The notes under the pieces: generated by a model | Told to the model about the DNA's origin: nothing | What the model saw: the letters and a program-made list of their open reading frames with translations, nothing else | The model's database searches: none | Source of the DNA: Kordia algicida OT-1 | Lineage (GTDB): Bacteria > Bacteroidota > Bacteroidia > Flavobacteriales > Flavobacteriaceae | Direction: 5' to 3' | Assembly (NCBI RefSeq): GCF_000154725.1 | Contig: NZ_DS544873.1 | Coordinates: 3,509,339 to 3,573,338, forward strand | DNA: 64,000 nt | Shown here: positions 1 through 64,000 of the stretch, piece after piece | How positions within the stretch are numbered: the first letter of the stretch is position 1 | Layout: the number at the start of each line of letters is the position of its first letter | Made by a program: the position numbers and the translations under genes

Positions 1-1680
1 TCCGATGTTTGCTGTAATTTGCCATTTATTGGGCAACCAGCTAAATCCGATACTTCCTGTAAAAGCACCTGTGTTTGTAGTTGCTTCTGTGAATGGAAAT
101 GGAAAGAAAGTAGTGTCAAAGTCTGTATCAATGAGAATGTGATTGTAACGCAATCCTGATTGTAGTGTAAACTTCGGATTCATTTTGTATTCTAAGCTTG
201 CGTATGCCGCCATAGATTGCCATGTAGCTCCATCTGGATAACGCGAAGGAGCATCTGTAATTTCTTCTGTTTCAATGTTTCTGTCGTAACCGTCTGAGTG
301 AACTTTGTTGTACACATATTCCAATCCGTAAAAGGTTTTTATTTTTGGATTGAATCTTTTTTCGAAGTCTAAACTTGAGGAAATAGCATCTACTTTTTCT
401 TCGGTTACATTTAGGATGACATCTTGAAAGTTACGATTGTTTCTACTTTCTTCAAAACGTTGGTATGCATTGGTAAATTTTACGTTATCGTAGTAGGTAT
501 TGTTTCCTTTTTTCTGCGTTTGAAAGTTCCCCATAAACCATCGTTGCGGTCCATAAAACCAGTCTCCGTAACGTAGTGCGTCATCTCTGTACTGTAATAA
601 ACGATCGTAACGTGGCACATTGGAAGTGGCAGAGTAATGCAATCCTAAGTCAAATTCCCAAATATCATCTGGCACTAATTTTATACGTTGCGCAAGGTTT
701 ATTTGACTGTATCCTGTAAATTTTTGTTTGAGTGGATTCCCGTTATTAATTACTGCATCTGTACCATTTATTCTAGCGACAAATTCTGGTCGTAAATAAA
801 CGTCATCGCCGTGTTTTCCCATGCGTAAATCATCAAAATCACTGTAGGTTACACTAGTTAAAAATCCCCATTTTTTAAGTCCGATGTTAAAATCAACATG
901 TCCTGTTTTTTCTCGGTTGGCAGATGCGTAACGTGCGCTTGCACTTCCTGAGATTACCGTTTTTTCATTCCACGAAAGTGTTGGTTTTTTTGTATAAAAA
1001 TTCATTACCCCACCAACAGCGTCACTACCATATATGACCGAGCCTGGACCTAAAATCACTTCTGTGTTGTTGATATTGAAAGGATCAATTGAGATTACAT
1101 TTTGAACGTTTCCGCCTCTAAAGATGGCATTATTCATACGGACACCATCAACAGAGATTAAAAGCCTGTTTGTAGAGAATCCTCTAATCATGGGACTTCC
1201 ACCTCCAAGCTGACTTTTCTGAACGAATATTTTACCACTTTTTTCTAGTAAGTCGGCAGCCGTTTGTGGCGAAGAAAATGCAATTTCTTTGCTGTCAATG
1301 CTTACAATTTTTTTGGGAACATCATTTTTATCTTGTTGCCATTTTGATACCGAAATTACGATTTTAGATAGTTCTGCAGAGCTTTTTACGAGATAAACAA
1401 TATTTTTGTCTTGAAGGATTTCAGCTTTTGTAAGCGTTACAGGCAAATAGGAGATATGACGAAATGTTATTTTTTCGTCGTTTGAAAATATGGAGATATC
1501 TATTTTCCCTCTTGCATTGGTAATTCCTCCTTTAGATTGGTCTGCATTGTACACATTAACGTTAGAAATGTTTCTATCATTAACGATATCTTTTACTTGA
1601 ATTTCCTGACCATAAAGAGCTGTAGAAAAAATAAAAGAAATTATCGCGGCAATACCTTTTATTTTATTTGAATACTTCAT
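1..1680 (-). CDS. TonB-dependent receptor, hemoglobin/heme type (3' end outside window)
   Basis: Outer-membrane receptor for TonB-driven import, probably of heme or hemoglobin iron. The frame is open from the ATG at 1680 down to base 1 (560 codons), so the end of the beta-barrel is missing. A signal peptide covers about residues 1-24 (ends in LYGQ), followed by a short regulatory N-domain. The plug has the motif LGGGSPMIRGF from residue 158, then NRLLISVDGVRMNNAIFRGG; this wording is typical of the hemoglobin/transferrin/lactoferrin receptor family. The barrel begins around residue 235. The start overlaps the 3' end of recO by 17 nt, so the two are probably co-transcribed. The substrate is inferred from the family only. 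Confidence 0.88.
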   Translation of the reverse strand, partial: MKYSNKIKGIAAIISFIFSTALYGQEIQVKDIVNDRNISNVNVYNADQSKGGITNARGKIDISIFSNDEKITFRHISYLPVTLTKAEILQDKNIVYLVKSSAELSKIVISVSKWQQDKNDVPKKIVSIDSKEIAFSSPQTAADLLEKSGKIFVQKSQLGGGSPMIRGFSTNRLLISVDGVRMNNAIFRGGNVQNVISIDPFNINNTEVILGPGSVIYGSDAVGGVMNFYTKKPTLSWNEKTVISGSASARYASANREKTGHVDFNIGLKKWGFLTSVTYSDFDDLRMGKHGDDVYLRPEFVARINGTDAVINNGNPLKQKFTGYSQINLAQRIKLVPDDIWEFDLGLHYSATSNVPRYDRLLQYRDDALRYGDWFYGPQRWFMGNFQTQKKGNNTYYDNVKFTNAYQRFEESRNNRNFQDVILNVTEEKVDAISSSLDFEKRFNPKIKTFYGLEYVYNKVHSDGYDRNIETEEITDAPSRYPDGATWQSMAAYASLEYKMNPKFTLQSGLRYNHILIDTDFDTTFFPFPFTEATTNTGAFTGSIGFSWLPNKWQITANIG

Positions 1681-2383
1681 GTAACACTTCCATTGATTTT
1701 GGTTGCCTAAATCCTTGCAAATGTAATTTAAAATATTGAATGAATATTGCAAGAATCTCATTTCTTCTGTATGAAGACAACATTATGGTATTCTGCTCAT
1801 CAAATTTTATGCCTAATAAGCGTTTAAAGTATGTTAAATTTTCACCCGTGATACATTGATTCATGGTGCTTTGATCGAAAAACTGACCTTCTTGTAAGTC
1901 AAAGTAATCTTTGTGAATGTCTTCCGTTTCTGGATAGAACCCAAAATACTTGGTAAGATTGGTTAAAAATACTAAGTGAAAATTGGCAATTTCATCATGA
2001 ATGTCCAACCATTGTAGCGCATTTTCTATAAATTCGAATAATGCATCGTTTTTTTCTTCTTCTTGAATGGAATAGTTAAGAATTTCTGATAGAAAGAGAA
2101 CAATAGCACTTTTGGCAATTTGCGTGTGAATAGAAGTGTACGGATACACCGTTTTTACATCTTTGATATATTCTAAACTTCCTTTGTTTTTGTGACTCGC
2201 AACAATTTCAAGCTGCATTAATGGTTGAAAGTAAGCAATTTTGAGTTTGCCTTTTTTTGATTTGAGAATTCCTCTTAACAGGTAACTTTTTATACCATCG
2301 GAAGCTGTAAAACATTTTACAATAACACCTGTATCACCATATTTTATGGTAGATATGACAATGGCTTTTGTTGTGACTATCAT
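1664..2383 (-). CDS. recO: DNA repair protein RecO
   Basis: RecO loads RecA at gaps in the RecFOR recombination pathway. The 239-aa length fits the family. An OB-fold-like N-terminal part is visible at about residues 1-80 (TKAIVISTIKYGDTGVIVKC, then LLRGILKSKKGKLK), followed by a helical C-terminal part with LLFLSEIL-type helices and the family word KYFGFYPE near residue 145. Only two cysteines are present, so the four-cysteine zinc site of some RecO proteins is absent. The ATG at 2383 directly abuts the porZ stop codon (2386-2384), and the 3' end overlaps the TonB receptor start. Translation of the three genes is therefore likely coupled. Confidence 0.93.
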   Translation of the reverse strand: MIVTTKAIVISTIKYGDTGVIVKCFTASDGIKSYLLRGILKSKKGKLKIAYFQPLMQLEIVASHKNKGSLEYIKDVKTVYPYTSIHTQIAKSAIVLFLSEILNYSIQEEEKNDALFEFIENALQWLDIHDEIANFHLVFLTNLTKYFGFYPETEDIHKDYFDLQEGQFFDQSTMNQCITGENLTYFKRLLGIKFDEQNTIMLSSYRRNEILAIFIQYFKLHLQGFRQPKSMEVLHEVFK

Positions 2384-4690
2384 TTAGCGAACCACCATCA
2401 CTTTGGTTACTTTGCTTTCTGAACCATCTTCACTAGCAATTAAGATGAGATATACTCCAGATGCTACTTTATGCCTCCCAAATGCTGTTAAATCCCACAA
2501 CATAGTTCCGCCTTCCGAAGTTGCTTCATGCACTAGGTTTCCTTCTATATCTGTGATTTTTACATTGGCATTGTCTGTTAGCCCCGAAATTGTTAGGTTT
2601 CCGCTGAATCCTGGTCGTACAGGATTTGGGTATGCATATACATTTTCTAGACTTTCTTTTGGTCCAGTTGCTGTTCCTTGAAAGGATAACAATCCTTTTG
2701 CTGTTGCAATGTATACACGTCCTGTTTCTGAGTCTATTTCAATATTGTTTACAGTATTTGTTGGTAATGGCGAATTGTCTTTTGTGAAATGAGCCAGTGT
2801 TTCTGTAGCATCAGACGACATGTAAAATACACCTGAAGCTGATGTGGCAATCCATTTGTTGTTAGATCCATCAACTTCAATATCGGTCACTGTTTGTTCA
2901 AATAGTAGTTCTTTGGGCACGCCATCTTCATCAACAATAATGATATCGTCTGTTTGCGGATCGCTGTCTTCAAAAATATTATCTGCTCCAAAATACACTC
3001 TGATTCCTCTGATTGTTCCAATCCATAAGTTTCCTGTAAGATCAACAGCCAAAGCTCTTACATCATTTGCTGGTAAATTGCCTTCAGTTTCTTCTCCTAT
3101 ACTTAAAAAGCGAGAACCAGAACTGCGCGTATCATCAAAGGCAATCAATCCGTGTGATTGTGTTGTAAAGAATTTGATGCCATTGTCGGTAATTTCTAAT
3201 TTTGCCAACCCGTTTTCTCCATTTTGAGGGTCAGGAATGATTTCAGATACTGGAAATGAATCCCATTGTCCGCTACTGCGCAAAACTTTTAAACCATTTT
3301 CTACTTTAGAGTTTAACACCCAAAGATCACCATTTTCGTCATATTTTGTTTCACCAATACGAATGTCTACATAATCTGGGTTTCCGTTGTTTAAGGTTTC
3401 TAAGCCACTGTTGGAGAGATTTAAGATTTCTACAGGTTCATTGTTTTCTATGCGTAACATCCCTGAGAAGAAAGAACTTAAATATACTTCACTTGTATTT
3501 GAAGGATTTACTGTAGCATGCACAACACTTCTCGCGTCATATTCTGGCGTGTACGGAATGTTTACCCACGACATTTCTTGCAAGTGACTTACACCTCTAC
3601 GATCTAACGGATACGGATTGTATCCTGCGTTGTAATCTCCATAAACAACCCATAATTCGTTTGGAATTGCCGTGATAGAAAAAGTATCATTTAGTAAAGG
3701 ACCATCAGGTAATATTTGGTTTGCAGCACTTGGCATAGGGAAGGTTGTTTGCAAAATTCCTTCTGTTTCTGTACCTAAGTATATGCTGTTTCCAAGCAAC
3801 CAAGCTGAGTTGAACTCAATGTCTGGATAGTCTTCTAATGCTTCAATTCCTACGACTTCATTTAAATCTGAATCGTATACATGTACTTCTCTATCATGTA
3901 CTAAAACCATATGATTTTCATTAATTTTTAAATCTTCTAAAATGGTTGCGTATTGCGGAATTTGAAGTTGTGGAGTAAAGCTTGTTCCATTGTATTTGTA
4001 AATTCTTCTGTTATTGTTTACAACGTATAAATCCTCTCCAAAAGCCGTAATTCCACGCCAATTGGAAGTAATAACACGTTGCCACTCTGAGAAATCAATT
4101 AAGTTATCATTATCAACTACGGCTCTAAATACGCCAACATTGGTTGCTGCGTAAATAAATTCCCCAAAAATAGTGGTTTGTCTTACTTCTATCTGACTTC
4201 CGTCTGGTCCAATAAAATAAGTATCACCAAATTCTAAAGCATTGATGTCGTATAACGAAATTCCATAATCAGTTGATATATATATTATTCCATTGTATTC
4301 TAGAATATGGTTTAAATCTTTTTTGTTTGGTGGAATGGTTGGTTTTTCAACGATATCAACCACTTTTCGTATTTCTTCGGTTACAGCATCAAACACTTCA
4401 ATAAGTCCGTTGTCATATCCTATTACATATTTTTGGGCAGATTCGCTGTAATACGCCGTGCTTATTTGTTCTCCCGCAAGTCCATCAACCGTTGAATATT
4501 TTTTTATTTCATTCGATTGTAAATCGTACGTAAAGAAAGCATTTTCAGAAGCTCCATAAATTTTACCTGAACCTTGTGATATGTCTACAACATTATTGTA
4601 TGAAAAATGACCTAGCCAAGAGTTATTAAAAGATTGTCCGTGTACCGAAATATAGCATAGTAATACTAGCAAATACAAACTTCTCCTCAT
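2384..4690 (-). CDS. porZ: PorZ-like type IX secretion protein (beta-propellers plus C-terminal sorting domain)
   Basis: PorZ is a surface component of the type IX secretion system attachment complex, linked in Porphyromonas to anionic LPS delivery. I chose the ATG at 4690 (768 aa) over an upstream one at 4747, because it gives a clean signal peptide, MRRSLYLLVLLCYISVHG. The body shows repeated propeller blades with two-component-regulator style words such as DLTGNLWIGTIRGIRVY and GSNNKWIATSASGVFYM. The last ~80 residues are a type A sorting domain: YPNPVRPG, then VKITDIEGNLV, then ASGVYLILI. It is immediately followed by recO with no gap. The PorZ name rests on architecture and the recO context. 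Confidence 0.85.
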   Translation of the reverse strand: MRRSLYLLVLLCYISVHGQSFNNSWLGHFSYNNVVDISQGSGKIYGASENAFFTYDLQSNEIKKYSTVDGLAGEQISTAYYSESAQKYVIGYDNGLIEVFDAVTEEIRKVVDIVEKPTIPPNKKDLNHILEYNGIIYISTDYGISLYDINALEFGDTYFIGPDGSQIEVRQTTIFGEFIYAATNVGVFRAVVDNDNLIDFSEWQRVITSNWRGITAFGEDLYVVNNNRRIYKYNGTSFTPQLQIPQYATILEDLKINENHMVLVHDREVHVYDSDLNEVVGIEALEDYPDIEFNSAWLLGNSIYLGTETEGILQTTFPMPSAANQILPDGPLLNDTFSITAIPNELWVVYGDYNAGYNPYPLDRRGVSHLQEMSWVNIPYTPEYDARSVVHATVNPSNTSEVYLSSFFSGMLRIENNEPVEILNLSNSGLETLNNGNPDYVDIRIGETKYDENGDLWVLNSKVENGLKVLRSSGQWDSFPVSEIIPDPQNGENGLAKLEITDNGIKFFTTQSHGLIAFDDTRSSGSRFLSIGEETEGNLPANDVRALAVDLTGNLWIGTIRGIRVYFGADNIFEDSDPQTDDIIIVDEDGVPKELLFEQTVTDIEVDGSNNKWIATSASGVFYMSSDATETLAHFTKDNSPLPTNTVNNIEIDSETGRVYIATAKGLLSFQGTATGPKESLENVYAYPNPVRPGFSGNLTISGLTDNANVKITDIEGNLVHEATSEGGTMLWDLTAFGRHKVASGVYLILIASEDGSESKVTKVMVVR

Positions 4691-4842
4691 CTTTTTGTGT
4701 TTATTTATTATTCTGATTAGATGACACTTCGTATGTAAAAAAAGCAATTAATACTTCATAATACTATTCCATCTTTTAGAATATTTTATCAAATATATCT
4801 AATAATAACGTAAATGAATTGGTTATCATATATTATTGTAAC

Positions 4843-4880
4843 AAAAAAAAGCTTCCTGTATTAAAACAGAAAGCTTTTTG
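4843..4880 (-). terminator. Intrinsic terminator of gdhA
   Basis: On the minus strand the hairpin AAAAAGCTTTCTGT / ACAGGAAGCTTTTT has one mismatch and runs into a U-tract. It lies about 22 nt past the gdhA stop codon. Confidence 0.8.
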
Positions 4881-4902
4881 TATGCGTATTAATTCTTATT
4901 AC

Positions 4903-6270
<1,368 letters not shown>

Positions 6271-6295
6271 TTATTAATATCATTATTTGACAGTA

Positions 6296-6303
6296 CAAAT
6301 ATA
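6296..6303 (-). promoter_or_regulatory. Bacteroidetes-type -7 box (TATATTTG) for gdhA
   Basis: On the minus strand TATATTTG matches the TAnnTTTG consensus exactly, about 50 nt before the gdhA ATG. The upstream -33 element is not clear in the A-rich stretch. Confidence 0.55.
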
Positions 6304-6455
6304 CATTTAATTAAAAAAAAACACCTTTTTTTTTACAATTTGATAATTTTTAACGTACACAATCTGACTTTCTGTATTCCGTTAATCTTAGGATGCTTAC
6401 AAAAGAATAAACATCAGATAATACACTTTTTGTTTTTTTGTTTTGAGGGTTTTTA

Positions 6456-6463
6456 TATATTTG
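6456..6463 (+). promoter_or_regulatory. Bacteroidetes-type -7 box (TATATTTG) for the gene at 6498
   Basis: Exact TAnnTTTG match 34 nt before the ATG. TTTG words at 6437-6440 and around 6430 are candidate -33 elements. Confidence 0.55.
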
Positions 6464-6497
6464 CTGTATAGCCTTATAAAAATAGCTGGTTTATAAC

Positions 6498-7286
6498 ATG
6501 TTAAATAGAATTCGCCCTATCTTCCTACTTTTCATGCTGATGTGCGCTGGTACAGTGAACGCTCAATTTGGTTTTTCTCACGAAATTGGTTTTGTCATTG
6601 GTCCAAATGCATTTCAATCAGATTATGGAGAACGTAATGACTTTGAAACCAATATTGGAAATGTTGGGCTCGAACTTGGTATTGTACATTATTTGAACTT
6701 TTCATACCGTGCCGAATGTAACTGCTTCACTCGTTACACCTATTTTAACGATCACTTTAAAGTAAGAAATGAGTTAACACTTACCTCTGTTAATTTAGAA
6801 CACTTTGGTAGATATGTTGGTGACGACAAAGTATCTCTAACAGCAGACCAATTACGTGCCATGCATGGAAACACACGTGTTTTAAACCTTGGAACACAAT
6901 TGGAATTCTTCCCAAGAAGTATTCGTGAGTTTGAAAGCGGTGGATATTTATTAGCACCTTATGCAGCCTTAGGAGTTCAGTATAATTACTTTACACCTAC
7001 GGTTGAATCTGATTTAGGACCACTTACCGATCCTACCGTATTACCCGTAAAATATCAAAATGCTTACCAAAATGAATCAGGGTCTACATGGTCTATTGTA
7101 GCAAGTTTTGGAACACGTTATAAATTTACAGAAACATCCGATTTGTTGTTTGATGTACGTTGGAGATATTATTTTTCAAACTGGGTTGATGGATTAAATC
7201 CTGATGAAAATCTCTATCCTGAAAATAAAGCAAACGATTGGGGATTTATTATTAATGTAGGTTATATTTATTATTTAAATTTCTAA
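6498..7286 (+). CDS. Outer-membrane beta-barrel family protein (THC0290_0291-like)
   Basis: A 262-aa secreted protein of unknown function. Residues 1-22 form a signal peptide (MLNRIRPIFLLFMLMCAGTVNAQ). The mature part is rich in alternating aromatic/hydrophobic strands and ends in an aromatic residue (GYIYYLNF), as outer-membrane beta-barrels do. The opening GFSHEIGFVIGPNAFQSDYG resembles, from memory, a conserved Bacteroidota family named THC0290_0291. Two cysteines occur close together (ECNCF). It has its own promoter and terminator and diverges from gdhA. I cannot assign a substrate or partner. Confidence 0.75.
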   Translation: MLNRIRPIFLLFMLMCAGTVNAQFGFSHEIGFVIGPNAFQSDYGERNDFETNIGNVGLELGIVHYLNFSYRAECNCFTRYTYFNDHFKVRNELTLTSVNLEHFGRYVGDDKVSLTADQLRAMHGNTRVLNLGTQLEFFPRSIREFESGGYLLAPYAALGVQYNYFTPTVESDLGPLTDPTVLPVKYQNAYQNESGSTWSIVASFGTRYKFTETSDLLFDVRWRYYFSNWVDGLNPDENLYPENKANDWGFIINVGYIYYLNF

Positions 7287-7305
7287 ACAAACAATATACA
7301 ATGAG

Positions 7306-7337
7306 AAAGCCATTCCCGTAAAGAATGGCTTTTTTTG
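7306..7337. terminator. Terminator between convergent genes
   Basis: The 10-bp stem AAAGCCATTC / GAATGGCTTT with a 7-nt loop is followed by T7 on the plus strand. It serves the gene ending at 7286. An A-rich flank is limited on the other side, so minus-strand use is uncertain. Confidence 0.8.
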
Positions 7338-7346
7338 TTACATATT

Positions 7347-8498
7347 TTATTTCGTTATTTTTGATAATGCCTGCTCTAAATCAGCAATAAGATCGTCAAC
7401 ATCTTCAATACCTACGCTTAAGCGGATTAAAGCATCTACGACACCAATTTTTTCTCGTTCCTCCTTAGGAATGCTTGCATGTGTCATACTTGCTGGATGA
7501 CCCGCCAAAGATTCTACACCTCCTAAAGATTCTGCCAAGGTAAAAATCTTTAAGTTTTCTACAATTTTGATCGCTTCTTCATAATTATTCCCTTTGATGA
7601 CAAAAGAAATCATTCCGCCAAAATCGTCCATTTGTTTTTTTACAATAGCATGATTTGGATGATTTTTAAGTCCTGGCCAGTACACTTTTTCTATTTTCGG
7701 ATGATTCGCTAAGTATACTGCAATCGCCTTTCCATTTTCACAATGGCGTTGCATACGCACATGCAAGGTTTTGATACCTCGTAACGCTAAAAAACTGTCC
7801 ATCGGTCCGCAAATAGCGCCACTTGCATTTTGAATAAAGTATAATTTATCTGCAATTTCTTTATCATTTACAATCAAAGCGCCCATCACCAAATCACTGT
7901 GTCCGCCAATGTATTTTGTAGCAGAATGCATCACAATGTCTGCGCCCAAATCTAAAGGTCTTTGCAAATATGGTGTCGCAAAGGTATTATCAACCGCCAA
8001 CATAACTTGGTGTTTTTTGGCAATGACAGAAACAGCTTCAATATCAATAATATTCATCATCGGATTTGTAGGCGTTTCTACCCAAATAAGCTTGGTATTT
8101 TCGTTTACATACGATTCAATTTTTGCTACATTTTCCATGCCTACAAAATGAAATTTGATACCAAAACCTTCAAAAATTCTTGTAAACAAACGATATGTTC
8201 CGCCATATAAATCGTTTGTAGAAATGACTTCATCACCAGGTTTTAATAGTTTTATAATGGCATCAATTGCTGCCAAACCAGAAGCAAATGCCAAACCGTA
8301 GTTTCCGTTTTCAATACTCGCCAGCGCATTTTCTAGGGCATTTCGTGTCGGATTGTGCGTGCGTGAATATTCATAACCTTTATGTCCGCCTGGCGTACTT
8401 TGCGCATACGTAGAGGTTTGATATATTGGTTGCATCACAGCTCCGTACGCCTTGTCTGGTTCTTGTTTGCCGTGAATGGTTTTGGTATTGAATTTCAT
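7347..8498 (-). CDS. Cystathionine gamma-synthase/lyase-type PLP enzyme
   Basis: A transsulfuration enzyme of the Cys/Met PLP family (fold type I), 383 aa, cytoplasmic. The PLP-binding lysine is K195 in HSATKYIGGHSD. Other family marks are YEYSRTHNPTR at 42-52, which contacts the phosphate from the neighbouring subunit, DLYGGTYRLF near 96, and ETPTNPMMN near 141. The C-terminal LAESLGGVESLAGHPA loop is typical. Sequence alone does not separate cystathionine gamma-synthase, gamma-lyase and homocysteine-forming variants, so no symbol is given. It is convergent with the gene before it and diverges from the M1 peptidase. Confidence 0.9.
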   Translation of the reverse strand: MKFNTKTIHGKQEPDKAYGAVMQPIYQTSTYAQSTPGGHKGYEYSRTHNPTRNALENALASIENGNYGLAFASGLAAIDAIIKLLKPGDEVISTNDLYGGTYRLFTRIFEGFGIKFHFVGMENVAKIESYVNENTKLIWVETPTNPMMNIIDIEAVSVIAKKHQVMLAVDNTFATPYLQRPLDLGADIVMHSATKYIGGHSDLVMGALIVNDKEIADKLYFIQNASGAICGPMDSFLALRGIKTLHVRMQRHCENGKAIAVYLANHPKIEKVYWPGLKNHPNHAIVKKQMDDFGGMISFVIKGNNYEEAIKIVENLKIFTLAESLGGVESLAGHPASMTHASIPKEEREKIGVVDALIRLSVGIEDVDDLIADLEQALSKITK

Positions 8499-8521
8499 AA
8501 GCTGCTTCTTTGAGTCTTCTA

Positions 8522-8529
8522 CAAATTTA
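8522..8529 (-). promoter_or_regulatory. -7 box (TAAATTTG) for the transsulfuration enzyme
   Basis: Exact TAnnTTTG match on the minus strand, 24 nt before the ATG at 8498. Confidence 0.5.
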
Positions 8530-8594
8530 ACGTTTCGTTTGTAGATTTTCAGATTATAGATGTACCTTTATCAGTAATTAACTTTTTTGTTGAA

Positions 8595-10241
8595 ATGATA
8601 TATAAAAATAACAATTTACCAAAATACCTTCTTTTTGTATTTACGCTTTGTAGTATACATGTATTTTCTCAAAATTTTACCAAACAAGATACCTTACGCG
8701 GCTCTATTACGCCTGAACGTGCTTGGTGGGATTTGACACATTATCATTTAGATATTTCAGTTGATCCTGATGAGCGAACCATTAGCGGAAGCAATACCAT
8801 TCAGTATACAGTATTAGAAAGAGGACAAAAGAAGCTTCAAGTGGATTTGCAACCACCATTACAAATGACAAAAGCAGTCCAAAATGGAGAAGAATTACAA
8901 ATTACACACGATGGAAATGCACATTTTATCCATCTAAAGAAAAGACAAAAAAAAGGAAAAGTATACAGTGTACAAGTTTTTTATGAGGGAAAACCAAAAG
9001 TTGCCAAACGTCCACCATGGGATGGCGGAATTACTTGGAAAAAAGATAGTAACGGACTTCCGTTTATCGCTTCTTCTTGTCAAGGTTTGGGCGCGAGTGT
9101 TTGGTGGCCATGCAAAGATCATATGTATGATGAAGTTGATAGTATGAAAATAAGTGTGAATGTTCCGAAAAATTTGATGAATGTGTCAAACGGACGTTTG
9201 ATAAAAGTTGATGAGTTAGACAATAACACCAAAACCTATCATTGGAATGTGTTGAATCCGATAAATAATTATGGTGTAAATATTAATATTGGAGACTATG
9301 TCCACTTTGGCGAAAAATATGCTGGTGAAAAAGGTGAGTTGGATATGGATTATTATGTACTCAGAGAAAATTTAGCCAAAGCGAAAGAACAATTTAAAGA
9401 TGCCAAACGTACCATGGAAGCTTTTGAGCATTGGTTTGGACCGTATCCGTTTTATGAAGATAGTTATAAGCTGGTAGAAGCACCATATTTAGGCATGGAA
9501 CATCAAAGTTCGGTTACGTATGGAAACGGATATACAAATGGTTATCGCGGTTATGACTTAAGTCGTACAGGTTGGGGAATGAAGTTCGATTTTATTATTG
9601 TGCATGAATCAGGACATGAATGGTTTGCCAATAATATTACCAATATTGATATTGCCGATATGTGGATTCACGAGAGTTTTACGGCGTATTCTGAGAATTT
9701 ATTTTTGGATTATTTCTACGGGAAAGATGCAAGTTCAAAATATGTGATTGGAACACGCGAAAGTGTTCAAAATGATCGTCCAATTATTGGAAAATATAAT
9801 GTGAATCATGAAGGTTCGAGCGATATGTATTATAAAGGTGCAAATATGTTGCACACCATTCGCCAATTGATAAACGACGATGAGAAATGGCGCAGTATTT
9901 TACGTGGATTGAATAAAGATTTTTATCATCAAACGGTAACCACACAACAGATTGAAAGTTACATCAGTGAAAAATCTGGAATTGATTTATCTTCCGTTTT
10001 TGACCAATATTTGAGAACTACAAATATTCCTGTATTACGTTACAAAAGAGATGGAAATAAATTTACTTATCGTTGGGAAAACTGTGTTCCTGATTTTGAT
10101 ATGAAAGTAGAAGTCGCTCTGAATAAAGAAATAATGCTGCTTTCTCCAACGACCGAATGGCAAACTAAAAAACTAGCTTCTCCAGTTACAAATAGAGAGT
10201 TGAATCCGAACTTTTATGTGACGATGGAAGAAGAAAAGTAA
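8595..10241 (+). CDS. M1 family zinc aminopeptidase (secreted)
   Basis: A metallopeptidase of the M1 (gluzincin) clan. A signal peptide covers about residues 1-25 (ends in IHVFSQ). The zinc site is complete: H337-E338-x-x-H341 in HESGHEW and E360 in HESFTAY, the expected HExxH-x18-E spacing. The substrate-recognition motif reads GMEHQS instead of the usual GAMEN. At 548 aa it has the N-terminal saddle and catalytic domains but lacks the large C-terminal helical domain of full-length aminopeptidase N, as in other short Bacteroidota M1 enzymes. It is a single gene, and its stop codon is directly followed by a hairpin array. Confidence 0.92.
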   Translation: MIYKNNNLPKYLLFVFTLCSIHVFSQNFTKQDTLRGSITPERAWWDLTHYHLDISVDPDERTISGSNTIQYTVLERGQKKLQVDLQPPLQMTKAVQNGEELQITHDGNAHFIHLKKRQKKGKVYSVQVFYEGKPKVAKRPPWDGGITWKKDSNGLPFIASSCQGLGASVWWPCKDHMYDEVDSMKISVNVPKNLMNVSNGRLIKVDELDNNTKTYHWNVLNPINNYGVNINIGDYVHFGEKYAGEKGELDMDYYVLRENLAKAKEQFKDAKRTMEAFEHWFGPYPFYEDSYKLVEAPYLGMEHQSSVTYGNGYTNGYRGYDLSRTGWGMKFDFIIVHESGHEWFANNITNIDIADMWIHESFTAYSENLFLDYFYGKDASSKYVIGTRESVQNDRPIIGKYNVNHEGSSDMYYKGANMLHTIRQLINDDEKWRSILRGLNKDFYHQTVTTQQIESYISEKSGIDLSSVFDQYLRTTNIPVLRYKRDGNKFTYRWENCVPDFDMKVEVALNKEIMLLSPTTEWQTKKLASPVTNRELNPNFYVTMEEEK

Positions 10242-10322
10242 TTTAGCTTTGCTTCGCTTTTAGACATGTTCTCGCAGGCGAGAATTTCTTAGATTGTTAG
10301 ATTGCTCTGCAATTAGACTTTT
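10242..10322 (+). repeat. Modular TTAGA/hairpin array directly after a stop codon (copy a)
   Basis: Starts one base after the M1 peptidase TAA. On the plus strand TTTAGC, TTTTAGAC, CTTAGATTG, TTAGAT and TTAGAC words alternate with small hairpins: GCTTTGCTTCGC, TTCTCGC-AG-GCGAGAA and TTGCTCTGCAA. The stretch 10242-10604 between genes consists of this array, a long dispersed repeat and an oppositely oriented second array. Confidence 0.75.
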
Positions 10323-10339
10323 ACTCAGAAGTTATATCC

Positions 10340-10530
10340 TACAACAGTGAACAATTCGTGAATTCGTGGTAAAAAAGTATTTAGTATTGAGATATGAGTA
10401 TTGAGAACGGAAACATAACAAACAGATTACTTCGTCATGCTTCCTCGTAATGACGTTGCAAAGGATTTCCCACAACAGTGAGCAATTCGTGAAAATTCAT
10501 CAAAGTAAAGAGAAGAAGTAAAACACGAAC
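10340..10530 (+). repeat. Long dispersed repeat, copy 1
   Basis: About 190 bp, closely matching the reverse complement of 40580-40830. Shared landmarks in order are CAATTCGTGAATTCGTGG, a 7-nt-period stretch at 10377-10411, ACAGATTACTTCGTCAT, ACAACAGT, AATTCGTGAAAA and AAGAGAAGAAG. No open reading frame of note and no transposase is present. Confidence 0.8.
10377..10411 (+). repeat. Heptanucleotide degenerate tandem repeat
   Basis: Five in-phase 7-mers: GTATTTA, GTATTGA, GATATGA, GTATTGA, GAACGGA. It is embedded in the long dispersed repeat. Confidence 0.7.
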
Positions 10531-10604
10531 AAGTCTAAGAGCGTTAGCGATCTTGTATCTAAAAGCGATAGCGGTCTAAAACAGCAAAGCGAATCTAAAA
10601 AAAA
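10531..10604 (-). repeat. Modular TTAGA/hairpin array directly after a stop codon (copy b)
   Basis: Read on the minus strand from the stop codon of the 613-aa PLP enzyme: TTTTAGATTCGCTTTGC, then TTTTAGACCGCTATCGC, then TTTTAGATACAAG, GATCGCTAACGCTC and TTAGACTTG. Each word pair brackets a tiny hairpin such as GCGATAGCG. It has the same orientation relative to its gene as the other copies. Confidence 0.75.
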
Positions 10605-12446
10605 TCAAATCTCCTCAACAAAATCCATAAAGACTTCTTGATGATGTTCTAAATCCATCTTTGGAGATAACGCCACACGCGCTATATAATCCTTGTCACC
10701 TTCTTTGGTGGTTCCTTGTGTTGATGTCGCAGGAATCGTCCAATAACAACCTTTTAATTGTCCGTAACTCACGCAATATTTACTTTCGTCTGGAATTTCG
10801 GTAATCATCATGTTGATAAGTTTATGATTCAGTTTTCGCTTGTACGATTCGCGTTCTTCATCTGTATTTCCTTTGGTCGGAAGGTCTAATGAAAATACAG
10901 AAGGTGTAAATCCTTCTGCCGCCAATTCTTCAGAAACAAAGTTAATTTTTGCCGCTGGCAATGTCTCTTGGATAAAGGTTACAAATTCACGTGTATTTTT
11001 ATACGCATCTGCAATTCTCTGATTCATAGAAGGCAATTGTTTTGCCAATATTTCGTATTGCAACGCTGTCGCTTCATTATCGCAAAGATTCAGATGTTTT
11101 TCTATTTTTTCCATTAAAGCTGCTGCTTTTTGGTTTCCAACACAATAACCTGCAGTACACAAACCGCCGCTTGGAAATTTTGATCCGCTGGCATACGAAA
11201 TTGCTTTTACGGTAGAAAGTATTTTGCCTTCGCCCAAGAAAAGTACGTTGGGACAAAATGTTTGATCTAAAATAAAAACGGGTTCTATTGCTGTTTCCCC
11301 TTTAGAAGTTTTTCGTTGTTTTTCTAAAGCTTCTTTTAAAGCGATTAAATCGGGAACTTCCACTCTTGGATTTGTCGGAATTTCTGCAATGATAAAAGGA
11401 ATTGCATCTTCTTCAGCCACTTTATTTAGTACAGTATTGACACTTTTTACCATATCATTATCGCCATCTACTGGTAAATCTACAACGGCAACATTTTCCA
11501 CACAAGCTGCCACACGTCTGGCTTGATCGTTGGTGCCACCGTAACAATTTGGAGGAACGATAAATTTAATGGCTTTTTCAGGATAATTCTCCATTGCATC
11601 ATGAATCAATCCCATCATAATAGCATATTGAATAGACAATCCGCTCGAAGCGACCAACGGTTTTGTGTCAACTCCTGTAATTGTCGTAATTGCATTTAAA
11701 ACGTCTGTTTTATCTGTTTCTACAGTTGTTTCAGAAGTTGCTAAAGCTGTTTTTTCTGTAAGCACTTTTAACACTTTCAAACAATCGGCAGGCGTCATCG
11801 CAATGGTTTCTCTACGACGTACATGCTGAATTTCAGAAATGTAATGCGCATTTTCTTCATTCGTCATTACGATACTTCCTAAAGTTTCTTGAAAACTGAT
11901 AAAGAAGTCAATGTTTGATGTAAAATCAATTGATTGAAGATCGCTATCTTGGGAAATGAAAATGGTACTTCCGTCAAATTTTGTGATCTCAGAAGTACTT
12001 TCAATCTTTTTCAATTCAAAAGTATATCCATACACATTTCGCACTATTTCAGCATCAAAAAAAGCAGGCAATTCTCCCGTGTATAGGATTTGTGTATTTT
12101 TTTGATCTAATAAATTTTTTCTCAGAATTGCCAAAATAGGCGTCACTTTTGAAGAAAAACTAATGACATTTTCTGGCTCAAGATCGTTTATTTTTGCAAT
12201 TGTCCATTCTAACACACATGAAAGCGGATGTCCTAAACGAATATAATCGTACGCCGTTGGTAATATTTCAAGCGAAGATGTTGTTGTATTGTTGTCGTTA
12301 AATAAAATTTCAAAATGCTCTAAAAACTGAACTTTCGCCAATTTTTCATTGTAAATATCTAGTCTATGCGTTGTTAATCGCAACCAATTATCGGGAATGT
12401 TTTCTAAAACATTTTTTATGTATGTGAGTGCTGTAGTGCCTTCCAT
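10605..12446 (-). CDS. Large Cys/Met-metabolism-type PLP-dependent enzyme (613 aa)
   Basis: A fold-type-I PLP enzyme related to cystathionine synthases/lyases but about 230 residues longer. The N-terminal ~220 residues show no recognisable motif. From about residue 260 the family features appear: SSGLSIQYAIM, PPNCYGGTNDQARR, AEIPTNPRVEVPD, and the presumed PLP lysine in SYASGSKFPSGG. There is a cysteine-containing GGLCTAGYCVGN just after it. It is a single gene with its own TATATTTG promoter and is followed at once by a hairpin array. The reaction is unknown; a C-S lyase or transferase acting on a larger substrate would fit. Membership in the superfamily is solid, function is not. Confidence 0.85.
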   Translation of the reverse strand: MEGTTALTYIKNVLENIPDNWLRLTTHRLDIYNEKLAKVQFLEHFEILFNDNNTTTSSLEILPTAYDYIRLGHPLSCVLEWTIAKINDLEPENVISFSSKVTPILAILRKNLLDQKNTQILYTGELPAFFDAEIVRNVYGYTFELKKIESTSEITKFDGSTIFISQDSDLQSIDFTSNIDFFISFQETLGSIVMTNEENAHYISEIQHVRRRETIAMTPADCLKVLKVLTEKTALATSETTVETDKTDVLNAITTITGVDTKPLVASSGLSIQYAIMMGLIHDAMENYPEKAIKFIVPPNCYGGTNDQARRVAACVENVAVVDLPVDGDNDMVKSVNTVLNKVAEEDAIPFIIAEIPTNPRVEVPDLIALKEALEKQRKTSKGETAIEPVFILDQTFCPNVLFLGEGKILSTVKAISYASGSKFPSGGLCTAGYCVGNQKAAALMEKIEKHLNLCDNEATALQYEILAKQLPSMNQRIADAYKNTREFVTFIQETLPAAKINFVSEELAAEGFTPSVFSLDLPTKGNTDEERESYKRKLNHKLINMMITEIPDESKYCVSYGQLKGCYWTIPATSTQGTTKEGDKDYIARVALSPKMDLEHHQEVFMDFVEEI

Positions 12447-12469
12447 TATTTTATACGTTATAAAGCTTA

Positions 12470-12477
12470 CAAATATA
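12470..12477 (-). promoter_or_regulatory. -7 box (TATATTTG) for the 613-aa PLP enzyme
   Basis: Exact TAnnTTTG match on the minus strand, 24 nt before the ATG at 12446. Confidence 0.55.
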
Positions 12478-12711
12478 GGTTAATTTAGATTTTTTTTGAA
12501 TTGACATGAGTCGTTTTATCATCTTGACACTTACAAAAAATCTTGTTCAAGATTACTCATGTAGGTTTCGAATTTCATATAAATATTTCGAAAGAAAAAT
12601 TCATTTTCGTTATATTTTCATTAAAAGTATTCATTTTTGATGGAAATGGATTTTCTTTGTAAAAATTATTACGATTCATTTTAAACAACCTCCTTTTAAA
12701 ACTGTATACTC

Positions 12712-13062
12712 GTGAAAAAAATATATCACCTTCAGACATGTAATACGTGTCAGCGAATTATTAAAGAGATTCAACCAACTCCCGATGTTGTCCTTCAAAA
12801 TATAAAAGAAGAAGAAATTACTGCAAAACAGTTGGAAGAAATGCACGAACTTTCGGGAAGTTACGAGGCTTTATTTAGCAAACGTGCTCGGTTATACAAA
12901 GAAAAGGATCTGAAAAATAAGGACTTAAGCGAAGAAGATTATAAGCAATTTATTTTGGAACACTACACATTTTTAAAACGACCAGTTATTATTGTAAATG
13001 ACAAAATTTTTATTGGAAATTCGGCAAAAACGGTTGCAGCGGCCAAAGAAGCAATTTTCTAA
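12712..13062 (+). CDS. ArsC/Spx-family thioredoxin-fold protein
   Basis: A 116-aa cytoplasmic protein of the arsenate reductase/YffB/Spx type. The N-terminal beta-strand leads into TCNTCQRI, a CxxC redox motif at residues 10-13. The C-terminal part has the family cis-proline strand RPVIIVNDKIFIGNS. The start is a GTG at 12712; no in-frame ATG gives the conserved first strand. The residues that bind arsenate in true ArsC are not evident, so a general thiol or oxidoreductase role is more likely. It is followed after 2 nt by the EamA transporter, suggesting one transcript. Confidence 0.85.
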   Translation: MKKIYHLQTCNTCQRIIKEIQPTPDVVLQNIKEEEITAKQLEEMHELSGSYEALFSKRARLYKEKDLKNKDLSEEDYKQFILEHYTFLKRPVIIVNDKIFIGNSAKTVAAAKEAIF

Positions 13063-13064
13063 TC

Positions 13065-13961
13065 ATGTCTAAAAAAACCTTTGCTTTTATTGCTGCCTTT
13101 ATGGTGCAAGTTTTTTATGGAGTTACCTTTACGTTTGCATCTGATGTGATAAAAGGTGGTTACATAAAACCTTTCGGATTTATATTGCTACGCGTTGCTG
13201 GCGCAGGAGTTTTGTTTTGGATATTTAGCATGTTTGCACCCAAAGAAAAAATAGCACGCAAAGACTTTCTTACCTTTTTCTTAGGAGCCGTTTTCGGAAT
13301 TGCTATTAATATGCTCTGCTTTTTTAAAGGATTTGAATATACAACGCCCATTCATGCTTCGGTAATTATGGTTGTTGTGCCCATTATTGTATTGATATTA
13401 TCGGCTATTTTCTTAAAAGAAAAAGTAATTCCTACTAAAATCATTGGAATTGTTTTGGGACTTTCGGGAGCTGTTGTACTGAGTTTGTACGGAAAAGCAA
13501 CTGCAAATTCATCCAACATTCCTCTTGGGAATTTGTTAGTCTTTATCAATGCGGTTTCTTATAGTATTTATATTATCATCATTAAAAAATTAACATCTAA
13601 ATATCATCCGTTTACCTTTATAAAATGGTTATTTTTGTTTGGAACGATCTTAGTTTTTCCTTTCGGATTTTCACAATTAAGCACTGTAGATTGGGCTGTT
13701 TTTTCACCATACATATTTTTTGAAGTTGCTTTTGTAATTGTTGGTGCCACTTTTGCGACATATTTACTAAACCCTATGGCTTTGCGCGAATTGAAAGCTT
13801 CAACTGTAACCACTTTTTTATACCTTCAACCTGTAATTGCGGGAATTTTTGCCGTACTTGTGGGTAGTGATTCCCTTGATATTATTAAAATTGTAGCTGC
13901 CATATTGATATTTTCTGGGGTTTATCTAGTTACTTTAAATAAATCCAAAGCAAAAGCATGA
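13065..13961 (+). CDS. EamA/DMT-family permease
   Basis: An inner-membrane drug/metabolite exporter, 298 aa, with about ten hydrophobic segments arranged as two EamA repeats (residues 8-140 and 150-290). Family marks include ALRELKASTVTTFLYLQPVIAGIFAVLVG near residue 245 and FLKEKVIPTKIIGIVLGLSGAVVL near 118. The substrate is unknown. It starts 2 nt after the ArsC-like gene, and its stop overlaps the next start by 4 nt (ATGA). Confidence 0.9.
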   Translation: MSKKTFAFIAAFMVQVFYGVTFTFASDVIKGGYIKPFGFILLRVAGAGVLFWIFSMFAPKEKIARKDFLTFFLGAVFGIAINMLCFFKGFEYTTPIHASVIMVVVPIIVLILSAIFLKEKVIPTKIIGIVLGLSGAVVLSLYGKATANSSNIPLGNLLVFINAVSYSIYIIIIKKLTSKYHPFTFIKWLFLFGTILVFPFGFSQLSTVDWAVFSPYIFFEVAFVIVGATFATYLLNPMALRELKASTVTTFLYLQPVIAGIFAVLVGSDSLDIIKIVAAILIFSGVYLVTLNKSKAKA

Positions 13962-15100
13962 GTCAAGCACAACCTATTTTTTATAATAGTGTTAACGATA
14001 TTCCCACAGTATATTGGCAACAGTTAGGCTGCTTATCCAACACATATTACACACCCGAATTTTTACGTGCTTACGAAGTGGCAAACGACGATATTGTGTT
14101 TCGATATATTGTGATTGTGAATGACAAAAAAGAAGCTGTTGCCTTTGCAGCTACACAAGTAGTTACTATTTCTATTAAAACAATTACGAAAAATATTAAA
14201 ATTTCAAATTTGTTAAAGAAGGTAATCAATAAGTTATTTTGTAATAATTCACCCAAAATTATGTTTTGCGGAAACGTTTTTTTGAGTGGTGAGTACGGAA
14301 CTTTTATCAAGGATGGAGAAAATTTTAACCGTTTGTTTCACGAATTGGTGGCTGCGCTAAAAATTGTTATGAAGGAAACGAAAAAGCTGCATGCGGTTTT
14401 TATAAAGGATTTTAAAGAAACTTCACTTCCGCTTACGGATCAGTTGAAAGATTACGAGTATTCGTCCATGAAGGTAGAGCCCAATATGATTATTACATTG
14501 AAACCTGAATGGAAATCGTTTGATGATTATAAAGACGCGCTCAAATCAAAATACAGAGTCAAAGCCAATAGAGCCGATAGCAAAAGTGAACATCTTATTG
14601 CCAAAGAGTTGAGCTACCAAGAAATTGACACGTATAAAAGTGAACTGCAAGCTTTGTATGAAAATACGATTGCAAATGCTAATTTTAATGCACAAGTACT
14701 CGATTTAGACACCTATATTGTTCTCAAAAAAACACACGGCGATCGGTTTATTGTTAAAGGATATTTTTTGGAAGATAAGTTGGTAGGATTCTTATCTGCA
14801 ATGGTCAATCAAGAGAATTTAGATGCGCATTTTATTGGTTTAGATTACGATTTAAATAAAGACTACTCCATTTATCCAAGAATTTTAAACGATTATGTGC
14901 GTTTGGGAATTTTACACCAATCGAAACGTATCAATTTAGGAAGAACCGCTTCTGAAATTAAAAGTACTTTAGGCGCAAAACCACAAGATTTAACCTGTTA
15001 TATACGTCATAAAAGACCTTTTGTTAATAGTTTGATGAAACCGTTTATCAAAAATATTAAGATTAAAGACTTTAAAGAGCATGCGCCATTTAAAAAGTAG
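13958..15100 (+). CDS. FemAB/BioF2-like GNAT-fold acyltransferase
   Basis: 380 aa, cytoplasmic, no signal peptide. The layout, an N-terminal half with YYTPEFLRAYE and a C-terminal GNAT-like half with FLEDKLVGFLSAMVNQENLDAHFIGLDYDLN, resembles the peptidogalycan/FemAB-like acetyltransferase group. INLGRTASEIKSTLGA near residue 325 fits the cofactor-site region of that group. It overlaps the EamA gene by 4 nt, so translational coupling is likely and the product may act on the exported compound. The family assignment is by pattern only; the substrate is unknown. Confidence 0.7.
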   Translation: MSQAQPIFYNSVNDIPTVYWQQLGCLSNTYYTPEFLRAYEVANDDIVFRYIVIVNDKKEAVAFAATQVVTISIKTITKNIKISNLLKKVINKLFCNNSPKIMFCGNVFLSGEYGTFIKDGENFNRLFHELVAALKIVMKETKKLHAVFIKDFKETSLPLTDQLKDYEYSSMKVEPNMIITLKPEWKSFDDYKDALKSKYRVKANRADSKSEHLIAKELSYQEIDTYKSELQALYENTIANANFNAQVLDLDTYIVLKKTHGDRFIVKGYFLEDKLVGFLSAMVNQENLDAHFIGLDYDLNKDYSIYPRILNDYVRLGILHQSKRINLGRTASEIKSTLGAKPQDLTCYIRHKRPFVNSLMKPFIKNIKIKDFKEHAPFKK

Positions 15101-15130
15101 ACTTCTTAGATTCGCTTCGCTTAGTTCAAA
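15098..15130 (+). repeat. Modular TTAGA/hairpin array at a stop codon (copy c)
   Basis: The TAG stop codon of the preceding gene is itself the TAG of a TAGACTT word. It is followed by CTTAGATTCGCTTCGCTTAG, a TTAGA word plus a short GC palindrome. Confidence 0.65.
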
Positions 15131-15142
15131 GATTTAAAGTAC

Positions 15143-15186
15143 TTCTCGATACTATTTTCTAACGAAAATCACTCAAAGTGACAATT
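15143..15186 (+). repeat. Intergenic repeat family C, copy 1
   Basis: TTCTCGATACTATTTT, then AAATCACTCAAAGTGACAATT. It pairs with the related stretch at 60467-60522 (TTTTCGATACAATTTTT, then CCACTCAAACTGACGATT). Confidence 0.5.
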
Positions 15187-15197
15187 TTATCTAAATA

Positions 15198-15300
15198 CGT
15201 CATTACGAAAGTTTTGGAAAAACTTGTAGCAATCTGCTTACTTCAAATACGATTACTGCTTTGGTTTCAACAGATTACCACGCTATCGCTCGTAATGACG
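15198..15300 (+). repeat. Palindromic repeat family A, copy 1
   Basis: A 103-bp element with perfect 11-bp terminal inverted repeats, CGTCATTACGA / TCGTAATGACG. It carries internal TAGCAATCTG / CAGATTACCACGCTA. Further copies are at 18402-18503 and 45329-45408. Confidence 0.75.
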
Positions 15301-15381
15301 AATCAAACTTTTTATAAAAATCGAAGTGACCTTCGTCGTAATATCGAAAAAGCTATCTAGAAGTACTATAAAAACAGTCTT

Positions 15382-16959
15382 TTAAAGTATATAATCCGTA
15401 CTCACAAAATTAGAAGCTCTCGTTTGTAATAATTCGGTTAAAATAGCATTGTTATAGGCATTGTCTTTGGAAGCGACAAACGTTCTAATAGAAAACGATC
15501 GCAATGCATCATGCACACTTAAGGTTGCAACCGCAGAATCTTTTCTTCCAGTAAATGGATAAACATCAGGTCCACGTTGGCATGAACTGTTCAAATTCAC
15601 ACGACATACCAAATTTACCAACGTATCAATTAATGGCGCCAATGTTTTAGTATCTTTTCCAAACAAACTCACTTGCTGCCCGTAATTAGATTCCGCCATG
15701 TCGTTTAAAGGTTCTTCTATATCTGAAAAAGAAATTACAGGAATTACAGGTCCAAATTGTTCTTCTTCATACACGCGCATGTCTTTGCTTACAGGATATA
15801 AAACGGCTGGAAAAATATAATTATCTGTGGTTTCTCCACCTTTTTTATTGATGATTTTTGCACCTTTTTCAGTTGCATCATCAATCAATTCTTGAATATA
15901 CGCAGGTTTATCAGGTTCAGGTAATGGCGTTAATTTTGCGCCATCTTCCCAAGGATTTCCAAATGTTAGTGCGTCTACTTTTTCAGAGAAACGCTTGTTA
16001 AATTCGTCCACAATAGCTTCATGCACATACAATACTTTTAACGCTGTACAACGTTGTCCGTTAAACGAAGTTGTTCCTGCAATACATTCGTTAATTGCCA
16101 ACTCTAAATCGGCATCTTTCAATACAATTGCTGGGTTTTTCGCTTCCAAACCTAACACCATTCGCAAACGGTTACTTTTAGGATGCACGCTTTGTAACGC
16201 ATTGGCAGATTTACTATTTCCAATCAACGCCAACACATCTACACGACCGTCTTTCATAATTGGCGACGCAACTGTTCGTCCGCGTCCGTAAATAATATTG
16301 ACTACACCTTTTGGAAAACTATTTTGAAACGCTTCTAATAGTGGAGATAATAATAAAACGCCAAATTTTGCAGGTTTGAAAATGGTGGTATTTCCCATGA
16401 TAATCGCAGGAATCAACAAAGCAAATGTTTCATTCAACGGATAATTATAGGGTCCGAGACATAAAACGACGCCCAACGGTCCGCGACGAATATGCGCATT
16501 TACGCCTCCGTGCTTTTCAAACTTTGCACTATCGCGATCCATTTGTGTATAATCTTCAATGGTATCGTAAATATATTCAACAGTTCTATCAAATTCTTTT
16601 TCAGAGTCGGCTAAGTTTTTCCCAATTTCCCACATGAGCAATTTGACAATTTCCTCGCGTTTGGTTTTCATTTGTGCTACAAACTTTTCCATACACGCAA
16701 TTCGGTCCACAACTTTCATCGTTGGCCATAAACCTTGTCCTTTGTTATATGCATTTACGGCAGAATCTAACGCTTCTAACGCTTCGGTTTCACCTAAAGT
16801 TGGAATGGTTCCAAGTAATGTTTTTTGGTAATTTTCTGTGGAAGAAATCGTTGAATACACTTCAGACGTTTGTCCTGTCCACTTTTTTAATTCGCCATTC
16901 ACTAAGTAGGTATTTTGTGTAATGGTTTCTTTAATTTGATACTTTTCAGGAATTTTCAT
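15382..16959 (-). CDS. gapN: Non-phosphorylating NADP-dependent glyceraldehyde-3-phosphate dehydrogenase
   Basis: Oxidises glyceraldehyde-3-phosphate directly to 3-phosphoglycerate, giving NADPH instead of ATP. It is a 525-aa aldehyde dehydrogenase with catalytic C304 in [11 protein letters not shown] and general base E272 in GLEAKNP. The Asn-containing motif [11 protein letters not shown] lies at 169. The C-terminal [26 protein letters not shown]-type stretch and the FNGQRC wording are typical of GapN and set it apart from other aldehyde dehydrogenases. It lies 22 nt downstream of ilvA on the same strand, so it is probably the last gene of the ilv operon. NADPH is the reductant for IlvC, so joint expression makes sense, though this link is inferred. 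Confidence 0.88.
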
Positions 16960-16981
16960 GGTTGGTTTTTTTCTTTTGGTT

Positions 16982-18247
16982 TTAAACTAAAAACTGAAAT
17001 AAATCAGGTTTATTATTTAGATAGTCGCCATAAAAGTTACGTAATTTCATTTTCGTAATTAAGGCGTCTAAATCTTTGGCATTTTTTAATTGCAATCCTA
17101 CGACTGCTGCACCATTTTCACGATTGGTTTTTTTGGTATATTCAAAATGTGTGATATCGTCAGTTGGACCTAAAATTTCTACTACAAATTCACGCAAAGC
17201 TCCTGCACGTTGTGGAAATTTGATAATAAAATAGTGTTTTAAGTTTGCATGTAGTAATGCACGTTCTTTGATTTCGGCAGTTCGTGTAATATCATTATTG
17301 CTTCCGCTGATGACACACACCACATTTTTATCTTTTATTTCAGTTGCATATTGCGATAATGCACTCAAACTTAAAGCTCCAGCAGGTTCTACCACAATCG
17401 CTTGTCGGTTGTATAAATCTAAAATCGTCTGACAAACTTCGCCTTCGTCAACCGTAATCATATCGTGTAAATTTTCTTTACAGATGGCAAAATTTAAATC
17501 ACCAACACGTTTTACCGCAGCACCGTCCACAAAGTTTTCTATGTTTTTTAAGCTTGTATTTCTTTCTTTTTGAATGGAAGTAGACATTGATGGCGCACCT
17601 TTTGGTTCTACACCAATAATTTTTGTGCTTGGAGACAACATTTTGAATACAGAAGATAATCCTGCGGACAATCCGCCGCCGCCAACAGGCACAAATACAT
17701 AATCAATCGGAGTTTCTAATTGATGTAAAATTTCCAATCCGATGGTTGCTTGTCCTTCAATGACTTTTTCGTCGTTAAACGGATGAATAAACGTTTTATT
17801 TAAACGTTCTGATTGTTCCATGGCTGCATGATACGCATCGTCAAACGTATCGCCAATTAAAACAACCTCAACATAGTTTTCACCAAACATTTTGACTTGT
17901 TCAATCTTCTGGTTTGGTGTTGGTGTTGGCATGAATATCGTGCCTTTTATTTGTAAAAGTTTACAAGATAATGCTACTCCTTGTGCGTGATTTCCAGCAC
18001 TTGCACACACGATTTCATTTTCTATTTGTGTTGCCGTTAAGGAAGCTATTTTGTTGTATGCGCCACGAATTTTATACGATCGTACTTGTTGCAAGTCTTC
18101 TCGCTTTAAGTAAATATTACAATTAAATTCTTTGGAATAGTAATCGTTATAACTCAAAGGCGTTACCGAAGCAATGCCTTTGAGTGTTTTTGCAGCTTTT
18201 TTAACAGCTGCTAACGTTGGAGCGTATGTTTTTGTGGTTGTGGTCAC
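16982..18247 (-). CDS. ilvA: Threonine ammonia-lyase (biosynthetic)
   Basis: Converts threonine to 2-oxobutyrate, the first committed step to isoleucine. 421 aa; the PLP lysine is K59 in [10 protein letters not shown], the glycine-rich phosphate loop is [12 protein letters not shown], and [10 protein letters not shown] is near residue 103. The last ~90 residues form a single ACT-like regulatory domain ([12 protein letters not shown], then [16 protein letters not shown]), so feedback inhibition by isoleucine is expected. It follows ilvC after a 284-nt gap filled with palindromic repeats and precedes gapN by 22 nt. Confidence 0.95.
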
Positions 18248-18304
18248 GAGTTTGTTGTTTGTTCTTTGTTTTATGTTGTTTTTCTATGAAAATTTTAGCT
18301 ATCC

Positions 18305-18334
18305 GTGAGAAACTGAATCAAGTTCAGTTTGACG
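18305..18334 (+). repeat. Palindromic repeat family B, right half only
   Basis: GTGAGAAACTGAATCAAGTT then CAGTTTGACG. The hairpin arms are ACTGAA/TTCAGT; other copies have ACCGAA/TTCGGT or GCTGAA/TTCAGC, so the arms change together. Confidence 0.65.
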
Positions 18335-18401
18335 AAAAATTTTTCAATCAATAAAACATTGGTACATTTTCAAATTATCAAATTGATACATCTATTAGAT
18401 A

Positions 18402-18503
18402 CGTCTTTGCGAAAGTTATGAAAAAACTTGTGGCAATCTGTTACTTCAAATACTAAATATGCTTTTTGATAATGAGATTACCGCGCTGTCGCTCGTAAAG
18501 ACG
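18402..18503 (+). repeat. Palindromic repeat family A, copy 2
   Basis: 102 bp, co-linear with 15198-15300. The ends read CGTCTTT / AAAGACG where copy 1 has CGTCATT / AATGACG, so both arms changed together. It lies between ilvC and ilvA. Confidence 0.75.
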
Positions 18504-18531
18504 AATCATCGTTTTTATAAAAAAGCATGTT

Positions 18532-20034
18532 TTAAACCGCAATAGGCTTTTCATTATTTACCGTTGTTTTGATCGTTTTCATCGCTGTCATGGCTGCTCT
18601 GAGTCGTTTTCCAACCGCTTCAATTGGATGATTTCGTATGGCATCATTTACCGCAATTAAGTCTAGATTGTCTACTGCATTTGAGGTTGCAAATGATTTT
18701 CCTATCACAGATGTATCAACCGTTTTCATAAAGTCTGTTAGCAACGGTTTTGCTGCATGATCGAACAGATAACAACCATATTCTGCTGTATCTGAAATGA
18801 CACGATTCATTTCAAATAGTTTTTTTCGTGCGATCGTATTTGCGATTAATGGTAATTCGTGTAATGATTCGTAATAGGCGGAATCTTCAATGATTCCAGC
18901 ATGCACCATTGTTTCAAATGCCAATTCTACTCCCGATTTTACAAAAGCAACCAACAACACACCATGATCGAAGTATTCTTGCTCCGAGATATGATCGCTG
19001 GTTAACGCTGTTTTTTCAAATGCAGTTTCGCCTGTTGCTTCACGCCATTTTAATAGGTTTTTATCGTCATTTGCCCAATCCTCCATCATCGTTTTAGAGA
19101 AATGCCCTGAAATAATATCGTCCATATGTTTCTCAAATAATGGTTTCATAATGGTTTTTAATTCCTCAGAAAGTTCAAAAGCTTTCAGTTTTGCAGGATT
19201 TGACAAGCGATCCATCATATTGGTAATTCCGCCATGTTTCAGTGCTTCCGTGATCGTTTCCCAACCTAATTGAATGAGTTTTGCTGCATAATTTGCGTCA
19301 ATTCCATCTGCGACCATTTTATCAAAAGCCAAAATAGAACCTGTTTGCAATACGCCACAAAGAATGGTTTGTTCGCCCATTAAATCACTTTTTACTTCTG
19401 CAATGAAAGACGATTCTAGTACACCAGCTCTGTGTCCGCCAGTCGCAACGGCATACGCTTTTGCTTGCGCCCAACCTTTGTTTTCTGGGTCATTTTCTGG
19501 ATGTACTGCAATTAATGTTGGCACACCAAAACCACGTTTATATTCTTCTCTCACTTCCGTTCCTGGACATTTTGGCGCGACCATGATTACCGTGATATCT
19601 TCGCGAATTTTTGTGCCTTCTTCAACAATATTGAAACCGTGCGAATAGCTTAGTGTAGCACCTTTTTTCATTAACGGCATTACGGCTTTTACAACGTTGG
19701 TATGTTGCTTGTCTGGTGTAAGGTTTAGTACCAAATCGGCTTCAGGAATGAGTTGTTTGTAAGTTCCAACTTTAAAACCGTGCGATGTTGCATTTTGGTA
19801 TGAGTTGCGTTCTTCGTCAATGGCAGCTTGTCGCAACGCATACGAAATGTCCAAACCAGAATCGCGCATGTTTAATCCTTGGTTCAGTCCTTGTGCGCCA
19901 CATCCGACAATGACGATTTTTTTGCCTTTGAGTGCGTTGACACCTTCTGTAAACTCAGAAGCATCCATAAATCTACATTTTCCTAATTGTGCTAATTGTT
20001 CTCGTAATGATAGTTTGTTGAAATAATTTGACAT
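18532..20034 (-). CDS. ilvC: Ketol-acid reductoisomerase, long class II
   Basis: Isomerises and reduces acetolactate / acetohydroxybutyrate in the valine and isoleucine pathways, using NAD(P)H and Mg2+. 500 aa, the long class II form with a duplicated C-terminal knotted domain (class I is ~330 aa). The Rossmann motif is [20 protein letters not shown] near residue 36. Metal-binding and active-site stretches include [14 protein letters not shown], preceded by SSFIAEVKS, and a second domain with [23 protein letters not shown]. It follows ilvN after 134 nt that hold a long inverted repeat. Confidence 0.96.
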
Positions 20035-20055
20035 TTTTCTATGTTTTTGATATTA

Positions 20056-20151
20056 GAGTCAAGAATCTAGAGCCTAGATTTTTTTACTCTTATGTTTTTT
20101 ACTGTTTTTCGTTATTTGTGATTTGTTTGATTTCGTCTAGAATTCTGACTC
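20056..20151. repeat. Inverted repeat between ilvN and ilvC
   Basis: Arms GAGTCAAGAATCTAGA (20056-20071) and TCTAGAATTCTGACTC (20136-20151) are near-perfect reverse complements separated by 64 nt. It could form a large stem in the ilv mRNA. Confidence 0.6.
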
Positions 20152-20168
20152 AAACATCTGGTTCTATT

Positions 20169-20699
20169 TTAATAATTGATCGCTTCTAGTATTTTTGATA
20201 TTTTCATTTCCTCTTTAGAGACTGCAATACGTCCTGAACGTGTAAATTGCATGATTCCAAAACCGCTGAGTTCTCTATATAGCAATTCTATTTCTTCTTT
20301 ACGTCCCGATTTTTCTAAGACAAAGAATTGTTTGTTTACTGTGACAATTCTCGCATTGTTATCTATGATAATGTTTTGAATTTGTTGCTCATTAAATAAT
20401 AAGTCTGATTTCATTTTGAAAATGCACGATTCCTGATACACGATTTCTTCTTCGGTATGATAATACGCTTTGATGACTTCGACTTGTTTTTCTATTTGAC
20501 CGATGATTTTTTTCATTTGTTCTTCTGTCAAATTCACTACAATAGTCCATTTTGAAACATTTTCTATTTCAGAAACCGACGAATTGATACTTTCTATATT
20601 GATGTGTCTTCGTTGAAAGATCGCTGAAATTCTATTCAACAATCCGATGTTATTTTCAGTATATACCGAAACCGTAAATTGTTTGCTTGTTGTTTCCAT
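20169..20699 (-). CDS. ilvN: Acetolactate synthase small (regulatory) subunit
   Basis: The regulatory subunit of acetohydroxyacid synthase; it binds valine and activates IlvB. 176 aa. An ACT domain at residues 7-80 has TVSVYTENNIGLLNRISAIF and RRHINIESINSS, the usual effector-binding beta-alpha fold. A C-terminal ALS_ss-type domain ends in FGIMQFTRSGRIAV. The gene starts 1 nt after the ilvB stop, so equal translation of the two subunits is likely. Confidence 0.95.
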   Translation of the reverse strand: METTSKQFTVSVYTENNIGLLNRISAIFQRRHINIESINSSVSEIENVSKWTIVVNLTEEQMKKIIGQIEKQVEVIKAYYHTEEEIVYQESCIFKMKSDLLFNEQQIQNIIIDNNARIVTVNKQFFVLEKSGRKEEIELLYRELSGFGIMQFTRSGRIAVSKEEMKISKILEAINY

Positions 20700-20700
20700 A

Positions 20701-22434
20701 TTAACTCAATCTTATGTCTGAAACCGATGCTCCTGTTGGAATCATTGGAAATACGTTATCTTCTTTTTCTACACATACTTCAAGGAAGTAGGCTTCTTTG
20801 CTTTGCATCATTTCTTGTACCGCTTCCGCTAATTCGTCTCGTTTAGTGACACGTCGTGCATTTAAATGATAGCCTTTTGCGATTGCTACAAAATCGGGAT
20901 TCGTCATTTCGGTAGAAGCATAACGTTTGTCAAAAAACAGCTGTTGCCACTGACGCACCATTCCTAAGAATTCGTTATTTAACACCACAATTTTTACCGC
21001 AGCTTTTTGCTGAAAGATGGTTCCTAATTCCTGAATGGTCATTTGGTAACCGCCATCGCCACAGATACAAACTACTTCACGATCGGGCGCAGCCATTTTC
21101 GCTCCAATGGCGGCTGGCAAACCAAATCCCATCGTTCCCAATCCGCCAGAAGTAATATTGCTTTTTGACTGATTGAAGTTTGCATAACGACAGGCAATCA
21201 TTTGATGCTGACCGACATCAGAAACGATTGCGGCTTCGCCTTTGCTTTGTATGTTGATTTCTTTCATTACTTCTCCCATTGTCAATCCTTCTTTGGTTGG
21301 ATGCAAGTCATTTTTTATAACTTTTTCATATTCAATCGCGTATAAATCGTCGAATGCACGTTTCCACACATTGTGCGATTTTTTATGAATTAATGGTAAA
21401 ATAGCTTTTAAACTCACTTTTGCATCACCTAAAACTGCGACATCTGTTTTTACATTTTTATCAACTTCTGCAGGATCAATTTCGAAATGAATGATTTTGG
21501 CTTGTTTGGCATAGGTTGCTAAATTTCCTGTGACACGATCATCGAAACGCATTCCAATCGCAATTAATACATCACATTCATTGGTTAATACATTCGGTGC
21601 ATAGTTTCCGTGCATTCCTACCATTCCTACATTTAACGGATGTTCGGTTGGAATTGCAGAAACGCCCAAAATCGTCCATGCAGCAGGAATTCCTGCTTTT
21701 TCAATAAAGGCTTTAAATGCTGCTTCGGCTTTGCCCAAAATCACACCTTGTCCCCAAACTACCATTGGCTTTTTCGCGTTATTTATCAATTCTGCGGCAG
21801 CGCTCAAAGCATTTTTATCCGTTTCAGGTATCGCTTTGTAACTGCGAACTCCTGTGCATTTTTTATACGAAAAGTCAAATTCTTCAAATTGAGCATCTTT
21901 GGTAATGTCGATTAAAACTGGACCTGGACGACCACTTCTAGCAATATAAAATGCTTTTGCCATGACTTCTGGAATTTCAGAAGCTTTCGTAATTTGATGA
22001 TTCCACTTAGTGACTGGCGTAGAGATTCCGACAATATCAGTTTCTTGAAATGCATCACTTCCTAGTAAATGCGAAGCGACTTGTCCTGTGATACATACCA
22101 TTGGTGTAGAGTCTATTTGTGCATCGGCAATTCCTGTGATTAAATTTGTTGCTCCTGGACCAGACGTTGCTATTGCGACTCCAACTTCTCCAGAGATTCT
22201 CGCGTATCCTTGCGCGGCATGTGTTGCACCTTGTTCATGACGCGTTAATACGTGATGAATTTGATCTTGACATTTGTATAATTCGTCATATACTGGCATG
22301 ATGGCACCGCCAGGATATCCGTATAGTGTCTTTACACCTTCTGCCAACAAACATTTGATGATCGCTTCGCTTCCTGAGAGACGTTCTGTTTGTGGTTGTG
22401 TTTTTTGTTGTTTTTGTATGGTTTTTGTTTCCAT
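20701..22434 (-). CDS. ilvB: Acetolactate synthase large (catalytic) subunit
   Basis: A thiamine-diphosphate enzyme joining pyruvate with pyruvate or 2-oxobutyrate. 577 aa with the three ThDP-family domains. The catalytic glutamate lies in LTRHEQGATHAAQGYAR near residue 67, a FAD-binding middle domain follows, and the ThDP/Mg motif starts GDGGYQMTIQEL and ends ...VVLNN near residue 475-500. The subunit pair ilvBN is complete. The 131-nt gap to ilvD holds palindromic repeats of a Bacteroidota type (ATTCCCGC, TTTCGACTGCGCTC). Confidence 0.96.
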   Translation of the reverse strand: METKTIQKQQKTQPQTERLSGSEAIIKCLLAEGVKTLYGYPGGAIMPVYDELYKCQDQIHHVLTRHEQGATHAAQGYARISGEVGVAIATSGPGATNLITGIADAQIDSTPMVCITGQVASHLLGSDAFQETDIVGISTPVTKWNHQITKASEIPEVMAKAFYIARSGRPGPVLIDITKDAQFEEFDFSYKKCTGVRSYKAIPETDKNALSAAAELINNAKKPMVVWGQGVILGKAEAAFKAFIEKAGIPAAWTILGVSAIPTEHPLNVGMVGMHGNYAPNVLTNECDVLIAIGMRFDDRVTGNLATYAKQAKIIHFEIDPAEVDKNVKTDVAVLGDAKVSLKAILPLIHKKSHNVWKRAFDDLYAIEYEKVIKNDLHPTKEGLTMGEVMKEINIQSKGEAAIVSDVGQHQMIACRYANFNQSKSNITSGGLGTMGFGLPAAIGAKMAAPDREVVCICGDGGYQMTIQELGTIFQQKAAVKIVVLNNEFLGMVRQWQQLFFDKRYASTEMTNPDFVAIAKGYHLNARRVTKRDELAEAVQEMMQSKEAYFLEVCVEKEDNVFPMIPTGASVSDIRLS

Positions 22435-22470
22435 AATTCTAATTTTTTAATGCCTTTCGATTTTCAAATA

Positions 22471-22556
22471 CATCTCGACTGCGCTCGATGTGACAAACTG
22501 ATGATGAGATTCCCGCTTTCGTTTCGACTGCGCTCAACGTTCGCGCGGGAATGACG
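22471..22556 (+). repeat. Palindromic repeat with TCGACTGCGCTC words (family D)
   Basis: Two related units: CATCTCGACTGCGCTCGATG with TGACA, then GAGATTCCCGC, TTTCGACTGCGCTCAACG and GCGGGAATGACG. ATTCCCGC pairs with GCGGGAAT. It lies inside the ilv operon between ilvD and ilvB. Confidence 0.65.
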
Positions 22557-22565
22557 AATTTTATA

Positions 22566-24245
22566 CTAAAATTCATCAGTTACGCAACCTTTGGATGCAG
22601 ATGAAACTGTTTTTGCATATTTGTATAATACACCGCGTTCAAATTTGAGTTCGGGTGCTTTCCATTGTTTTTTACGTTCTTGAAGTTCTTCGTTTGAAAC
22701 TTCTAATTGTATCGTATTCGTTTCTGCATCAATGGTAATGATATCGCCATCTTTTACTAAAGCAAGTGTTCCGCCTTCTTGTGCTTCTGGCGTGATGTGT
22801 CCGACGACAAAACCGTGTGTTCCTCCAGAAAAGCGTCCATCAGTAATTAATGCAACATCTTTTCCTAAACCTGCACCCATGATTGCTGCTGTTGGCTTTA
22901 GCATTTCTGGCATTCCTGGTCCGCCTTTTGGTCCTTCATACCGAATGACGACGACGTCTCCTTTTTGCACTTTTCCATCACGAATTCCGTCATTGGCTTC
23001 GTATTCACCTTCAAATACTTTTGCTTTTCCAGAGAATTTTAAACCTTCTTTTCCTGTGATTTTTGCCACGCTTCCTTCACTTGCTAGGTTTCCATAAAGC
23101 ATGCGTAAGTGTCCTGATATTTTTATTGGATTTTCCACAGGTTTGATGACATCTTGACCTTCTGTTAAGTCATCGACATCTAATAAATTTTCTGCCATTG
23201 TTTTTCCCGTAACCGTTAAACAATCGCCATGAAGCAATCCTTTTTTGAGTAAATATTTTAATACCGCAGGAATTCCGCCGACAGCGTGTACGTCTTCCAT
23301 TAAGTATTTTCCACTAGGTTTTAAGTCTGCCAAAAACGGCGTTTCATCGCTTATTTCTTGAAAGTCTTTGAGTGTGAAATCAATTTGTGCAGCTCTGGCA
23401 ATTGCTAAGAAGTGTAATACTGCATTGGTTGATCCGCCCAAAATTGTTACTAAACGAACTGCATTTTCCAAAGATTTTCGAGTAATAATGTCTGATGGTT
23501 TGATATCTTTTTCTAACAAAACACGCATTGCTTCGCCCGCCGCAACCGATTCTTGTTTTTTAGCATCGCTCAACGCAGGATTTGATGAATTGAATGGTAA
23601 TGTCATTCCCAATGCTTCTATAGCAGAAGCCATGGTGTTTGCGGTGTACATTCCGCCACAAGCACCAGCACCTGGACACGCTTTTTCAACAATGTTTTGG
23701 TATTCTGTTTCGTCCATAGTTCCTGCAACTTTGCTTCCCCAAGCTTCAAAAGCAGAAACAACATCGAGTTTTTTTCCGTTGTGACAACCAGAATCAATGG
23801 TTCCGCCATAGACTAAGATACTTGGGCGATTTAGGCGAATCATTGCCATTAGTGCGCCTGGCATGTTTTTGTCACAACCAACAACCGTGATTAATCCGTC
23901 ATAACTCATTGCTTGCACTACCGTTTCCATAGAATCGGCAATGATATCGCGTGAAGGCAATGAATAACGCATTCCTGGTGTTCCCATGGAGATTCCATCA
24001 CTTACGCCAATTGTATTGAAAATAAGTCCGACAACCTCCTCATTTTTTGTTCCTTGTTTTGCCAGTTTTGCCAGATCGTTTAGGTGCATGTTGCACGGAT
24101 TTCCTTCGTAACCTGTACTTGCAATTCCGATGATGGGTTTGAAAAAGTCTTCTTTCGTTAATCCAATGGCATGCAACATGGCTTGTGCCGCAGGTTGCGT
24201 AGGATCTTGTGTGACTGTTTTGCTGTATTTATTGAGATTGTTCAT
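22566..24245 (-). CDS. ilvD: Dihydroxy-acid dehydratase
   Basis: Dehydrates dihydroxy-isovalerate / methylvalerate to the keto acids that IlvE aminates. It needs an Fe-S cluster. I chose the ATG at 24245 (560 codons; [15 protein letters not shown]) because an upstream in-frame ATG at 24338 would lie deep inside ilvE. Cluster cysteines are visible in [21 protein letters not shown] and [17 protein letters not shown]. The C-terminal part has [20 protein letters not shown]. The start lies 2 nt past the ilvE stop codon. Confidence 0.95.
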
Positions 24246-24247
24246 AT

Positions 24248-25141
24248 TTATACTGCTTCTGATAGTTTTTTGGAGCGTTCGCAAAGCACTTCTTTTTGGT
24301 ATAATTTCATGAGTTTGTAACCGAGAGACGCTTCCCACGAAAGTGGAAAATGATAGTCATCTAATGATTTTAGTCCAACTACTTCTGCCGCCGTTCCTGT
24401 AAAGAATGCGCTGTCTGCTTGTTTTAGCTCGGCTAGCGTAAAGTGTTTTTCTTCTACAGAGAAACCTTCTTCTTTACAGATTTCAATAATGGTAGATCGG
24501 GTGATTCCTGCCATGATGTGTCCTCGTTTTGGCGTGTAGAGTTTGCCATTTTTTTCCATAAATACGTTGGCTCCAGAACATTCTGCTACGTTTCCGTTCA
24601 TGTCTAGCAATAATGCTTCGTCGTAACCTGCATTTTTGGCTTCGTTGGTAGAGAGAATGGAGTTTGTATAATGTCCTGTGACTTTGGCTTCTACGAAACA
24701 TGATTTCGGATTTGGACGTTCAAAGCGAGAGGTTTTTACTTTGAGAAGTTTGTCGCCCATGTATTTTCCCCATTCCCAACATTGGATTGTGAGTACAGAT
24801 TCGTCTGATGTGAGTAAACTCATGTTTGAACCTGTGGTTAGTATTGGACGAATGTATGCGTCTTGTAGGTTGTTTTTTTCTAGTAATTGGTAGGTGATGT
24901 TTACTAATTCTTCAATTGTGTGATTGAACGGAATTCCCATGACCTCAGCACCATATTTTAGGCGTTCGTAATGTTCGGTTGCTTTGAAAATTTTTGTACC
25001 AAATTTAGTTTTGTATGCTCTGATTCCTTCAAATACACCATTTCCGTAGTGTAATGCTTGACTGTATAGGTTTCCAGAAGCTTTTTCTGGATGCATAAAG
25101 GTACCATTGTGGTAAATGATGCTGTTTTCTTTGTAATACAT
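24248..25141 (-). CDS. ilvE: Branched-chain amino acid aminotransferase
   Basis: Transfers the amino group from glutamate to the keto acids, the last step to Val, Ile and Leu. 297 aa, fold-type-IV PLP enzyme. [12 protein letters not shown] is near residue 33, the PLP lysine is in [11 protein letters not shown] near 152, and [15 protein letters not shown] is near 180. The phosphate-binding [10 protein letters not shown] is near 217 and FFTGTAAEV near 257. It is the first structural gene of the ilv operon, with about 640 nt of leader upstream holding two attenuators. Confidence 0.95.
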
Positions 25142-25369
25142 TGTTAGTGTTATTATGATTCGAATTTAAATTATTGTGTTTCTTTTTTGAATTCAGTTTT
25201 GGAATTTCACCTAAAACCAATTGTTAATTTATTTATTTATTTATCTGATTTTTAAAGTTTTACACTTTATCAAATACAATGTTCAACTTGCTGTTTTTTT
25301 AATGTGTTTTTTGTTCTTTGTTCTTTGTTTTTCGTCGTTTCTATTGTTTTTTTGATTTTTTACCAAAAC

Positions 25370-25403
25370 AAAAAGCCTGTATCAATTGTGATACAGGCTT
25401 TTT
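25370..25403 (-). terminator. Proximal ilv attenuator terminator
   Basis: On the minus strand a perfect 15-bp stem, AAAAAGCCTGTATCA / TGATACAGGCTTTTT, encloses a 4-nt loop and ends in a U-tract. It starts 25 nt after the stop codon of the proximal leader peptide. TGATAC (25426-25421), 2 nt past the leader stop, can instead pair with GTATCA of the first arm (25394-25389), making a competing antiterminator. Confidence 0.85.
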
Positions 25404-25428
25404 GTTTTATATAGCAAATCGTATCAAC

Positions 25429-25482
25429 TCAGGTGGAGTTCATAATAATAATGACGATGATGCTAATTATGGTTTTGTTCAT
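25429..25482 (-). CDS. Proximal ilv leader peptide (17 aa)
   Basis: ATG at 25482 to TGA at 25431-25429 encodes MNKTIISIIVIIIMNST: seven isoleucines and one valine in 17 residues. It lies just before a strong terminator and upstream of ilvE, the classical layout of ribosome-mediated attenuation. When Ile-tRNA is short, a ribosome would stall on the Ile run and leave the antiterminator segment free; at the stop codon it would cover that segment. A 5-bp stem AACTC/GAGTT overlaps the stop codon region. No homology was checked; the call rests on composition and context. Confidence 0.82.
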   Translation of the reverse strand: MNKTIISIIVIIIMNST

Positions 25483-25499
25483 TGTTTTGTTTTTTATAA

Positions 25500-25579
25500 C
25501 GTCATTCTGAACTTGATTCAGAATCCCATAAAACTGGGTTTTTATTGTGATGAGCAACCGAATCAAGTTCGGTTTGACG
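25500..25579 (+). repeat. Palindromic repeat family B, complete copy inside the ilv leader
   Basis: CGTCATTCTGAACTTGATTC AGAATC on the left and ATGAG, ACCGAATCAAGTTCGGT, TTGACG on the right; each half is a hairpin and the ends CGTCA/TGACG are inverted. It lies between the two attenuators. Confidence 0.7.
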
Positions 25580-25601
25580 AAATTTTAACTTCATATTTTG
25601 A

Positions 25602-25658
25602 AATCCCGCTTTTCAACGGGATTATTTCAATTCACACTTTTAGTGTGTGATTTGAAAT
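25602..25658 (+). repeat. Double-hairpin repeat family E, copy next to the distal attenuator
   Basis: Hairpin AATCCCG/CGGGATT, then TTTCAATTCACAC/TGTGTGATTTGAAA. It has the same layout as the two copies at 42378-42440 and 42501-42575. Confidence 0.55.
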
Positions 25659-25661
25659 AAA

Positions 25662-25688
25662 AAAGCCTTCCCGATAAAGGAAGGCTTT
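25662..25688 (-). terminator. Distal ilv attenuator terminator
   Basis: Minus-strand hairpin AAAGCCTTCC / GGAAGGCTTT (10 bp, 7-nt loop) followed by U6. An alternative pairing of CGATAAGGAA (25726-25717, straddling the leader stop codon) with TTCCTTTATCG (25682-25672) gives 10 bp with one bulge and breaks up the first arm and loop. It could also serve as the gltBD terminator, but the antiterminator argues for attenuation. Confidence 0.8.
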
Positions 25689-25720
25689 GTAAATTTTATA
25701 GTGAAATTATATAGCATTCC

Positions 25721-25783
25721 TTATCGTTGTGAGCGAATCACAATGACATTGATAGAAATGATATTTATAATTTGTTTGTTCAT
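25721..25783 (-). CDS. Distal ilv leader peptide (20 aa)
   Basis: ATG at 25783 to TAA at 25723-25721 encodes MNKQIINIISINVIVIRSQR: seven isoleucines and two valines in 20 residues. It begins like the proximal leader (MNK-x-II-x-II), suggesting a duplication. The antiterminator strand runs across its last sense codon and stop codon, so a terminating ribosome would mask it. A near-consensus AATATTTG box lies at 25800-25793, 10 nt before the ATG. It lies 173 nt after gltD on the same strand. It is too short for routine gene calling. Confidence 0.8.
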   Translation of the reverse strand: MNKQIINIISINVIVIRSQR

Positions 25784-25955
25784 TTGTTAGATCAAATATT
25801 GTAAAAGTTTTTTTGTATTCCTAATTTATGGTTGAAAAATGTTGTTGGTTTTTCTGTGTTTGCAGTAGAGTAAAGTAAGTTGGATTGTAAATCCATAACA
25901 CTTACTTCTAATGAAATATGCAAAATTTTGAAAATTGTTAACGTTTATATTAAAG

Positions 25956-27422
25956 CTAAACCCGCGGCAAATCACTATCATCTTTCAATGGCAAATTAGA
26001 GCTTCCCATTAAATATGCATCTACATGATGTGCAGCTTGGCGACCTTCTGAAATTGCCCAAACGATTAACGATTGTCCTCTGCGCATGTCACCCGCCGTG
26101 AATATTCCTGATTGATTGGTTGCATAGTTTTTGGTGGTTGCTTTGATGTTGCTTCTGAAATCCATTTCGAGTTCAAAGGCTTCTGCCAATGTTTTTTCGG
26201 CTCCTGTGAAACCTAAAGCGAGTAATACTAAATCGCAATCCCAATGTTTTTCTGTATTTGGAATTTCTTTGAGTTGCGGTCGTTCGCCTTCTTTGAGAAT
26301 CCATTCGACTTCTACGGTTTTTAATCCTGTGAGATTTCCATTGACATCGCTTACAAATTTCTTAGTGGAAATACTAAAAAAACGCTCTACACCTTCTTGG
26401 TGTGATGATGTTTCTTTGAGTTTCATAGGCCAATACGGCCACGGTTGATGCGCAGGACGACCAATAGTTGGTTTGTTTAAGATTTCAAAATTTATGACTG
26501 ATATTGCGCCATGACGATTGCTCGTACCAATACAATCTGAACCTGTATCGCCACCGCCAATGACGATTACTTTTTTTCCTTTCGCTGAGATAATTTCATC
26601 AAAATTGCGCAAACCATCAACATATTGATTATTCTGTTTTAAGAAATCCATTGCTTGGTGAACGCCTTTTGCATCTGCGCCATCAACAGGAATCGTTCTT
26701 CTTACCGTTGCGCCTCCACAAAGTAATATTGCGTCAAAGTCTTTTTTGAGTTGATTTGCTTCTATATTTACACCAACATGCGCATTTGTTTTGAATGTAA
26801 TTCCCTCTTCTTCTAACACTTGAATACGGCGATCAATGACATTTTTCTCCATTTTGAAATCTGGAATTCCGTAGCGTAATAATCCGCCTACTTTTCCATC
26901 ACGTTCAAAAACAGTAACGTTGTGACCTGCACGATTGAGTTGTTGTGCCGCCGCCAAACCTGCTGGACCAGAACCAATGATTGCGACTGATTTTTCAGTG
27001 CGTACTTTTGGTGGTTTTGCCACAATCCAGCCTTCCGCAAAAGCGGTTTCTACAATATTTTTTTCAATGTTTTCAATACTTACAGGATCTTCATTGATTC
27101 CTAATACGCAGGCTTCTTCACACGGCGCAGGACATAAACGACCTGTGAATTCTGGAAAGTTGTTGGTTTTGTGTAATATTTCTGCCGCTTCTTTCCATTT
27201 TCCGCGATACACTTTATCATTGAAATCTGGAATGAGATTTCCGAGCGGGCAACCACTGTGACAAAACGGAATACCGCAATCCATACAACGTGCGCCTTGC
27301 TCTTGAAGTTTTTCTTCTTTTAGCGCAATGGTAAATTCTTTGTAATTTTTTATTCGTTCTGACGGAACTTGATACGCTTCATCCTGACGTTTGTATTCTA
27401 AAAATCCTGTTATTTTTCCCAT
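25956..27422 (-). CDS. gltD: Glutamate synthase small subunit
   Basis: The NADPH-oxidising beta subunit of GOGAT, which passes electrons to GltB. 488 aa. The N-terminal cysteine-rich cluster domain reads GARCMDCGIPFCHSGCPLGN near residue 39-60, with further cysteines at RLCPAPCEEAC near 95. Two dinucleotide motifs follow: SGPAGLAAAQQLNRAGHNV near 152 (FAD) and GGGDTGSDCIGTSNRHG near 290 (NADPH). It lies 3 nt downstream of gltB. Confidence 0.96.
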   Translation of the reverse strand: MGKITGFLEYKRQDEAYQVPSERIKNYKEFTIALKEEKLQEQGARCMDCGIPFCHSGCPLGNLIPDFNDKVYRGKWKEAAEILHKTNNFPEFTGRLCPAPCEEACVLGINEDPVSIENIEKNIVETAFAEGWIVAKPPKVRTEKSVAIIGSGPAGLAAAQQLNRAGHNVTVFERDGKVGGLLRYGIPDFKMEKNVIDRRIQVLEEEGITFKTNAHVGVNIEANQLKKDFDAILLCGGATVRRTIPVDGADAKGVHQAMDFLKQNNQYVDGLRNFDEIISAKGKKVIVIGGGDTGSDCIGTSNRHGAISVINFEILNKPTIGRPAHQPWPYWPMKLKETSSHQEGVERFFSISTKKFVSDVNGNLTGLKTVEVEWILKEGERPQLKEIPNTEKHWDCDLVLLALGFTGAEKTLAEAFELEMDFRSNIKATTKNYATNQSGIFTAGDMRRGQSLIVWAISEGRQAAHHVDAYLMGSSNLPLKDDSDLPRV

Positions 27423-27425
27423 GTG

Positions 27426-30400
27426 TTACGCTGTTTGAAGTTGTTCTTGTGCTAATCGTACTAATGCTTTTCGGTATTCTTCTGGAAGCACTTTTATGAA
27501 TTTTGGAAGATAGTCTTCCCAATTGTCTAGTATTCGTTTTGCTAACGGACTCGATGTTGCTTGATAATGATTTTTGATGAGTTGTTTTAGTTGCGTTTCG
27601 TCTTCTTCTAATTCAATCGCATCAATATTTAAACTTTCTGAATTACAGTGTTGGAAAAAAGTATCGTCTTCCGCTAAAACATACGCGATTCCGCCACTCA
27701 TTCCTGCGCCAAAATTGCGTCCAACTTGCCCAAGAATTACGGCAATTCCGCCTGTCATGTATTCGCATCCATGATCGCCAATGCCTTCTACAACCGCTTT
27801 TGCTCCTGAGTTTCGCACACAAAAACGTTCTCCAGCTTTTCCATTGATGTAAACTTCTCCAGAAGTTGCTCCGTATAAGGTGACATTTCCTGTGATGACA
27901 TTGTCTTCAGGAATAATTGTCGAAGCTGAAGGAACTTTTATAATGAGTTTTCCACCAGATAAGCCTTTTCCCAGATAATCATTCGTGTTTCCGTGAACTG
28001 TCATGCGAATTCCTTTGGTAGCAAACGCACCAAAGCTTTGTCCTGCAGCGCCTTTAAAATCTATGTTTATCGTATCTTCTGGCAAACCTTCTGCACCGTA
28101 TATTTTGGAGATTTCATTACTTACAATTGCACCAACAGCTCTATCAATATTCGTAATATTAAGATTTAAATCTGTTCGTTGTCTTCTAAATAATGCTTGA
28201 TGTGCTTGCTTGATGATTTTGAAATCTAAGTGTGTTTCTAAGTTGTGATCTTGCTTTTCTGTATTGTATAGTTTTACATCGTCTGAAACTTCTACTTTGT
28301 GTAGAATTGGTGTTAAATCGATTCCCGAAGCTTTGTAATGTTCAATCGCTTTGTTTCGGTTGAGTTTTTGTACTTGTCCAACCATTTCATTGACTGTTTT
28401 GAAACCTAGTTTTGCCATGATTTCTCGTAATTCTTGCGCTACGAAATACATGTAATTGACAACATGTTCTGGTTTTCCTTTGAATTTTTTTCGCAGGACA
28501 GGATTTTGTGTTGCAATTCCGACAGGACAGGTATTTAAGTGGCAAACTCGCATCATTATACAACCTGAAGCTACTAATGGTGCTGTGGCAAAACCGAATT
28601 CTTCTGCGCCTAGCAAACAGGCAATCGCAACATCGCGTCCCGTTTTTAATTGTCCGTCACATTCTAAGACAATTCGGTTACGCAAATCGTTCATTACTAA
28701 GGTTTGTTGCGCTTCTGCGATTCCTAATTCCCACGGTAAGCCAGCATGTTTTAAGGAAGTTAAAGGAGAAGCGCCTGTTCCGCCATCAAAACCAGAGATT
28801 AAAACGACATCTGCTTTTGCTTTGGCAACTCCGGCAGCAACAGTTCCAACACCAACTTCTGAAACCAATTTTACATTGATGCGCGCTTCTCGATTGGCTG
28901 ATTTTACATCATAAATTAATTGTGATAAGTCTTCAATGGAATAGATATCGTGATGCGGTGGCGGCGAAATGAGCCCGACATACGGTGTAGAGTTTCGTGT
29001 TTTTGCGATTTGCGGATTTACTTTTGGTCCAGGCAATTGTCCGCCCTCTCCAGGTTTTGCTCCTTGTGCGATTTTGATTTGAATTTCGTTTGCGCTTGTG
29101 AGATAATTTGAAGTGACACCAAAACGTCCAGAAGCGACTTGTTTGATCGCGGAGTTTTTCCAGTCACCTTGCGAGCTTTTGTAGAAGCGTTCTTGGTCTT
29201 CTCCACCTTCACCAGAGTTTGATTTTCCACCGATTCTGTTCATGGCAATCGCTAAGTTTTCATGCGCTTCTTTGCTGATAGATCCGTACGACATAGCACC
29301 TGTTTTGAATCGTTTTACAATTTCCGTCCACGGTTCTACTTCTTCAAGCGGAATTGGATCGTATTGATCGAATTCAAACAAACCTCTGATAGTCATCAAA
29401 CTTTTTGATTGATTGTTGACTAATGCTGAATATTCTTTAAAAGTAGATGCTTTGTTGGTTCGTACCGATTCTTGTAGTTTGGCAACCGTTAACGGATTGA
29501 ATACGTGTTTTTCTTGTCCGCGTCGCCATCTGTATTCGCCACCAACTTCAATGTCTGCGTTGACTTCATTGACTTGAAATGCTTTTTTGTGACGTTTTAC
29601 GATTTCTTGTTCTATTTCGCGCAAGCCAATTCCTTGTATGCGTGTGGGTGTGTTTGGAAAGTATTTTTTGACTGTGGTCGAATTGATTCCGATGCATTCA
29701 AATAGTTGTGATCCACGATAGGAGTTTAGTGTTGAGATTCCGATTTTGTTCATCACTTTTAGAATTCCTTTCCCGACTGCTTTGTTGTAATTTTTAATCG
29801 CCGCCAAATATTCTAATTCTGTAATGTCACCATTAATTACTTGTTTTTCTACGATTTCATTGACGATATACGGATTTACCGCGCTTGCTCCAAAACCAAA
29901 TAGTAAGGCAAAATGATGCACTTCCCGTGGTTCGGCTGATTCTATTATCAGACTTATTTTTGAACGTTTTTTGAGCTTATGCAACGCGTGATTTAGATAG
30001 GAACATGCCAGTAATGCTGGAATTGGCGCGTGTTTTTCATCTACATATCTATCCGAAAGGATAATAATATTTGCGCCATTATCAATTGCCTTAGAAGCTT
30101 TGTGCATGAGGTTTTCTAAGGCAATTTCGAGTTCGTTTAATCCACGATTTACCTCATATAACATCGAAATGGATTCTACTTTAAAATTAGGATTGCTATC
30201 GTAGTTTCTGATTTTGTCTAAGTCATGTTTGGAAATGACAGGGTTCTGAATTTTTAGTTTTTTACAGTGTTCCGCATTGATATCAAAAAGATTTACATCG
30301 CTTCCAAGCGTCAAACTGATGTCTGTGATTAATTCTTCACGAACACCATCTAACGGCGGATTCGTTACTTGGGCAAATAGTTGTTTGAAATAGTTGTAGA

Positions 30401-31928
30401 TGAGTTGTGGTCTTTCCGACAGAATCGCGATTGGTGTATCGCTTCCCATAGAACCGATCGGTTCTTTTGCCAATTGTGCCATGGGACGAATGATGGTGTT
30501 TAAATCTTCTTGCGTGTACCCAAATACAACTTCGCGTTTTTTGAGCTCGATTTCGTCATATTTAATCGGTCCTTTTTTTGCTGAAATATCGCGTAAATGC
30601 ACTAAGTTTTCGTTCAACCATTTTCGGTACGGATGTTTGGCAGCAATGGTTTCCTTGATTTCTTCATCGTTAACAATTCGACCTTCATTCATATTTACCA
30701 AAAACATTTTTCCAGGTTCTAATCGCCCGTGAAATGCTACATTTTCTGGTTTTATATCCACCACTCCAGTTTCTGACGACATGATAACATTTCCGTGTTT
30801 GGTAACCGTATATCGCGACGGACGCAATCCGTTTCTATCTAAAACGGCTCCGATGTAATTTCCATCGGTAAACGGAATTGATGCTGGTCCATCCCAAGGT
30901 TCCATCAAGCAAGAATTGTATTCGTAAAAGGCTTTTTTAGCATCCGACATGTTTGGGTTTTTCTCCCAAGCTTCGGGCACTAACATCATCATGGCTTCTG
31001 GCAACGAACGACCTGTCATGAGTAATAATTCTACCACCATATCTAAGGTTGCAGAATCTGATTTTCCTTTTAAGATTGTTGGAATTATTTTTTTGATGTC
31101 TTCGCCAAACAACGGACTTTTCATGATTTCTTCCCTTGAAAACATTCTGGAAACATTTCCGCGAAGTGTATTTATTTCTCCATTATGACAGATGTATCTG
31201 AAAGGTTGCGCCAAATCCCACGTGGGAAATGTATTGGTTGAAAAACGTTGATGTACTAATGCCAAACGTGTATCTAAATCGGCATCAAATAAATCTAGAT
31301 AATATTCATTGATATGTTCTGGCTTGAGCAAACCTTTGAAAATAATGATTTTCGTTGATAAGCTTGGTACGTAAAAGAACTTAGATTCTGAAAGTTTGGA
31401 ATCATATATAATATGTTCCGTGATTTTTCGAGCGGCAAATAGTTTGAGCTTGAAGTCTACATCCGATTGTTTTGCATCTGATTTTCCGATGAATAGTTGT
31501 TTTACAAAAGGTTCAGTTTCTTTGGCAATTTCGCCCAAAACTTTACTATTTACAGGCACATTTCTCCATCCAATTAATTCCAGACCTTGCTTTTTTATTT
31601 CTGCCTCAAATACATTGATACAATATTCGCGTTGATTATTTTTCTGTGGAAGAAATACATTGCTTACGGCATATTCACCAAGATTTGGCAATATAAAGTC
31701 GCAAGATTTTTCAAAGAATTTATGCGGAATGTCTATTAAAATACCTGCACCATCGCCTGTAACTCCATCGGCACTAACGGCGCCACGATGTTCAAGTTTT
31801 ACTAAAATTTCAAGTGCTTTGTGAATGATATCATTAGAACGTTTTCCTGTTAAACTACATATAAATCCTGCGCCGCAATTGTCGTGTTCAAATTCTGGTA
31901 AATAGAGTCCTTGTTTCTTAAGCATCAT
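27426..31928 (-). CDS. gltB: Glutamate synthase large subunit
   Basis: Makes two glutamates from glutamine and 2-oxoglutarate. 1500 aa with all expected parts. An Ntn amidotransferase has catalytic C18 in HDNCGAGF, so a 17-residue propeptide must be removed. The FMN-binding synthase core lies at about residues 860-1200 ([38 protein letters not shown]). The 3Fe-4S cysteines are in [19 protein letters not shown], and the C-terminal GXGXG beta-helix has [21 protein letters not shown]. It starts 437 nt from the divergent porin gene. It probably forms an operon with gltD. Confidence 0.96.
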
Positions 31929-32239
31929 CAGATAATTTTAGGTTTTTTTACACCTTTATTTATTGTCTAATATAGAAGCAAGAATTTTATAATAAAAAAA
32001 GCCGAAACACTTTTTCTAAATCCGTAATTAAAGCCTTTTTAAATGAAGAATTATCAATTTAAAGCTTAATTTTTACGAAAAATACAACTCGATTAATTTT
32101 AAAATTAAATGTTAAATTTTGCGAAAACGTTTGCGAAATTATTCAATTTTTAAAATATCATTATCAATTTAACTAAAAAGCTACATATTCTTCAAAATTT
32201 GAATTATCAATTTTATAAAAAATTCAATAAAAAAAAGTA

Positions 32240-32260
32240 AACCCTAAAAAATATAGGGTT
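32240..32260. promoter_or_regulatory. Operator-like inverted repeat 1 upstream of porin-amtB
   Basis: Perfect palindrome AACCCTA-N7-TAGGGTT with an A/T spacer. The dimeric-regulator reading is inferred; the binding protein is unknown. Confidence 0.5.
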
Positions 32261-32292
32261 CAAATTTTAAAAATGATAAAAATTATAATTTT

Positions 32293-32314
32293 AACCCTAT
32301 TTTTTTATAGGTGT
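32293..32314. promoter_or_regulatory. Operator-like inverted repeat 2 upstream of porin-amtB
   Basis: AACCCTA-N8-TAGGTGT, an imperfect copy of the site at 32240-32260. The centres are about 53 nt apart, close to five helical turns. It lies immediately upstream of the putative -7 box. Confidence 0.45.
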
Positions 32315-32364
32315 AAATTTAATTTGTATAGTTTTGAGAGCAACTAACTAACAATTTTGAATTT

Positions 32365-33351
32365 ATGAAAAACTTTTTTGCATGCTTGTTGCTTTTCACA
32401 ACTTTTACGTTGAGTGCACAAGAAAAAACCGAAATCCCTAAAAAAAAATTCACTTTTGGCGGAAGTTTAGATGCTTACTACCGAACCAACTTTACAGCTC
32501 CTAATGATGACAATCAAATTGCGCCCGCAACTTCATTTGCAGATACTGCTGGTTTCTCTTTAGGAATGGCAAATATTATTGCTTCTTACGAGAAAGGAAA
32601 AATTGGAGGTGTCGCCGATTTGGTTTTTGGACCACGTGGAGAAGCTGCAAGCGCCACTGTAATTAATCAGTTGTTTGCTTATTACAACATTAGCGAAAAC
32701 ACGAAATTGACTATTGGTAAATTCAATACATTTTTAGGATATGAGGTAATTTCTCCAACAGGAAATTTTAATTATAGTACTTCTTATTTGTTTTCAAACG
32801 GACCTTTTTCACATACAGGTTTGAAAGCCGATTTCACCCTTTCGGAAGATTTTAGCTTGATGCTTGGTGTTTTTAATCAGACTGATGTTACGGAGTTTAA
32901 TCCTGATGGAAGTTACGCTGTAGGCGCACAATTAGGTTATAAAAGTCAATTCCTGAATTTACTTTATGACAAAGCCGGATTGGGTTTTGAAATAGATTAT
33001 ACAGGTGGTTTTGACGCTTCCGCAGATTTCTATGTTGGAATTAATGCCGCTTTTGCGGATAATGAAGGCGAAGGTTTTTACGGAGCAGCGATTTATCCAC
33101 AATATAGTGCCACAGAATCTTTAACTGTAGGTTTACGAGGTGAATATTTTCAAACGCAAAGTGATCTTGTGAGTGATGATCCAAGTGTTTTTTCAGTCAC
33201 ATTAACTGGAAGTTATGTAATTGAAGAAGATTTAATCATTAAACCTGAATTTCGATTTGATAGCGGTTCAGAAGATATTTTTATCGACACCGATTTAATG
33301 GCAACTAAAAGTTTAGGTTCTTTTGTTTTAGCGGCTATCTACAAATTTTAA
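32365..33351 (+). CDS. Outer-membrane porin-type protein paired with amtB
   Basis: A 328-aa secreted beta-barrel. The signal peptide is residues 1-18 (ends in TLSAQ). The mature protein consists of alternating strands with many Gly/aromatic turns and ends in AAIYKF, with the terminal phenylalanine expected of BAM substrates. It fits the putative beta-barrel porin-2 / OmpL-like group. It lies 31 nt upstream of amtB and shares its promoter region, so a role in letting ammonium or nitrogen compounds cross the outer membrane is plausible but not shown. Confidence 0.8.
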   Translation: MKNFFACLLLFTTFTLSAQEKTEIPKKKFTFGGSLDAYYRTNFTAPNDDNQIAPATSFADTAGFSLGMANIIASYEKGKIGGVADLVFGPRGEAASATVINQLFAYYNISENTKLTIGKFNTFLGYEVISPTGNFNYSTSYLFSNGPFSHTGLKADFTLSEDFSLMLGVFNQTDVTEFNPDGSYAVGAQLGYKSQFLNLLYDKAGLGFEIDYTGGFDASADFYVGINAAFADNEGEGFYGAAIYPQYSATESLTVGLRGEYFQTQSDLVSDDPSVFSVTLTGSYVIEEDLIIKPEFRFDSGSEDIFIDTDLMATKSLGSFVLAAIYKF

Positions 33352-33382
33352 TCAAACATAATTACTAATAATAAATACCATT

Positions 33383-34693
33383 ATGATGGATAATTTTTTA
33401 ACCATTTTACCAAATTTCATTACAATTCAAGATGCTACTGCTGTTTCAAGCGAAGATTTAAAAGCAGCAATTGAAGCAATTAATACCGACATGGGAATGT
33501 TATGGATGCTACTTTCAGGTATTTTAGTATTCTTTATGCAAGCTGGTTTTACACTTGTAGAATCGGGCATGACACGTTCTAAAAACGCGGTAAACATCGC
33601 CATGAAAAACGTTCTTGACATTTGCGTTGGTTCGTTGACTTATTGGCTAGTAGGATATTCTTTGATGTATGGAGATACTTCCAACGGCTGGTTTTTTTGG
33701 AGCGGATTGTTTCAAGGAGAAGGCGCTGATTTATTTTTTCAAACTATGTTTGCTGCTACTGCTGCTACTATTGTTTCTGGAGCAATTGCAGGCAGAACAA
33801 AATATTCAACGTATATCATTTTCTCTTTAGTGATGACAGCCGTTATTTACCCAATTTCTGGAGGTTGGCAATGGCAAGGCGAAGGCTGGTTAACTGATCT
33901 TGGCTTTATTGACTTTGCAGGATCTTCTATTGTACACTCTGTTGGTGGTTGGGCTGCTTTGGTCGCTGCTATTTTAGTAGGACCACGTATTGGAAAGTTT
34001 GTAGATGGAAAAGTAATTCCGATTCCTGGACATAATCAAATTATGGCAACTTTGGGTGTATTCATTCTTTGGTTAGGTTGGTTTGGTTTTAATGGTGGAT
34101 CGCAACTTGCTTGGGGCGGCGCTGATGCCGTTGGCGCTTCAAATGTTGTATTAATTACAAATATTTCTGCTGCGGCAGGCGGTTTGGGAGCGTTAATTAC
34201 TACATGGATTTGGTATGGAAAACCACATTTGGCACAAACACTTAATGGTGCACTTGCTGGTTTGGTAAGTATTACTGCTGGTTGTGGAAATATGTCTGAC
34301 GGTGGTGCATTTTTAGCAGGTTTAATTGGTGGTGTTTTAGTCGTATTTTCGATAGAATTTATTGAGAAAAAACTAAAAATTGATGATGCTATCGGAGCCG
34401 TTTCCGTACATGGTGTTGTTGGTGCTTGGGGAACAATTGTAATTGGTCTTTGGGGAATTGATGGTGATAAAGGCATTGGACTTTTTAATGGTGGTGGAGC
34501 TTCTCAATTAGGTACACAAGCTATTGGCGTTTTGGCGTATGCAGTTTGGGCAATCGTCTTGTCTTTCATTGTGTTATTTACACTTAAGAAAACAATTGGT
34601 TTGCGTGTGAGTGCAGAAGTTGAAGAAACAGGACTGGATTTAGCTGAGCACGGAACTATTGCATATCCAGGAAAGCGCGATAGAGGAGAATAA
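33383..34693 (+). CDS. amtB: Ammonium transporter (Amt family)
   Basis: An inner-membrane ammonium channel, 436 aa with about eleven transmembrane segments. The two pore histidines are present in SSIVHSVGGWAALVAA (near residue 191) and AVSVHGVVGAWGT (near 346). The family signature with conserved Asp/Trp/Gly residues is FILWLGWFGFNGGSQLA. No PII (glnK) gene is adjacent, unlike the common amtB-glnK pairing; the next gene is a tectonin-repeat protein. It is co-transcribed with the porin, and a terminator follows at 34716. Confidence 0.95.
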   Translation: MMDNFLTILPNFITIQDATAVSSEDLKAAIEAINTDMGMLWMLLSGILVFFMQAGFTLVESGMTRSKNAVNIAMKNVLDICVGSLTYWLVGYSLMYGDTSNGWFFWSGLFQGEGADLFFQTMFAATAATIVSGAIAGRTKYSTYIIFSLVMTAVIYPISGGWQWQGEGWLTDLGFIDFAGSSIVHSVGGWAALVAAILVGPRIGKFVDGKVIPIPGHNQIMATLGVFILWLGWFGFNGGSQLAWGGADAVGASNVVLITNISAAAGGLGALITTWIWYGKPHLAQTLNGALAGLVSITAGCGNMSDGGAFLAGLIGGVLVVFSIEFIEKKLKIDDAIGAVSVHGVVGAWGTIVIGLWGIDGDKGIGLFNGGGASQLGTQAIGVLAYAVWAIVLSFIVLFTLKKTIGLRVSAEVEETGLDLAEHGTIAYPGKRDRGE

Positions 34694-34715
34694 TTACTAA
34701 CAACTTTTACAATTG

Positions 34716-34752
34716 AAAAAGTCTTCAAAATTTATATTTCGAAGGCTTTTTT
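34716..34752 (+). terminator. Terminator after amtB
   Basis: Stem AAAAAGTCTTC / GAAGGCTTTTT with one G-U pair, loop of about 15 nt, then T-tract. Confidence 0.75.
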
Positions 34753-34829
34753 GCTTCAATGACGTATCAATCATTAAGGAATGGCATTAAATTTGTACTT
34801 TTAGTAGATACAACCATAATAATTCTATC

Positions 34830-35537
34830 ATGAAAAAAATTACATACGTATTCATCTTACTTTTATTTTGCTTTACTACCGTAAATGCACAAGTTTGGAA
34901 ACAACTGCGCGGTGGTGGAAAAGGAAAAGCTATTTATAATGATAAAGGAACTGTTTGGGTAATTGGCATGGGAAATAGCATTTTTACACATAATGGGCGC
35001 TTGTGGAGCGAATATCCTGGTGGCGGAAAAGCCCTAGATATTGCTGTGCATAAAGGTACACCTTATATTATTGGACTGAATAACGGTATTTGGAAAGGAA
35101 CTGGTTCTGGTTGGGTTCCGATGCCTGGAAATGGACTTGGGAAAAAGATTTATAGTGATAACGGTCAGTTGTGGCTTATCGGATTGAATAATAATGTGTT
35201 CTCTTTTGATGGTCGCAATTGGAATTTATATCCAGGACAAGGAAAAGCTGTAGATATTGCCGCACATCGTGGCATTCCCTATATTATTGCAGAAGATGGT
35301 AGTATTTGGCGCGGAAACGGCATGGGTTGGATTCAACTTCGCGGTAGAGGAATTGGACAGAAAATAGCATGCGATCAAGATGGAACCGTTTGGGTAATTG
35401 GAATTAATAACGGAGTTTTTCGTTACCAAAGAAGTCGTTGGATTGAATATCAAGGCGGCGGAAAAGGATTAGATTTAGCTGTTTTTAGAGGAATTCCGTA
35501 TGTAATTGGATTGAATCATTCTATCTGGAAAGGATAA
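34830..35537 (+). CDS. Secreted tectonin beta-propeller repeat protein
   Basis: 235 aa with a signal peptide to about residue 20 (TVNAQ). The mature part is six ~36-residue tectonin repeats. They alternate between two subtypes: odd repeats read ...KIYxDxGTVWVIG...VF, even repeats ...DIAxHRGIPYIIG...IWKG. The domain therefore looks like three copies of a two-blade unit forming one six-bladed propeller. Tectonins such as fish-egg lectins and tachylectin-1 bind sugars or LPS, so a cell-surface lectin role is possible. It has its own terminator at 35560 and a TACTTTTA box upstream. Confidence 0.85.
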   Translation: MKKITYVFILLLFCFTTVNAQVWKQLRGGGKGKAIYNDKGTVWVIGMGNSIFTHNGRLWSEYPGGGKALDIAVHKGTPYIIGLNNGIWKGTGSGWVPMPGNGLGKKIYSDNGQLWLIGLNNNVFSFDGRNWNLYPGQGKAVDIAAHRGIPYIIAEDGSIWRGNGMGWIQLRGRGIGQKIACDQDGTVWVIGINNGVFRYQRSRWIEYQGGGKGLDLAVFRGIPYVIGLNHSIWKG

Positions 35538-35559
35538 GATTAAAAAAATTTATAAAATC

Positions 35560-35600
35560 AAAAGGTTGTCTGAGAATTAAACTTCTTAGGCAACCTTTTT
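35560..35600. terminator. Terminator between convergent genes
   Basis: Stem AAAAGGTTGTCT / AGGCAACCTTTT with a T-tract on the plus strand and A's on the other side, so it may act in both directions. Confidence 0.75.
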
Positions 35601-35613
35601 TATGTGTGATTGT

Positions 35614-36054
35614 TTATACCCAAGCATTTACAATTCCGCCCATAATGGCAAAAGTTACGATCCAATATCCAACATTTATCAGCATGTATTTGAACGATTT
35701 TTGTTCAAAAAGTGCGTTGGTTACTAAAACTGGCATGGCAATAAATAGTGCTACTGAAATTCCGTGTACAACTCCATGACCAAAAGTATGATATCTTGAA
35801 ACATCTATTCCGTGCAATTCATCTGGCGGAATTCCTCCTGTGACAACCGAATTTACATAGATAAAGAATATAGCAAAAAAAGCTAATACAACGCTGAGTC
35901 CAAATCGTAATGGCATTCCTTTTTGAGCTTGTGCTTCGGTAATGCCTGTTTCTTTCATCCAAGCTTTACCAAATAAAGGTCCGTACCACAAAAATCCAAT
36001 CACGAGTGTAGATAATGCGGCTACAATGAGTGCAATCCAATTTACGTTTTCCAT
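35614..36054 (-). CDS. DUF1761 membrane protein
   Basis: 146 aa, four hydrophobic segments (about residues 5-25, 50-70, 92-112, 122-142). The opening NWIALIVAALSTLVIGFLWYGPLFGKAWMKETG is the DUF1761 signature, with the WYGPLFGKAW word. The function of the family is unknown. It is separated by 73 nt from the thioesterase gene upstream on the same strand and may be co-transcribed with it. Confidence 0.85.
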   Translation of the reverse strand: MENVNWIALIVAALSTLVIGFLWYGPLFGKAWMKETGITEAQAQKGMPLRFGLSVVLAFFAIFFIYVNSVVTGGIPPDELHGIDVSRYHTFGHGVVHGISVALFIAMPVLVTNALFEQKSFKYMLINVGYWIVTFAIMGGIVNAWV

Positions 36055-36127
36055 AATATTTGATGTTAGTTACTAAAGTTATTTAGGTGTATTTAAATGT
36101 ACTTCTTTTTCACTAACAATCAAACAG

Positions 36128-36604
36128 TTACTCTAAATTCACTGGTTTTTTCCCAAAACGACGTGTATCTTCTTTAGTTAATATTTTAAATGTTTTTGCG
36201 CGTGGCACATTGCGTAATGCTTCATTAAATCCATCAGGCAAGCCTATTAATTGACGCGTTTTTAGATCGATCCAAGCACCCATCATTTCACAACTTGCAA
36301 AATTTTTTCCATTTACATCATAAAAATTATGAAGAAATTCAAAGAACATTCCGTCTTCACTTAACCCAGCAATTTCCAACGAAACTTTTACAGGTTTTCC
36401 AGGAAATGCTTCTTTAAAATAATACATGTGCTCATAAAATACGACAGGACCAATGTTGTTTTTGGCTAATTCTCTCTGTGTGAAGCCGTTTTCAATAAGG
36501 AAACCCATGCGTGTATGACTCATGAAATTTATGTAAGCTGAGTTGGCTAAGTGGCGATTTGCATCTAAATCACTCCAACGAATGTCAAATTCTTTAAAAT
36601 ACAT
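36128..36604 (-). CDS. Hotdog-fold acyl-CoA thioesterase
   Basis: 158 aa, single 4HBT-type hotdog domain. The N-terminal FDIRWSDLDANRHLANSAYINF has the family Asp-x-x-x-H/N active-site pattern at about residues 12-25. It is followed by SHTRMGFL and strands with VKVSLEIAGLSEDGMFFEF. Substrate chain length is not predictable. A TATTTTTG promoter box lies in the 29-nt divergent gap with the YheT-type hydrolase. Confidence 0.88.
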   Translation of the reverse strand: MYFKEFDIRWSDLDANRHLANSAYINFMSHTRMGFLIENGFTQRELAKNNIGPVVFYEHMYYFKEAFPGKPVKVSLEIAGLSEDGMFFEFLHNFYDVNGKNFASCEMMGAWIDLKTRQLIGLPDGFNEALRNVPRAKTFKILTKEDTRRFGKKPVNLE

Positions 36605-36623
36605 TATATTTATTTTTTATTTT

Positions 36624-36631
36624 CAAAAATA
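36624..36631 (-). promoter_or_regulatory. -7 box (TATTTTTG) for the thioesterase
   Basis: Exact TAnnTTTG on the minus strand, 20 nt before the ATG at 36604. It almost abuts the divergent start at 36634. Confidence 0.5.
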
Positions 36632-36633
36632 GC

Positions 36634-37602
36634 ATGCCAATAGTTAAAAGTCATTACAATCCACCACATATTTTCAAAAACGGTCATTTTTCCACTATTT
36701 ATTCCGGATTATACAGAAATGTTTCAGGCGTTTATCAAAAGCGTGAACGTGTGACATTGAGCGATCAGGATTTTATAGATTTAGATTGGAGTTATGCCGC
36801 GTATCATCAAAATGTTTCTAAACTTATTATAATTCTTCATGGTTTGGAAGGAAATGCACAACGCGCTTATATTAAAGGAACTGCAAAATTGTTTAATAAT
36901 AGCGGTTATGATGCCGTTGGAATGAATTTTAGAAGTTGTAGCGGACAACCAAATCGTTTGTTTCGCTCATACAACGCTGGCGCCACCGAAGATTTGAGAG
37001 AAGTTATTGAATATATTATCAAAAATTATCCACAATATTCACATATTGTTTTGAAGGGCTTTAGCTTGGGTGGAAATATGTTGTTGAAGTATTTGGGTGA
37101 ACCTATTCGTATTCCTAAAGAAGTGAAATCGGCAATCGCCATTTCTGTTCCTTGCGATTTAAAAAGTTCATTGACTCAGATGAAACGCTTGGAAAATTAT
37201 TTGTATTCACGTATGTTTATTAAATACCTTCAAAAAAAGCTTGAATATAAGCATGCTTCTTTTCCAAGTTTAATTACGCTTGAAGATATAAAAGCAGCCA
37301 ATTCTATGCTGAAAATCGATCATTTGTATACGTCGCGAGCGCACGGTTATAAAGATGCTTTTGAGTATTATATGAAAGCTTCGTCGCGACAATTTATTTC
37401 AAATATTAAAATTCCAACACTGCTGATTAACGCAAAAAATGATTCGTTTTTGTCAAAAGATTGCTTTCCTATTGAAGAAGCCGAACAGAACGAAAATTTT
37501 TATTTAGAAATGCCAAAATATGGCGGACATGTCGGTTTTTTCACTGGAACTGAAGTATATTACAACGAAGAAAGAGCGCTCAACTTTGCTACTTTGGCTT
37601 AA
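36634..37602 (+). CDS. YheT-family alpha/beta hydrolase
   Basis: 322 aa. The oxyanion region is ILHGLEGNAQRAY near residue 69. MNFRSCSGQPNR near 103 is the typical YheT wording. The nucleophile serine is in KGFSLGGNMLLKYLGE near residue 144. The late acid/histidine part reads NAKNDSFL...YGGHVGF, giving a complete Ser-Asp-His triad. The substrate is unknown (esterase/lipase-like). It overlaps the 3' end of the convergent prsW gene by 14 nt. Confidence 0.88.
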   Translation: MPIVKSHYNPPHIFKNGHFSTIYSGLYRNVSGVYQKRERVTLSDQDFIDLDWSYAAYHQNVSKLIIILHGLEGNAQRAYIKGTAKLFNNSGYDAVGMNFRSCSGQPNRLFRSYNAGATEDLREVIEYIIKNYPQYSHIVLKGFSLGGNMLLKYLGEPIRIPKEVKSAIAISVPCDLKSSLTQMKRLENYLYSRMFIKYLQKKLEYKHASFPSLITLEDIKAANSMLKIDHLYTSRAHGYKDAFEYYMKASSRQFISNIKIPTLLINAKNDSFLSKDCFPIEEAEQNENFYLEMPKYGGHVGFFTGTEVYYNEERALNFATLA

Positions 37603-38281
37603 AATTGGAGTTTTGCTGATGAAGTCGTATGGCTTTTTGTGACAGTAACAATCCTACCGCAAGCGACATAAACGCACCAATGGAAATTCCCGGAATGTAT
37701 TCTATAATAAGAAAGAAATCATAGATTCCGTGAAAAAAAGTTGCCAATCCCAATCCCGTGAGATTGTATTTGACACGGTTTCTAGAAAATTTTGCTTTCC
37801 CCATGTAATATCCCATGATAATTCCAAAAGTAGCATGCGCAGGAACTGCCGTAAAAGCTCTGTAAATAGCAACATTTACGCCACCTTGAAACGCATACGC
37901 TAAGTTTTCGGTAACCGCAAAGCCCATCGAAACCATAATGGCATACATAATGCCGTCATACGGTTCATCGAACTCTTTGTGGCGTTGTGCAAAATAGCGT
38001 ACAAAGATGTATTTGCTGAATTCTTCCACCAATGCAATCACCAAAAAAGCTTTGCAAAACTGAATCCAAATGACTTGCTCCTCTAGTTGTGGATAGGTTT
38101 GTGAAAAGAATAAATGTGATACCGAAGCAATGAGAATACTACCAATAGCACCAAGCAAAAAACAGATAAATAATAGGTGCCGTGGCTCCTTGTCATATTT
38201 ATCGCTGTAATAAATATAAACTATAATGAGTAATGCAGGCGCAATAGATAATAATATTAACGGCATAGGTAGTTTTGTCAA
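37589..38281 (-). CDS. prsW: PrsW-family intramembrane metalloprotease
   Basis: 230 aa, about seven transmembrane helices. The family motifs are present: EEFSKY (EExxK, near residue 86), HATFGIIMGYYMG (near 150) and FHGIYDFF (near 184), which supply the Glu and His residues thought to hold zinc. In Bacillus PrsW cleaves an anti-sigma factor; no anti-sigma gene is nearby here, so the target is open. Its 3' end overlaps the convergent hydrolase gene. Confidence 0.88.
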   Translation of the reverse strand: MTKLPMPLILLSIAPALLIIVYIYYSDKYDKEPRHLLFICFLLGAIGSILIASVSHLFFSQTYPQLEEQVIWIQFCKAFLVIALVEEFSKYIFVRYFAQRHKEFDEPYDGIMYAIMVSMGFAVTENLAYAFQGGVNVAIYRAFTAVPAHATFGIIMGYYMGKAKFSRNRVKYNLTGLGLATFFHGIYDFFLIIEYIPGISIGAFMSLAVGLLLSQKAIRLHQQNSNFKPK

Positions 38282-38439
38282 AAATAAAAAAACGAAAGAT
38301 AAAATGAAGGATTTCTAGTGGTTTATCGCGGAAATCCTTTCTTAAAACTTTAAATAGTTACAAAATCGCTTTTTTTGTAAAAGTCTCGAAAACATACAGA
38401 ATAGCCTACAATAAACAGAAGCTTTGTCGCTAATTTTAT

Positions 38440-38447
38440 TATTTTTG
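38440..38447 (+). promoter_or_regulatory. -7 box (TATTTTTG) 4 nt before the yicC ATG
   Basis: Exact TAnnTTTG. The spacing to the ATG at 38452 would put the transcription start at or beside the start codon (leaderless mRNA). Confidence 0.5.
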
Positions 38448-38451
38448 CTGC

Positions 38452-39312
38452 ATGATAAAGTCTATGACAGGATTCGGAAAGTCTGTAGAACAACTTCCGA
38501 CAAAGAAAATAACTATTGAGCTCAAATCGCTGAATAGTAAAAGTTTGGATTTGAATGCTCGAATTCCTTCTTATTACAGAGAAAAAGAATTGGCAATGCG
38601 CAAAACAATTGCCAAAACCTTGTTGAGAGGAAAGGTTGATTTTTCTTTGTATTTAGAGATGACTGCGGAAGAAACTTCTACCGTAATCAACAAAGCTGTA
38701 GTACAAGAATACATGCACCAACTTCGCGATATTGAACCCAATGCTGATGACGTAGAGTTGTTGAAAATGGTAGTTAGAATGCCAGATTCATTAAAAACAG
38801 AACGCGAAGAAATAGACGAAAAAGAATTTGAAGTCATTCAAAAAGCATTGCAACACGCCATTTCTCAATTAGACGAATACCGAATTGCAGAAGGAAAAGT
38901 ACTTGAAACAGACTTTTTGTTACGTATCAATAATATTTCAAGTTTGTTGCAACAGGTAATTGATATGGACAGTGAACGAATGGCTTCTGTAAAAGACAGA
39001 TTGCGTCGCGCATTGGATGATTTGAAAGAACAAGTAGACGAAAATCGTTTTGAACAAGAACTGATTTACTATTTAGAGAAATTTGACATCACGGAAGAAA
39101 AGGTTCGTTTGGCAAATCACTTGGATTATTTTTCAAAATCGTTACATTCTGCAGATTCTAACGGAAAAAAATTAGGTTTTATTTCACAAGAAATTGGTCG
39201 TGAAATCAACACGATAGGCTCTAAATCTAATTATGCGCCTATGCAACAATTGGTTGTTCAAATGAAAGACGAATTGGAAAAAATTAAGGAACAATTGCTA
39301 AACGTATTGTAA
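38452..39312 (+). CDS. yicC: YicC/YloC-family endoribonuclease
   Basis: 286 aa. It begins with the invariant MIKSMTGFGKS and has the family's ELKSLNSKSLDLNARIP near residue 24. The C-terminal DUF1732 ends NTIGSKSNYAPMQQLVVQMKDELEKIKEQ. Members of this family cut RNA in E. coli and Bacillus. It overlaps gmk by one base (TAATG), the common yicC-gmk pairing. A long coiled, acidic middle part is present (about residues 100-220). Confidence 0.92.
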   Translation: MIKSMTGFGKSVEQLPTKKITIELKSLNSKSLDLNARIPSYYREKELAMRKTIAKTLLRGKVDFSLYLEMTAEETSTVINKAVVQEYMHQLRDIEPNADDVELLKMVVRMPDSLKTEREEIDEKEFEVIQKALQHAISQLDEYRIAEGKVLETDFLLRINNISSLLQQVIDMDSERMASVKDRLRRALDDLKEQVDENRFEQELIYYLEKFDITEEKVRLANHLDYFSKSLHSADSNGKKLGFISQEIGREINTIGSKSNYAPMQQLVVQMKDELEKIKEQLLNVL

Positions 39313-39893
39313 TGAAAAGAGGAAAACTGATTGTATTTGCAGCTCCTTCTGGCGCTGGAAAAACCACTATTGTTCATCATTTGTTAGGAATACCTGAATT
39401 GAACTTGGAGTTTTCTATTTCTGCGGCTTCTCGCGAAAAGCGTGGCAATGAGGTTGATGGAAAAGATTATTATTTTTTATCTCCGACAGATTTTAGACAA
39501 AAGATTAAAAACAAAGAGTTTTTGGAGTGGGAAGAAGTATATCCTGAAAATTATTACGGAACATTACAAACGGAAGTTGATCGTATTTGTGACGCAGGAA
39601 AGAACGTCATTTTTGATATTGATGTCGTTGGCGCATTGCGCATTAAACGAAAGTTCCCCGAAGAAACTTTGACTGTTTTTGTAGAACCACCACATATCAA
39701 CGAATTGATTGTTCGCCTGAAAAATAGAAAAACGGAAAGTCAAGAAAAAATTAATATGCGTATTGCCAAAGCGCCTGCAGAAATGGCAAACGCGCCGCAG
39801 TTTGATGTGCGTATTATGAATGATGATTTGGATAAAGCAAAAGCAGAAGCAGAACGTATTGTTGCTGCCTTTGTAGGAATTGAAAAAGCGTAA
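39312..39893 (+). CDS. gmk: Guanylate kinase
   Basis: Phosphorylates GMP to GDP. 193 aa. The P-loop APSGAGKTT is at residues 11-19. The GMP-binding segment SFSI-type here reads EFSISAASREKRGNEVDGKDYYFLS at 37-61, and the lid region is RLKNRKTES near 137. It is translationally coupled to yicC and precedes nadD by 5 nt, so the three genes form an operon. Confidence 0.96.
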   Translation: MKRGKLIVFAAPSGAGKTTIVHHLLGIPELNLEFSISAASREKRGNEVDGKDYYFLSPTDFRQKIKNKEFLEWEEVYPENYYGTLQTEVDRICDAGKNVIFDIDVVGALRIKRKFPEETLTVFVEPPHINELIVRLKNRKTESQEKINMRIAKAPAEMANAPQFDVRIMNDDLDKAKAEAERIVAAFVGIEKA

Positions 39894-39898
39894 TTCGG

Positions 39899-40480
39899 AT
39901 GAAAATTGGTTTGTATTTTGGTACGTTTAATCCAATTCATATTGGACATTTGACCATTGCCAATCATATGGCAGAATATAGCGACTTAGATGCTATTTGG
40001 ATGGTGGTGACGCCGCATAATCCGTTTAAAAAGAAAAGTTCTTTGTTGGATAATAATCATCGCTACCAAATGGTAATGATTGCAACAGACGATTATCCAA
40101 AAATTAAGCCAAGTACTATTGAATTTGATCTACCTCAACCAAATTATACGGTAAATACATTAGCTCATTTGCAGGAAAAATATCCAAAGTATGAGTTTTG
40201 CCTGATTATGGGCGAAGATAATTTAAAAAGTTTGCACAAATGGAAGAATTACGAAGTGATTTTAGACAACCACGATGTGTATGTGTATCCACGAATTTCA
40301 GAGGGAACTGTGGAGCATCAATTTACCGATCATCCGAAGATTCATCGTGTGGCGGCTCCGATTATGGAAATTTCTTCTACATTTATTCGAAAAGCCATTA
40401 AAGATCAGAAAAACATTAGACCTTTATTGCCGCAGAATGTTTGGGAATATGTGGATGAGATGAATTTTTATAGGAAGTAG
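39899..40480 (+). CDS. nadD: Nicotinate-nucleotide adenylyltransferase
   Basis: Adds AMP to nicotinate mononucleotide on the way to NAD. 193 aa. The nucleotidyltransferase motif is YFGTFNPIHIGHL at 7-19 with the HxGH histidines. FCLIMGEDNLKSLHKWKNYE is near 100 and the second signature EISSTFIRKAIKD near 158. It is the last gene of yicC-gmk-nadD, and its TAG is followed after a few bases by a TTTTTAGAC hairpin array. Confidence 0.96.
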   Translation: MKIGLYFGTFNPIHIGHLTIANHMAEYSDLDAIWMVVTPHNPFKKKSSLLDNNHRYQMVMIATDDYPKIKPSTIEFDLPQPNYTVNTLAHLQEKYPKYEFCLIMGEDNLKSLHKWKNYEVILDNHDVYVYPRISEGTVEHQFTDHPKIHRVAAPIMEISSTFIRKAIKDQKNIRPLLPQNVWEYVDEMNFYRK

Positions 40481-40531
40481 GTTTTTAGACTGCTTTGCTT
40501 TTAGATTTGTTAGACTTCTCAGATTTTTAGG
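40481..40531 (+). repeat. Modular TTAGA/hairpin array after a stop codon (copy d)
   Basis: Directly after the nadD TAG: TTTTTAGACTGCTTTGC, TTTTAGATTTG, TTAGACTTCTCAG, TTTTTAG. It has the same sense as the gene. Confidence 0.65.
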
Positions 40532-40579
40532 TATGAGGTTGGTTGAAATATCTAAAAACGTTTTGAAAATTATAGTTTT

Positions 40580-40830
40580 TTACCACGAATTCACGAATTG
40601 TTTTTCTTCTTCTCTTTGCTTTGATTATTTTCACGAATTGTTTACTGTTGTGGAAAGTCCTTTGAAACGTCTTTACGAGGTAGTATGACGAAGTAATCTG
40701 TTTGTTAGGTTTCCGTTCTCAATACTCATATCTAAATACTCAATACTTTTTTACCACGAATTCACGAATTGTTTTTCTTCTTGTCTTTACTTTGATGATT
40801 TTCATGAATTGCTTACTGTTGTGGGATGCT
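40580..40830 (-). repeat. Long dispersed repeat, copy 2 (inverted relative to copy 1)
   Basis: The reverse complement matches 10340-10530 with few differences. Here the ~75-bp unit beginning TTACCACGAATTCACGAATT is present twice (40580-40652 and 40751-40825) around the central AGTATGACGAAGTAATCTG part. It fills most of the 487-nt gene-free stretch 40481-40967; the rest holds array d, a B half-repeat and a heptamer tract. Confidence 0.8.
40717..40751 (+). repeat. Heptanucleotide degenerate tandem repeat
   Basis: TCTCAAT, ACTCATA, TCTAAAT, ACTCAAT, ACTTTTT in one 7-nt phase; the complement of the tract at 10377-10411. Confidence 0.7.
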
Positions 40831-40850
40831 GAATCGAGTTCAGCATGACG
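40826..40850 (+). repeat. Palindromic repeat family B, half copy
   Basis: ATGCTGAATCGAGTTCAGCAT followed by GACG; the hairpin arms GCTGAA/TTCAGC have changed together compared with other copies. Confidence 0.6.
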
Positions 40851-40918
40851 AAATTGTTGTATACGATTTAAGGAACAAAAAGCTTGTATTGTATATTCTT
40901 AATAATCTGTGTTTAGCA

Positions 40919-40953
40919 TCTCAATACTCATGACTAAATTCTCAGTACTTCCC
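40919..40953 (+). repeat. Heptanucleotide degenerate tandem repeat
   Basis: TCTCAAT, ACTCATG, ACTAAAT, TCTCAGT, ACTTCCC in phase. Confidence 0.6.
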
Positions 40954-40967
40954 AACCACAAACTACC

Positions 40968-41357
40968 TTAATTGTCAATCTTAGTATAAAGGTATTCTTC
41001 ATCTTTATCCATATCCGCTAAGACCAAAATTCCGTCGTTTCCTTCGTTGACACCTTTTAATTCGTAACATTTAGAGAAGAAACCTTCATTGTCTTCTATT
41101 TTGATAAACAACGAACGATATGTACTGTTTTCATCACATTGTGTAGAAATTGTATAGTGATATTTTTTGTGTTCTTTATTGGCATAATAATCCTTACAGA
41201 TACCATTTTGAAGAAATTCTAATTTGTATTCAGGGTTTTCCTGAGAAACCCACGCACCTATGATTTCCTTTTTAGGCATTACAAAAGAGGTAATTCCCAT
41301 AAGAATCAATAATAGTATAGAAAGCGGAATGATAATTAGAGGACGATAGCTCTTCAT
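40968..41357 (-). CDS. Small membrane-anchored protein of unknown function
   Basis: 129 aa from the ATG at 41357 (MKSYRPLIIIPLSILLLILM). The longer reading from 41411 adds 18 unlikely residues before the hydrophobic segment. One N-terminal membrane anchor or uncleaved signal lies at about residues 5-25. A soluble domain follows with IIGAWVSQENPEYKLEFLQNG, the pattern of lipocalin-like 'stress or copper' domains that begin with G-x-W. I cannot name the family. It is flanked on both sides by repeat-rich intergenic DNA. Confidence 0.65.
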   Translation of the reverse strand: MKSYRPLIIIPLSILLLILMGITSFVMPKKEIIGAWVSQENPEYKLEFLQNGICKDYYANKEHKKYHYTISTQCDENSTYRSLFIKIEDNEGFFSKCYELKGVNEGNDGILVLADMDKDEEYLYTKIDN

Positions 41358-41410
41358 AATATTGGTTTCTTTTAGATAGGGCAATATTAGAAGATTTTCA
41401 GGGTACCACA

Positions 41411-41434
41411 CAAGGGGAAAAATCCCCTTTTTTG
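41411..41434 (+). other. GC stem-loop with T-tract
   Basis: AAGGGGA-AAAA-TCCCCTT followed by T's on the plus strand. It looks like a terminator, but no plus-strand gene ends nearby. It may stop antisense transcription or lie in a 5' region of the minus-strand gene. Confidence 0.4.
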
Positions 41435-41457
41435 TAGGTTTTTAACTTATATTCAAT

Positions 41458-41595
41458 AAAAGAGGCTGTCTAAAATGTGCTTTAAACGTCATTCTGGGCT
41501 TGATCCAGAATCTCATCGTACTGATTATCAAATGTTATGAGAAACCGAATCAAGTTCGGTTTGACGAAATCTTTACTTTTTAGACAGCCTCTTTT
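41458..41595 (-). terminator. kbp terminator with a palindromic repeat inside its loop
   Basis: Arms AAAAGAGGCTGTCTAAAA (41458-41475) and TTTTTAGACAGCCTCTTTT (41577-41595) are 18-bp complements with flanking A/T. The ~100-nt loop is occupied by a complete family B repeat. It lies 10 nt past the kbp stop codon. Confidence 0.75.
41487..41566 (+). repeat. Palindromic repeat family B, complete copy in a terminator loop
   Basis: CGTCATTCTGGGCTTGATCC AGAATCTCAT on the left and ATGAGAAACCGAATCAAGTT CGGTTTGACG on the right. The left arm CTGGG/TCCAG differs from CTGAA/TTCAG of other copies but still pairs (one G-U). Confidence 0.7.
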
Positions 41596-41605
41596 ATTGT
41601 TTTTA

Positions 41606-42115
41606 TTATTTATCTAAAGAAGGAATTCGTAATACTTGCCCTGGATAAATTAAATTTGGATCTTTTAACATTGGCTTGTTTGCCTCAAAGATCACTGGAT
41701 ATTTCATTGCATTTCCGTAATAATGTTTTGCAATTTTTCCTAGTGTATCTCCTTTGGCAACCGTATGAAATTGTGCTTCTGGTTCTTTGTGTTCAACTTC
41801 CATTCGGTCATCAACCATTGCAATTCCTTGCGTATTTCCAACTACTAGAACTACTTTTTCTTTTGTAGCTTGATCGTGTGCTTTTCCTGTAATAATAGCT
41901 GTATCACCTTCAAGTGAAACACTTAAATCTTCTACATGTAATTCTAAATCGCCAATTGTTTCTACAATTGATGCTTCGGCTTTGGCTTTTTCGGCAGCAA
42001 CTGCTTCAGCATGTTCCGCAGCAGCTTCAGCGGCTTTTTCGGCAGCTTCTTCAGCAGATGTTTTTCCGCCAAATAGTTTTGCTCCAGCATCTTTGATAAA
42101 TGAAAATAATCCCAT
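41606..42115 (-). CDS. kbp: BON-LysM protein, Kbp/YgaU type
   Basis: 169 aa. It opens with MGLFSFIKDAGAKLFGG, very like E. coli Kbp (MGLFNFVKDAGEKLW). An Ala/Glu-rich helical insert is at about 20-48, a BON domain at 50-108 (DLSVSLEGDTAIITGKA) and a LysM domain at 117-167 (HTVAKGDTLGKIAKHYYGNA, ANKPMLKDPNLIYPGQVLRIP). E. coli Kbp is a cytoplasmic potassium-binding protein, and no signal peptide is visible here either. The Ala/Glu insert is longer than in E. coli. It is a single gene. Confidence 0.9.
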   Translation of the reverse strand: MGLFSFIKDAGAKLFGGKTSAEEAAEKAAEAAAEHAEAVAAEKAKAEASIVETIGDLELHVEDLSVSLEGDTAIITGKAHDQATKEKVVLVVGNTQGIAMVDDRMEVEHKEPEAQFHTVAKGDTLGKIAKHYYGNAMKYPVIFEANKPMLKDPNLIYPGQVLRIPSLDK

Positions 42116-42377
42116 AATTCTTTACTTTTTTTATTATTAATGAAGTTTTTTATTGTGTTGTTAAAGTACGAAAAGTCCAGCGATTCACAAAAGCTCAGCA
42201 GTATTTCTGTAACTTTACGATGTATTGCATTATTGTTCGATTTATAGCTTTAAAATATCGTTGCAGTTTGGAAATTTTCAGCGAAATGATGAATCGTGTT
42301 TTTTGGGGAAGATTTAAAAAATCAAAATACCTGTAGTTTTATCTTGAAAGTGAAGAAATTCACTAGAAAAATTTAGA

Positions 42378-42440
42378 AGATTCCGTCCTGCGACGGAATT
42401 AATTCAACGTACACTTTTGAATGCGTCTTTCAGACTTTTC
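42378..42440 (+). repeat. Double-hairpin repeat family E, copy 1
   Basis: GATTCCGTCCTGCGACGGAA TTAATTCAACGTACACTTTT, then GAATGCGTCTTTCAGACTTTTC. The first hairpin is ATTCCGTC-CTGC-GACGGAAT. Confidence 0.7.
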
Positions 42441-42500
42441 TTTGCTAGTAATTTGAACATGTGAAGCAATTCCATAAAAAATACTTGAAATCATTTTAAG

Positions 42501-42575
42501 AGATTCCGTCCTGCGACGGAATTAATTCAACTCACTTTTGAATGCGTCTTTTCAGACTTTTCAAAAGTGAGTTTC
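42501..42575 (+). repeat. Double-hairpin repeat family E, copy 2
   Basis: The same ATTCCGTC/GACGGAAT hairpin, then a perfect 14-bp outer stem AACTCACTTTTGAA / TTCAAAAGTGAGTT enclosing GTCT/AGAC. It lies about 120 bp from copy 1. Confidence 0.75.
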
Positions 42576-42584
42576 ATTAAAAAA

Positions 42585-42620
42585 AGAAACAGTTTTTACA
42601 CAAGTGTAAAAACTGTTTCT
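42585..42620 (-). terminator. Terminator of the lipoprotein gene
   Basis: Perfect 17-bp stem AGAAACAGTTTTTACAC / GTGTAAAAACTGTTTCT with a 2-nt loop, followed on the minus strand by U7. It lies 32 nt past the stop codon at 42653. Confidence 0.85.
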
Positions 42621-42652
42621 AAACTAAATAACCAACCAAAGTCTTTATATGT

Positions 42653-43597
42653 TTATTTCTTAAAGTCGTCCTTGTTGAACTTCTTATTGATAATCTTTTT
42701 ACGTTTTTTGTCAGTCTGCTTCAACTTTGTAGAACTTCCATCTGTAGAAGAACGTAAATACTGAATGTATCCTCTACCTTGAAATTCGTATGTTGTTCCA
42801 GAATCTGGGTGAAATAATTCTATTGTTCCGTCATCTATAACGTTCAATTCAAAGTATTCATTGTCTAGGTAATCATAATCTAATGTTAAAACTTTTGCGT
42901 ACGGATCGCCTTCTACATCGTACACCGTATAAATTCCTTCGTAATCGTAGACTAAATTTGCAATTGGTGTATCTGGACTGTCTGTAGATGATAAGAACGT
43001 ATCATCGTTTCCACCTGCTAAAAAGCTTAAAAAGTTTTCATCATCAAACTGATTTAACATTCCTGCCTGACTTGTATATACTTTTTTCCAAGCTGTAAAT
43101 TCTTGTAATAAATAGTGAATGTTGTCATAGAATACAAAGTCATAATCAAAATTTGATCGCTGATATCCTGTTAAGTAATAACTTGTGTTTGTAGAAGTAT
43201 CTACCAAACGAATTCTATTGATTCCTAACTGATCTACACGCAGTGGATAATATCCGTCAATGTCGTGATCGATATCTACAAAATCAAAATCAGTTCCGTA
43301 AGCTCCAACGTCAATTCCGTAACCGTTTCCATTGTTTCCTATTCCTGAAATATTGTTGTTTGCATATAAAGTTCCATTAATAAATGAAACGGTAAATGCT
43401 CGTTGTAAAAATGGTACTTCTCCATTTCCTGTTGTTTCGTTAATATTTACATACCACAATTCATACGAGCTTAATAATTGATTCAACGTAATGCTTGGCT
43501 CGTCTATAATTGGGTCTTCTACAATAACTTCTGTATAACATGAAGTCATTACAGAGCTAAATAATGTAATTGCTAAAAGTAATTTTAAAGTCTTCAT
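42653..43597 (-). CDS. Conserved-type lipoprotein of unknown function
   Basis: 314 aa. The N-terminus is a lipoprotein signal: hydrophobic LKLLLAITLFSSVM then TSC with the cysteine at about residue 20. The mature protein is rich in Asp, Tyr and Asn. The first half contains ELWYVNINETTGNGEVPFLQRAFTVSF and a Gly/Asn loop (NNISGIGNNGNGYG). A lysine-rich tail follows (KQTDKKRKKIINKK), unusual for an otherwise acidic protein. Presumably it is anchored in the outer membrane. I recognise no catalytic motif. It diverges from gpsA. Confidence 0.8.
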   Translation of the reverse strand: MKTLKLLLAITLFSSVMTSCYTEVIVEDPIIDEPSITLNQLLSSYELWYVNINETTGNGEVPFLQRAFTVSFINGTLYANNNISGIGNNGNGYGIDVGAYGTDFDFVDIDHDIDGYYPLRVDQLGINRIRLVDTSTNTSYYLTGYQRSNFDYDFVFYDNIHYLLQEFTAWKKVYTSQAGMLNQFDDENFLSFLAGGNDDTFLSSTDSPDTPIANLVYDYEGIYTVYDVEGDPYAKVLTLDYDYLDNEYFELNVIDDGTIELFHPDSGTTYEFQGRGYIQYLRSSTDGSSTKLKQTDKKRKKIINKKFNKDDFKK

Positions 43598-43697
43598 AAG
43601 CCAATCGTTTTAATGTTGATGCTTAGTTACTTTCAAAACGTATGCCAAAAAATTAAACTCCTGATTTTCAATACTAAGATCACAACGATATTTTGCG

Positions 43698-43705
43698 TAT
43701 TTTTG
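43698..43705 (+). promoter_or_regulatory. -7 box (TATTTTTG) 4 nt before the gpsA ATG
   Basis: Exact TAnnTTTG. As with yicC, the transcription start would coincide with the start codon. Confidence 0.5.
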
Positions 43706-43709
43706 AAGT

Positions 43710-44711
43710 ATGGACAAAGAATTAAAATATGCTGTTTTTGGTGCGGGAAGTTGGGCAACTGCCATTGTGAAAATGCTTTGTGAAAACCTGGATGAAATTG
43801 GTTGGTACATGCGAAGCGTGTATACAAAAGAACATTTGCTAAAGGAACAACACAATCCAAGTTACTTAAGTTCGGTAGAGTTTGACACTGATAAACTAAA
43901 GTTAAGCAACGATATTAATGAAATTGCCAGCTATGCAGATGTATTAATTTTTGTGATTCCATCTGCGTTTATTTATGGTGAGTTGCAAAAATTAACAGTT
44001 GATATTACAGATAAAACTATTGTTTCTGCTGTCAAAGGAATTATTCCTGAATCGGGATTGTTGGTCGGAGAGCATTTTCATGATGTGTACAAAACTCCTT
44101 TTGAAAATATTGCTGTAATTGCTGGACCTTGTCATGCAGAAGAAGTTGCCTTGGAACGCTTGTCGTATTTAACGATTTCTTGTGCCGATCAAGAGAAAGC
44201 ACAAGCGATTGCTGATAAATTATCGAGCAATTACATCAAAACAAAAATTAGTGATGATGTGATTGGTACAGAATACGCTGTGATGCTAAAAAACATCTAT
44301 GCCATTGCTGCGGGAATTGCACACGGATTGGGTTATGGAGATAATTTTCAAAGCGTATTGATGAGTAATGCTATTCGCGAAATGAAACGTTTTATCAAAA
44401 AAGTCCATAAGATGAAACGTAACATTAACAATTCTGCTTATTTGGGCGATTTATTAGTGACAGGCTATTCTGTTTTTTCTCGAAATCGCATGTTTGGAAA
44501 TATGGTTGGAAAAGGTTACACGGTAAAATCTGCACAAATGGAGATGAATATGGTTGCCGAAGGTTATTATGCCACCAATAGTGCATATCTGTTGAATCAG
44601 AAGAATGAAAAGAAAACCAATATGCCTATTATTGACGCAGTGTATGCAATTTTGTATCAGAATAAAAATCCGAAGAAAGTCTTTAAAAAATTGACAGAGA
44701 AGTTGGATTGA
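43710..44711 (+). CDS. gpsA: Glycerol-3-phosphate dehydrogenase [NAD(P)+]
   Basis: Makes sn-glycerol-3-phosphate from dihydroxyacetone phosphate for phospholipids. 333 aa. The Rossmann motif is FGAGSWATAIVKML at residues 9-22. VSAVKGI near 110 and AGPCHAEEVA near 138 are family blocks. The catalytic lysine is in GTEYAVMLKNIYAIAAGIAHGLGYGDN near residue 196-220, with GTEYAV replacing the commoner G-x-E-x-x-G-A. It is a single gene. Confidence 0.95.
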   Translation: MDKELKYAVFGAGSWATAIVKMLCENLDEIGWYMRSVYTKEHLLKEQHNPSYLSSVEFDTDKLKLSNDINEIASYADVLIFVIPSAFIYGELQKLTVDITDKTIVSAVKGIIPESGLLVGEHFHDVYKTPFENIAVIAGPCHAEEVALERLSYLTISCADQEKAQAIADKLSSNYIKTKISDDVIGTEYAVMLKNIYAIAAGIAHGLGYGDNFQSVLMSNAIREMKRFIKKVHKMKRNINNSAYLGDLLVTGYSVFSRNRMFGNMVGKGYTVKSAQMEMNMVAEGYYATNSAYLLNQKNEKKTNMPIIDAVYAILYQNKNPKKVFKKLTEKLD

Positions 44712-44792
44712 TTAATGATTTTATTTGATGATTTGAAAATGTGTCAATTTGAAAATTCATTTTAAAGAAAAATCCAAATTCTCTCAGAAACA

Positions 44793-44912
44793 GACTATAG
44801 TACCAAGAGCGAAGCGATACTAAAATACCAAAAGGCGAAGCCAAGTCTAAAAGCGCATAGCGCGATCTAAAAGCATTAGCGAGTCTAAGAGCGAAGAAAG
44901 TCTAAAAAAAGT
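44793..44912 (-). repeat. Modular TTAGA/hairpin array at a stop codon (copy e)
   Basis: Read on the minus strand from the TAG of the 131-aa gene: TAGAC, TTTTTTTAGACTTTCTTCGC, TCTTAGACTCGCTAATGC, TTTTAGATCGCGCTATGCGC, TTTTAGACTTGGCTTCGCC, then degenerate TTTTAGTATCGCTTCGCTC. It is the longest array in the window, with at least five units. Confidence 0.75.
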
Positions 44913-45308
44913 CTATTTCACTAAAATCCCCGTAGTTTCCATCAACGGAAGCGGACGAAAAGCATTGGTATTAATCGTATTTTTTCTGAACAGATATTTT
45001 TTGTCGTACATCTTGTTTCCTTCAAAGAACGTCACGCGAAATTCATTGTTGAGTGCCAATACATCTTCTTGCATCCATTCTGCTTTTGCATACGATTTTG
45101 CAGGTAGTTTTGCCAATTTGTGACGCATCGTAGACGTTTCTCTTTTTTCATCATAACCGCGAGAAACAATGAGAATCATCTCCAAATCTACCTCTTTATC
45201 ATTGATGATGTACGCGTTCCAATCGTCCGTTTTGTAGATTTCGTTGTATTCTTGTACAACTGCCATATACACGCCTTCTACTTCTGGAATTTCAATATCT
45301 TTTTTCAT
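44913..45308 (-). CDS. Hypothetical protein next to pheS
   Basis: 131 aa, soluble, no signal peptide. Readable features are KKDIEIPEVEGVYMAVVQEYN at the start and a basic/aromatic middle part (AKAEWMQEDVLALNNEFRV). I know no function for it. Position, about 100 nt downstream of pheS on the same strand, might make it part of the same transcript, but a family A repeat lies between. Homologues beside pheS risk being misnamed as tRNA-synthetase subunits; it has no such domain. Confidence 0.75.
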   Translation of the reverse strand: MKKDIEIPEVEGVYMAVVQEYNEIYKTDDWNAYIINDKEVDLEMILIVSRGYDEKRETSTMRHKLAKLPAKSYAKAEWMQEDVLALNNEFRVTFFEGNKMYDKKYLFRKNTINTNAFRPLPLMETTGILVK

Positions 45309-45328
45309 AGTATTTGTCGTTCATATTT

Positions 45329-45408
45329 CGTCTTTGCGAAACTTTTGAAGAAAGTTGTAGCAATCTGTTTCTAGAAAAGCTGATTACTTCACTATGCTCG
45401 TAATGACA
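45329..45408 (+). repeat. Palindromic repeat family A, copy 3 (shortened)
   Basis: CGTCTTTGCGAAAC, GTAGCAATCTG, TGATTACTTC and GCTCGTAATGACA in the same order as copies 1 and 2. The end arms no longer match perfectly. Confidence 0.65.
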
Positions 45409-45414
45409 ATTCGA

Positions 45415-46434
45415 TTATAACGCCGATTTGAATTGCTCTAAGAAACGCACATCATTTTCACTTAACAAACGAATGTCGCCTATTTGGTGCAATAACATTG
45501 CAATACGATCAATTCCGACACCAAAAGCAAATCCTGAATATTCTGTTGGATCAATGCCACAATTAGTCAATACATTCGGATCAACCATACCGCAACCACC
45601 AATTTCCAACCAACCTGTTCCTTTGGTAATTTTGTGATCGGTTTCCGTTGCCAATCCCCAATACACATCAATTTCTGCACTTGGTTCTGTAAACGGAAAA
45701 TACGATGGACGCAAACGAATTTTTGACTTCCCAAACATTTCTTTAGTGAAGTGTTGAAGTGTTTGTTTTAAATCTGCAAAACTAACTTCTTTGTCTATAT
45801 ATAATCCTTCAATTTGGTGGAAAAAACAATGCGAACGCGCCGAAATTGCTTCGTTACGATATACTCGACCTGGAGAAATGGTACGAATTGGCGGTTTATT
45901 ATTTTCCATATAGCGAACTTGCACCGAACTTGTGTGCGTGCGTAATAAAATATCTGGATTTGTTTGTATAAAAAACGTATCCTGCATATCACGTGCCGGA
46001 TGATATTCTGGAAGGTTCAACGCCGTAAAGTTATGCCAATCGTCTTCAATTTCTGGACCTTCAGATACATTAAATCCTATACGAGAAAAAATATCGGTAA
46101 TTTGATTTTTTACTAATGATATTGGATGACGTGCACCAATTTCCATCGGTTGCGCAGGACGTGTTAAGTCACCATAAACGCCTTTTTCTTCCGCTTTGTT
46201 TTCTAAAGCTTCTTTGAGTGCGTTTACTTTTTCCTGAGCAGCCTCTTTTAATTTATTAATGGTTTGCCCAAATTCTTTCTTTTGTTCATTTGGAACATTT
46301 CGAAACTCCGCAAAAAATTCATTTAGTAATCCTTTTTTTCCTAAATATTTGATTCTGAAGTTTTCAATATCTTCTTTTGCTTGTGTGGTAAACTTTTCTA
46401 CCTCAGCAATATGTTCCTTGATCTTATCTATCAT
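45415..46434 (-). CDS. pheS: Phenylalanine-tRNA ligase alpha subunit
   Basis: Charges tRNA-Phe together with PheT, which is not in this window. 339 aa. An N-terminal coiled-coil tRNA-binding part lies at residues 1-90. The class II core follows: GARHPISLVKNQITDIFSRIGF near 103, motif 2 HTSSVQVRYMEN with GRVYRNEAISARSHCFFHQIEG near 190-215, and motif 3 GIDRIAMLLHQIGDIR near 312. It has its own TAAATTTG promoter box in the gap to the upstream gene. Confidence 0.96.
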   Translation of the reverse strand: MIDKIKEHIAEVEKFTTQAKEDIENFRIKYLGKKGLLNEFFAEFRNVPNEQKKEFGQTINKLKEAAQEKVNALKEALENKAEEKGVYGDLTRPAQPMEIGARHPISLVKNQITDIFSRIGFNVSEGPEIEDDWHNFTALNLPEYHPARDMQDTFFIQTNPDILLRTHTSSVQVRYMENNKPPIRTISPGRVYRNEAISARSHCFFHQIEGLYIDKEVSFADLKQTLQHFTKEMFGKSKIRLRPSYFPFTEPSAEIDVYWGLATETDHKITKGTGWLEIGGCGMVDPNVLTNCGIDPTEYSGFAFGVGIDRIAMLLHQIGDIRLLSENDVRFLEQFKSAL

Positions 46435-46456
46435 GACGATATTTTGATTTAGCTTG

Positions 46457-46464
46457 CAAATTTA
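46457..46464 (-). promoter_or_regulatory. -7 box (TAAATTTG) for pheS
   Basis: Exact TAnnTTTG on the minus strand, 23 nt before the pheS ATG. Confidence 0.5.
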
Positions 46465-46478
46465 CACAAAAAACTCAC

Positions 46479-46835
46479 TTATTGAATGTATTCCTTTTCT
46501 AAAAAGTAATTGACAATGGCTTCTTTCATCAAAACGGTTTGTTCACCTGCTTTTAACGTTGGCAATTCTTCCTTGAATTTGTAATGCGGCCAACCATCAT
46601 CATCAAAGTAATCAAATTCGTAGTAACCGTAAGGTTCAAGCAATCTACAAATAGCAATATGCATTAAGTTTACTTTGTCATCTTTTTTAAAGTTTCTATG
46701 AATTTGCCCAAGTTCCTGAACACCAATTAAATATATAATTGAATCCAAATCAAGCGTATCGCCTTCTGCAAATTGAAGCGTCAATTTTTCTACAACCGTA
46801 TTCCATCGTTCTTTTAATTGTTCGTCTCTTGCCAT
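46479..46835 (-). CDS. Conserved-type hypothetical protein upstream of pheS
   Basis: 118 aa, soluble, acidic. Visible blocks are DSIIYLIGVQELGQIHRNFKKDDKVNLMHIAICRLLEPYGYY and DDDGWPHYKFKEELP. No motif tells a function. It has a TACCTTTG promoter box 20 nt upstream and sits 44 nt from pheS on the same strand. Confidence 0.8.
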   Translation of the reverse strand: MARDEQLKERWNTVVEKLTLQFAEGDTLDLDSIIYLIGVQELGQIHRNFKKDDKVNLMHIAICRLLEPYGYYEFDYFDDDGWPHYKFKEELPTLKAGEQTVLMKEAIVNYFLEKEYIQ

Positions 46836-46854
46836 GTTTCCTGCATTTCAGCTA

Positions 46855-46862
46855 CAAAGGTA
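46855..46862 (-). promoter_or_regulatory. -7 box (TACCTTTG) for the 118-aa gene
   Basis: Exact TAnnTTTG on the minus strand, 20 nt before the ATG at 46835. Confidence 0.45.
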
Positions 46863-46949
46863 ATTAACGTTGGCTGATATCCTTATTTTTCAACTGAAAT
46901 TATAGCGGAAAGCTTTTAAAATGCAATAATTCACTCTGAATAAAAGTTC

Positions 46950-46957
46950 TATATTTG
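46950..46957 (+). promoter_or_regulatory. -7 box (TATATTTG) for the CvpA gene
   Basis: Exact TAnnTTTG, 16 nt before the ATG at 46974. Confidence 0.55.
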
Positions 46958-46973
46958 TTAAAACTCGATTTTC

Positions 46974-47549
46974 ATGAATTTTATAGATCTCATTTTAGGC
47001 GGGATGATCGTAGCAGGATTTGTACGCGGATTGATGAAAGGACTTTTTGTAGAAGTTGCTTCACTCGTTGCCTTGATTGCCGGAATGTACGGAGCCATTC
47101 ATTTTTCATATTACGCAGGCGATTTCCTAAAAGAAAGCTTTGAAACTTGGGATGAGAAATATATCAATTTAGCCGCTTTTGCCATTACTTTTATCATTAT
47201 TTTAGTGCTGATTACCTTGGCAGGAAAACTGTTGACAAAGATTGCCGATTTTGCTGCACTAGGAATTTTAAATAAACTTTTAGGTGGTGCTTTTGGCGGA
47301 TTGAAAATGGCAGTAATTGCTGGTGCCGTATTGATTTTCTTTGATAAAACCAACAATACCATGGAGTTTGTAGAAAAGGAAAAGATTGAAGCTTCTGTGT
47401 TGTATGAACCTGTAAAAGAAATTGGCGGTTTTGTGTTTGCTTTTGTGTTGGAAGAAACAAATACTGACATAGATTTGGAAGAAGAAAAACAACGCGACGA
47501 AGAACGCCAACAAAACGATTTGCAAGAAATTGAAGAAAACGAAAACTAA
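46974..47549 (+). CDS. CvpA-family membrane protein
   Basis: 191 aa. Four hydrophobic segments occupy residues 1-125 and carry the family words FIDLILGGMIVAGFVRGLMKGLFVEVASLVALIAG and LNKLLGGAFGGLKMAVIAG. The C-terminal tail (150-191) is highly charged, Glu/Gln-rich and cytoplasmic. CvpA proteins are linked to envelope stress and colicin V production in E. coli. Two small cysteine-bearing genes follow closely on the same strand. Confidence 0.88.
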   Translation: MNFIDLILGGMIVAGFVRGLMKGLFVEVASLVALIAGMYGAIHFSYYAGDFLKESFETWDEKYINLAAFAITFIIILVLITLAGKLLTKIADFAALGILNKLLGGAFGGLKMAVIAGAVLIFFDKTNNTMEFVEKEKIEASVLYEPVKEIGGFVFAFVLEETNTDIDLEEEKQRDEERQQNDLQEIEENEN

Positions 47550-47554
47550 TTGTT

Positions 47555-47677
47555 ATGTGTGAAAAATGTGTAGATCCTGAAATAAGGCATTCTGAAGAAA
47601 ATGATCTAAAACCGCTTCAGAAAAAGCTAAATACAGCTTCTTTGAAAGGGAAAGTCAAAAAAAGAAACACGAAATAA
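47555..47677 (+). CDS. 40-aa CxxC-containing small protein
   Basis: ATG at 47555 to TAA at 47675-47677, directly followed by the next ATG. It starts 5 nt after the CvpA stop. The N-terminus is MCEKCVDPE (CxxC at residues 2-5) and the C-terminus is strongly basic (KGKVKKRNTK). Tight spacing on both sides supports translation as part of the operon. It is below the usual size cut-off; the function is unknown and it may be a metal-binding peptide. Confidence 0.6.
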   Translation: MCEKCVDPEIRHSEENDLKPLQKKLNTASLKGKVKKRNTK

Positions 47678-48109
47678 ATGCTTCCTGCTACGACTACCAC
47701 AACTCCATGTGTACATTGTGCTCCTTTTGCAAAGAAAAAATTTTCTTCACAGGAAGATTTTATCGCTTTTGAAAAAGAGTTGGAAGCAAAATGTGTTGAC
47801 GGAACTTTTATCCGTATTGTCAATGCTGATGAAACCGAAATGCCTTCTTGGCAGTCTACATATCAATGTACATTTTGTGAAACTGATTGGGAATTGGCTA
47901 TTCCTGAAGGAAAGATGCGCGGTTATTTTTTACCAACCGATCAGGTTTCGCAACCACAGCAGAATAATAACAACTATTATTTTAATATGAAATCAAGCAA
48001 AAGAAGCCCAAACTGCGGTTGTTGTTTAGGAATGATCTTTTTACTGATCTTGCTAATTTTGTATATATTATGGCAATTCGTTGACTTTTTGTTTGATTTG
48101 ATATTCTAA
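47678..48109 (+). CDS. Zinc-ribbon-like protein with C-terminal membrane anchor
   Basis: 143 aa. Two CxxC pairs, PCVHC near residue 11 and CTFC near 65, could form a zinc ribbon. A Gln/Asn linker is followed by a cysteine cluster (CGCCLG near 113) and one strong transmembrane segment (FLLILLILYILWQFVDFLF) at the end. It would be a tail-anchored membrane protein. It follows the 40-aa CxxC gene with no gap, so the pair may work together; this is inferred. Confidence 0.75.
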   Translation: MLPATTTTTPCVHCAPFAKKKFSSQEDFIAFEKELEAKCVDGTFIRIVNADETEMPSWQSTYQCTFCETDWELAIPEGKMRGYFLPTDQVSQPQQNNNNYYFNMKSSKRSPNCGCCLGMIFLLILLILYILWQFVDFLFDLIF

Positions 48110-48116
48110 TCCACAA

Positions 48117-48151
48117 AAAAAAGTTGCAAAACTCAATGCTTCACAACTTTT
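48117..48151 (-). terminator. Terminator at the end of the bat region
   Basis: Minus-strand stem AAAAGTTG / CAACTTTT with a 17-nt loop and U8. It lies about 50 nt past the 44-aa peptide gene and also marks the end of the convergent plus-strand operon. Confidence 0.6.
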
Positions 48152-48202
48152 ACCATTTGTTATATTGTTTTAGTTTGTAACTGAGAAAATCGGTTATAAA
48201 TT

Positions 48203-48337
48203 TCAACCTTCTTCAAATTCTACAATTTCCGTTTCAGAGGTCATTCCTGACATGCTTCCGCCTTTTATCTGTGTTATTTGCGAAACAATAGAAAGTTTAT
48301 TTTCGATTTCGATTTGTTTGAGACTACGCTTTTTCAT
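48203..48337 (-). CDS. 44-aa peptide with a double-glycine leader (RiPP/bacteriocin-precursor-like)
   Basis: ATG at 48337 to TGA at 48205-48203. The first 27 residues look like a Bacteroidota precursor leader: basic MKKRSLKQIEIENKLSIVSQ, then ITQIKGG ending in Gly-Gly at 26-27. The remaining core of 17 residues (SMSGMTSETEIVEFEEG) has no cysteine and a few Ser/Thr. It lies 54 nt after batE on the same strand and before a terminator. No modification enzyme, peptidase or ABC exporter is in the window. The call rests on leader pattern and size only. Confidence 0.5.
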   Translation of the reverse strand: MKKRSLKQIEIENKLSIVSQITQIKGGSMSGMTSETEIVEFEEG

Positions 48338-48391
48338 ATCTGAGTTTTTTAATCATATTTTACTCAATATAAGCATAATAACTATATTTTT

Positions 48392-49153
48392 CTACAACTC
48401 GTTTACATCTTCAGAAATAATCCAACCAATTTTTCCATCAATAAGTTGAATTTTTTTCCAGTTATCAACCGTATCTAATACTTGTACTTTGGTTCCTTCA
48501 TGCAATACAAAAACCTCATCGCTTCGTAAGTTTGGTTCCGATTTTACTGTAGTTTCTTTTGCAAATACAATGGCAGGACGATCTTTTTGTGCTTTTCCGT
48601 ATTGTTGATAAGCAATTGCAACGGTTCCTATGATGAATAGAAACGCGAGAAAACTAATTAGAAAGTAAATCCTCTTTTTTAATGTTTCATACGCAAATTG
48701 ATACAATAAGAATGATATCACACATAAAAAACCACAAAAAACCGCAATCCACGCCCATTCGTTATAGGTAAATGTTCCTGTGATGTTTCCGATGAATTTG
48801 GAAAGTTGTGTTTTTGGCAATGGTTCTATAGCATCAATTGTCATATTATTGGCAAATGCCAAATTGTTTAGGATGTCTTTATCATCTGGCGAAAGCTGTA
48901 ATGCCTTTTCAAAATAGTACACACTCGGACCAATTTCGTTGCTTTTGTAATATGCGTTTCCAAGATTGTAATAGATAGCTGCGGAATGATTTCCTGTTTC
49001 TAAAATTGACTTGTATTGTGCAATTGCTTCCGCGTAGTTTCCATCGTTATATGCTGTATTCGCAGACTCAAACAAAGCTGTATTATCTTGTGAAAAAACA
49101 AGCGTACAACTAGCTACGAACACGAGAAATAAATAAGTGATCTTAGTTTTCAT
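48392..49153 (-). CDS. batE: BatE: TPR and SH3-like aerotolerance protein
   Basis: 253 aa. Signal peptide 1-21, then TPR units at about 25-95 (ANTAYNDGNYAEAIAQYKSI; IYYNLGNAYYKSNEIGPSVYYFEKAL). Two transmembrane segments lie near 130-190. A bacterial SH3-like domain at 200-253 has VKSEPNLRSDEVFVLHEGTKVQVLD. It is the last classical gene of the bat operon, 3 nt after batD. It is presumably periplasmic/inner-membrane and part of the Bat complex. Confidence 0.9.
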   Translation of the reverse strand: MKTKITYLFLVFVASCTLVFSQDNTALFESANTAYNDGNYAEAIAQYKSILETGNHSAAIYYNLGNAYYKSNEIGPSVYYFEKALQLSPDDKDILNNLAFANNMTIDAIEPLPKTQLSKFIGNITGTFTYNEWAWIAVFCGFLCVISFLLYQFAYETLKKRIYFLISFLAFLFIIGTVAIAYQQYGKAQKDRPAIVFAKETTVKSEPNLRSDEVFVLHEGTKVQVLDTVDNWKKIQLIDGKIGWIISEDVNEL

Positions 49154-49156
49154 CTG

Positions 49157-50926
49157 TTATTTTATTTGTTTATCTATTTGCGAAATGGTTTCCACCGATT
49201 TTTCGTAATCTTTATTAATCGTAACATCAGAAGCTGGTGTATAACGTGCAAATTCACAACTTTCTAGTAAGCTGATAAATTCCTCAACGGTTGCTGGTTT
49301 TACACTGCGTTCTGTGAGTAATTGGTGTATTTTTTCTTTGCTGAATTCCGAAGTTTCTATGCTGAGTTTTGCACGTAAATAATTGTGCAATGCTCTTTCT
49401 AATACTTCGTAAAACGCTTCTTTATCGCCTAATTTTCGTTTTGCTTCTGATAAGTATTTCTTCGCCAAACGATTTGCTCTACGCGTTTTGCTTCCTTCGA
49501 TATCATTGTCAAACGCTCGCTTTTTTCTTCTTACAATTAAAATGATTGGAATAAAGATAAACGGACAAAGTAGTAAAGCGTAAAAAAGGTTTGATTTGAA
49601 AAAATCTTCTGTTACCATCGGCATTAAGTTTGCATCCGTTTTTAAGAATCTAAACTGCGAACCGTTGGTGGTAATGAGTTGTTTTTGTGTGGTTGTATTG
49701 TTGTCAGTATTATCGGCTGTAGCCGTATTTGCTGGACCATCTACCACATCAATGACAATTTCGTCAGATCGTAATGTTTTGTATGTTTTTGCTTTTGGAT
49801 CAAAATACGAGAAGGAAACACTCGGAATTGGATATTTCCCTTTGTATTGTGGTACTACTGTGTAACTGTCTGAAATTTTCCCTTGCATTCCCGTAATTCG
49901 TGTGGTGACACGTTCCGTAAATTCAGGATCATATACTTCTAACGAACTTGGCAGTTTTAATTTTGGTAGTTGAAATAATTTTAGATTTCCTTTTCCTGAG
50001 ACTTCTATTTTTGCTTGAAGCGACTCAGAAGCATTTAACGACGTTTTGCTAGTTGTAACTTGAAAGTCAAAATCTCCAACTGCACCAGCAAAATCAGCAG
50101 GTTTTCCAGCTTCTGGCAAGGCTTTTACATTGACTGTTCTTCGTGCTGAAGATAGTGTTTTATGAACCGTTTCGTAACGTCTTCCAAAAACATCTCTACG
50201 TTGCGTTGGCACCGAGACTTGTACATCTATTGAAAAGGGTTCAATGACTTGTTTACCCGTTTTTTGCGGATATAATACGTAACGTTTTAAAACTACATAC
50301 GGATATGGTTCACCTTGATATGTTCCGTTTTGTGCTTTGAGACGTGTTTCAAGATTTTGGCTCCAAAAATTATTGAATGTTGGTTTTCCCAATTCCCTAT
50401 AATCATTAACATTAATGCCAGGTTTTACATAGAGTTTGTATGAAACTGTAACAGGTTCGTTTAGATAAGGATTTCCATTCGAAATTTCTGTCACCAAATG
50501 AATTCCTTCAGAAACTACATAGTCAGCATTATTTCCATCTTTTGGTTTGGCTACTGCTTTTGTTACCTGAACTTTTACAGGTAAGGTTTTATAAATTTGT
50601 CCTTCAATTTCAACTTTTGCCTGTTTGATGGTAAATGTTCCTTCTGCTGTTGGCTGTAAAAAATATGTATATGTTTTTGAGAACGAACGCTTTCCATTGT
50701 TCCAAACATGATTCATAGATTGTATGGGACCGCCAGCGACGCGGAATCCTGTGAATTTTGGCGCAGTAAAATTATCGCCATCTCTATCCATTTTAAAGTC
50801 TACACGCAAACGCTCATTCACGCCCAATTTCTTTTTGCTCACTTTGGTTTCAAAAGTAACCTGCGCAGTTACAATACCTGCAAATAGCAAGAAAATGATA
50901 GTTGATATGTATGCTTTTGTTTTCAT
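49157..50926 (-). CDS. batD: BatD: aerotolerance protein
   Basis: 589 aa. Signal peptide 1-21 (IVTAQ), a large beta-rich periplasmic region with repeated immunoglobulin-like units (FETKVSKKKLGVNERLRVDF; NPYLNEPVTVSYKLYVKPG), one transmembrane segment near 445-465, and a cytoplasmic helical tail. A short Thr/Asn-rich linker precedes the membrane span (ATADNTDNNTTTQ). It follows batC after a 154-nt gap that includes a weak TTTTAGA-type hairpin. Confidence 0.92.
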   Translation of the reverse strand: MKTKAYISTIIFLLFAGIVTAQVTFETKVSKKKLGVNERLRVDFKMDRDGDNFTAPKFTGFRVAGGPIQSMNHVWNNGKRSFSKTYTYFLQPTAEGTFTIKQAKVEIEGQIYKTLPVKVQVTKAVAKPKDGNNADYVVSEGIHLVTEISNGNPYLNEPVTVSYKLYVKPGINVNDYRELGKPTFNNFWSQNLETRLKAQNGTYQGEPYPYVVLKRYVLYPQKTGKQVIEPFSIDVQVSVPTQRRDVFGRRYETVHKTLSSARRTVNVKALPEAGKPADFAGAVGDFDFQVTTSKTSLNASESLQAKIEVSGKGNLKLFQLPKLKLPSSLEVYDPEFTERVTTRITGMQGKISDSYTVVPQYKGKYPIPSVSFSYFDPKAKTYKTLRSDEIVIDVVDGPANTATADNTDNNTTTQKQLITTNGSQFRFLKTDANLMPMVTEDFFKSNLFYALLLCPFIFIPIILIVRRKKRAFDNDIEGSKTRRANRLAKKYLSEAKRKLGDKEAFYEVLERALHNYLRAKLSIETSEFSKEKIHQLLTERSVKPATVEEFISLLESCEFARYTPASDVTINKDYEKSVETISQIDKQIK

Positions 50927-51080
50927 GTATGCGAACGAACTTTTTATCGTTTTTTATATATAATAATTAGTATATAATTATTTAAAATTACTATTAGTTG
51001 TCAGATAGTTTTACAAGGTCTTTGTTCTTTATTCTAAAAGCGCAACGATCTTATATCTTTTATCGGACAATATAGAATAA

Positions 51081-51935
51081 TTACCAGTCTTTCTCAGCTT
51101 TTACCTTAATGCCTTTGGCTTTCTTTTCATTGAGTTTGTCCTGCGTTTTCTTCTCAGCATTGTTCATGGCTTGCAACAAACTTTTTACTTGTTGTGGCGA
51201 CAACTGATTTGGCTTTGGCTGTTGTTGTTGTTTTTTGTCGTCTTTCTTTTCGTCAGCTTTGTTTTGATCGTTTTTATCGTCTTGTTTCTTTTTATCTTTT
51301 TCCTGATCGCCTTTTCCGTCTTTATCTTTGTCGTCCTTTCCGCCTTCGTCTTTCTCCTTATCGCCTTTATCTTCGTTTTTGTCTTTTTGATCTTTGTCGT
51401 TCTGATCTTTTTTGTCTTGCTCTTTGTTTTCCTCTTTTTTGTCTTTGTCCTTTTTGTCTTTGTCGTCTTCTTTCGGAGGATTTTTCTCTAGCATTTCTTT
51501 AGCTAATGCAAAATTGTAGCGCGTTTCATCGTCTGAAGGATTGTTGCGCAATGCATTTTTGTACGCAGCTACTGCTTTTTCGTATTCTTTATTTTTCATG
51601 AATACATTTCCCATGTTGTGATACGCGCTGTGTTTCTCAGCTTTAGTCATTGCAACCTCAGCAGCTTGTTTGTATCGGTTGAAGGCTTCTTCGTAGCTTT
51701 CATTTTGGTAATAGGCATTTCCTAAGTTGTATTTTGCCGTGGCATTTTCGCCATCTTTTGAGATTGCTTTTCGATACTCCGCTTCTGCATCTACAAAACT
51801 ATCATCTTCCAAAGCTTTATTGGCTTTGTAGGTATAATTATTTGATTCTTTTTTGATTTGTTCGGCTTCCTTATTTTGCCCATTTGCAATGGCAACCGTC
51901 AACAATACAATCCATATGTGTTTTACGTATTTCAT
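51081..51935 (-). CDS. batC: BatC: TPR protein with Lys/Asp-rich tail
   Basis: 284 aa. Signal peptide 1-19, then three TPR units at about 45-150 (ENATAKYNLGNAYYQNESYEEAFNRYKQAA; HSAYHNMGNVFMKNKEYEKAVAAYKNAL). A strikingly low-complexity Lys/Asp/Glu/Gln tract covers ~155-235 (repeats of DKKDKDKK type), then a short conserved tail. The batC ATG overlaps the batB stop. The charged tract is likely disordered and may have expanded by slippage; the DNA there is (GAT/AAG)-rich. Confidence 0.9.
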   Translation of the reverse strand: MKYVKHIWIVLLTVAIANGQNKEAEQIKKESNNYTYKANKALEDDSFVDAEAEYRKAISKDGENATAKYNLGNAYYQNESYEEAFNRYKQAAEVAMTKAEKHSAYHNMGNVFMKNKEYEKAVAAYKNALRNNPSDDETRYNFALAKEMLEKNPPKEDDKDKKDKDKKEENKEQDKKDQNDKDQKDKNEDKGDKEKDEGGKDDKDKDGKGDQEKDKKKQDDKNDQNKADEKKDDKKQQQQPKPNQLSPQQVKSLLQAMNNAEKKTQDKLNEKKAKGIKVKAEKDW

Positions 51936-52966
51936 GCTCTTTTTTCATTAAATAAGTTCAACTTTTGCAACCATGCTGTTTTTCGTTCTAGTAGAAAAAC
52001 ATCTAACAGTAATAAGAAGATTCCCAACCCAAGAAACCATTGAAATTGATCTTGGTATTCTGAGAATTTTTTTGCTTCAAATTCTGTTTTATTCATCGTA
52101 CTTAATCTGTTTTTGATGAATGCTACAGCTTCTTCTGTTACGGTTCCATCAATATATTCGCCGTTACCTTCCGCAGCAATGTCTTTTAAGGTTTTTTCGT
52201 TGAGTTTTGTAATGACAACTTCTCCTTGCAAGTCACGCTTAAATGATTCCGTGATGCCGCGTCTTTTTATCGGAATTGGTCCTCCTTTTGTGGTTCCAAC
52301 GCCAATGGTGTATGTTTTTATTCCTTCTTTCGTTGCTTCTTCTGCCAATTGTCCTGCGCCACCTGTGTGATCTTCTCCATCGGAAATTATGACCAAAACT
52401 CTATTGGTTTGTTCTACATCGTCGTAATAGGTTTTTGCCAAACGAATCGCATCATCAATGGCTGTTCCTTGCGATGATAACATGTTGGTGTTCAAGTTAT
52501 TTAAGAACATTTTCGCTGCCGAAAAATCAGTAGTAATTGGTAATTGTGGTACGGCTCTTCCCGCGTAAGCGATAATTCCTATACGGTCACTTCCCAAGTT
52601 ATTGATGATTTCCGATACAATACGTTTTGATTTGTCCAATCGACTTGGCGAAATGTCTTCTGCCAACATACTTTTAGAGACATCTACGGCAAATACAATA
52701 TCGACACCTTCTCGTTTTACCGTTTCTAATTTCGTGCCAATTTTCGGATTTACCAACGCAACGACTAACGAAGCGATTGCCAAACACCAAATGGTCAATT
52801 TCAAAATTGGTTTGAAGATTGATTTTTCCGGACTTAAACGTTGTAATAATTGTTTGTTGGCAAATTTACGCTGCGCACTTCGTTTCCAAAGTTGCAAGAG
52901 TATGAATACCAACACCACAACTGGGATGATAATTAGTAAGTAAAAATATTTTTTTTCTTCTAACAT
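51932..52966 (-). CDS. batB: BatB: von Willebrand factor A domain protein
   Basis: 344 aa. Transmembrane segments lie near the N-terminus (7-25, 55-75) and the C-terminus (310-330) and bracket a VWA domain. The metal-ion site is intact: FAVDVSKSMLAEDISPSRL near 95 (DxSxS) and ISDGEDHTGGAG near 200. It overlaps batC by 4 nt. In other Bacteroidota BatA and BatB form a hetero-complex in the inner membrane with the VWA part outside. It is separated from batA by the inserted flavin reductase gene. Confidence 0.93.
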   Translation of the reverse strand: MLEEKKYFYLLIIIPVVVLVFILLQLWKRSAQRKFANKQLLQRLSPEKSIFKPILKLTIWCLAIASLVVALVNPKIGTKLETVKREGVDIVFAVDVSKSMLAEDISPSRLDKSKRIVSEIINNLGSDRIGIIAYAGRAVPQLPITTDFSAAKMFLNNLNTNMLSSQGTAIDDAIRLAKTYYDDVEQTNRVLVIISDGEDHTGGAGQLAEEATKEGIKTYTIGVGTTKGGPIPIKRRGITESFKRDLQGEVVITKLNEKTLKDIAAEGNGEYIDGTVTEEAVAFIKNRLSTMNKTEFEAKKFSEYQDQFQWFLGLGIFLLLLDVFLLERKTAWLQKLNLFNEKRA

Positions 52967-52967
52967 A

Positions 52968-53480
52968 TTAGTTTTCCATCAATTGGTTCGCAAATTTTGT
53001 AATGCTTTGCTGAACTGTTGGTGTTATTGTTTTATTTTCTATCCATGTATGAATGTGTCCTTTGTATTGCATGCCTAAATAATGAGCACTTTCTACAAAA
53101 GGCATTTCAAAACCTTGTTTTATTTCTTTATCAGATCCGCAACTTAGCACGCCCATGTTGGTTCCGCGTAAGCGTCTTCCAATGTCTTTTTCTTCGTATA
53201 GAAAGTCAGATATTCTATCAAAAAATACTTTCATCACGCCACTCATGGTATACCAATAAATTGGCGTTGCAAAGACAAATGTTGTATAAGTTGCCGTTAG
53301 TTTTTTAAACAGCGTATTAAAATCATCTTCATTGTCCAGATCGTATGCAAAGTGATTGATTTTGTATTGTTTTAAATCGATCACGTCGAAATTTGTTTGT
53401 TTTTGAAGCTCAGAAACAATGGTATGTGTGTTTCCGTGACTTCGCGAGCTTCCTAATAGTATGACTCCTTTTGTTTTCAT
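52968..53480 (-). CDS. NAD(P)H-dependent FMN reductase-like flavoprotein inside the bat operon
   Basis: 170 aa, flavodoxin-like fold. The FMN phosphate loop reads ILLGSSRSHGNTHTIV at about 8-23. The isoalloxazine contact loop is TPIYWYTMSGVMKVFFDR near 94. It lies between batA and batB with gaps of 2 and 1 nt, so it is certainly in the operon. No membrane segment or signal peptide is seen. The usual bat operon has batA directly followed by batB, so this is an accessory gene. A redox role matching the oxygen-stress phenotype is a guess. Confidence 0.88.
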   Translation of the reverse strand: MKTKGVILLGSSRSHGNTHTIVSELQKQTNFDVIDLKQYKINHFAYDLDNEDDFNTLFKKLTATYTTFVFATPIYWYTMSGVMKVFFDRISDFLYEEKDIGRRLRGTNMGVLSCGSDKEIKQGFEMPFVESAHYLGMQYKGHIHTWIENKTITPTVQQSITKFANQLMEN

Positions 53481-53482
53481 TA

Positions 53483-54493
53483 TTAGATAAAACTTCTAAA
53501 GAGTGTTTTGCGCAATAGGATTTCGATCAACAGCAATATTCCTGCAAAGAATACAAAGATCCTGAATTTTTCTTCATAGTTAGTGTATCGGAATTCTTCG
53601 ATTTCTGTCTTTTCTAGCTTGTTGATTTCATCATATATTTCCGCCAATTTCTTTGTATTGGTCGCTCTAAAATATTTTCCTCCTGTGGTTTTTGCAATTT
53701 GCTGCAATAGCTTTTCATCAATTTCCACTTGCATGTTTCTAAATAATATGGTTCCATCTGGATTTAAAGCAACTGGCGTGGAAGCCATTCCGTTGGTTCC
53801 AATACCAATAGTGTAAGTTTTGATGCCATATTCTACTGCCAATTCGGAAGCAATTTGTGGTTCTATAAATCCTGCATTGTTGACACCATCCGTTAGTAAA
53901 ATGATGACTTTACTTTTGGCTTTACTGTCTTTTAAACGATTTACAGCAGTTGCTAATCCCATGCCAATGGCGGTTCCACCAATTAATTCACCATGTTTGT
54001 ATTTGATATCTTTTAATGCATTTTGAATGATGCTTTTGTCAGTCGTAATTGGCGTTTTGGTAAAACTTTCTCCAGCATACACGACCAATCCGATACGATC
54101 GCTTGGACGTCCTTCAATAAATTCAGCAGCTACTTTTTTGAGTGCTGTAAGCCTGTTTGGACGTAAGTCTTTGGACAACATACTTGCCGAAACATCAATT
54201 GCCATGACAATATCAATTCCTTTGTTGGTTTTGATACGTGTAGAAACTTCTTTGGTTTGCGGACGTGCCAATGCTGTGATTAATGCCATAATTGCTAACA
54301 TTCGCAATACAAATAGTATGGGTTTTAGTTTTGGCAATATGCTTGGTGTTGCTTTGAAACCTTGCAAACTTGACATTTTTACAGTTGCCAGTTGCTTTGG
54401 TTTTTTCCAAATATACCAAGCGATTGCTAGTGGAATGAATACTAGCAACCAAAAAAACTCTGGATGTGCAAAACTGTAATTATCTAACATCAT
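53483..54493 (-). CDS. batA: BatA: von Willebrand factor A domain protein
   Basis: 336 aa with a membrane segment near 10-27, another near 60-78, and one near 308-328. The VWA domain has an intact metal site (MAIDVSASMLSKDLRPNRL near 92, LLTDGVNNAGFIEP near 200). The first codons overlap the end of the upstream gene by 14 nt. It pairs with BatB. Catalysis is not expected; it is a protein-interaction module that MoxR-type ATPases act on. Confidence 0.93.
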   Translation of the reverse strand: MMLDNYSFAHPEFFWLLVFIPLAIAWYIWKKPKQLATVKMSSLQGFKATPSILPKLKPILFVLRMLAIMALITALARPQTKEVSTRIKTNKGIDIVMAIDVSASMLSKDLRPNRLTALKKVAAEFIEGRPSDRIGLVVYAGESFTKTPITTDKSIIQNALKDIKYKHGELIGGTAIGMGLATAVNRLKDSKAKSKVIILLTDGVNNAGFIEPQIASELAVEYGIKTYTIGIGTNGMASTPVALNPDGTILFRNMQVEIDEKLLQQIAKTTGGKYFRATNTKKLAEIYDEINKLEKTEIEEFRYTNYEEKFRIFVFFAGILLLIEILLRKTLFRSFI

Positions 54494-56174
54494 TGTTTTC
54501 TGTTTGTGTGATAGAATTCAAGATTCTAGCGACTATTTTTTCTGCTTGTTCATCGTCTTCTGCATGTAGCATTTTCAGTATTTGTATGCCACGACCTTCT
54601 TCAAAGATGTAGGCTTCGTATGCACTTTCTTGCGTGCCACCAAACGGACTTTCTTCGTCTACGAAGATGCCTGTTCCGTACATTTTAAGACCTTTGATGC
54701 CTGTTGGCGATTCGTATTCGTCGTATTTTACGATGAGTTTTGTGGCGCCTCTGGCTTCGTAACCTTTTAAGATTTGTTCGCCAATATCATCTAACGTGAT
54801 TTTTGGTTTTTCCCTAAATGTGACTACTTCAAGTGCGATAGAAAATGGTGCTAAATGACTTTGATACGCGTATATTTCTGTTTCTACAGGCAACGGAACG
54901 CTGTCTTTACTTTTTATCGGTGTCATTCGCTTGAGTACTTGCGGTGTTGCAATGGTAAATCCGGAAGCACCATATTGACTTGTAACCCATTCGCCATCAA
55001 CTAAATCGCTCATGGAATGTCCTAAGTAAGTATTTTCTTTTATATATGATATAGTAGCATATCCAATTAATCCACCAAAAACAATTATCATTGCCACAAT
55101 TCCGATAGCAGCGTTTCTGAAACGACGTTTTTTACGTTGTTGTTCTAGCAAACGCAATTGATATTCTTCATCTTTTTTGCGTTCTTCTTCAGATATTTCA
55201 GGAATGGCTTCTTTGGTTTCTACTACGATGTGTTGCACCAAATTACGATCGGCTTTTATGACAGCATCATCTGGTTTTGATTTTGCAAATTTTACTAAAT
55301 CGGCAGTTTGCAATACATTTTTTAGATTTTTGATCGTTTCGTCTTTTAAATCTAAATATCCTGCATCTTTTTGTGCTTCTATTTTACGGATGAGTTCTGC
55401 TGTGGTACTTTCTAGCGCATCAATTCGTACTTCTTCTTCTATGTATTGACGTACAATATTGGTCAATTCAGAATAGTAATTTTTGTATTCTGATTTGAGT
55501 AATAGCGTAGAATTATCGAGTTCGTTCAATTGTAATAATGCGCGATCATACGGAGGAATTTCCGCCTTTTTCTTTTTCTTCTTTTTGTCTTTTAGCTGAA
55601 ATACAAAGTAGTAAAAGTACAATCCGAAAAGAATGATTAAACCAAGAACAATTAATAGATATTTCCACCAATTGCTACTTCCTTTTTCTACAGAAACGAT
55701 CGATTTTATTTCAAACATTTTCTGCTTCAACGTGTCCACAGCAACATCCGCCACAGCGATACGAATAGAATCGGTAAAGAATGGTTTTTCGTCAATGAGT
55801 ATTTTTTGCTTCGGAATGAAATATGTTCCTGAGTCAAATTGCGTAAGTCCATACTTTTTTATGAGACTGTATTTTGCTTCTTTTTTGAGTGTATCAGTTT
55901 TGTAAGATTCCAGCAATTCTAACGGAACAAAGAGATTATTCCCTTCTGGAAAAACCACACTTGCTGTTGTGTCGGCTTCCACTAAAATGGACAGTTTTAT
56001 TTCTTCTCCAATTTTTATTTGCGTAGAATCGACAACTGCCGCTACTTTTTGTGCGAATGAATAGCTTGTAAACAGCAAAAAGAGCACCATCCAAAAGCTG
56101 CTCATTCGTAAGAATGCTTTTTTTGCTTTAGGTCGTTGTCCTTTTGTATTCATAATTCTTACTTCGTTCTTCAT
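54480..56174 (-). CDS. Bat-operon membrane protein between DUF58 and batA (BatX-type)
   Basis: 564 aa. The N-terminus may be the ATG at 56174, but MSSFWMVLFLLFTSYSFAQ from residue 24 is a cleaner signal peptide, so the start is uncertain. A periplasmic beta domain (AAVVDSTQIKIGEEIKLSILVE) resembles BatD-type domains. It is followed by two transmembrane segments (near 170-190 and 350-370) with a cytoplasmic helical part between them, and a C-terminal domain with YESPTGIKGLKMYG. The position is conserved in Flavobacteriaceae, function unknown. It overlaps batA by 14 nt. Confidence 0.8.
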   Translation of the reverse strand: MKNEVRIMNTKGQRPKAKKAFLRMSSFWMVLFLLFTSYSFAQKVAAVVDSTQIKIGEEIKLSILVEADTTASVVFPEGNNLFVPLELLESYKTDTLKKEAKYSLIKKYGLTQFDSGTYFIPKQKILIDEKPFFTDSIRIAVADVAVDTLKQKMFEIKSIVSVEKGSSNWWKYLLIVLGLIILFGLYFYYFVFQLKDKKKKKKKAEIPPYDRALLQLNELDNSTLLLKSEYKNYYSELTNIVRQYIEEEVRIDALESTTAELIRKIEAQKDAGYLDLKDETIKNLKNVLQTADLVKFAKSKPDDAVIKADRNLVQHIVVETKEAIPEISEEERKKDEEYQLRLLEQQRKKRRFRNAAIGIVAMIIVFGGLIGYATISYIKENTYLGHSMSDLVDGEWVTSQYGASGFTIATPQVLKRMTPIKSKDSVPLPVETEIYAYQSHLAPFSIALEVVTFREKPKITLDDIGEQILKGYEARGATKLIVKYDEYESPTGIKGLKMYGTGIFVDEESPFGGTQESAYEAYIFEEGRGIQILKMLHAEDDEQAEKIVARILNSITQTENNDVR

Positions 56175-56181
56175 AATTCGC

Positions 56182-57048
56182 TTAGCCTCTCCTTTTAAAA
56201 TAGCCTAATAGTTTTTTTACGTAACTTTCGTCAACTCTTGTATTTATTGTCCCTGCGCCACTTCTGGAAAATAATTCCTGAAAGTAGTTTACTTTGTTTC
56301 TGTAAAACTTCGCATAGTTGTTTCGTACTTTTTTTGAACCTGTGTTGACCAACATGCTTTCGCCTGTTTCGCTGTCGAGCATTTGTACAATTCCGAGATT
56401 TGGAATTTCTTCTTCACGCTTGTCATAGATTCGTATTCCTGTTAAGTCGTGCTTTTTGGCAGAAATTTTCAACGTTTGTTCGTATTCGTCTGCAATAAAG
56501 TCAGAAAGAATAAACACGATGGCTTTTTTCTTCATTACGCTTGATAGAAATCGCAATGCTTGTGAAACATCTGTTTTGGTACTTTTGGGTTTGTGTTCAA
56601 GTAGTTCACGAATGATGCGCAATACGTGCGATTTTCCTTTTTTTGGTGGAATGAACAATTCGATTTCGTCTGAAAATAGAATCAATCCGACTTTGTCATT
56701 GTTTTGCATCGCCGAAAAAGCCAATGTTGCAGAGATTTCCGTGATCGTTTCGTTTTTGAATTGCGTATTGGTTCCAAAAAGTTCTGAGCCAGAAACATCT
56801 ACCATTAACATCATGGTAAGTTCACGTTCTTCTTCAAAAACTTTAATGTATGGTTCGTTGTAACGCGCGGTTACATTCCAATCAATATTTCGTACATCGT
56901 CGCCAAACTGATACTGACGCACTTCGCTAAACGTCATTCCACGACCTTTGAAGGTAGAATGGTATTCTCCTCCGAAGATATGATCGCTCAGTCGGCGCGT
57001 TTTAATTTCTATTTTTCGTACTTTTTTAAGTAACTCTTTTGTATCCAT
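56182..57048 (-). CDS. DUF58 domain protein
   Basis: 288 aa, soluble. The DUF58 core has RQYQFGDDVRNIDWNVTARYNEPYIKVFEEERE at about 46-78, then a VWA-like strand MMLMVDVSGSELFG near 83 with an incomplete DxSxS metal site. DUF58 proteins accompany MoxR ATPases as their adaptors. It lies 7 nt upstream of the BatX-type gene and 136 nt after moxR, a gap filled by heptamer repeats. Confidence 0.92.
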   Translation of the reverse strand: MDTKELLKKVRKIEIKTRRLSDHIFGGEYHSTFKGRGMTFSEVRQYQFGDDVRNIDWNVTARYNEPYIKVFEEERELTMMLMVDVSGSELFGTNTQFKNETITEISATLAFSAMQNNDKVGLILFSDEIELFIPPKKGKSHVLRIIRELLEHKPKSTKTDVSQALRFLSSVMKKKAIVFILSDFIADEYEQTLKISAKKHDLTGIRIYDKREEEIPNLGIVQMLDSETGESMLVNTGSKKVRNNYAKFYRNKVNYFQELFSRSGAGTINTRVDESYVKKLLGYFKRRG

Positions 57049-57050
57049 TG

Positions 57051-57113
57051 TTTCAGTGTACAGTACTCAGTTTTCAGTGTTCAGTGTTCAGTGAACGGTT
57101 TTCAGCTTTCAGT
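57051..57113 (+). repeat. Heptanucleotide degenerate tandem repeat (TTCAGT type)
   Basis: Nine consecutive in-phase 7-mers: TTTCAGT, GTACAGT, ACTCAGT, TTTCAGT, GTTCAGT, GTTCAGT, GAACGGT, TTTCAGC, TTTCAGT. It lies between moxR and the DUF58 gene. Confidence 0.8.
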
Positions 57114-57148
57114 CGGTTCATAATAAGCATTGAATGTTATTAGAGAAT

Positions 57149-57183
57149 AACTCACAACTCAACACTCATAACTCAAAACTTAG
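57149..57183 (+). repeat. Heptanucleotide degenerate tandem repeat (ACTCAA type)
   Basis: AACTCAC, AACTCAA, CACTCAT, AACTCAA, AACTTAG in phase, ending 2 nt before the moxR stop codon. Confidence 0.7.
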
Positions 57184-57184
57184 C

Positions 57185-58180
57185 CTACGGTACTTCAATT
57201 TCATTTACAATCTTGTTGATGATTTCTTCGGAAGTGATATTTTCAGCTTCTGCTTCATAGGTAATTCCGATTCTGTGACGCAATACATCGTGTACTACAG
57301 CACGCACATCTTCTGGGATAACGTAACCTCTACGTTTGATAAAAGCAAAACATTTAGCGGCATTTGCTAAGTTGATGCTTCCACGAGGCGACGCTCCAAA
57401 ACTGATTAATGGTTTTAAGTCTTCTAGTTTGTATTTTTCTGGATAACGTGTAGCAAAAATGATATCCAAAATATATTTTTCAATTTTTTCATCCATGTAG
57501 ACTTCCTTGACAGCTTCTTGCGCTTTTAAGATTTGGTCTACAGAAACCACTGGATTTACAGTTTCAAAACTTCCTTTTAAATTGGCACGCATGATGAGTT
57601 GTTCTTCATCCATTTTTGGATAATCAATCACAACTTTCAGCATAAAACGGTCTACTTGCGCTTCTGGTAATGGATACGTTCCTTCTTGCTCCACAGGGTT
57701 TTGAGTTGCCATTACTAAAAATGGTTTATCTAACACAAACGTTTCATCACCAATAGTTACTTGCTTTTCCTGCATAGCTTCAAGCAATGCTGATTGTACT
57801 TTAGCTGGTGCACGGTTGATCTCATCTGCCAACACAAAATTTGCAAAAATGGGTCCTTTTTTGATGGAGAAGTCATTCTCTTTCATGTTGTAAATCAAGG
57901 TTCCTACAACATCAGCTGGAAGTAAATCGGGCGTAAACTGAATTCTGCTAAAGCTTCCTTGCACAGCTTTACTCAACGTATTAATGGCTAACGTTTTTGC
58001 CAATCCAGGAACACCTTCCAACAGAATATGTCCTTTTCCAAGCAAGCCAATTAATAAACGTTCTACCATGTGCTTTTGCCCGACAATTACCTTGTTGATT
58101 TCCAACGTTAGTAAATCAATAAATGCACTTTCTCTTTCAATTTTTTCGTTAATAGCTCTAATATCTATTGTTTCTTCCAT
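57185..58180 (-). CDS. MoxR-type AAA+ ATPase
   Basis: First gene of the bat operon. I chose the ATG at 58180 (MEETIDIRAINEKIE, 332 codons) over one at 58216, because the conserved helical start lies there. Walker A is GVPGLAKT near residue 56, Walker B LADEINRAPAKVQSALLEAMQE near 116, and sensor-1 LVMATQNPVEQEGTYPLPEAQVDRF near 154. MoxR ATPases act as chaperones that fit cofactors or subunits into VWA-protein complexes, here presumably BatA/BatB through the DUF58 protein. Confidence 0.94.
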   Translation of the reverse strand: MEETIDIRAINEKIERESAFIDLLTLEINKVIVGQKHMVERLLIGLLGKGHILLEGVPGLAKTLAINTLSKAVQGSFSRIQFTPDLLPADVVGTLIYNMKENDFSIKKGPIFANFVLADEINRAPAKVQSALLEAMQEKQVTIGDETFVLDKPFLVMATQNPVEQEGTYPLPEAQVDRFMLKVVIDYPKMDEEQLIMRANLKGSFETVNPVVSVDQILKAQEAVKEVYMDEKIEKYILDIIFATRYPEKYKLEDLKPLISFGASPRGSINLANAAKCFAFIKRRGYVIPEDVRAVVHDVLRHRIGITYEAEAENITSEEIINKIVNEIEVP

Positions 58181-58416
58181 TTGGGTACTTTTTTGTGGCG
58201 TGAATTTATGAATCACATTTTAACGATGCAAATTGTTAAAATTATTCGTTTATTGCTGTTAATAATTGGTTAAAATATTAAGGATATTTATATATTGAAG
58301 CCTTTAAAACTCAAAAGTGTGGTTAAAAACGAACGATCATATTTTTTTGTTGATAACTCAAAGCTTTATAGATTTGACTTTTAGCGACTTGTATTGCTTT
58401 TTTTGAACACTATTTT

Positions 58417-60249
58417 ATGGAATTATCAGGATTAGATTACAGCCTTATTTTTGGATTTTTCGCTATTGTTTTAGGAATTGGAATTTACGTTTCTAAAACC
58501 TCTGGAAAAAACGCTACCGAATATTTTTTATCTGGTCGAAATATGCCTTGGTGGATTTTGGGAGTTTCCATGGTTGCCACCACATTTTCAACTGATACAC
58601 CAAATTTTGTAACAGATATTGTTCGAAAAGATGGCGTTTCTTCCAACTGGATGTGGTGGGCGTTTTTAATTACAGGTTTGTTGACGGTTTTTGTCTATGC
58701 AAAGTTGTGGCGAAAATCGAATGTAGCAACCGATATGGAGTTTTATGAATTGCGTTACGGCGGAAAACCTGCAAAATTTCTTCGATGGTTTCGTGCGATG
58801 TATTTAGGAGTTGTTTTCAACATATTTGCAATGGCTGGAGTGACCTTGGCAGCCATTAAAATTGGTAGTATTATGTTAGGTTTGCAACCTTGGGAAACAG
58901 TTGTATATGCAGGATTAATTACCGTAATTTTTAGCGCTATTGGCGGATTTAAGGGTGTAATTTATACCGATTTTTTACTCTTTTTTGTCGCGATGGCTGG
59001 AGCAATTGGCGCAGCGTATTATTGTGTAAATCTTCCAGAAGTTGGTGGCATTGAAAAGCTAATCACGCATGAAAATGTTGCGGACAAACTCAATATTTTT
59101 CCAGATTTTAATAATAAAGAAATATTAATTACACTAATTATCATTCCGTTGGCAGTGCAATGGTGGAGTTCGTGGTTTCCAGGTGCAGAACCTGGCGGTG
59201 GTGGTTATATTGCACAACGAATGTTAGCTGCAAAAGATGAAAATCATGCAATTGGCGCAACGTTCTTTTTCAATATTATGCATTATGCATTACGTCCGTG
59301 GCCTTGGATTTTGGTAGCGTTGGCTTCGTTAGTGATTTTCCCAGATATTGCGAGTATTCAAACAGCATTTCCGGATATTCCTGCTAATAAACTTGGACAT
59401 GATTTAGCATATTCTGCAATGTTGACAAAATTGCCTAGTGGATTGTTAGGTTTGGTATTGGCTTCCTTGGTTGCAGCATATATGTCTACGATTTCGACAC
59501 ATTTAAATTGGGGATCGTCTTATATTGTCAATGATTTTTATAAAACTACTGTTAACAAAGAGGCTTCTGAGAAAGAACTGGTAAATGTTGGACGAATTTC
59601 TACGGTTGTTTTAATGGTTTTGAGTGCGTTTTTTGCATTAAAACTAAAAAATGCATCACAACTTTTTGAAATCATCATTATGTTTGGCGCAGGAACCGGA
59701 CTCATTTTTATTTTAAGATGGTTTTGGTGGCGAATTAATGCTTGGAGCGAAATTTCTGCGATGATTGTTTCTGGTGTAATTTCTATTTTATTTAAATTTA
59801 CTGTGATTGGAGAAATTATGTTTACATACAAAGATTTAGACGGAAGAACCATAGAAGGTTGGATGCCAAGTTATGCACAATTTCCGCTAGTGGTTCTGAT
59901 TACAACTATTGTATGGCTAACTGTGACATTCATGACACAACCAGAAACGAAAGAAACCTTATTTAATTTCTACAAAAAGATACAGCCTGGCGGTCCTGGT
60001 TGGAAAAAAACCATTGCTGATGCCAAAGAAGCAAATGTGGAAATTGTAACCGATACAAAACCTTGGAATGTTCCCTCAGGAATTTTAGCCATGCTAGTTG
60101 CGATGATTTTTATTTACAGCATTATGTTTGCTACAGGATATTGGATTTATGGCGAAACTACACTAGCAATAAGTTTAACTGTAGTTGCTTTTACTTCAGG
60201 ATTTATTTTGATAAGACTTTGGAAAAAGATTCGAACGACGGTTTTTTAG
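58417..60249 (+). CDS. Sodium/solute symporter (SSS family)
   Basis: 610 aa, about 13-14 transmembrane segments. Family landmarks are ATEYFLSGRNMPWWILGVSMVATTFSTDTP near residue 28-62, GGFKGVIYTDFLLFF near 175, and LVLASLVAAYMSTISTHLNWGSSYIVNDFY near 350, with the sodium-site Ser/Thr residues. The substrate is not predictable. It is a single gene; its TAG is embedded in a TTTTTTAGAC word that begins a hairpin array. Confidence 0.92.
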   Translation: MELSGLDYSLIFGFFAIVLGIGIYVSKTSGKNATEYFLSGRNMPWWILGVSMVATTFSTDTPNFVTDIVRKDGVSSNWMWWAFLITGLLTVFVYAKLWRKSNVATDMEFYELRYGGKPAKFLRWFRAMYLGVVFNIFAMAGVTLAAIKIGSIMLGLQPWETVVYAGLITVIFSAIGGFKGVIYTDFLLFFVAMAGAIGAAYYCVNLPEVGGIEKLITHENVADKLNIFPDFNNKEILITLIIIPLAVQWWSSWFPGAEPGGGGYIAQRMLAAKDENHAIGATFFFNIMHYALRPWPWILVALASLVIFPDIASIQTAFPDIPANKLGHDLAYSAMLTKLPSGLLGLVLASLVAAYMSTISTHLNWGSSYIVNDFYKTTVNKEASEKELVNVGRISTVVLMVLSAFFALKLKNASQLFEIIIMFGAGTGLIFILRWFWWRINAWSEISAMIVSGVISILFKFTVIGEIMFTYKDLDGRTIEGWMPSYAQFPLVVLITTIVWLTVTFMTQPETKETLFNFYKKIQPGGPGWKKTIADAKEANVEIVTDTKPWNVPSGILAMLVAMIFIYSIMFATGYWIYGETTLAISLTVVAFTSGFILIRLWKKIRTTVF

Positions 60250-60325
60250 ACTTGTTCCCGCATAGGCGGGAATCTCTTAGATCGCTTTCGCTGTTAGACT
60301 TACTTAGACTTCTTAAATTATTAGA
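60243..60325 (+). repeat. Modular TTAGA/hairpin array overlapping a stop codon (copy f)
   Basis: TTTTTTAGACTTG contains the TAG stop of the symporter, then TTCCCGC-ATAG-GCGGGAA, TCTCTTAGATCGCTTTCGC, TGTTAGACTTACTTAGACTTC. The gene-free stretch 60250-60566 consists of this array, a B repeat, a C repeat and a promoter-like TACTTTTA. Confidence 0.75.
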
Positions 60326-60330
60326 AAGTT

Positions 60331-60409
60331 CGTCAAGCTGAACTTGATTCAGCTTCTCATAACAGTACGTGAAAATTTTGTAAGATTCTGAATCAAGTTC
60401 GGAATGACG
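60331..60409 (+). repeat. Palindromic repeat family B, complete copy
   Basis: CGTCAAGCTGAACTTGATTC AGCTTCTCAT on the left and AGATTCTGAATCAAGTTCGG AATGACG on the right. Confidence 0.65.
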
Positions 60410-60466
60410 TAGAAAACAAATCAAAAAAGATTTTGTATTCGAGAAGCACTTTAAATCTGGAAATTG

Positions 60467-60522
60467 TTTTCGATACAATTTTTCTTCATTTTATTCTGAA
60501 AAACCACTCAAACTGACGATTG
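60467..60522 (+). repeat. Intergenic repeat family C, copy 2
   Basis: TTTTCGATACAATTTTTC, then GAAAAACCACTCAAACTGAC GATT; related to 15143-15186. Confidence 0.5.
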
Positions 60523-60566
60523 AGAAAGATCAAATTCGTACTTTTACAGGAAAACTTATTTATACT

Positions 60567-61436
60567 GTGAATACAAATTATTCAAGAATTATAGCAGGAA
60601 CGATGACGTGGGGAATTTGGGGAAAACAACTCAATACTTCACAAATGATCGAGCTGATGCATCATTGCAAAAACACTGGAATTACAACCTTCGATCACGC
60701 AGATATTTATGGCGGTTACACCACCGAAGCTGATTTTGGAAAGGCATTCGCGCAAAGCGGCATTCATCGCGAAAGCATCGAAATTATTTCCAAATGTGGT
60801 ATTCAATATCAAGCAGAAAATCGACAAAATACGATTAAACATTACGATTATTCAGCAGCGTATATTATTTGGTCGGTAGAAACTTCGCTTCAACATTTAC
60901 AAACCGATTATTTAGACCTTTTGTTGTTGCACAGACCAAGTCCGTTGATGCATCCAGACGAAATTGCAAAAGCGATCGATCAGCTAAAATCACAAGGAAA
61001 AATTAAAAATTTCGGAGTTTCCAACTTTACACCATCACAAATGACGATGGTTGGGACAAAAAACGATGTTTCAGCAAATCAAATTCAGTTTTCATTGACA
61101 GATTTTGACGCGATACATGACGGAACACTCGATTTTATGATTACAAATTCCATTTTACCAATGGCGTGGCAACCGTTGGGAAGTGTCTTTAGAGAAGAAA
61201 CCGAACAAACCAAACGCATTCACAAGGTATTAGATAATCTCACAGAAAAATACAACGCGACCAAAGATCAATTGGTATTGGCGTGGATTTTAAAACATCC
61301 ATCAAACGTACATCCTGTAATTGGAACGACAACGCCAGAACGTATTACAAATGCTTCAAAAGCTACTGAGATTGACTTGTCGCTCGAAGATTGGTTTACG
61401 TTGTTGGTGGAAAGTCAAGGACATAAAGTTCCGTAG
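60567..61436 (+). CDS. Aldo/keto reductase (YdhF-like)
   Basis: 289 aa, starting at GTG 60567 (MNTNYSRIIAGTMTWGIWG). The catalytic tetrad is visible: Asp and Tyr in TTFDHADIYGGYTTE near 38-52, Lys in IISKCGI near 74, His in LLLLHRPSPL near 120. The TIM-barrel NADPH-binding end is VHPVIGTTTPERITNASKA. The wording is closest to the E. coli YdhF group. The substrate is unknown. It is followed by a weak TTAGAT-bearing spacer and the SDR gene 93 nt on. Confidence 0.9.
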   Translation: MNTNYSRIIAGTMTWGIWGKQLNTSQMIELMHHCKNTGITTFDHADIYGGYTTEADFGKAFAQSGIHRESIEIISKCGIQYQAENRQNTIKHYDYSAAYIIWSVETSLQHLQTDYLDLLLLHRPSPLMHPDEIAKAIDQLKSQGKIKNFGVSNFTPSQMTMVGTKNDVSANQIQFSLTDFDAIHDGTLDFMITNSILPMAWQPLGSVFREETEQTKRIHKVLDNLTEKYNATKDQLVLAWILKHPSNVHPVIGTTTPERITNASKATEIDLSLEDWFTLLVESQGHKVP

Positions 61437-61529
61437 CTTCGCAGTTTTGAGATGTTAGATTTTAGTATTGAGTATTTTTTAGTTTAATTTAAAAATAGAT
61501 TCCCGCTTGCACGGGAACAGCTAAAGCAG

Positions 61530-62282
61530 ATGAGAAAAACAGCTTTTATTACAGGTGCCACAAGCGGAATTGGACGCGAGATTGCACGCGAATTCGCCAA
61601 ACATAACATACGTTTAATTTTGTGTGGTCGCCGACAAGAACGTTTGGACGAATTGCAACAAGAATTGAGCACTCATACAGAAGTGCATACTTTAAATTTT
61701 GATGTTCGAGACAAAGAAAAAGTAGCTGCTGCTGTCAATTCCTTACCTGAGAATTTTCAAACGATCGATATTTTAATCAATAATGCAGGAAATGCGCATG
61801 GTTTAGATCCGATTCAGACAGGAAGTTTGGACGATTGGGACGCAATGTTAGATATCAACGTTAAAGGTTTGTTGTATGTAAGCAAAGCTATTATTCCGCA
61901 AATGGTGGCTCGAAATTCTGGGCATATTTTGAATATTGGCTCTACGGCAGGAAAAGAAGTCTATCCGAACGGAAATGTGTATTGCGCCAGTAAACATGCC
62001 GTTGATGCTCTGAATCAGGGAATGCGAATTGACTTGAATACACACGGAATTCGCGTAGGTGCCATAAATCCTGGATTGGTTGCAACCGAATTTAGCGATG
62101 TGCGTTTTAAAGGCGATGAAGATCGTGCTGAGAAAGTTTATCAAGGATATCAACCTTTGACTCCACAAGATGTTGCTGAAACTGCCTATTTTATTATATC
62201 ACGACCGCCACATGTAAATATTGCCGATTTGACCATGATGTGTACGGCGCAAGCTTCGAGTACGATTGTAAAGAAATCATAA
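61530..62282 (+). CDS. Short-chain dehydrogenase/reductase (YdfG-like)
   Basis: 250 aa classical SDR. The cofactor motif TGATSGIGREIA is at 8-19, NNAG near 86, catalytic Ser in NIGSTAG near 139, and YCASK (Tyr/Lys) near 152. Arg at position ~33-38 (CGRRQERL) suggests NADPH. The closest familiar relatives are YdfG-type 3-hydroxy acid dehydrogenases. It overlaps the next gene by one base (TAATG). Confidence 0.92.
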   Translation: MRKTAFITGATSGIGREIAREFAKHNIRLILCGRRQERLDELQQELSTHTEVHTLNFDVRDKEKVAAAVNSLPENFQTIDILINNAGNAHGLDPIQTGSLDDWDAMLDINVKGLLYVSKAIIPQMVARNSGHILNIGSTAGKEVYPNGNVYCASKHAVDALNQGMRIDLNTHGIRVGAINPGLVATEFSDVRFKGDEDRAEKVYQGYQPLTPQDVAETAYFIISRPPHVNIADLTMMCTAQASSTIVKKS

Positions 62283-62911
62283 TGTATAACAAACCCTATA
62301 CTTCTTGGCGAAATTTAGTATTGAACTATACCAATGATGAAACATTACTGATTCAACTTTGGGAAGAAATCAATAAAAAATATACTTCAAGTCGGCGTCG
62401 TTATCACAACTTAGATCATATCAATTATATGTTGAAATTAGCTTCAAAAAACAAAGCTGATTTCAATGATTTTGATATATTACTTTTTGCCATTTGGTAC
62501 CACGATATTATCTATAAAGCGACCAAAAGTAACAATGAATTGAAAAGTGCCGAATTTGCTCAAAAACAACTAAAAAAGCTTCAAATTGATACAAAAAGGA
62601 TAGAAAATTGCTTTAATTTGATCGTTTCCACAAAAAAACATGAAATCATAAACACTAAAAATCAAGATAATGCCTATCTTTTAGACTTCGATTTGGCAAT
62701 TTTGGGAACTTCTTGGGAAAGCTATAAAGCCTATACTCAAAAAATTCGCAAAGAATATAACATGTTTCCAGATTTCATGTACAATAAAGGAAGAAAGAAA
62801 GTATTGCAGCATTTCTTAGAACGTCCACGAATTTATTACACCGAAAAATACTACGATTTATGGGAAACCATCGCTAGAGAAAACATTCAAAAAGAACTCA
62901 CTTTGTTATGA
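62282..62911 (+). CDS. HD-superfamily predicted metal-dependent phosphohydrolase
   Basis: 209 aa from the ATG at 62282 (MYNKPYTSWRNLV); an earlier in-frame ATG at 62240 lies inside the SDR gene and is unlikely. The metal-binding pattern is RRYHNLDHINYML near residue 40-52 and FAIWYHDIIYKATKSNNE near 70-87, with a late Asp in LLDFDLAILG. This is the COG4339-type family, function not established. It overlaps the SDR gene by 1 nt and the next gene by 4 nt (ATGA), so the three are one operon. Confidence 0.88.
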   Translation: MYNKPYTSWRNLVLNYTNDETLLIQLWEEINKKYTSSRRRYHNLDHINYMLKLASKNKADFNDFDILLFAIWYHDIIYKATKSNNELKSAEFAQKQLKKLQIDTKRIENCFNLIVSTKKHEIINTKNQDNAYLLDFDLAILGTSWESYKAYTQKIRKEYNMFPDFMYNKGRKKVLQHFLERPRIYYTEKYYDLWETIARENIQKELTLL

Positions 62912-64000
62912 TTAATAAACGCCTTTTGATTAAAAACTTGCTCGCTCATAACGACGAGAATAGTTTTTATGATAAAAAGCGAAAGTTGAATATTGGCGAA
63001 AAAGAAGGAAAAGCAAAGTTTCTTAAACATATTTGCGCGCTTTCCAACAGCAATCCTGCAAATAATTCATACATCGTAATTGGTGTGGAAGATGAAGATA
63101 ATAAGATTGTTGGTGTCGATTTTTTTGATGATAGTAAGATTCAAAACCTCATCAATGCGTATTTGGCAAATCCGCCAATGGTACAATATGAAAATATCTA
63201 CTTTCCGCATTTGCCCAAAGGAAAAGTTGTGGGTTTGGTGACCATTCGCCCAAATGCTGAAATTACCTCGCTTCGTAAGAATATCTGGAAGTATTACGGT
63301 GGTTCTGTTTTTATGCGTGATGGCAGTATTTCCATGCCAAAAGTGTATGATATTAAGATTAAAGATGTGAACTCCGATATTGTAAAAACCATTGAAAAAA
63401 GTGCGCAGAATAACATCAAACTTACGTTGGATAGCGTGATTAATTTCATCACGAATGAACACAAAAATCTAGAATCACATTACCAAGTTTTTAAAGAACA
63501 ATTTATTGTCTGTTGGGCAGGAATTAAGCAAAAAAAGCATGATAAAACCTTTTATTCTCGTGTAGATATTGAATTGATTAACGAGCAAGTAAAATTATTT
63601 TATTCCGCCTTAGATCAGGTTGAAATTACCTATACAGAAGATGTATTTACCATTGTAGAATATGTGCCACTTGGCTTGCAAAACAAAAATAAATATTATC
63701 CGTTGGAAAAAGTAACCATCACGTTTCAGCCAAACGGAATGTACTCTGTAGCTACCAATTTGATTTTTGAAGCGCCACAATTCAACAAAATAACCTTGCA
63801 TCATATTTACAATACTAATAATACTATTTTACAGAAACTACAAAAAAATCAGCAACTTAACGAAGATGAAGATGGCGATTTACGCAACCTTCCCGCTACC
63901 TATATGATTTGTTATTTGAATGGTTTTCACGAAGCCAAAGACAAATTAGACCAAGCAAAACCACTTTTAAAAAACTACGATAAAGATGTGTACGAACTTT
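62908..64000 (+). CDS. AlbA/Schlafen-type ATP-binding domain protein (3' end outside window)
   Basis: Frame open from the ATG at 62908 to the window end (364 codons). The N-terminal ~130 residues look like the AlbA_2/Schlafen fold: KRKLNIGEKEGKAKFLKHICALSN near 24, NSYIVIGVEDEDNKIVGVD near 59, and a late GGSVFMRDGSISMP near 141. The remainder is mostly beta/alpha with no motif I know. It overlaps the HD gene by 4 nt. Such proteins may be regulators or nucleases; the function here is open. Confidence 0.78.
   Translation, partial: MINKRLLIKNLLAHNDENSFYDKKRKLNIGEKEGKAKFLKHICALSNSNPANNSYIVIGVEDEDNKIVGVDFFDDSKIQNLINAYLANPPMVQYENIYFPHLPKGKVVGLVTIRPNAEITSLRKNIWKYYGGSVFMRDGSISMPKVYDIKIKDVNSDIVKTIEKSAQNNIKLTLDSVINFITNEHKNLESHYQVFKEQFIVCWAGIKQKKHDKTFYSRVDIELINEQVKLFYSALDQVEITYTEDVFTIVEYVPLGLQNKNKYYPLEKVTITFQPNGMYSVATNLIFEAPQFNKITLHHIYNTNNTILQKLQKNQQLNEDEDGDLRNLPATYMICYLNGFHEAKDKLDQAKPLLKNYDKDVYEL

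Follow-up and report, generated by a model that had tools for sequence, protein, structure and literature searches.

In the textbook account of amino-acid attenuation each operon has one leader, and the ilvGMEDA operon of E. coli has a single attenuator. Amino-acid control in Bacteroidota is, to our knowledge, little studied. In Flavobacterium psychrophilum, which belongs to the same family as the organism considered here, 'strong clues' that point to leader-peptide attenuation have been described upstream of amino-acid operons (PMC9723704), and a word search of the main text of that paper gave no occurrence of 'ilv' or 'isoleucine'. Ribosome-mediated attenuation of the trp type is described in PMC3641672, where the Salmonella mgtCBR operon, with two attenuators that sense ATP and proline, is called 'a singular example'. 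The macrolide resistance operon mefA/msrD also has two ribosome-mediated attenuators, regarded as a 'double-lock system' against basal expression (PMC10314930), and for tandem T-boxes or c-di-GMP riboswitches that read the same signal a more digital response is expected (PMC12452182). Among the matches listed by our search of the openly readable literature, we found no report of serial leader-peptide attenuators that read the same signal on an amino-acid operon.

Here we analyse the window, that is, the whole stretch of 64,000 nucleotides from Kordia algicida OT-1, which lies within a complete 5.03-Mb chromosome. Upstream of its ilv operon there are what look like two complete ribosome-mediated attenuators, one after the other on a single leader RNA, which would control the operon; we consider this reading likely, with a probability of roughly 0.8. 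The initial annotation had proposed that ilv is preceded by two Ile/Val attenuators acting in series, and this core claim has gained support from conservation, from alternative pairing, from a promoter-like site upstream and from relatives in which the units are close-set. The reading rests directly on the sequences, their conservation, geometry and pairing potential, synteny and the serial layout. Its core is supported by comparative genomics; the mechanism, that is, the transcription start, translation, stalling, termination and the multiplication of read-through, is what we infer.

The ilv locus and its two isoleucine-rich leaders

The first gene of the operon (Table 1), ilvE, starts with an ATG at 25141, 228 nt past 25370, and exceeds the cut-off of the NCBIfam model ilvE_I. 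The 176-aa ilvN-like ORF had no NCBIfam match at 1e-30 and is named by its position. The upstream neighbour on the same (minus) strand is gltD, and the 1500-aa ORF upstream of gltD looks like gltB. A noncoding stretch separates gltD from ilvE, and it contains, in the direction of the minus strand, leader 1, terminator 1, leader 2 and terminator 2, followed by ilvE. An Rfam search of the window returned no family at the gathering score, T-box included.

Table 1. Features of the ilv locus, in positions of the window
Feature	Position	Strand	Basis or remark
Promoter-like site P1: TTAGGA (25824-25819), 18 nt, AATATTTG (25800-25793)	25793..25824	-	inferred
Leader ORF 1, MNKQIINIISINVIVIRSQR, 7 Ile + 2 Val	25721..25783	-	ORF list
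Unit 1 hairpin 1:2, TTGTGA/TCACAA, within the leader ORF at the last Ile/Val codons	25727..25743	-	
Unit 1 region 2, CGATAAGGAATGC, contains the stop codon; putative antiterminator arm	25714..25726	-	
Unit 1 terminator (regions 3:4 + U-tract), stem 25688-25662	25656..25688	-	32 nt past stop
Dispersed palindromic repeat GATTCTGAATCAAGTTCAGAATGAC, copy in the inter-unit gap	25501..25525	-	outside the mechanism
Leader ORF 2, MNKTIISIIVIIIMNST, 7 Ile + 1 Val	25429..25482	-	ORF list
Unit 2 hairpin 1:2, AACTC/GAGTT, across the stop codon	25426..25440	-	
Unit 2 region 2, TGATAC..GCT, immediately past the stop codon; putative antiterminator arm	25413..25426	-	
Unit 2 terminator (regions 3:4 + U-tract), stem about 25402-25370	25366..25402	-	26 nt past stop
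Conserved block past terminator 2, TTGAACAT.. to ..TAAATTCGAA	25161..25286	-	possible second promoter or operator
Controlled operon ilvE, ilvD, ilvB, ilvN-like, ilvC, ilvA	16982..25141	-	ORF list + NCBIfam search

The two Ile-rich frames of the minus strand had been reported in the initial annotation, with coordinates and Ile and Val counts that proved exact. It had also placed a terminator hairpin with a U-tract less than about 35 nt past each leader, in agreement with the distances in Table 1, and had stated that ilvE follows. The latter is correct for terminator 2; terminator 1 precedes unit 2 and not ilvE directly. A simple terminator scan picked up terminator 1 and not terminator 2.

How unusual such leaders are can be judged within the window, which contains 565 ATG-started ORFs of 12-30 aa; four of them have at least seven Ile, and leaders 1 and 2 are the densest. 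At the local Ile codon frequency of 7.6%, the probability of at least seven Ile is 3e-4 for leader 1 and 9e-5 for leader 2 (per ORF, uncorrected for the number of ORFs). A lax scan for a leader followed by a terminator, run on both strands of the window, gave 28 terminator-like sites and eight 'units', three of which have an ATG start. Among these three, only leaders 1 and 2 have seven Ile; the third (7204, plus strand) has four.

Two further observations concern the same stretch. The dispersed repeat GATTCTGAATCAAGTTCAGAATGAC, with up to 3 mismatches, has four copies in the window against 0 expected (25501-25525, 40825-40849, 41488-41512 and 60384-60408). Antisense to the leaders there is a 110-aa open frame (25318-25650, plus strand), which is probably not a gene.

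The alignment of the region upstream of ilvE from relatives, a check that the initial annotation had called for, shows that the Ile-rich leaders are kept and that the stems are mostly paired. The rows of this alignment were selected for having a leader ORF, some starts and ends were set by hand, and unit 1 of locus L024 was added afterwards. In the 41 aligned loci leader 1 has 19-21 codons and leader 2 has 16-21 codons, with a TTG start of leader 2 in L032 and a GTG start in L042. The length of the leaders varies among the loci by whole codons.

Pairing, stop-codon geometry and serial layout

In unit 1, 98.7% of cells are paired in hairpin 1:2, and two pairs have changes on both sides, a number reached by 18 of 500 shuffles. 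The duplex of regions 2 and 3, the putative antiterminator, has a free energy of -15.0 kcal/mol in the window (z = -4.5). Measured against dinucleotide shuffles of region 2, its z is below -1 in 36 of the 41 loci, and it is weak (z above -1) in five (L012, L013, L020, L027 and L093). Here 69.8% of cells are paired, and three pairs (13 cells) have changes on both sides, which is not above shuffles (219/500). Terminator 1 has -15.9 kcal/mol in the window (z = -4.6), or -15.4 when it is compared with the duplex; the number of its pairs that changed on both sides, two, is likewise not above shuffles (339/500).

In unit 2, the fraction of paired cells is 95.7% for hairpin 1:2 and 92.7% for the 2:3 duplex. 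Since neither has any pair that changed on both sides, covariation is uninformative there. The 2:3 duplex has -7.8 kcal/mol in the window (z = -1.9), and by the same shuffles of region 2 its z is below -1 in all 41 loci, with a mean of -4.3. For terminator 2 we find -19.0 kcal/mol in the window (z = -6.2), or -18.1 when it is compared with the duplex, and four pairs with changes on both sides (15 cells), which is above shuffles. When the two alternatives are compared in the window, antiterminator and terminator are near-equal in unit 1 (-15.0 versus -15.4), and the antiterminator is much weaker in unit 2 (-7.8 versus -18.1).

Relative to the end of the stop codon, region 2 starts at -8 to +2 nt and ends at +6 to +18 nt in both units of the aligned loci; a ribosome at the stop codon could have region 2 within reach in both units. 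The distance from the last Ile/Val codon to region 2 has a median of 11 nt, with a range of 4 to 15 in unit 1 and of -2 to 17 in unit 2. The shortest of these distances count against the attenuator reading, as do the weak unit 1 antiterminators of five loci and the weakness of the unit 2 antiterminator in the window. The sequence features that characterise a ribosome-mediated amino-acid attenuator can be found here: a leader rich in control codons, an intrinsic terminator before the first gene, a hairpin 1:2, an antiterminator that would exclude the terminator (with modest compensatory support in unit 1 and none in unit 2), a stop codon at region 2 and a cognate operon directly downstream.

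In the proposed mechanism, transcription would begin just upstream of leader 1. When tRNA charged with Ile (or Val) is short, the ribosome would stall in the Ile/Val run and leave region 2 free to pair with region 3, so that terminator 1 would not form and the polymerase would continue; the same decision would then be repeated at leader 2 and terminator 2. With ample amino acids, the ribosome would run on to the stop codon and cover region 2, and the terminator would form. Since the polymerase must pass both units, the read-through fractions would multiply, and repression should be tighter and the response steeper than with one unit.

The promoter-like site P1 has a predicted start near 25788, which would give leader 1 a 5' UTR of 5 nt; in F. 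johnsoniae the transcription start is numbered from the final G, five nt downstream (PMC6847099). In 28 of 40 loci the combination TTAGGA-N18/19-AATATTTG ends 9 nt upstream of leader 1, and a 5' UTR of 5 nt is predicted for leader 1 in 28 of 40. P1-like sites stand ahead of leader 1 in Kordia, Tenacibaculum, Gelidibacter-like and Winogradskyella loci; the exception is L032, which has none. Of the 40 loci, 37 have a WAHHTTTG motif at most 60 nt upstream of leader 1, against a mean of 3.2 and a maximum of 8 in mononucleotide shuffles. The first base of P1 is A, compared with T in F. johnsoniae, and the stricter TAHHTTTG is accordingly found in 1/40 loci. A sigma-70 promoter scan, which looks for a type of promoter not suited to this phylum, gave 5 sites against 5.6 expected. 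We also note that the mRNA of leader 1 would be nearly leaderless and that leader 2 starts internally, with an A-rich start.

Between terminator 1 and leader 2, WAHHTTTG is present in 3 of 37 loci (shuffles: mean 0.8, maximum 5). The gap between the units, with 10 nt of unit 1 included, is at most 40 nt in 26 of 37 loci, and in Tenacibaculum and in L081 leader 2 starts about 4-20 nt past the U-tract of terminator 1. The window has a gap of 176 nt, which contains the copy of the dispersed repeat and has no WAHHTTTG. Given the promoter-like site before leader 1 and the mostly short gaps, the units look serial, that is, arranged in series and not ALTERNATIVES.

Past terminator 2 lies a conserved block, possibly a second promoter or operator. 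In 46 aligned loci, the leaderless L043 and L095 among them, the stretch from the last terminator to the first gene contains the recurring blocks TTGAACATCATA, TGATAATCA, TG..TTTAA and TAATTTCGAA, and these are also seen at L169-L175 and others, before ilvE or ilvD. Since the block is kept in leaderless loci, some ilv transcription may bypass both switches. Potentially, a second promoter in this block could even carry most of the ilv transcription, perhaps under the control of a DNA-binding regulator, with the attenuators tuning a minor upstream transcript. The recurrence of the blocks speaks for this, as does the motif TAHHTTTG, present in 10 of the 44 segments that lead from the last terminator to the gene, more than in mononucleotide shuffles (mean 2.6, maximum 7). 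On the other hand, the 228-nt segment of the window has no WAHHTTTG, the segments match a P1-type promoter no better than shuffles do (median -2.0 versus -1.2), and there is no room for the block where unit 1 ends 13 nt (L035, L036, L038) or 41 nt (L193) before ilvE. We regard a dominant second promoter as unlikely.

It could also be that the two attenuators sense different things, in the manner of the two signals of mgtCBR; examples would be Ile as opposed to Val, or translation starting at a near-leaderless 5' end as opposed to internal initiation. The short 5' UTR predicted for leader 1 in most loci, as opposed to the internal A-rich start of leader 2, would fit, and so would the distinct scores of the two unit types (see below) and a different choice of Val codons (leader 1 uses GTG and GTC, leader 2 uses GTC and GTA). 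However, the mean number of Ile and Val per leader is nearly equal, with 7.3/2.3 in leader 1 (40 loci, L024 left out) and 6.7/2.3 in leader 2 (41 loci); in terms of an mgtCBR-type test for two signals, the Ile and Val content of the two leaders is alike. Two separate signals seem improbable to us.

Conservation, origin and spread of the pair

Both units are found in 10/10 Kordia loci upstream of close ilvE homologues (the window, L005-L010, L028, L090 and L093). An eleventh Kordia genome (G004, locus L240) has no close ilvE and carries both units directly before ilvD, which brings the count to 11/11 Kordia genomes. The pair is also present in 26/26 loci of the Tenacibaculum group (L012-L027, L029-L034, L039-L041 and L044, where L039 is a Bacteroidia MAG) and in 2/2 Gelidibacter-like loci (L081, from Gelidibacter japonicus, and L094). 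Unit 1 stands alone in three Winogradskyella loci (L035, L036 and L038) and unit 2 alone in L011 and L042. L037 starts at a contig end inside an apparent terminator 1 and has unit 2. Upstream of the close ilvE homologues of L043 and L095 we saw neither unit. By eye, a tRNA-like sequence can be seen upstream of the lone unit 1 in L035 and L038, about 300-420 nt before ilvE.

Since each unit is found elsewhere without the other, each is probably self-sufficient. This bears on the idea that one unit regulates and the terminator of the other is a relic or an insulator against read-through from gltD. It is true that gltD lies upstream on the same strand, but the frame, the control codons, the antiterminator arm and the terminator of both units are kept in 38 close loci, and either unit can stand alone before ilv, so that a merely insulating or decayed unit is quite doubtful.

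The initial annotation had read the MNK start shared by the two leaders as a sign of duplication. Relatives do not bear this out, as their leader 1 begins with MKKQ.. and their leader 2 with MNQF.. or MSRN... Duplication of one unit was also considered on the basis of cross-scores, which are 40.2 bits when unit 1 is scored with the unit-2 model and 38.1 bits when unit 2 is scored with the unit-1 model, and is unsupported: an ordinary terminator elsewhere in the genome (G000:C1:4148686, L116) scores 40.2 bits, and the cross-scores are no better. Since there is no cross-recognition above background and MNK is not kept, the two units look like distinct attenuator types and not like copies. A recent duplication was seen in L145 only, in its last two units.

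Two covariance models, R1 for unit 2 and R2 for unit 1, were searched against 249 genomes of Flavobacteriaceae at an E-value of 1e-6. R1 matches 40 genomes and R2 matches 60, which makes 82 in all, 18 of them with both; 167/249 are without a match. In all 18 genomes with both units, unit 1 comes first, and the units are less than 180 nt apart in 17 and about 690 nt apart in G271. The next gene is ilvD or ilvE in 78/78 matched loci tested. This constancy, together with the attenuator-type geometry of the stop codon, argues against the leader peptides being hydrophobic proteins of the type I toxin-like class. That class consists of short hydrophobic peptides, and the leader peptides are indeed short and rich in Ile and Val, yet we consider this explanation extremely improbable.

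A detector of leader and terminator units adds the two-unit loci of G126 and G040, and reading by eye adds G143 and G142. Taken together with the model matches, at least 22 of the 82 genomes have more than one unit. G142 (L145:850-1250) has three leader and terminator units in series before ilvE, and the last two are near-identical. The detector misses leaders that are sparser in Ile or have odd starts; the second or third units of L135, L139, L145, L206, L056 and L061 were found by eye. As the reading by eye covered 21 of the 78 loci, more second units may exist. In a sample of 60 genomes, ilvD is found in 44, five of which have two units (G000, G023, G031, G040 and G108). For the other 39 we found one unit or none (G018 and G026 are cut by contig ends), and many ilv loci of Flavobacteriaceae likewise have one unit or none that we found.

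Of 41 more ilvE loci, taken from other lineages, 39 show at least one leader and terminator unit with a lax detector and 35 with a stricter one; L084 (Rhizobium) and L099-L113, which are distant aminotransferase loci, were outside this leader scan. Two serial units with ATG leaders were found by the detector in L046, L047, L072 and L049 (the last with a longer ATG start) and by eye in L056 and L061. These six leader pairs are possibly independent tandems. We discounted as spurious the TTG-started 'units' of L064, L068-L070 and L098.

On an ilvD tree of 95 rows, mainly of leader-bearing loci, the label 'both' changes 18 times (4 of the changes are forced by starred branches), compared with a mean of 26.6 for shuffled labels. 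This suggests that the state with both units was gained or lost repeatedly, on a tree that is weakly supported (14 of 92 inner branches are starred) and in which the duplicate row L208 is mislabelled 'none', being the same genome as L240, which is 'both'.

Relation to known systems

The initial annotation had called serial attenuation of one operon an unusual design. This holds against the textbook cases; on the other hand, the design recurs in Flavobacteriaceae, and operons with two attenuators (mgtCBR, mefA/msrD) are known. The serial arrangement is more widespread than the annotation could tell. We would give even odds to a broader reading, in which a family-wide design reads one charged-tRNA signal twice (thrice in one genome) by independent serial ribosome-mediated terminators. 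The leak would be multiplied down and the response sharpened. For amino acids, the design would correspond to tandem riboswitches and to the macrolide 'double lock'; it would be built from two distinct types rather than by duplication and would have been gained or lost repeatedly.

Relatives with unit 1, unit 2, both or three units form a natural panel for the study of serial attenuation, i.e. of its leak, dynamic range and steepness. Furthermore, the two covariance models and the leader alignments could be used to annotate short unlisted leader genes across Bacteroidota.

With E. coli ilvGMEDA and trp, the Kordia locus shares control codons for the end product, the 1:2, 2:3 and 3:4 pairing and an intrinsic terminator, and with the former also the ilv operon. 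It differs from E. coli ilvGMEDA in its two serial units, its Bacteroidetes-type promoter and the predicted near-leaderless first leader. Like mefA/msrD, it has two ribosome-mediated attenuators per operon, and the one studied in mefA/msrD has an intrinsic terminator (PMC10314930). There, the second attenuator regulates msrD exclusively and the stalling is caused by the drug (PMC10314930), whereas in the Kordia ilv locus both units precede the first gene and the codons are those for the operon's own products.

In ErmB induction, two leader peptides are needed for one gene, which resembles the Kordia pair, but this is translational attenuation by erythromycin and not termination of transcription (PMC8274638). 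The likeness to tandem T-boxes and c-di-GMP riboswitches lies in two complete switches in series that read the same signal; in those, the RNA itself binds the tRNA or the ligand (PMC12452182), whereas in Kordia a translating ribosome would do the sensing. Finally, mgtCBR likewise has two short ORFs and two attenuators on one leader RNA before the first gene (PMC3641672). Its stem-loops are unlike intrinsic terminators (PMC3641672), whereas in the Kordia ilv locus the terminators of both units are intrinsic and the two leaders have similar control codons.
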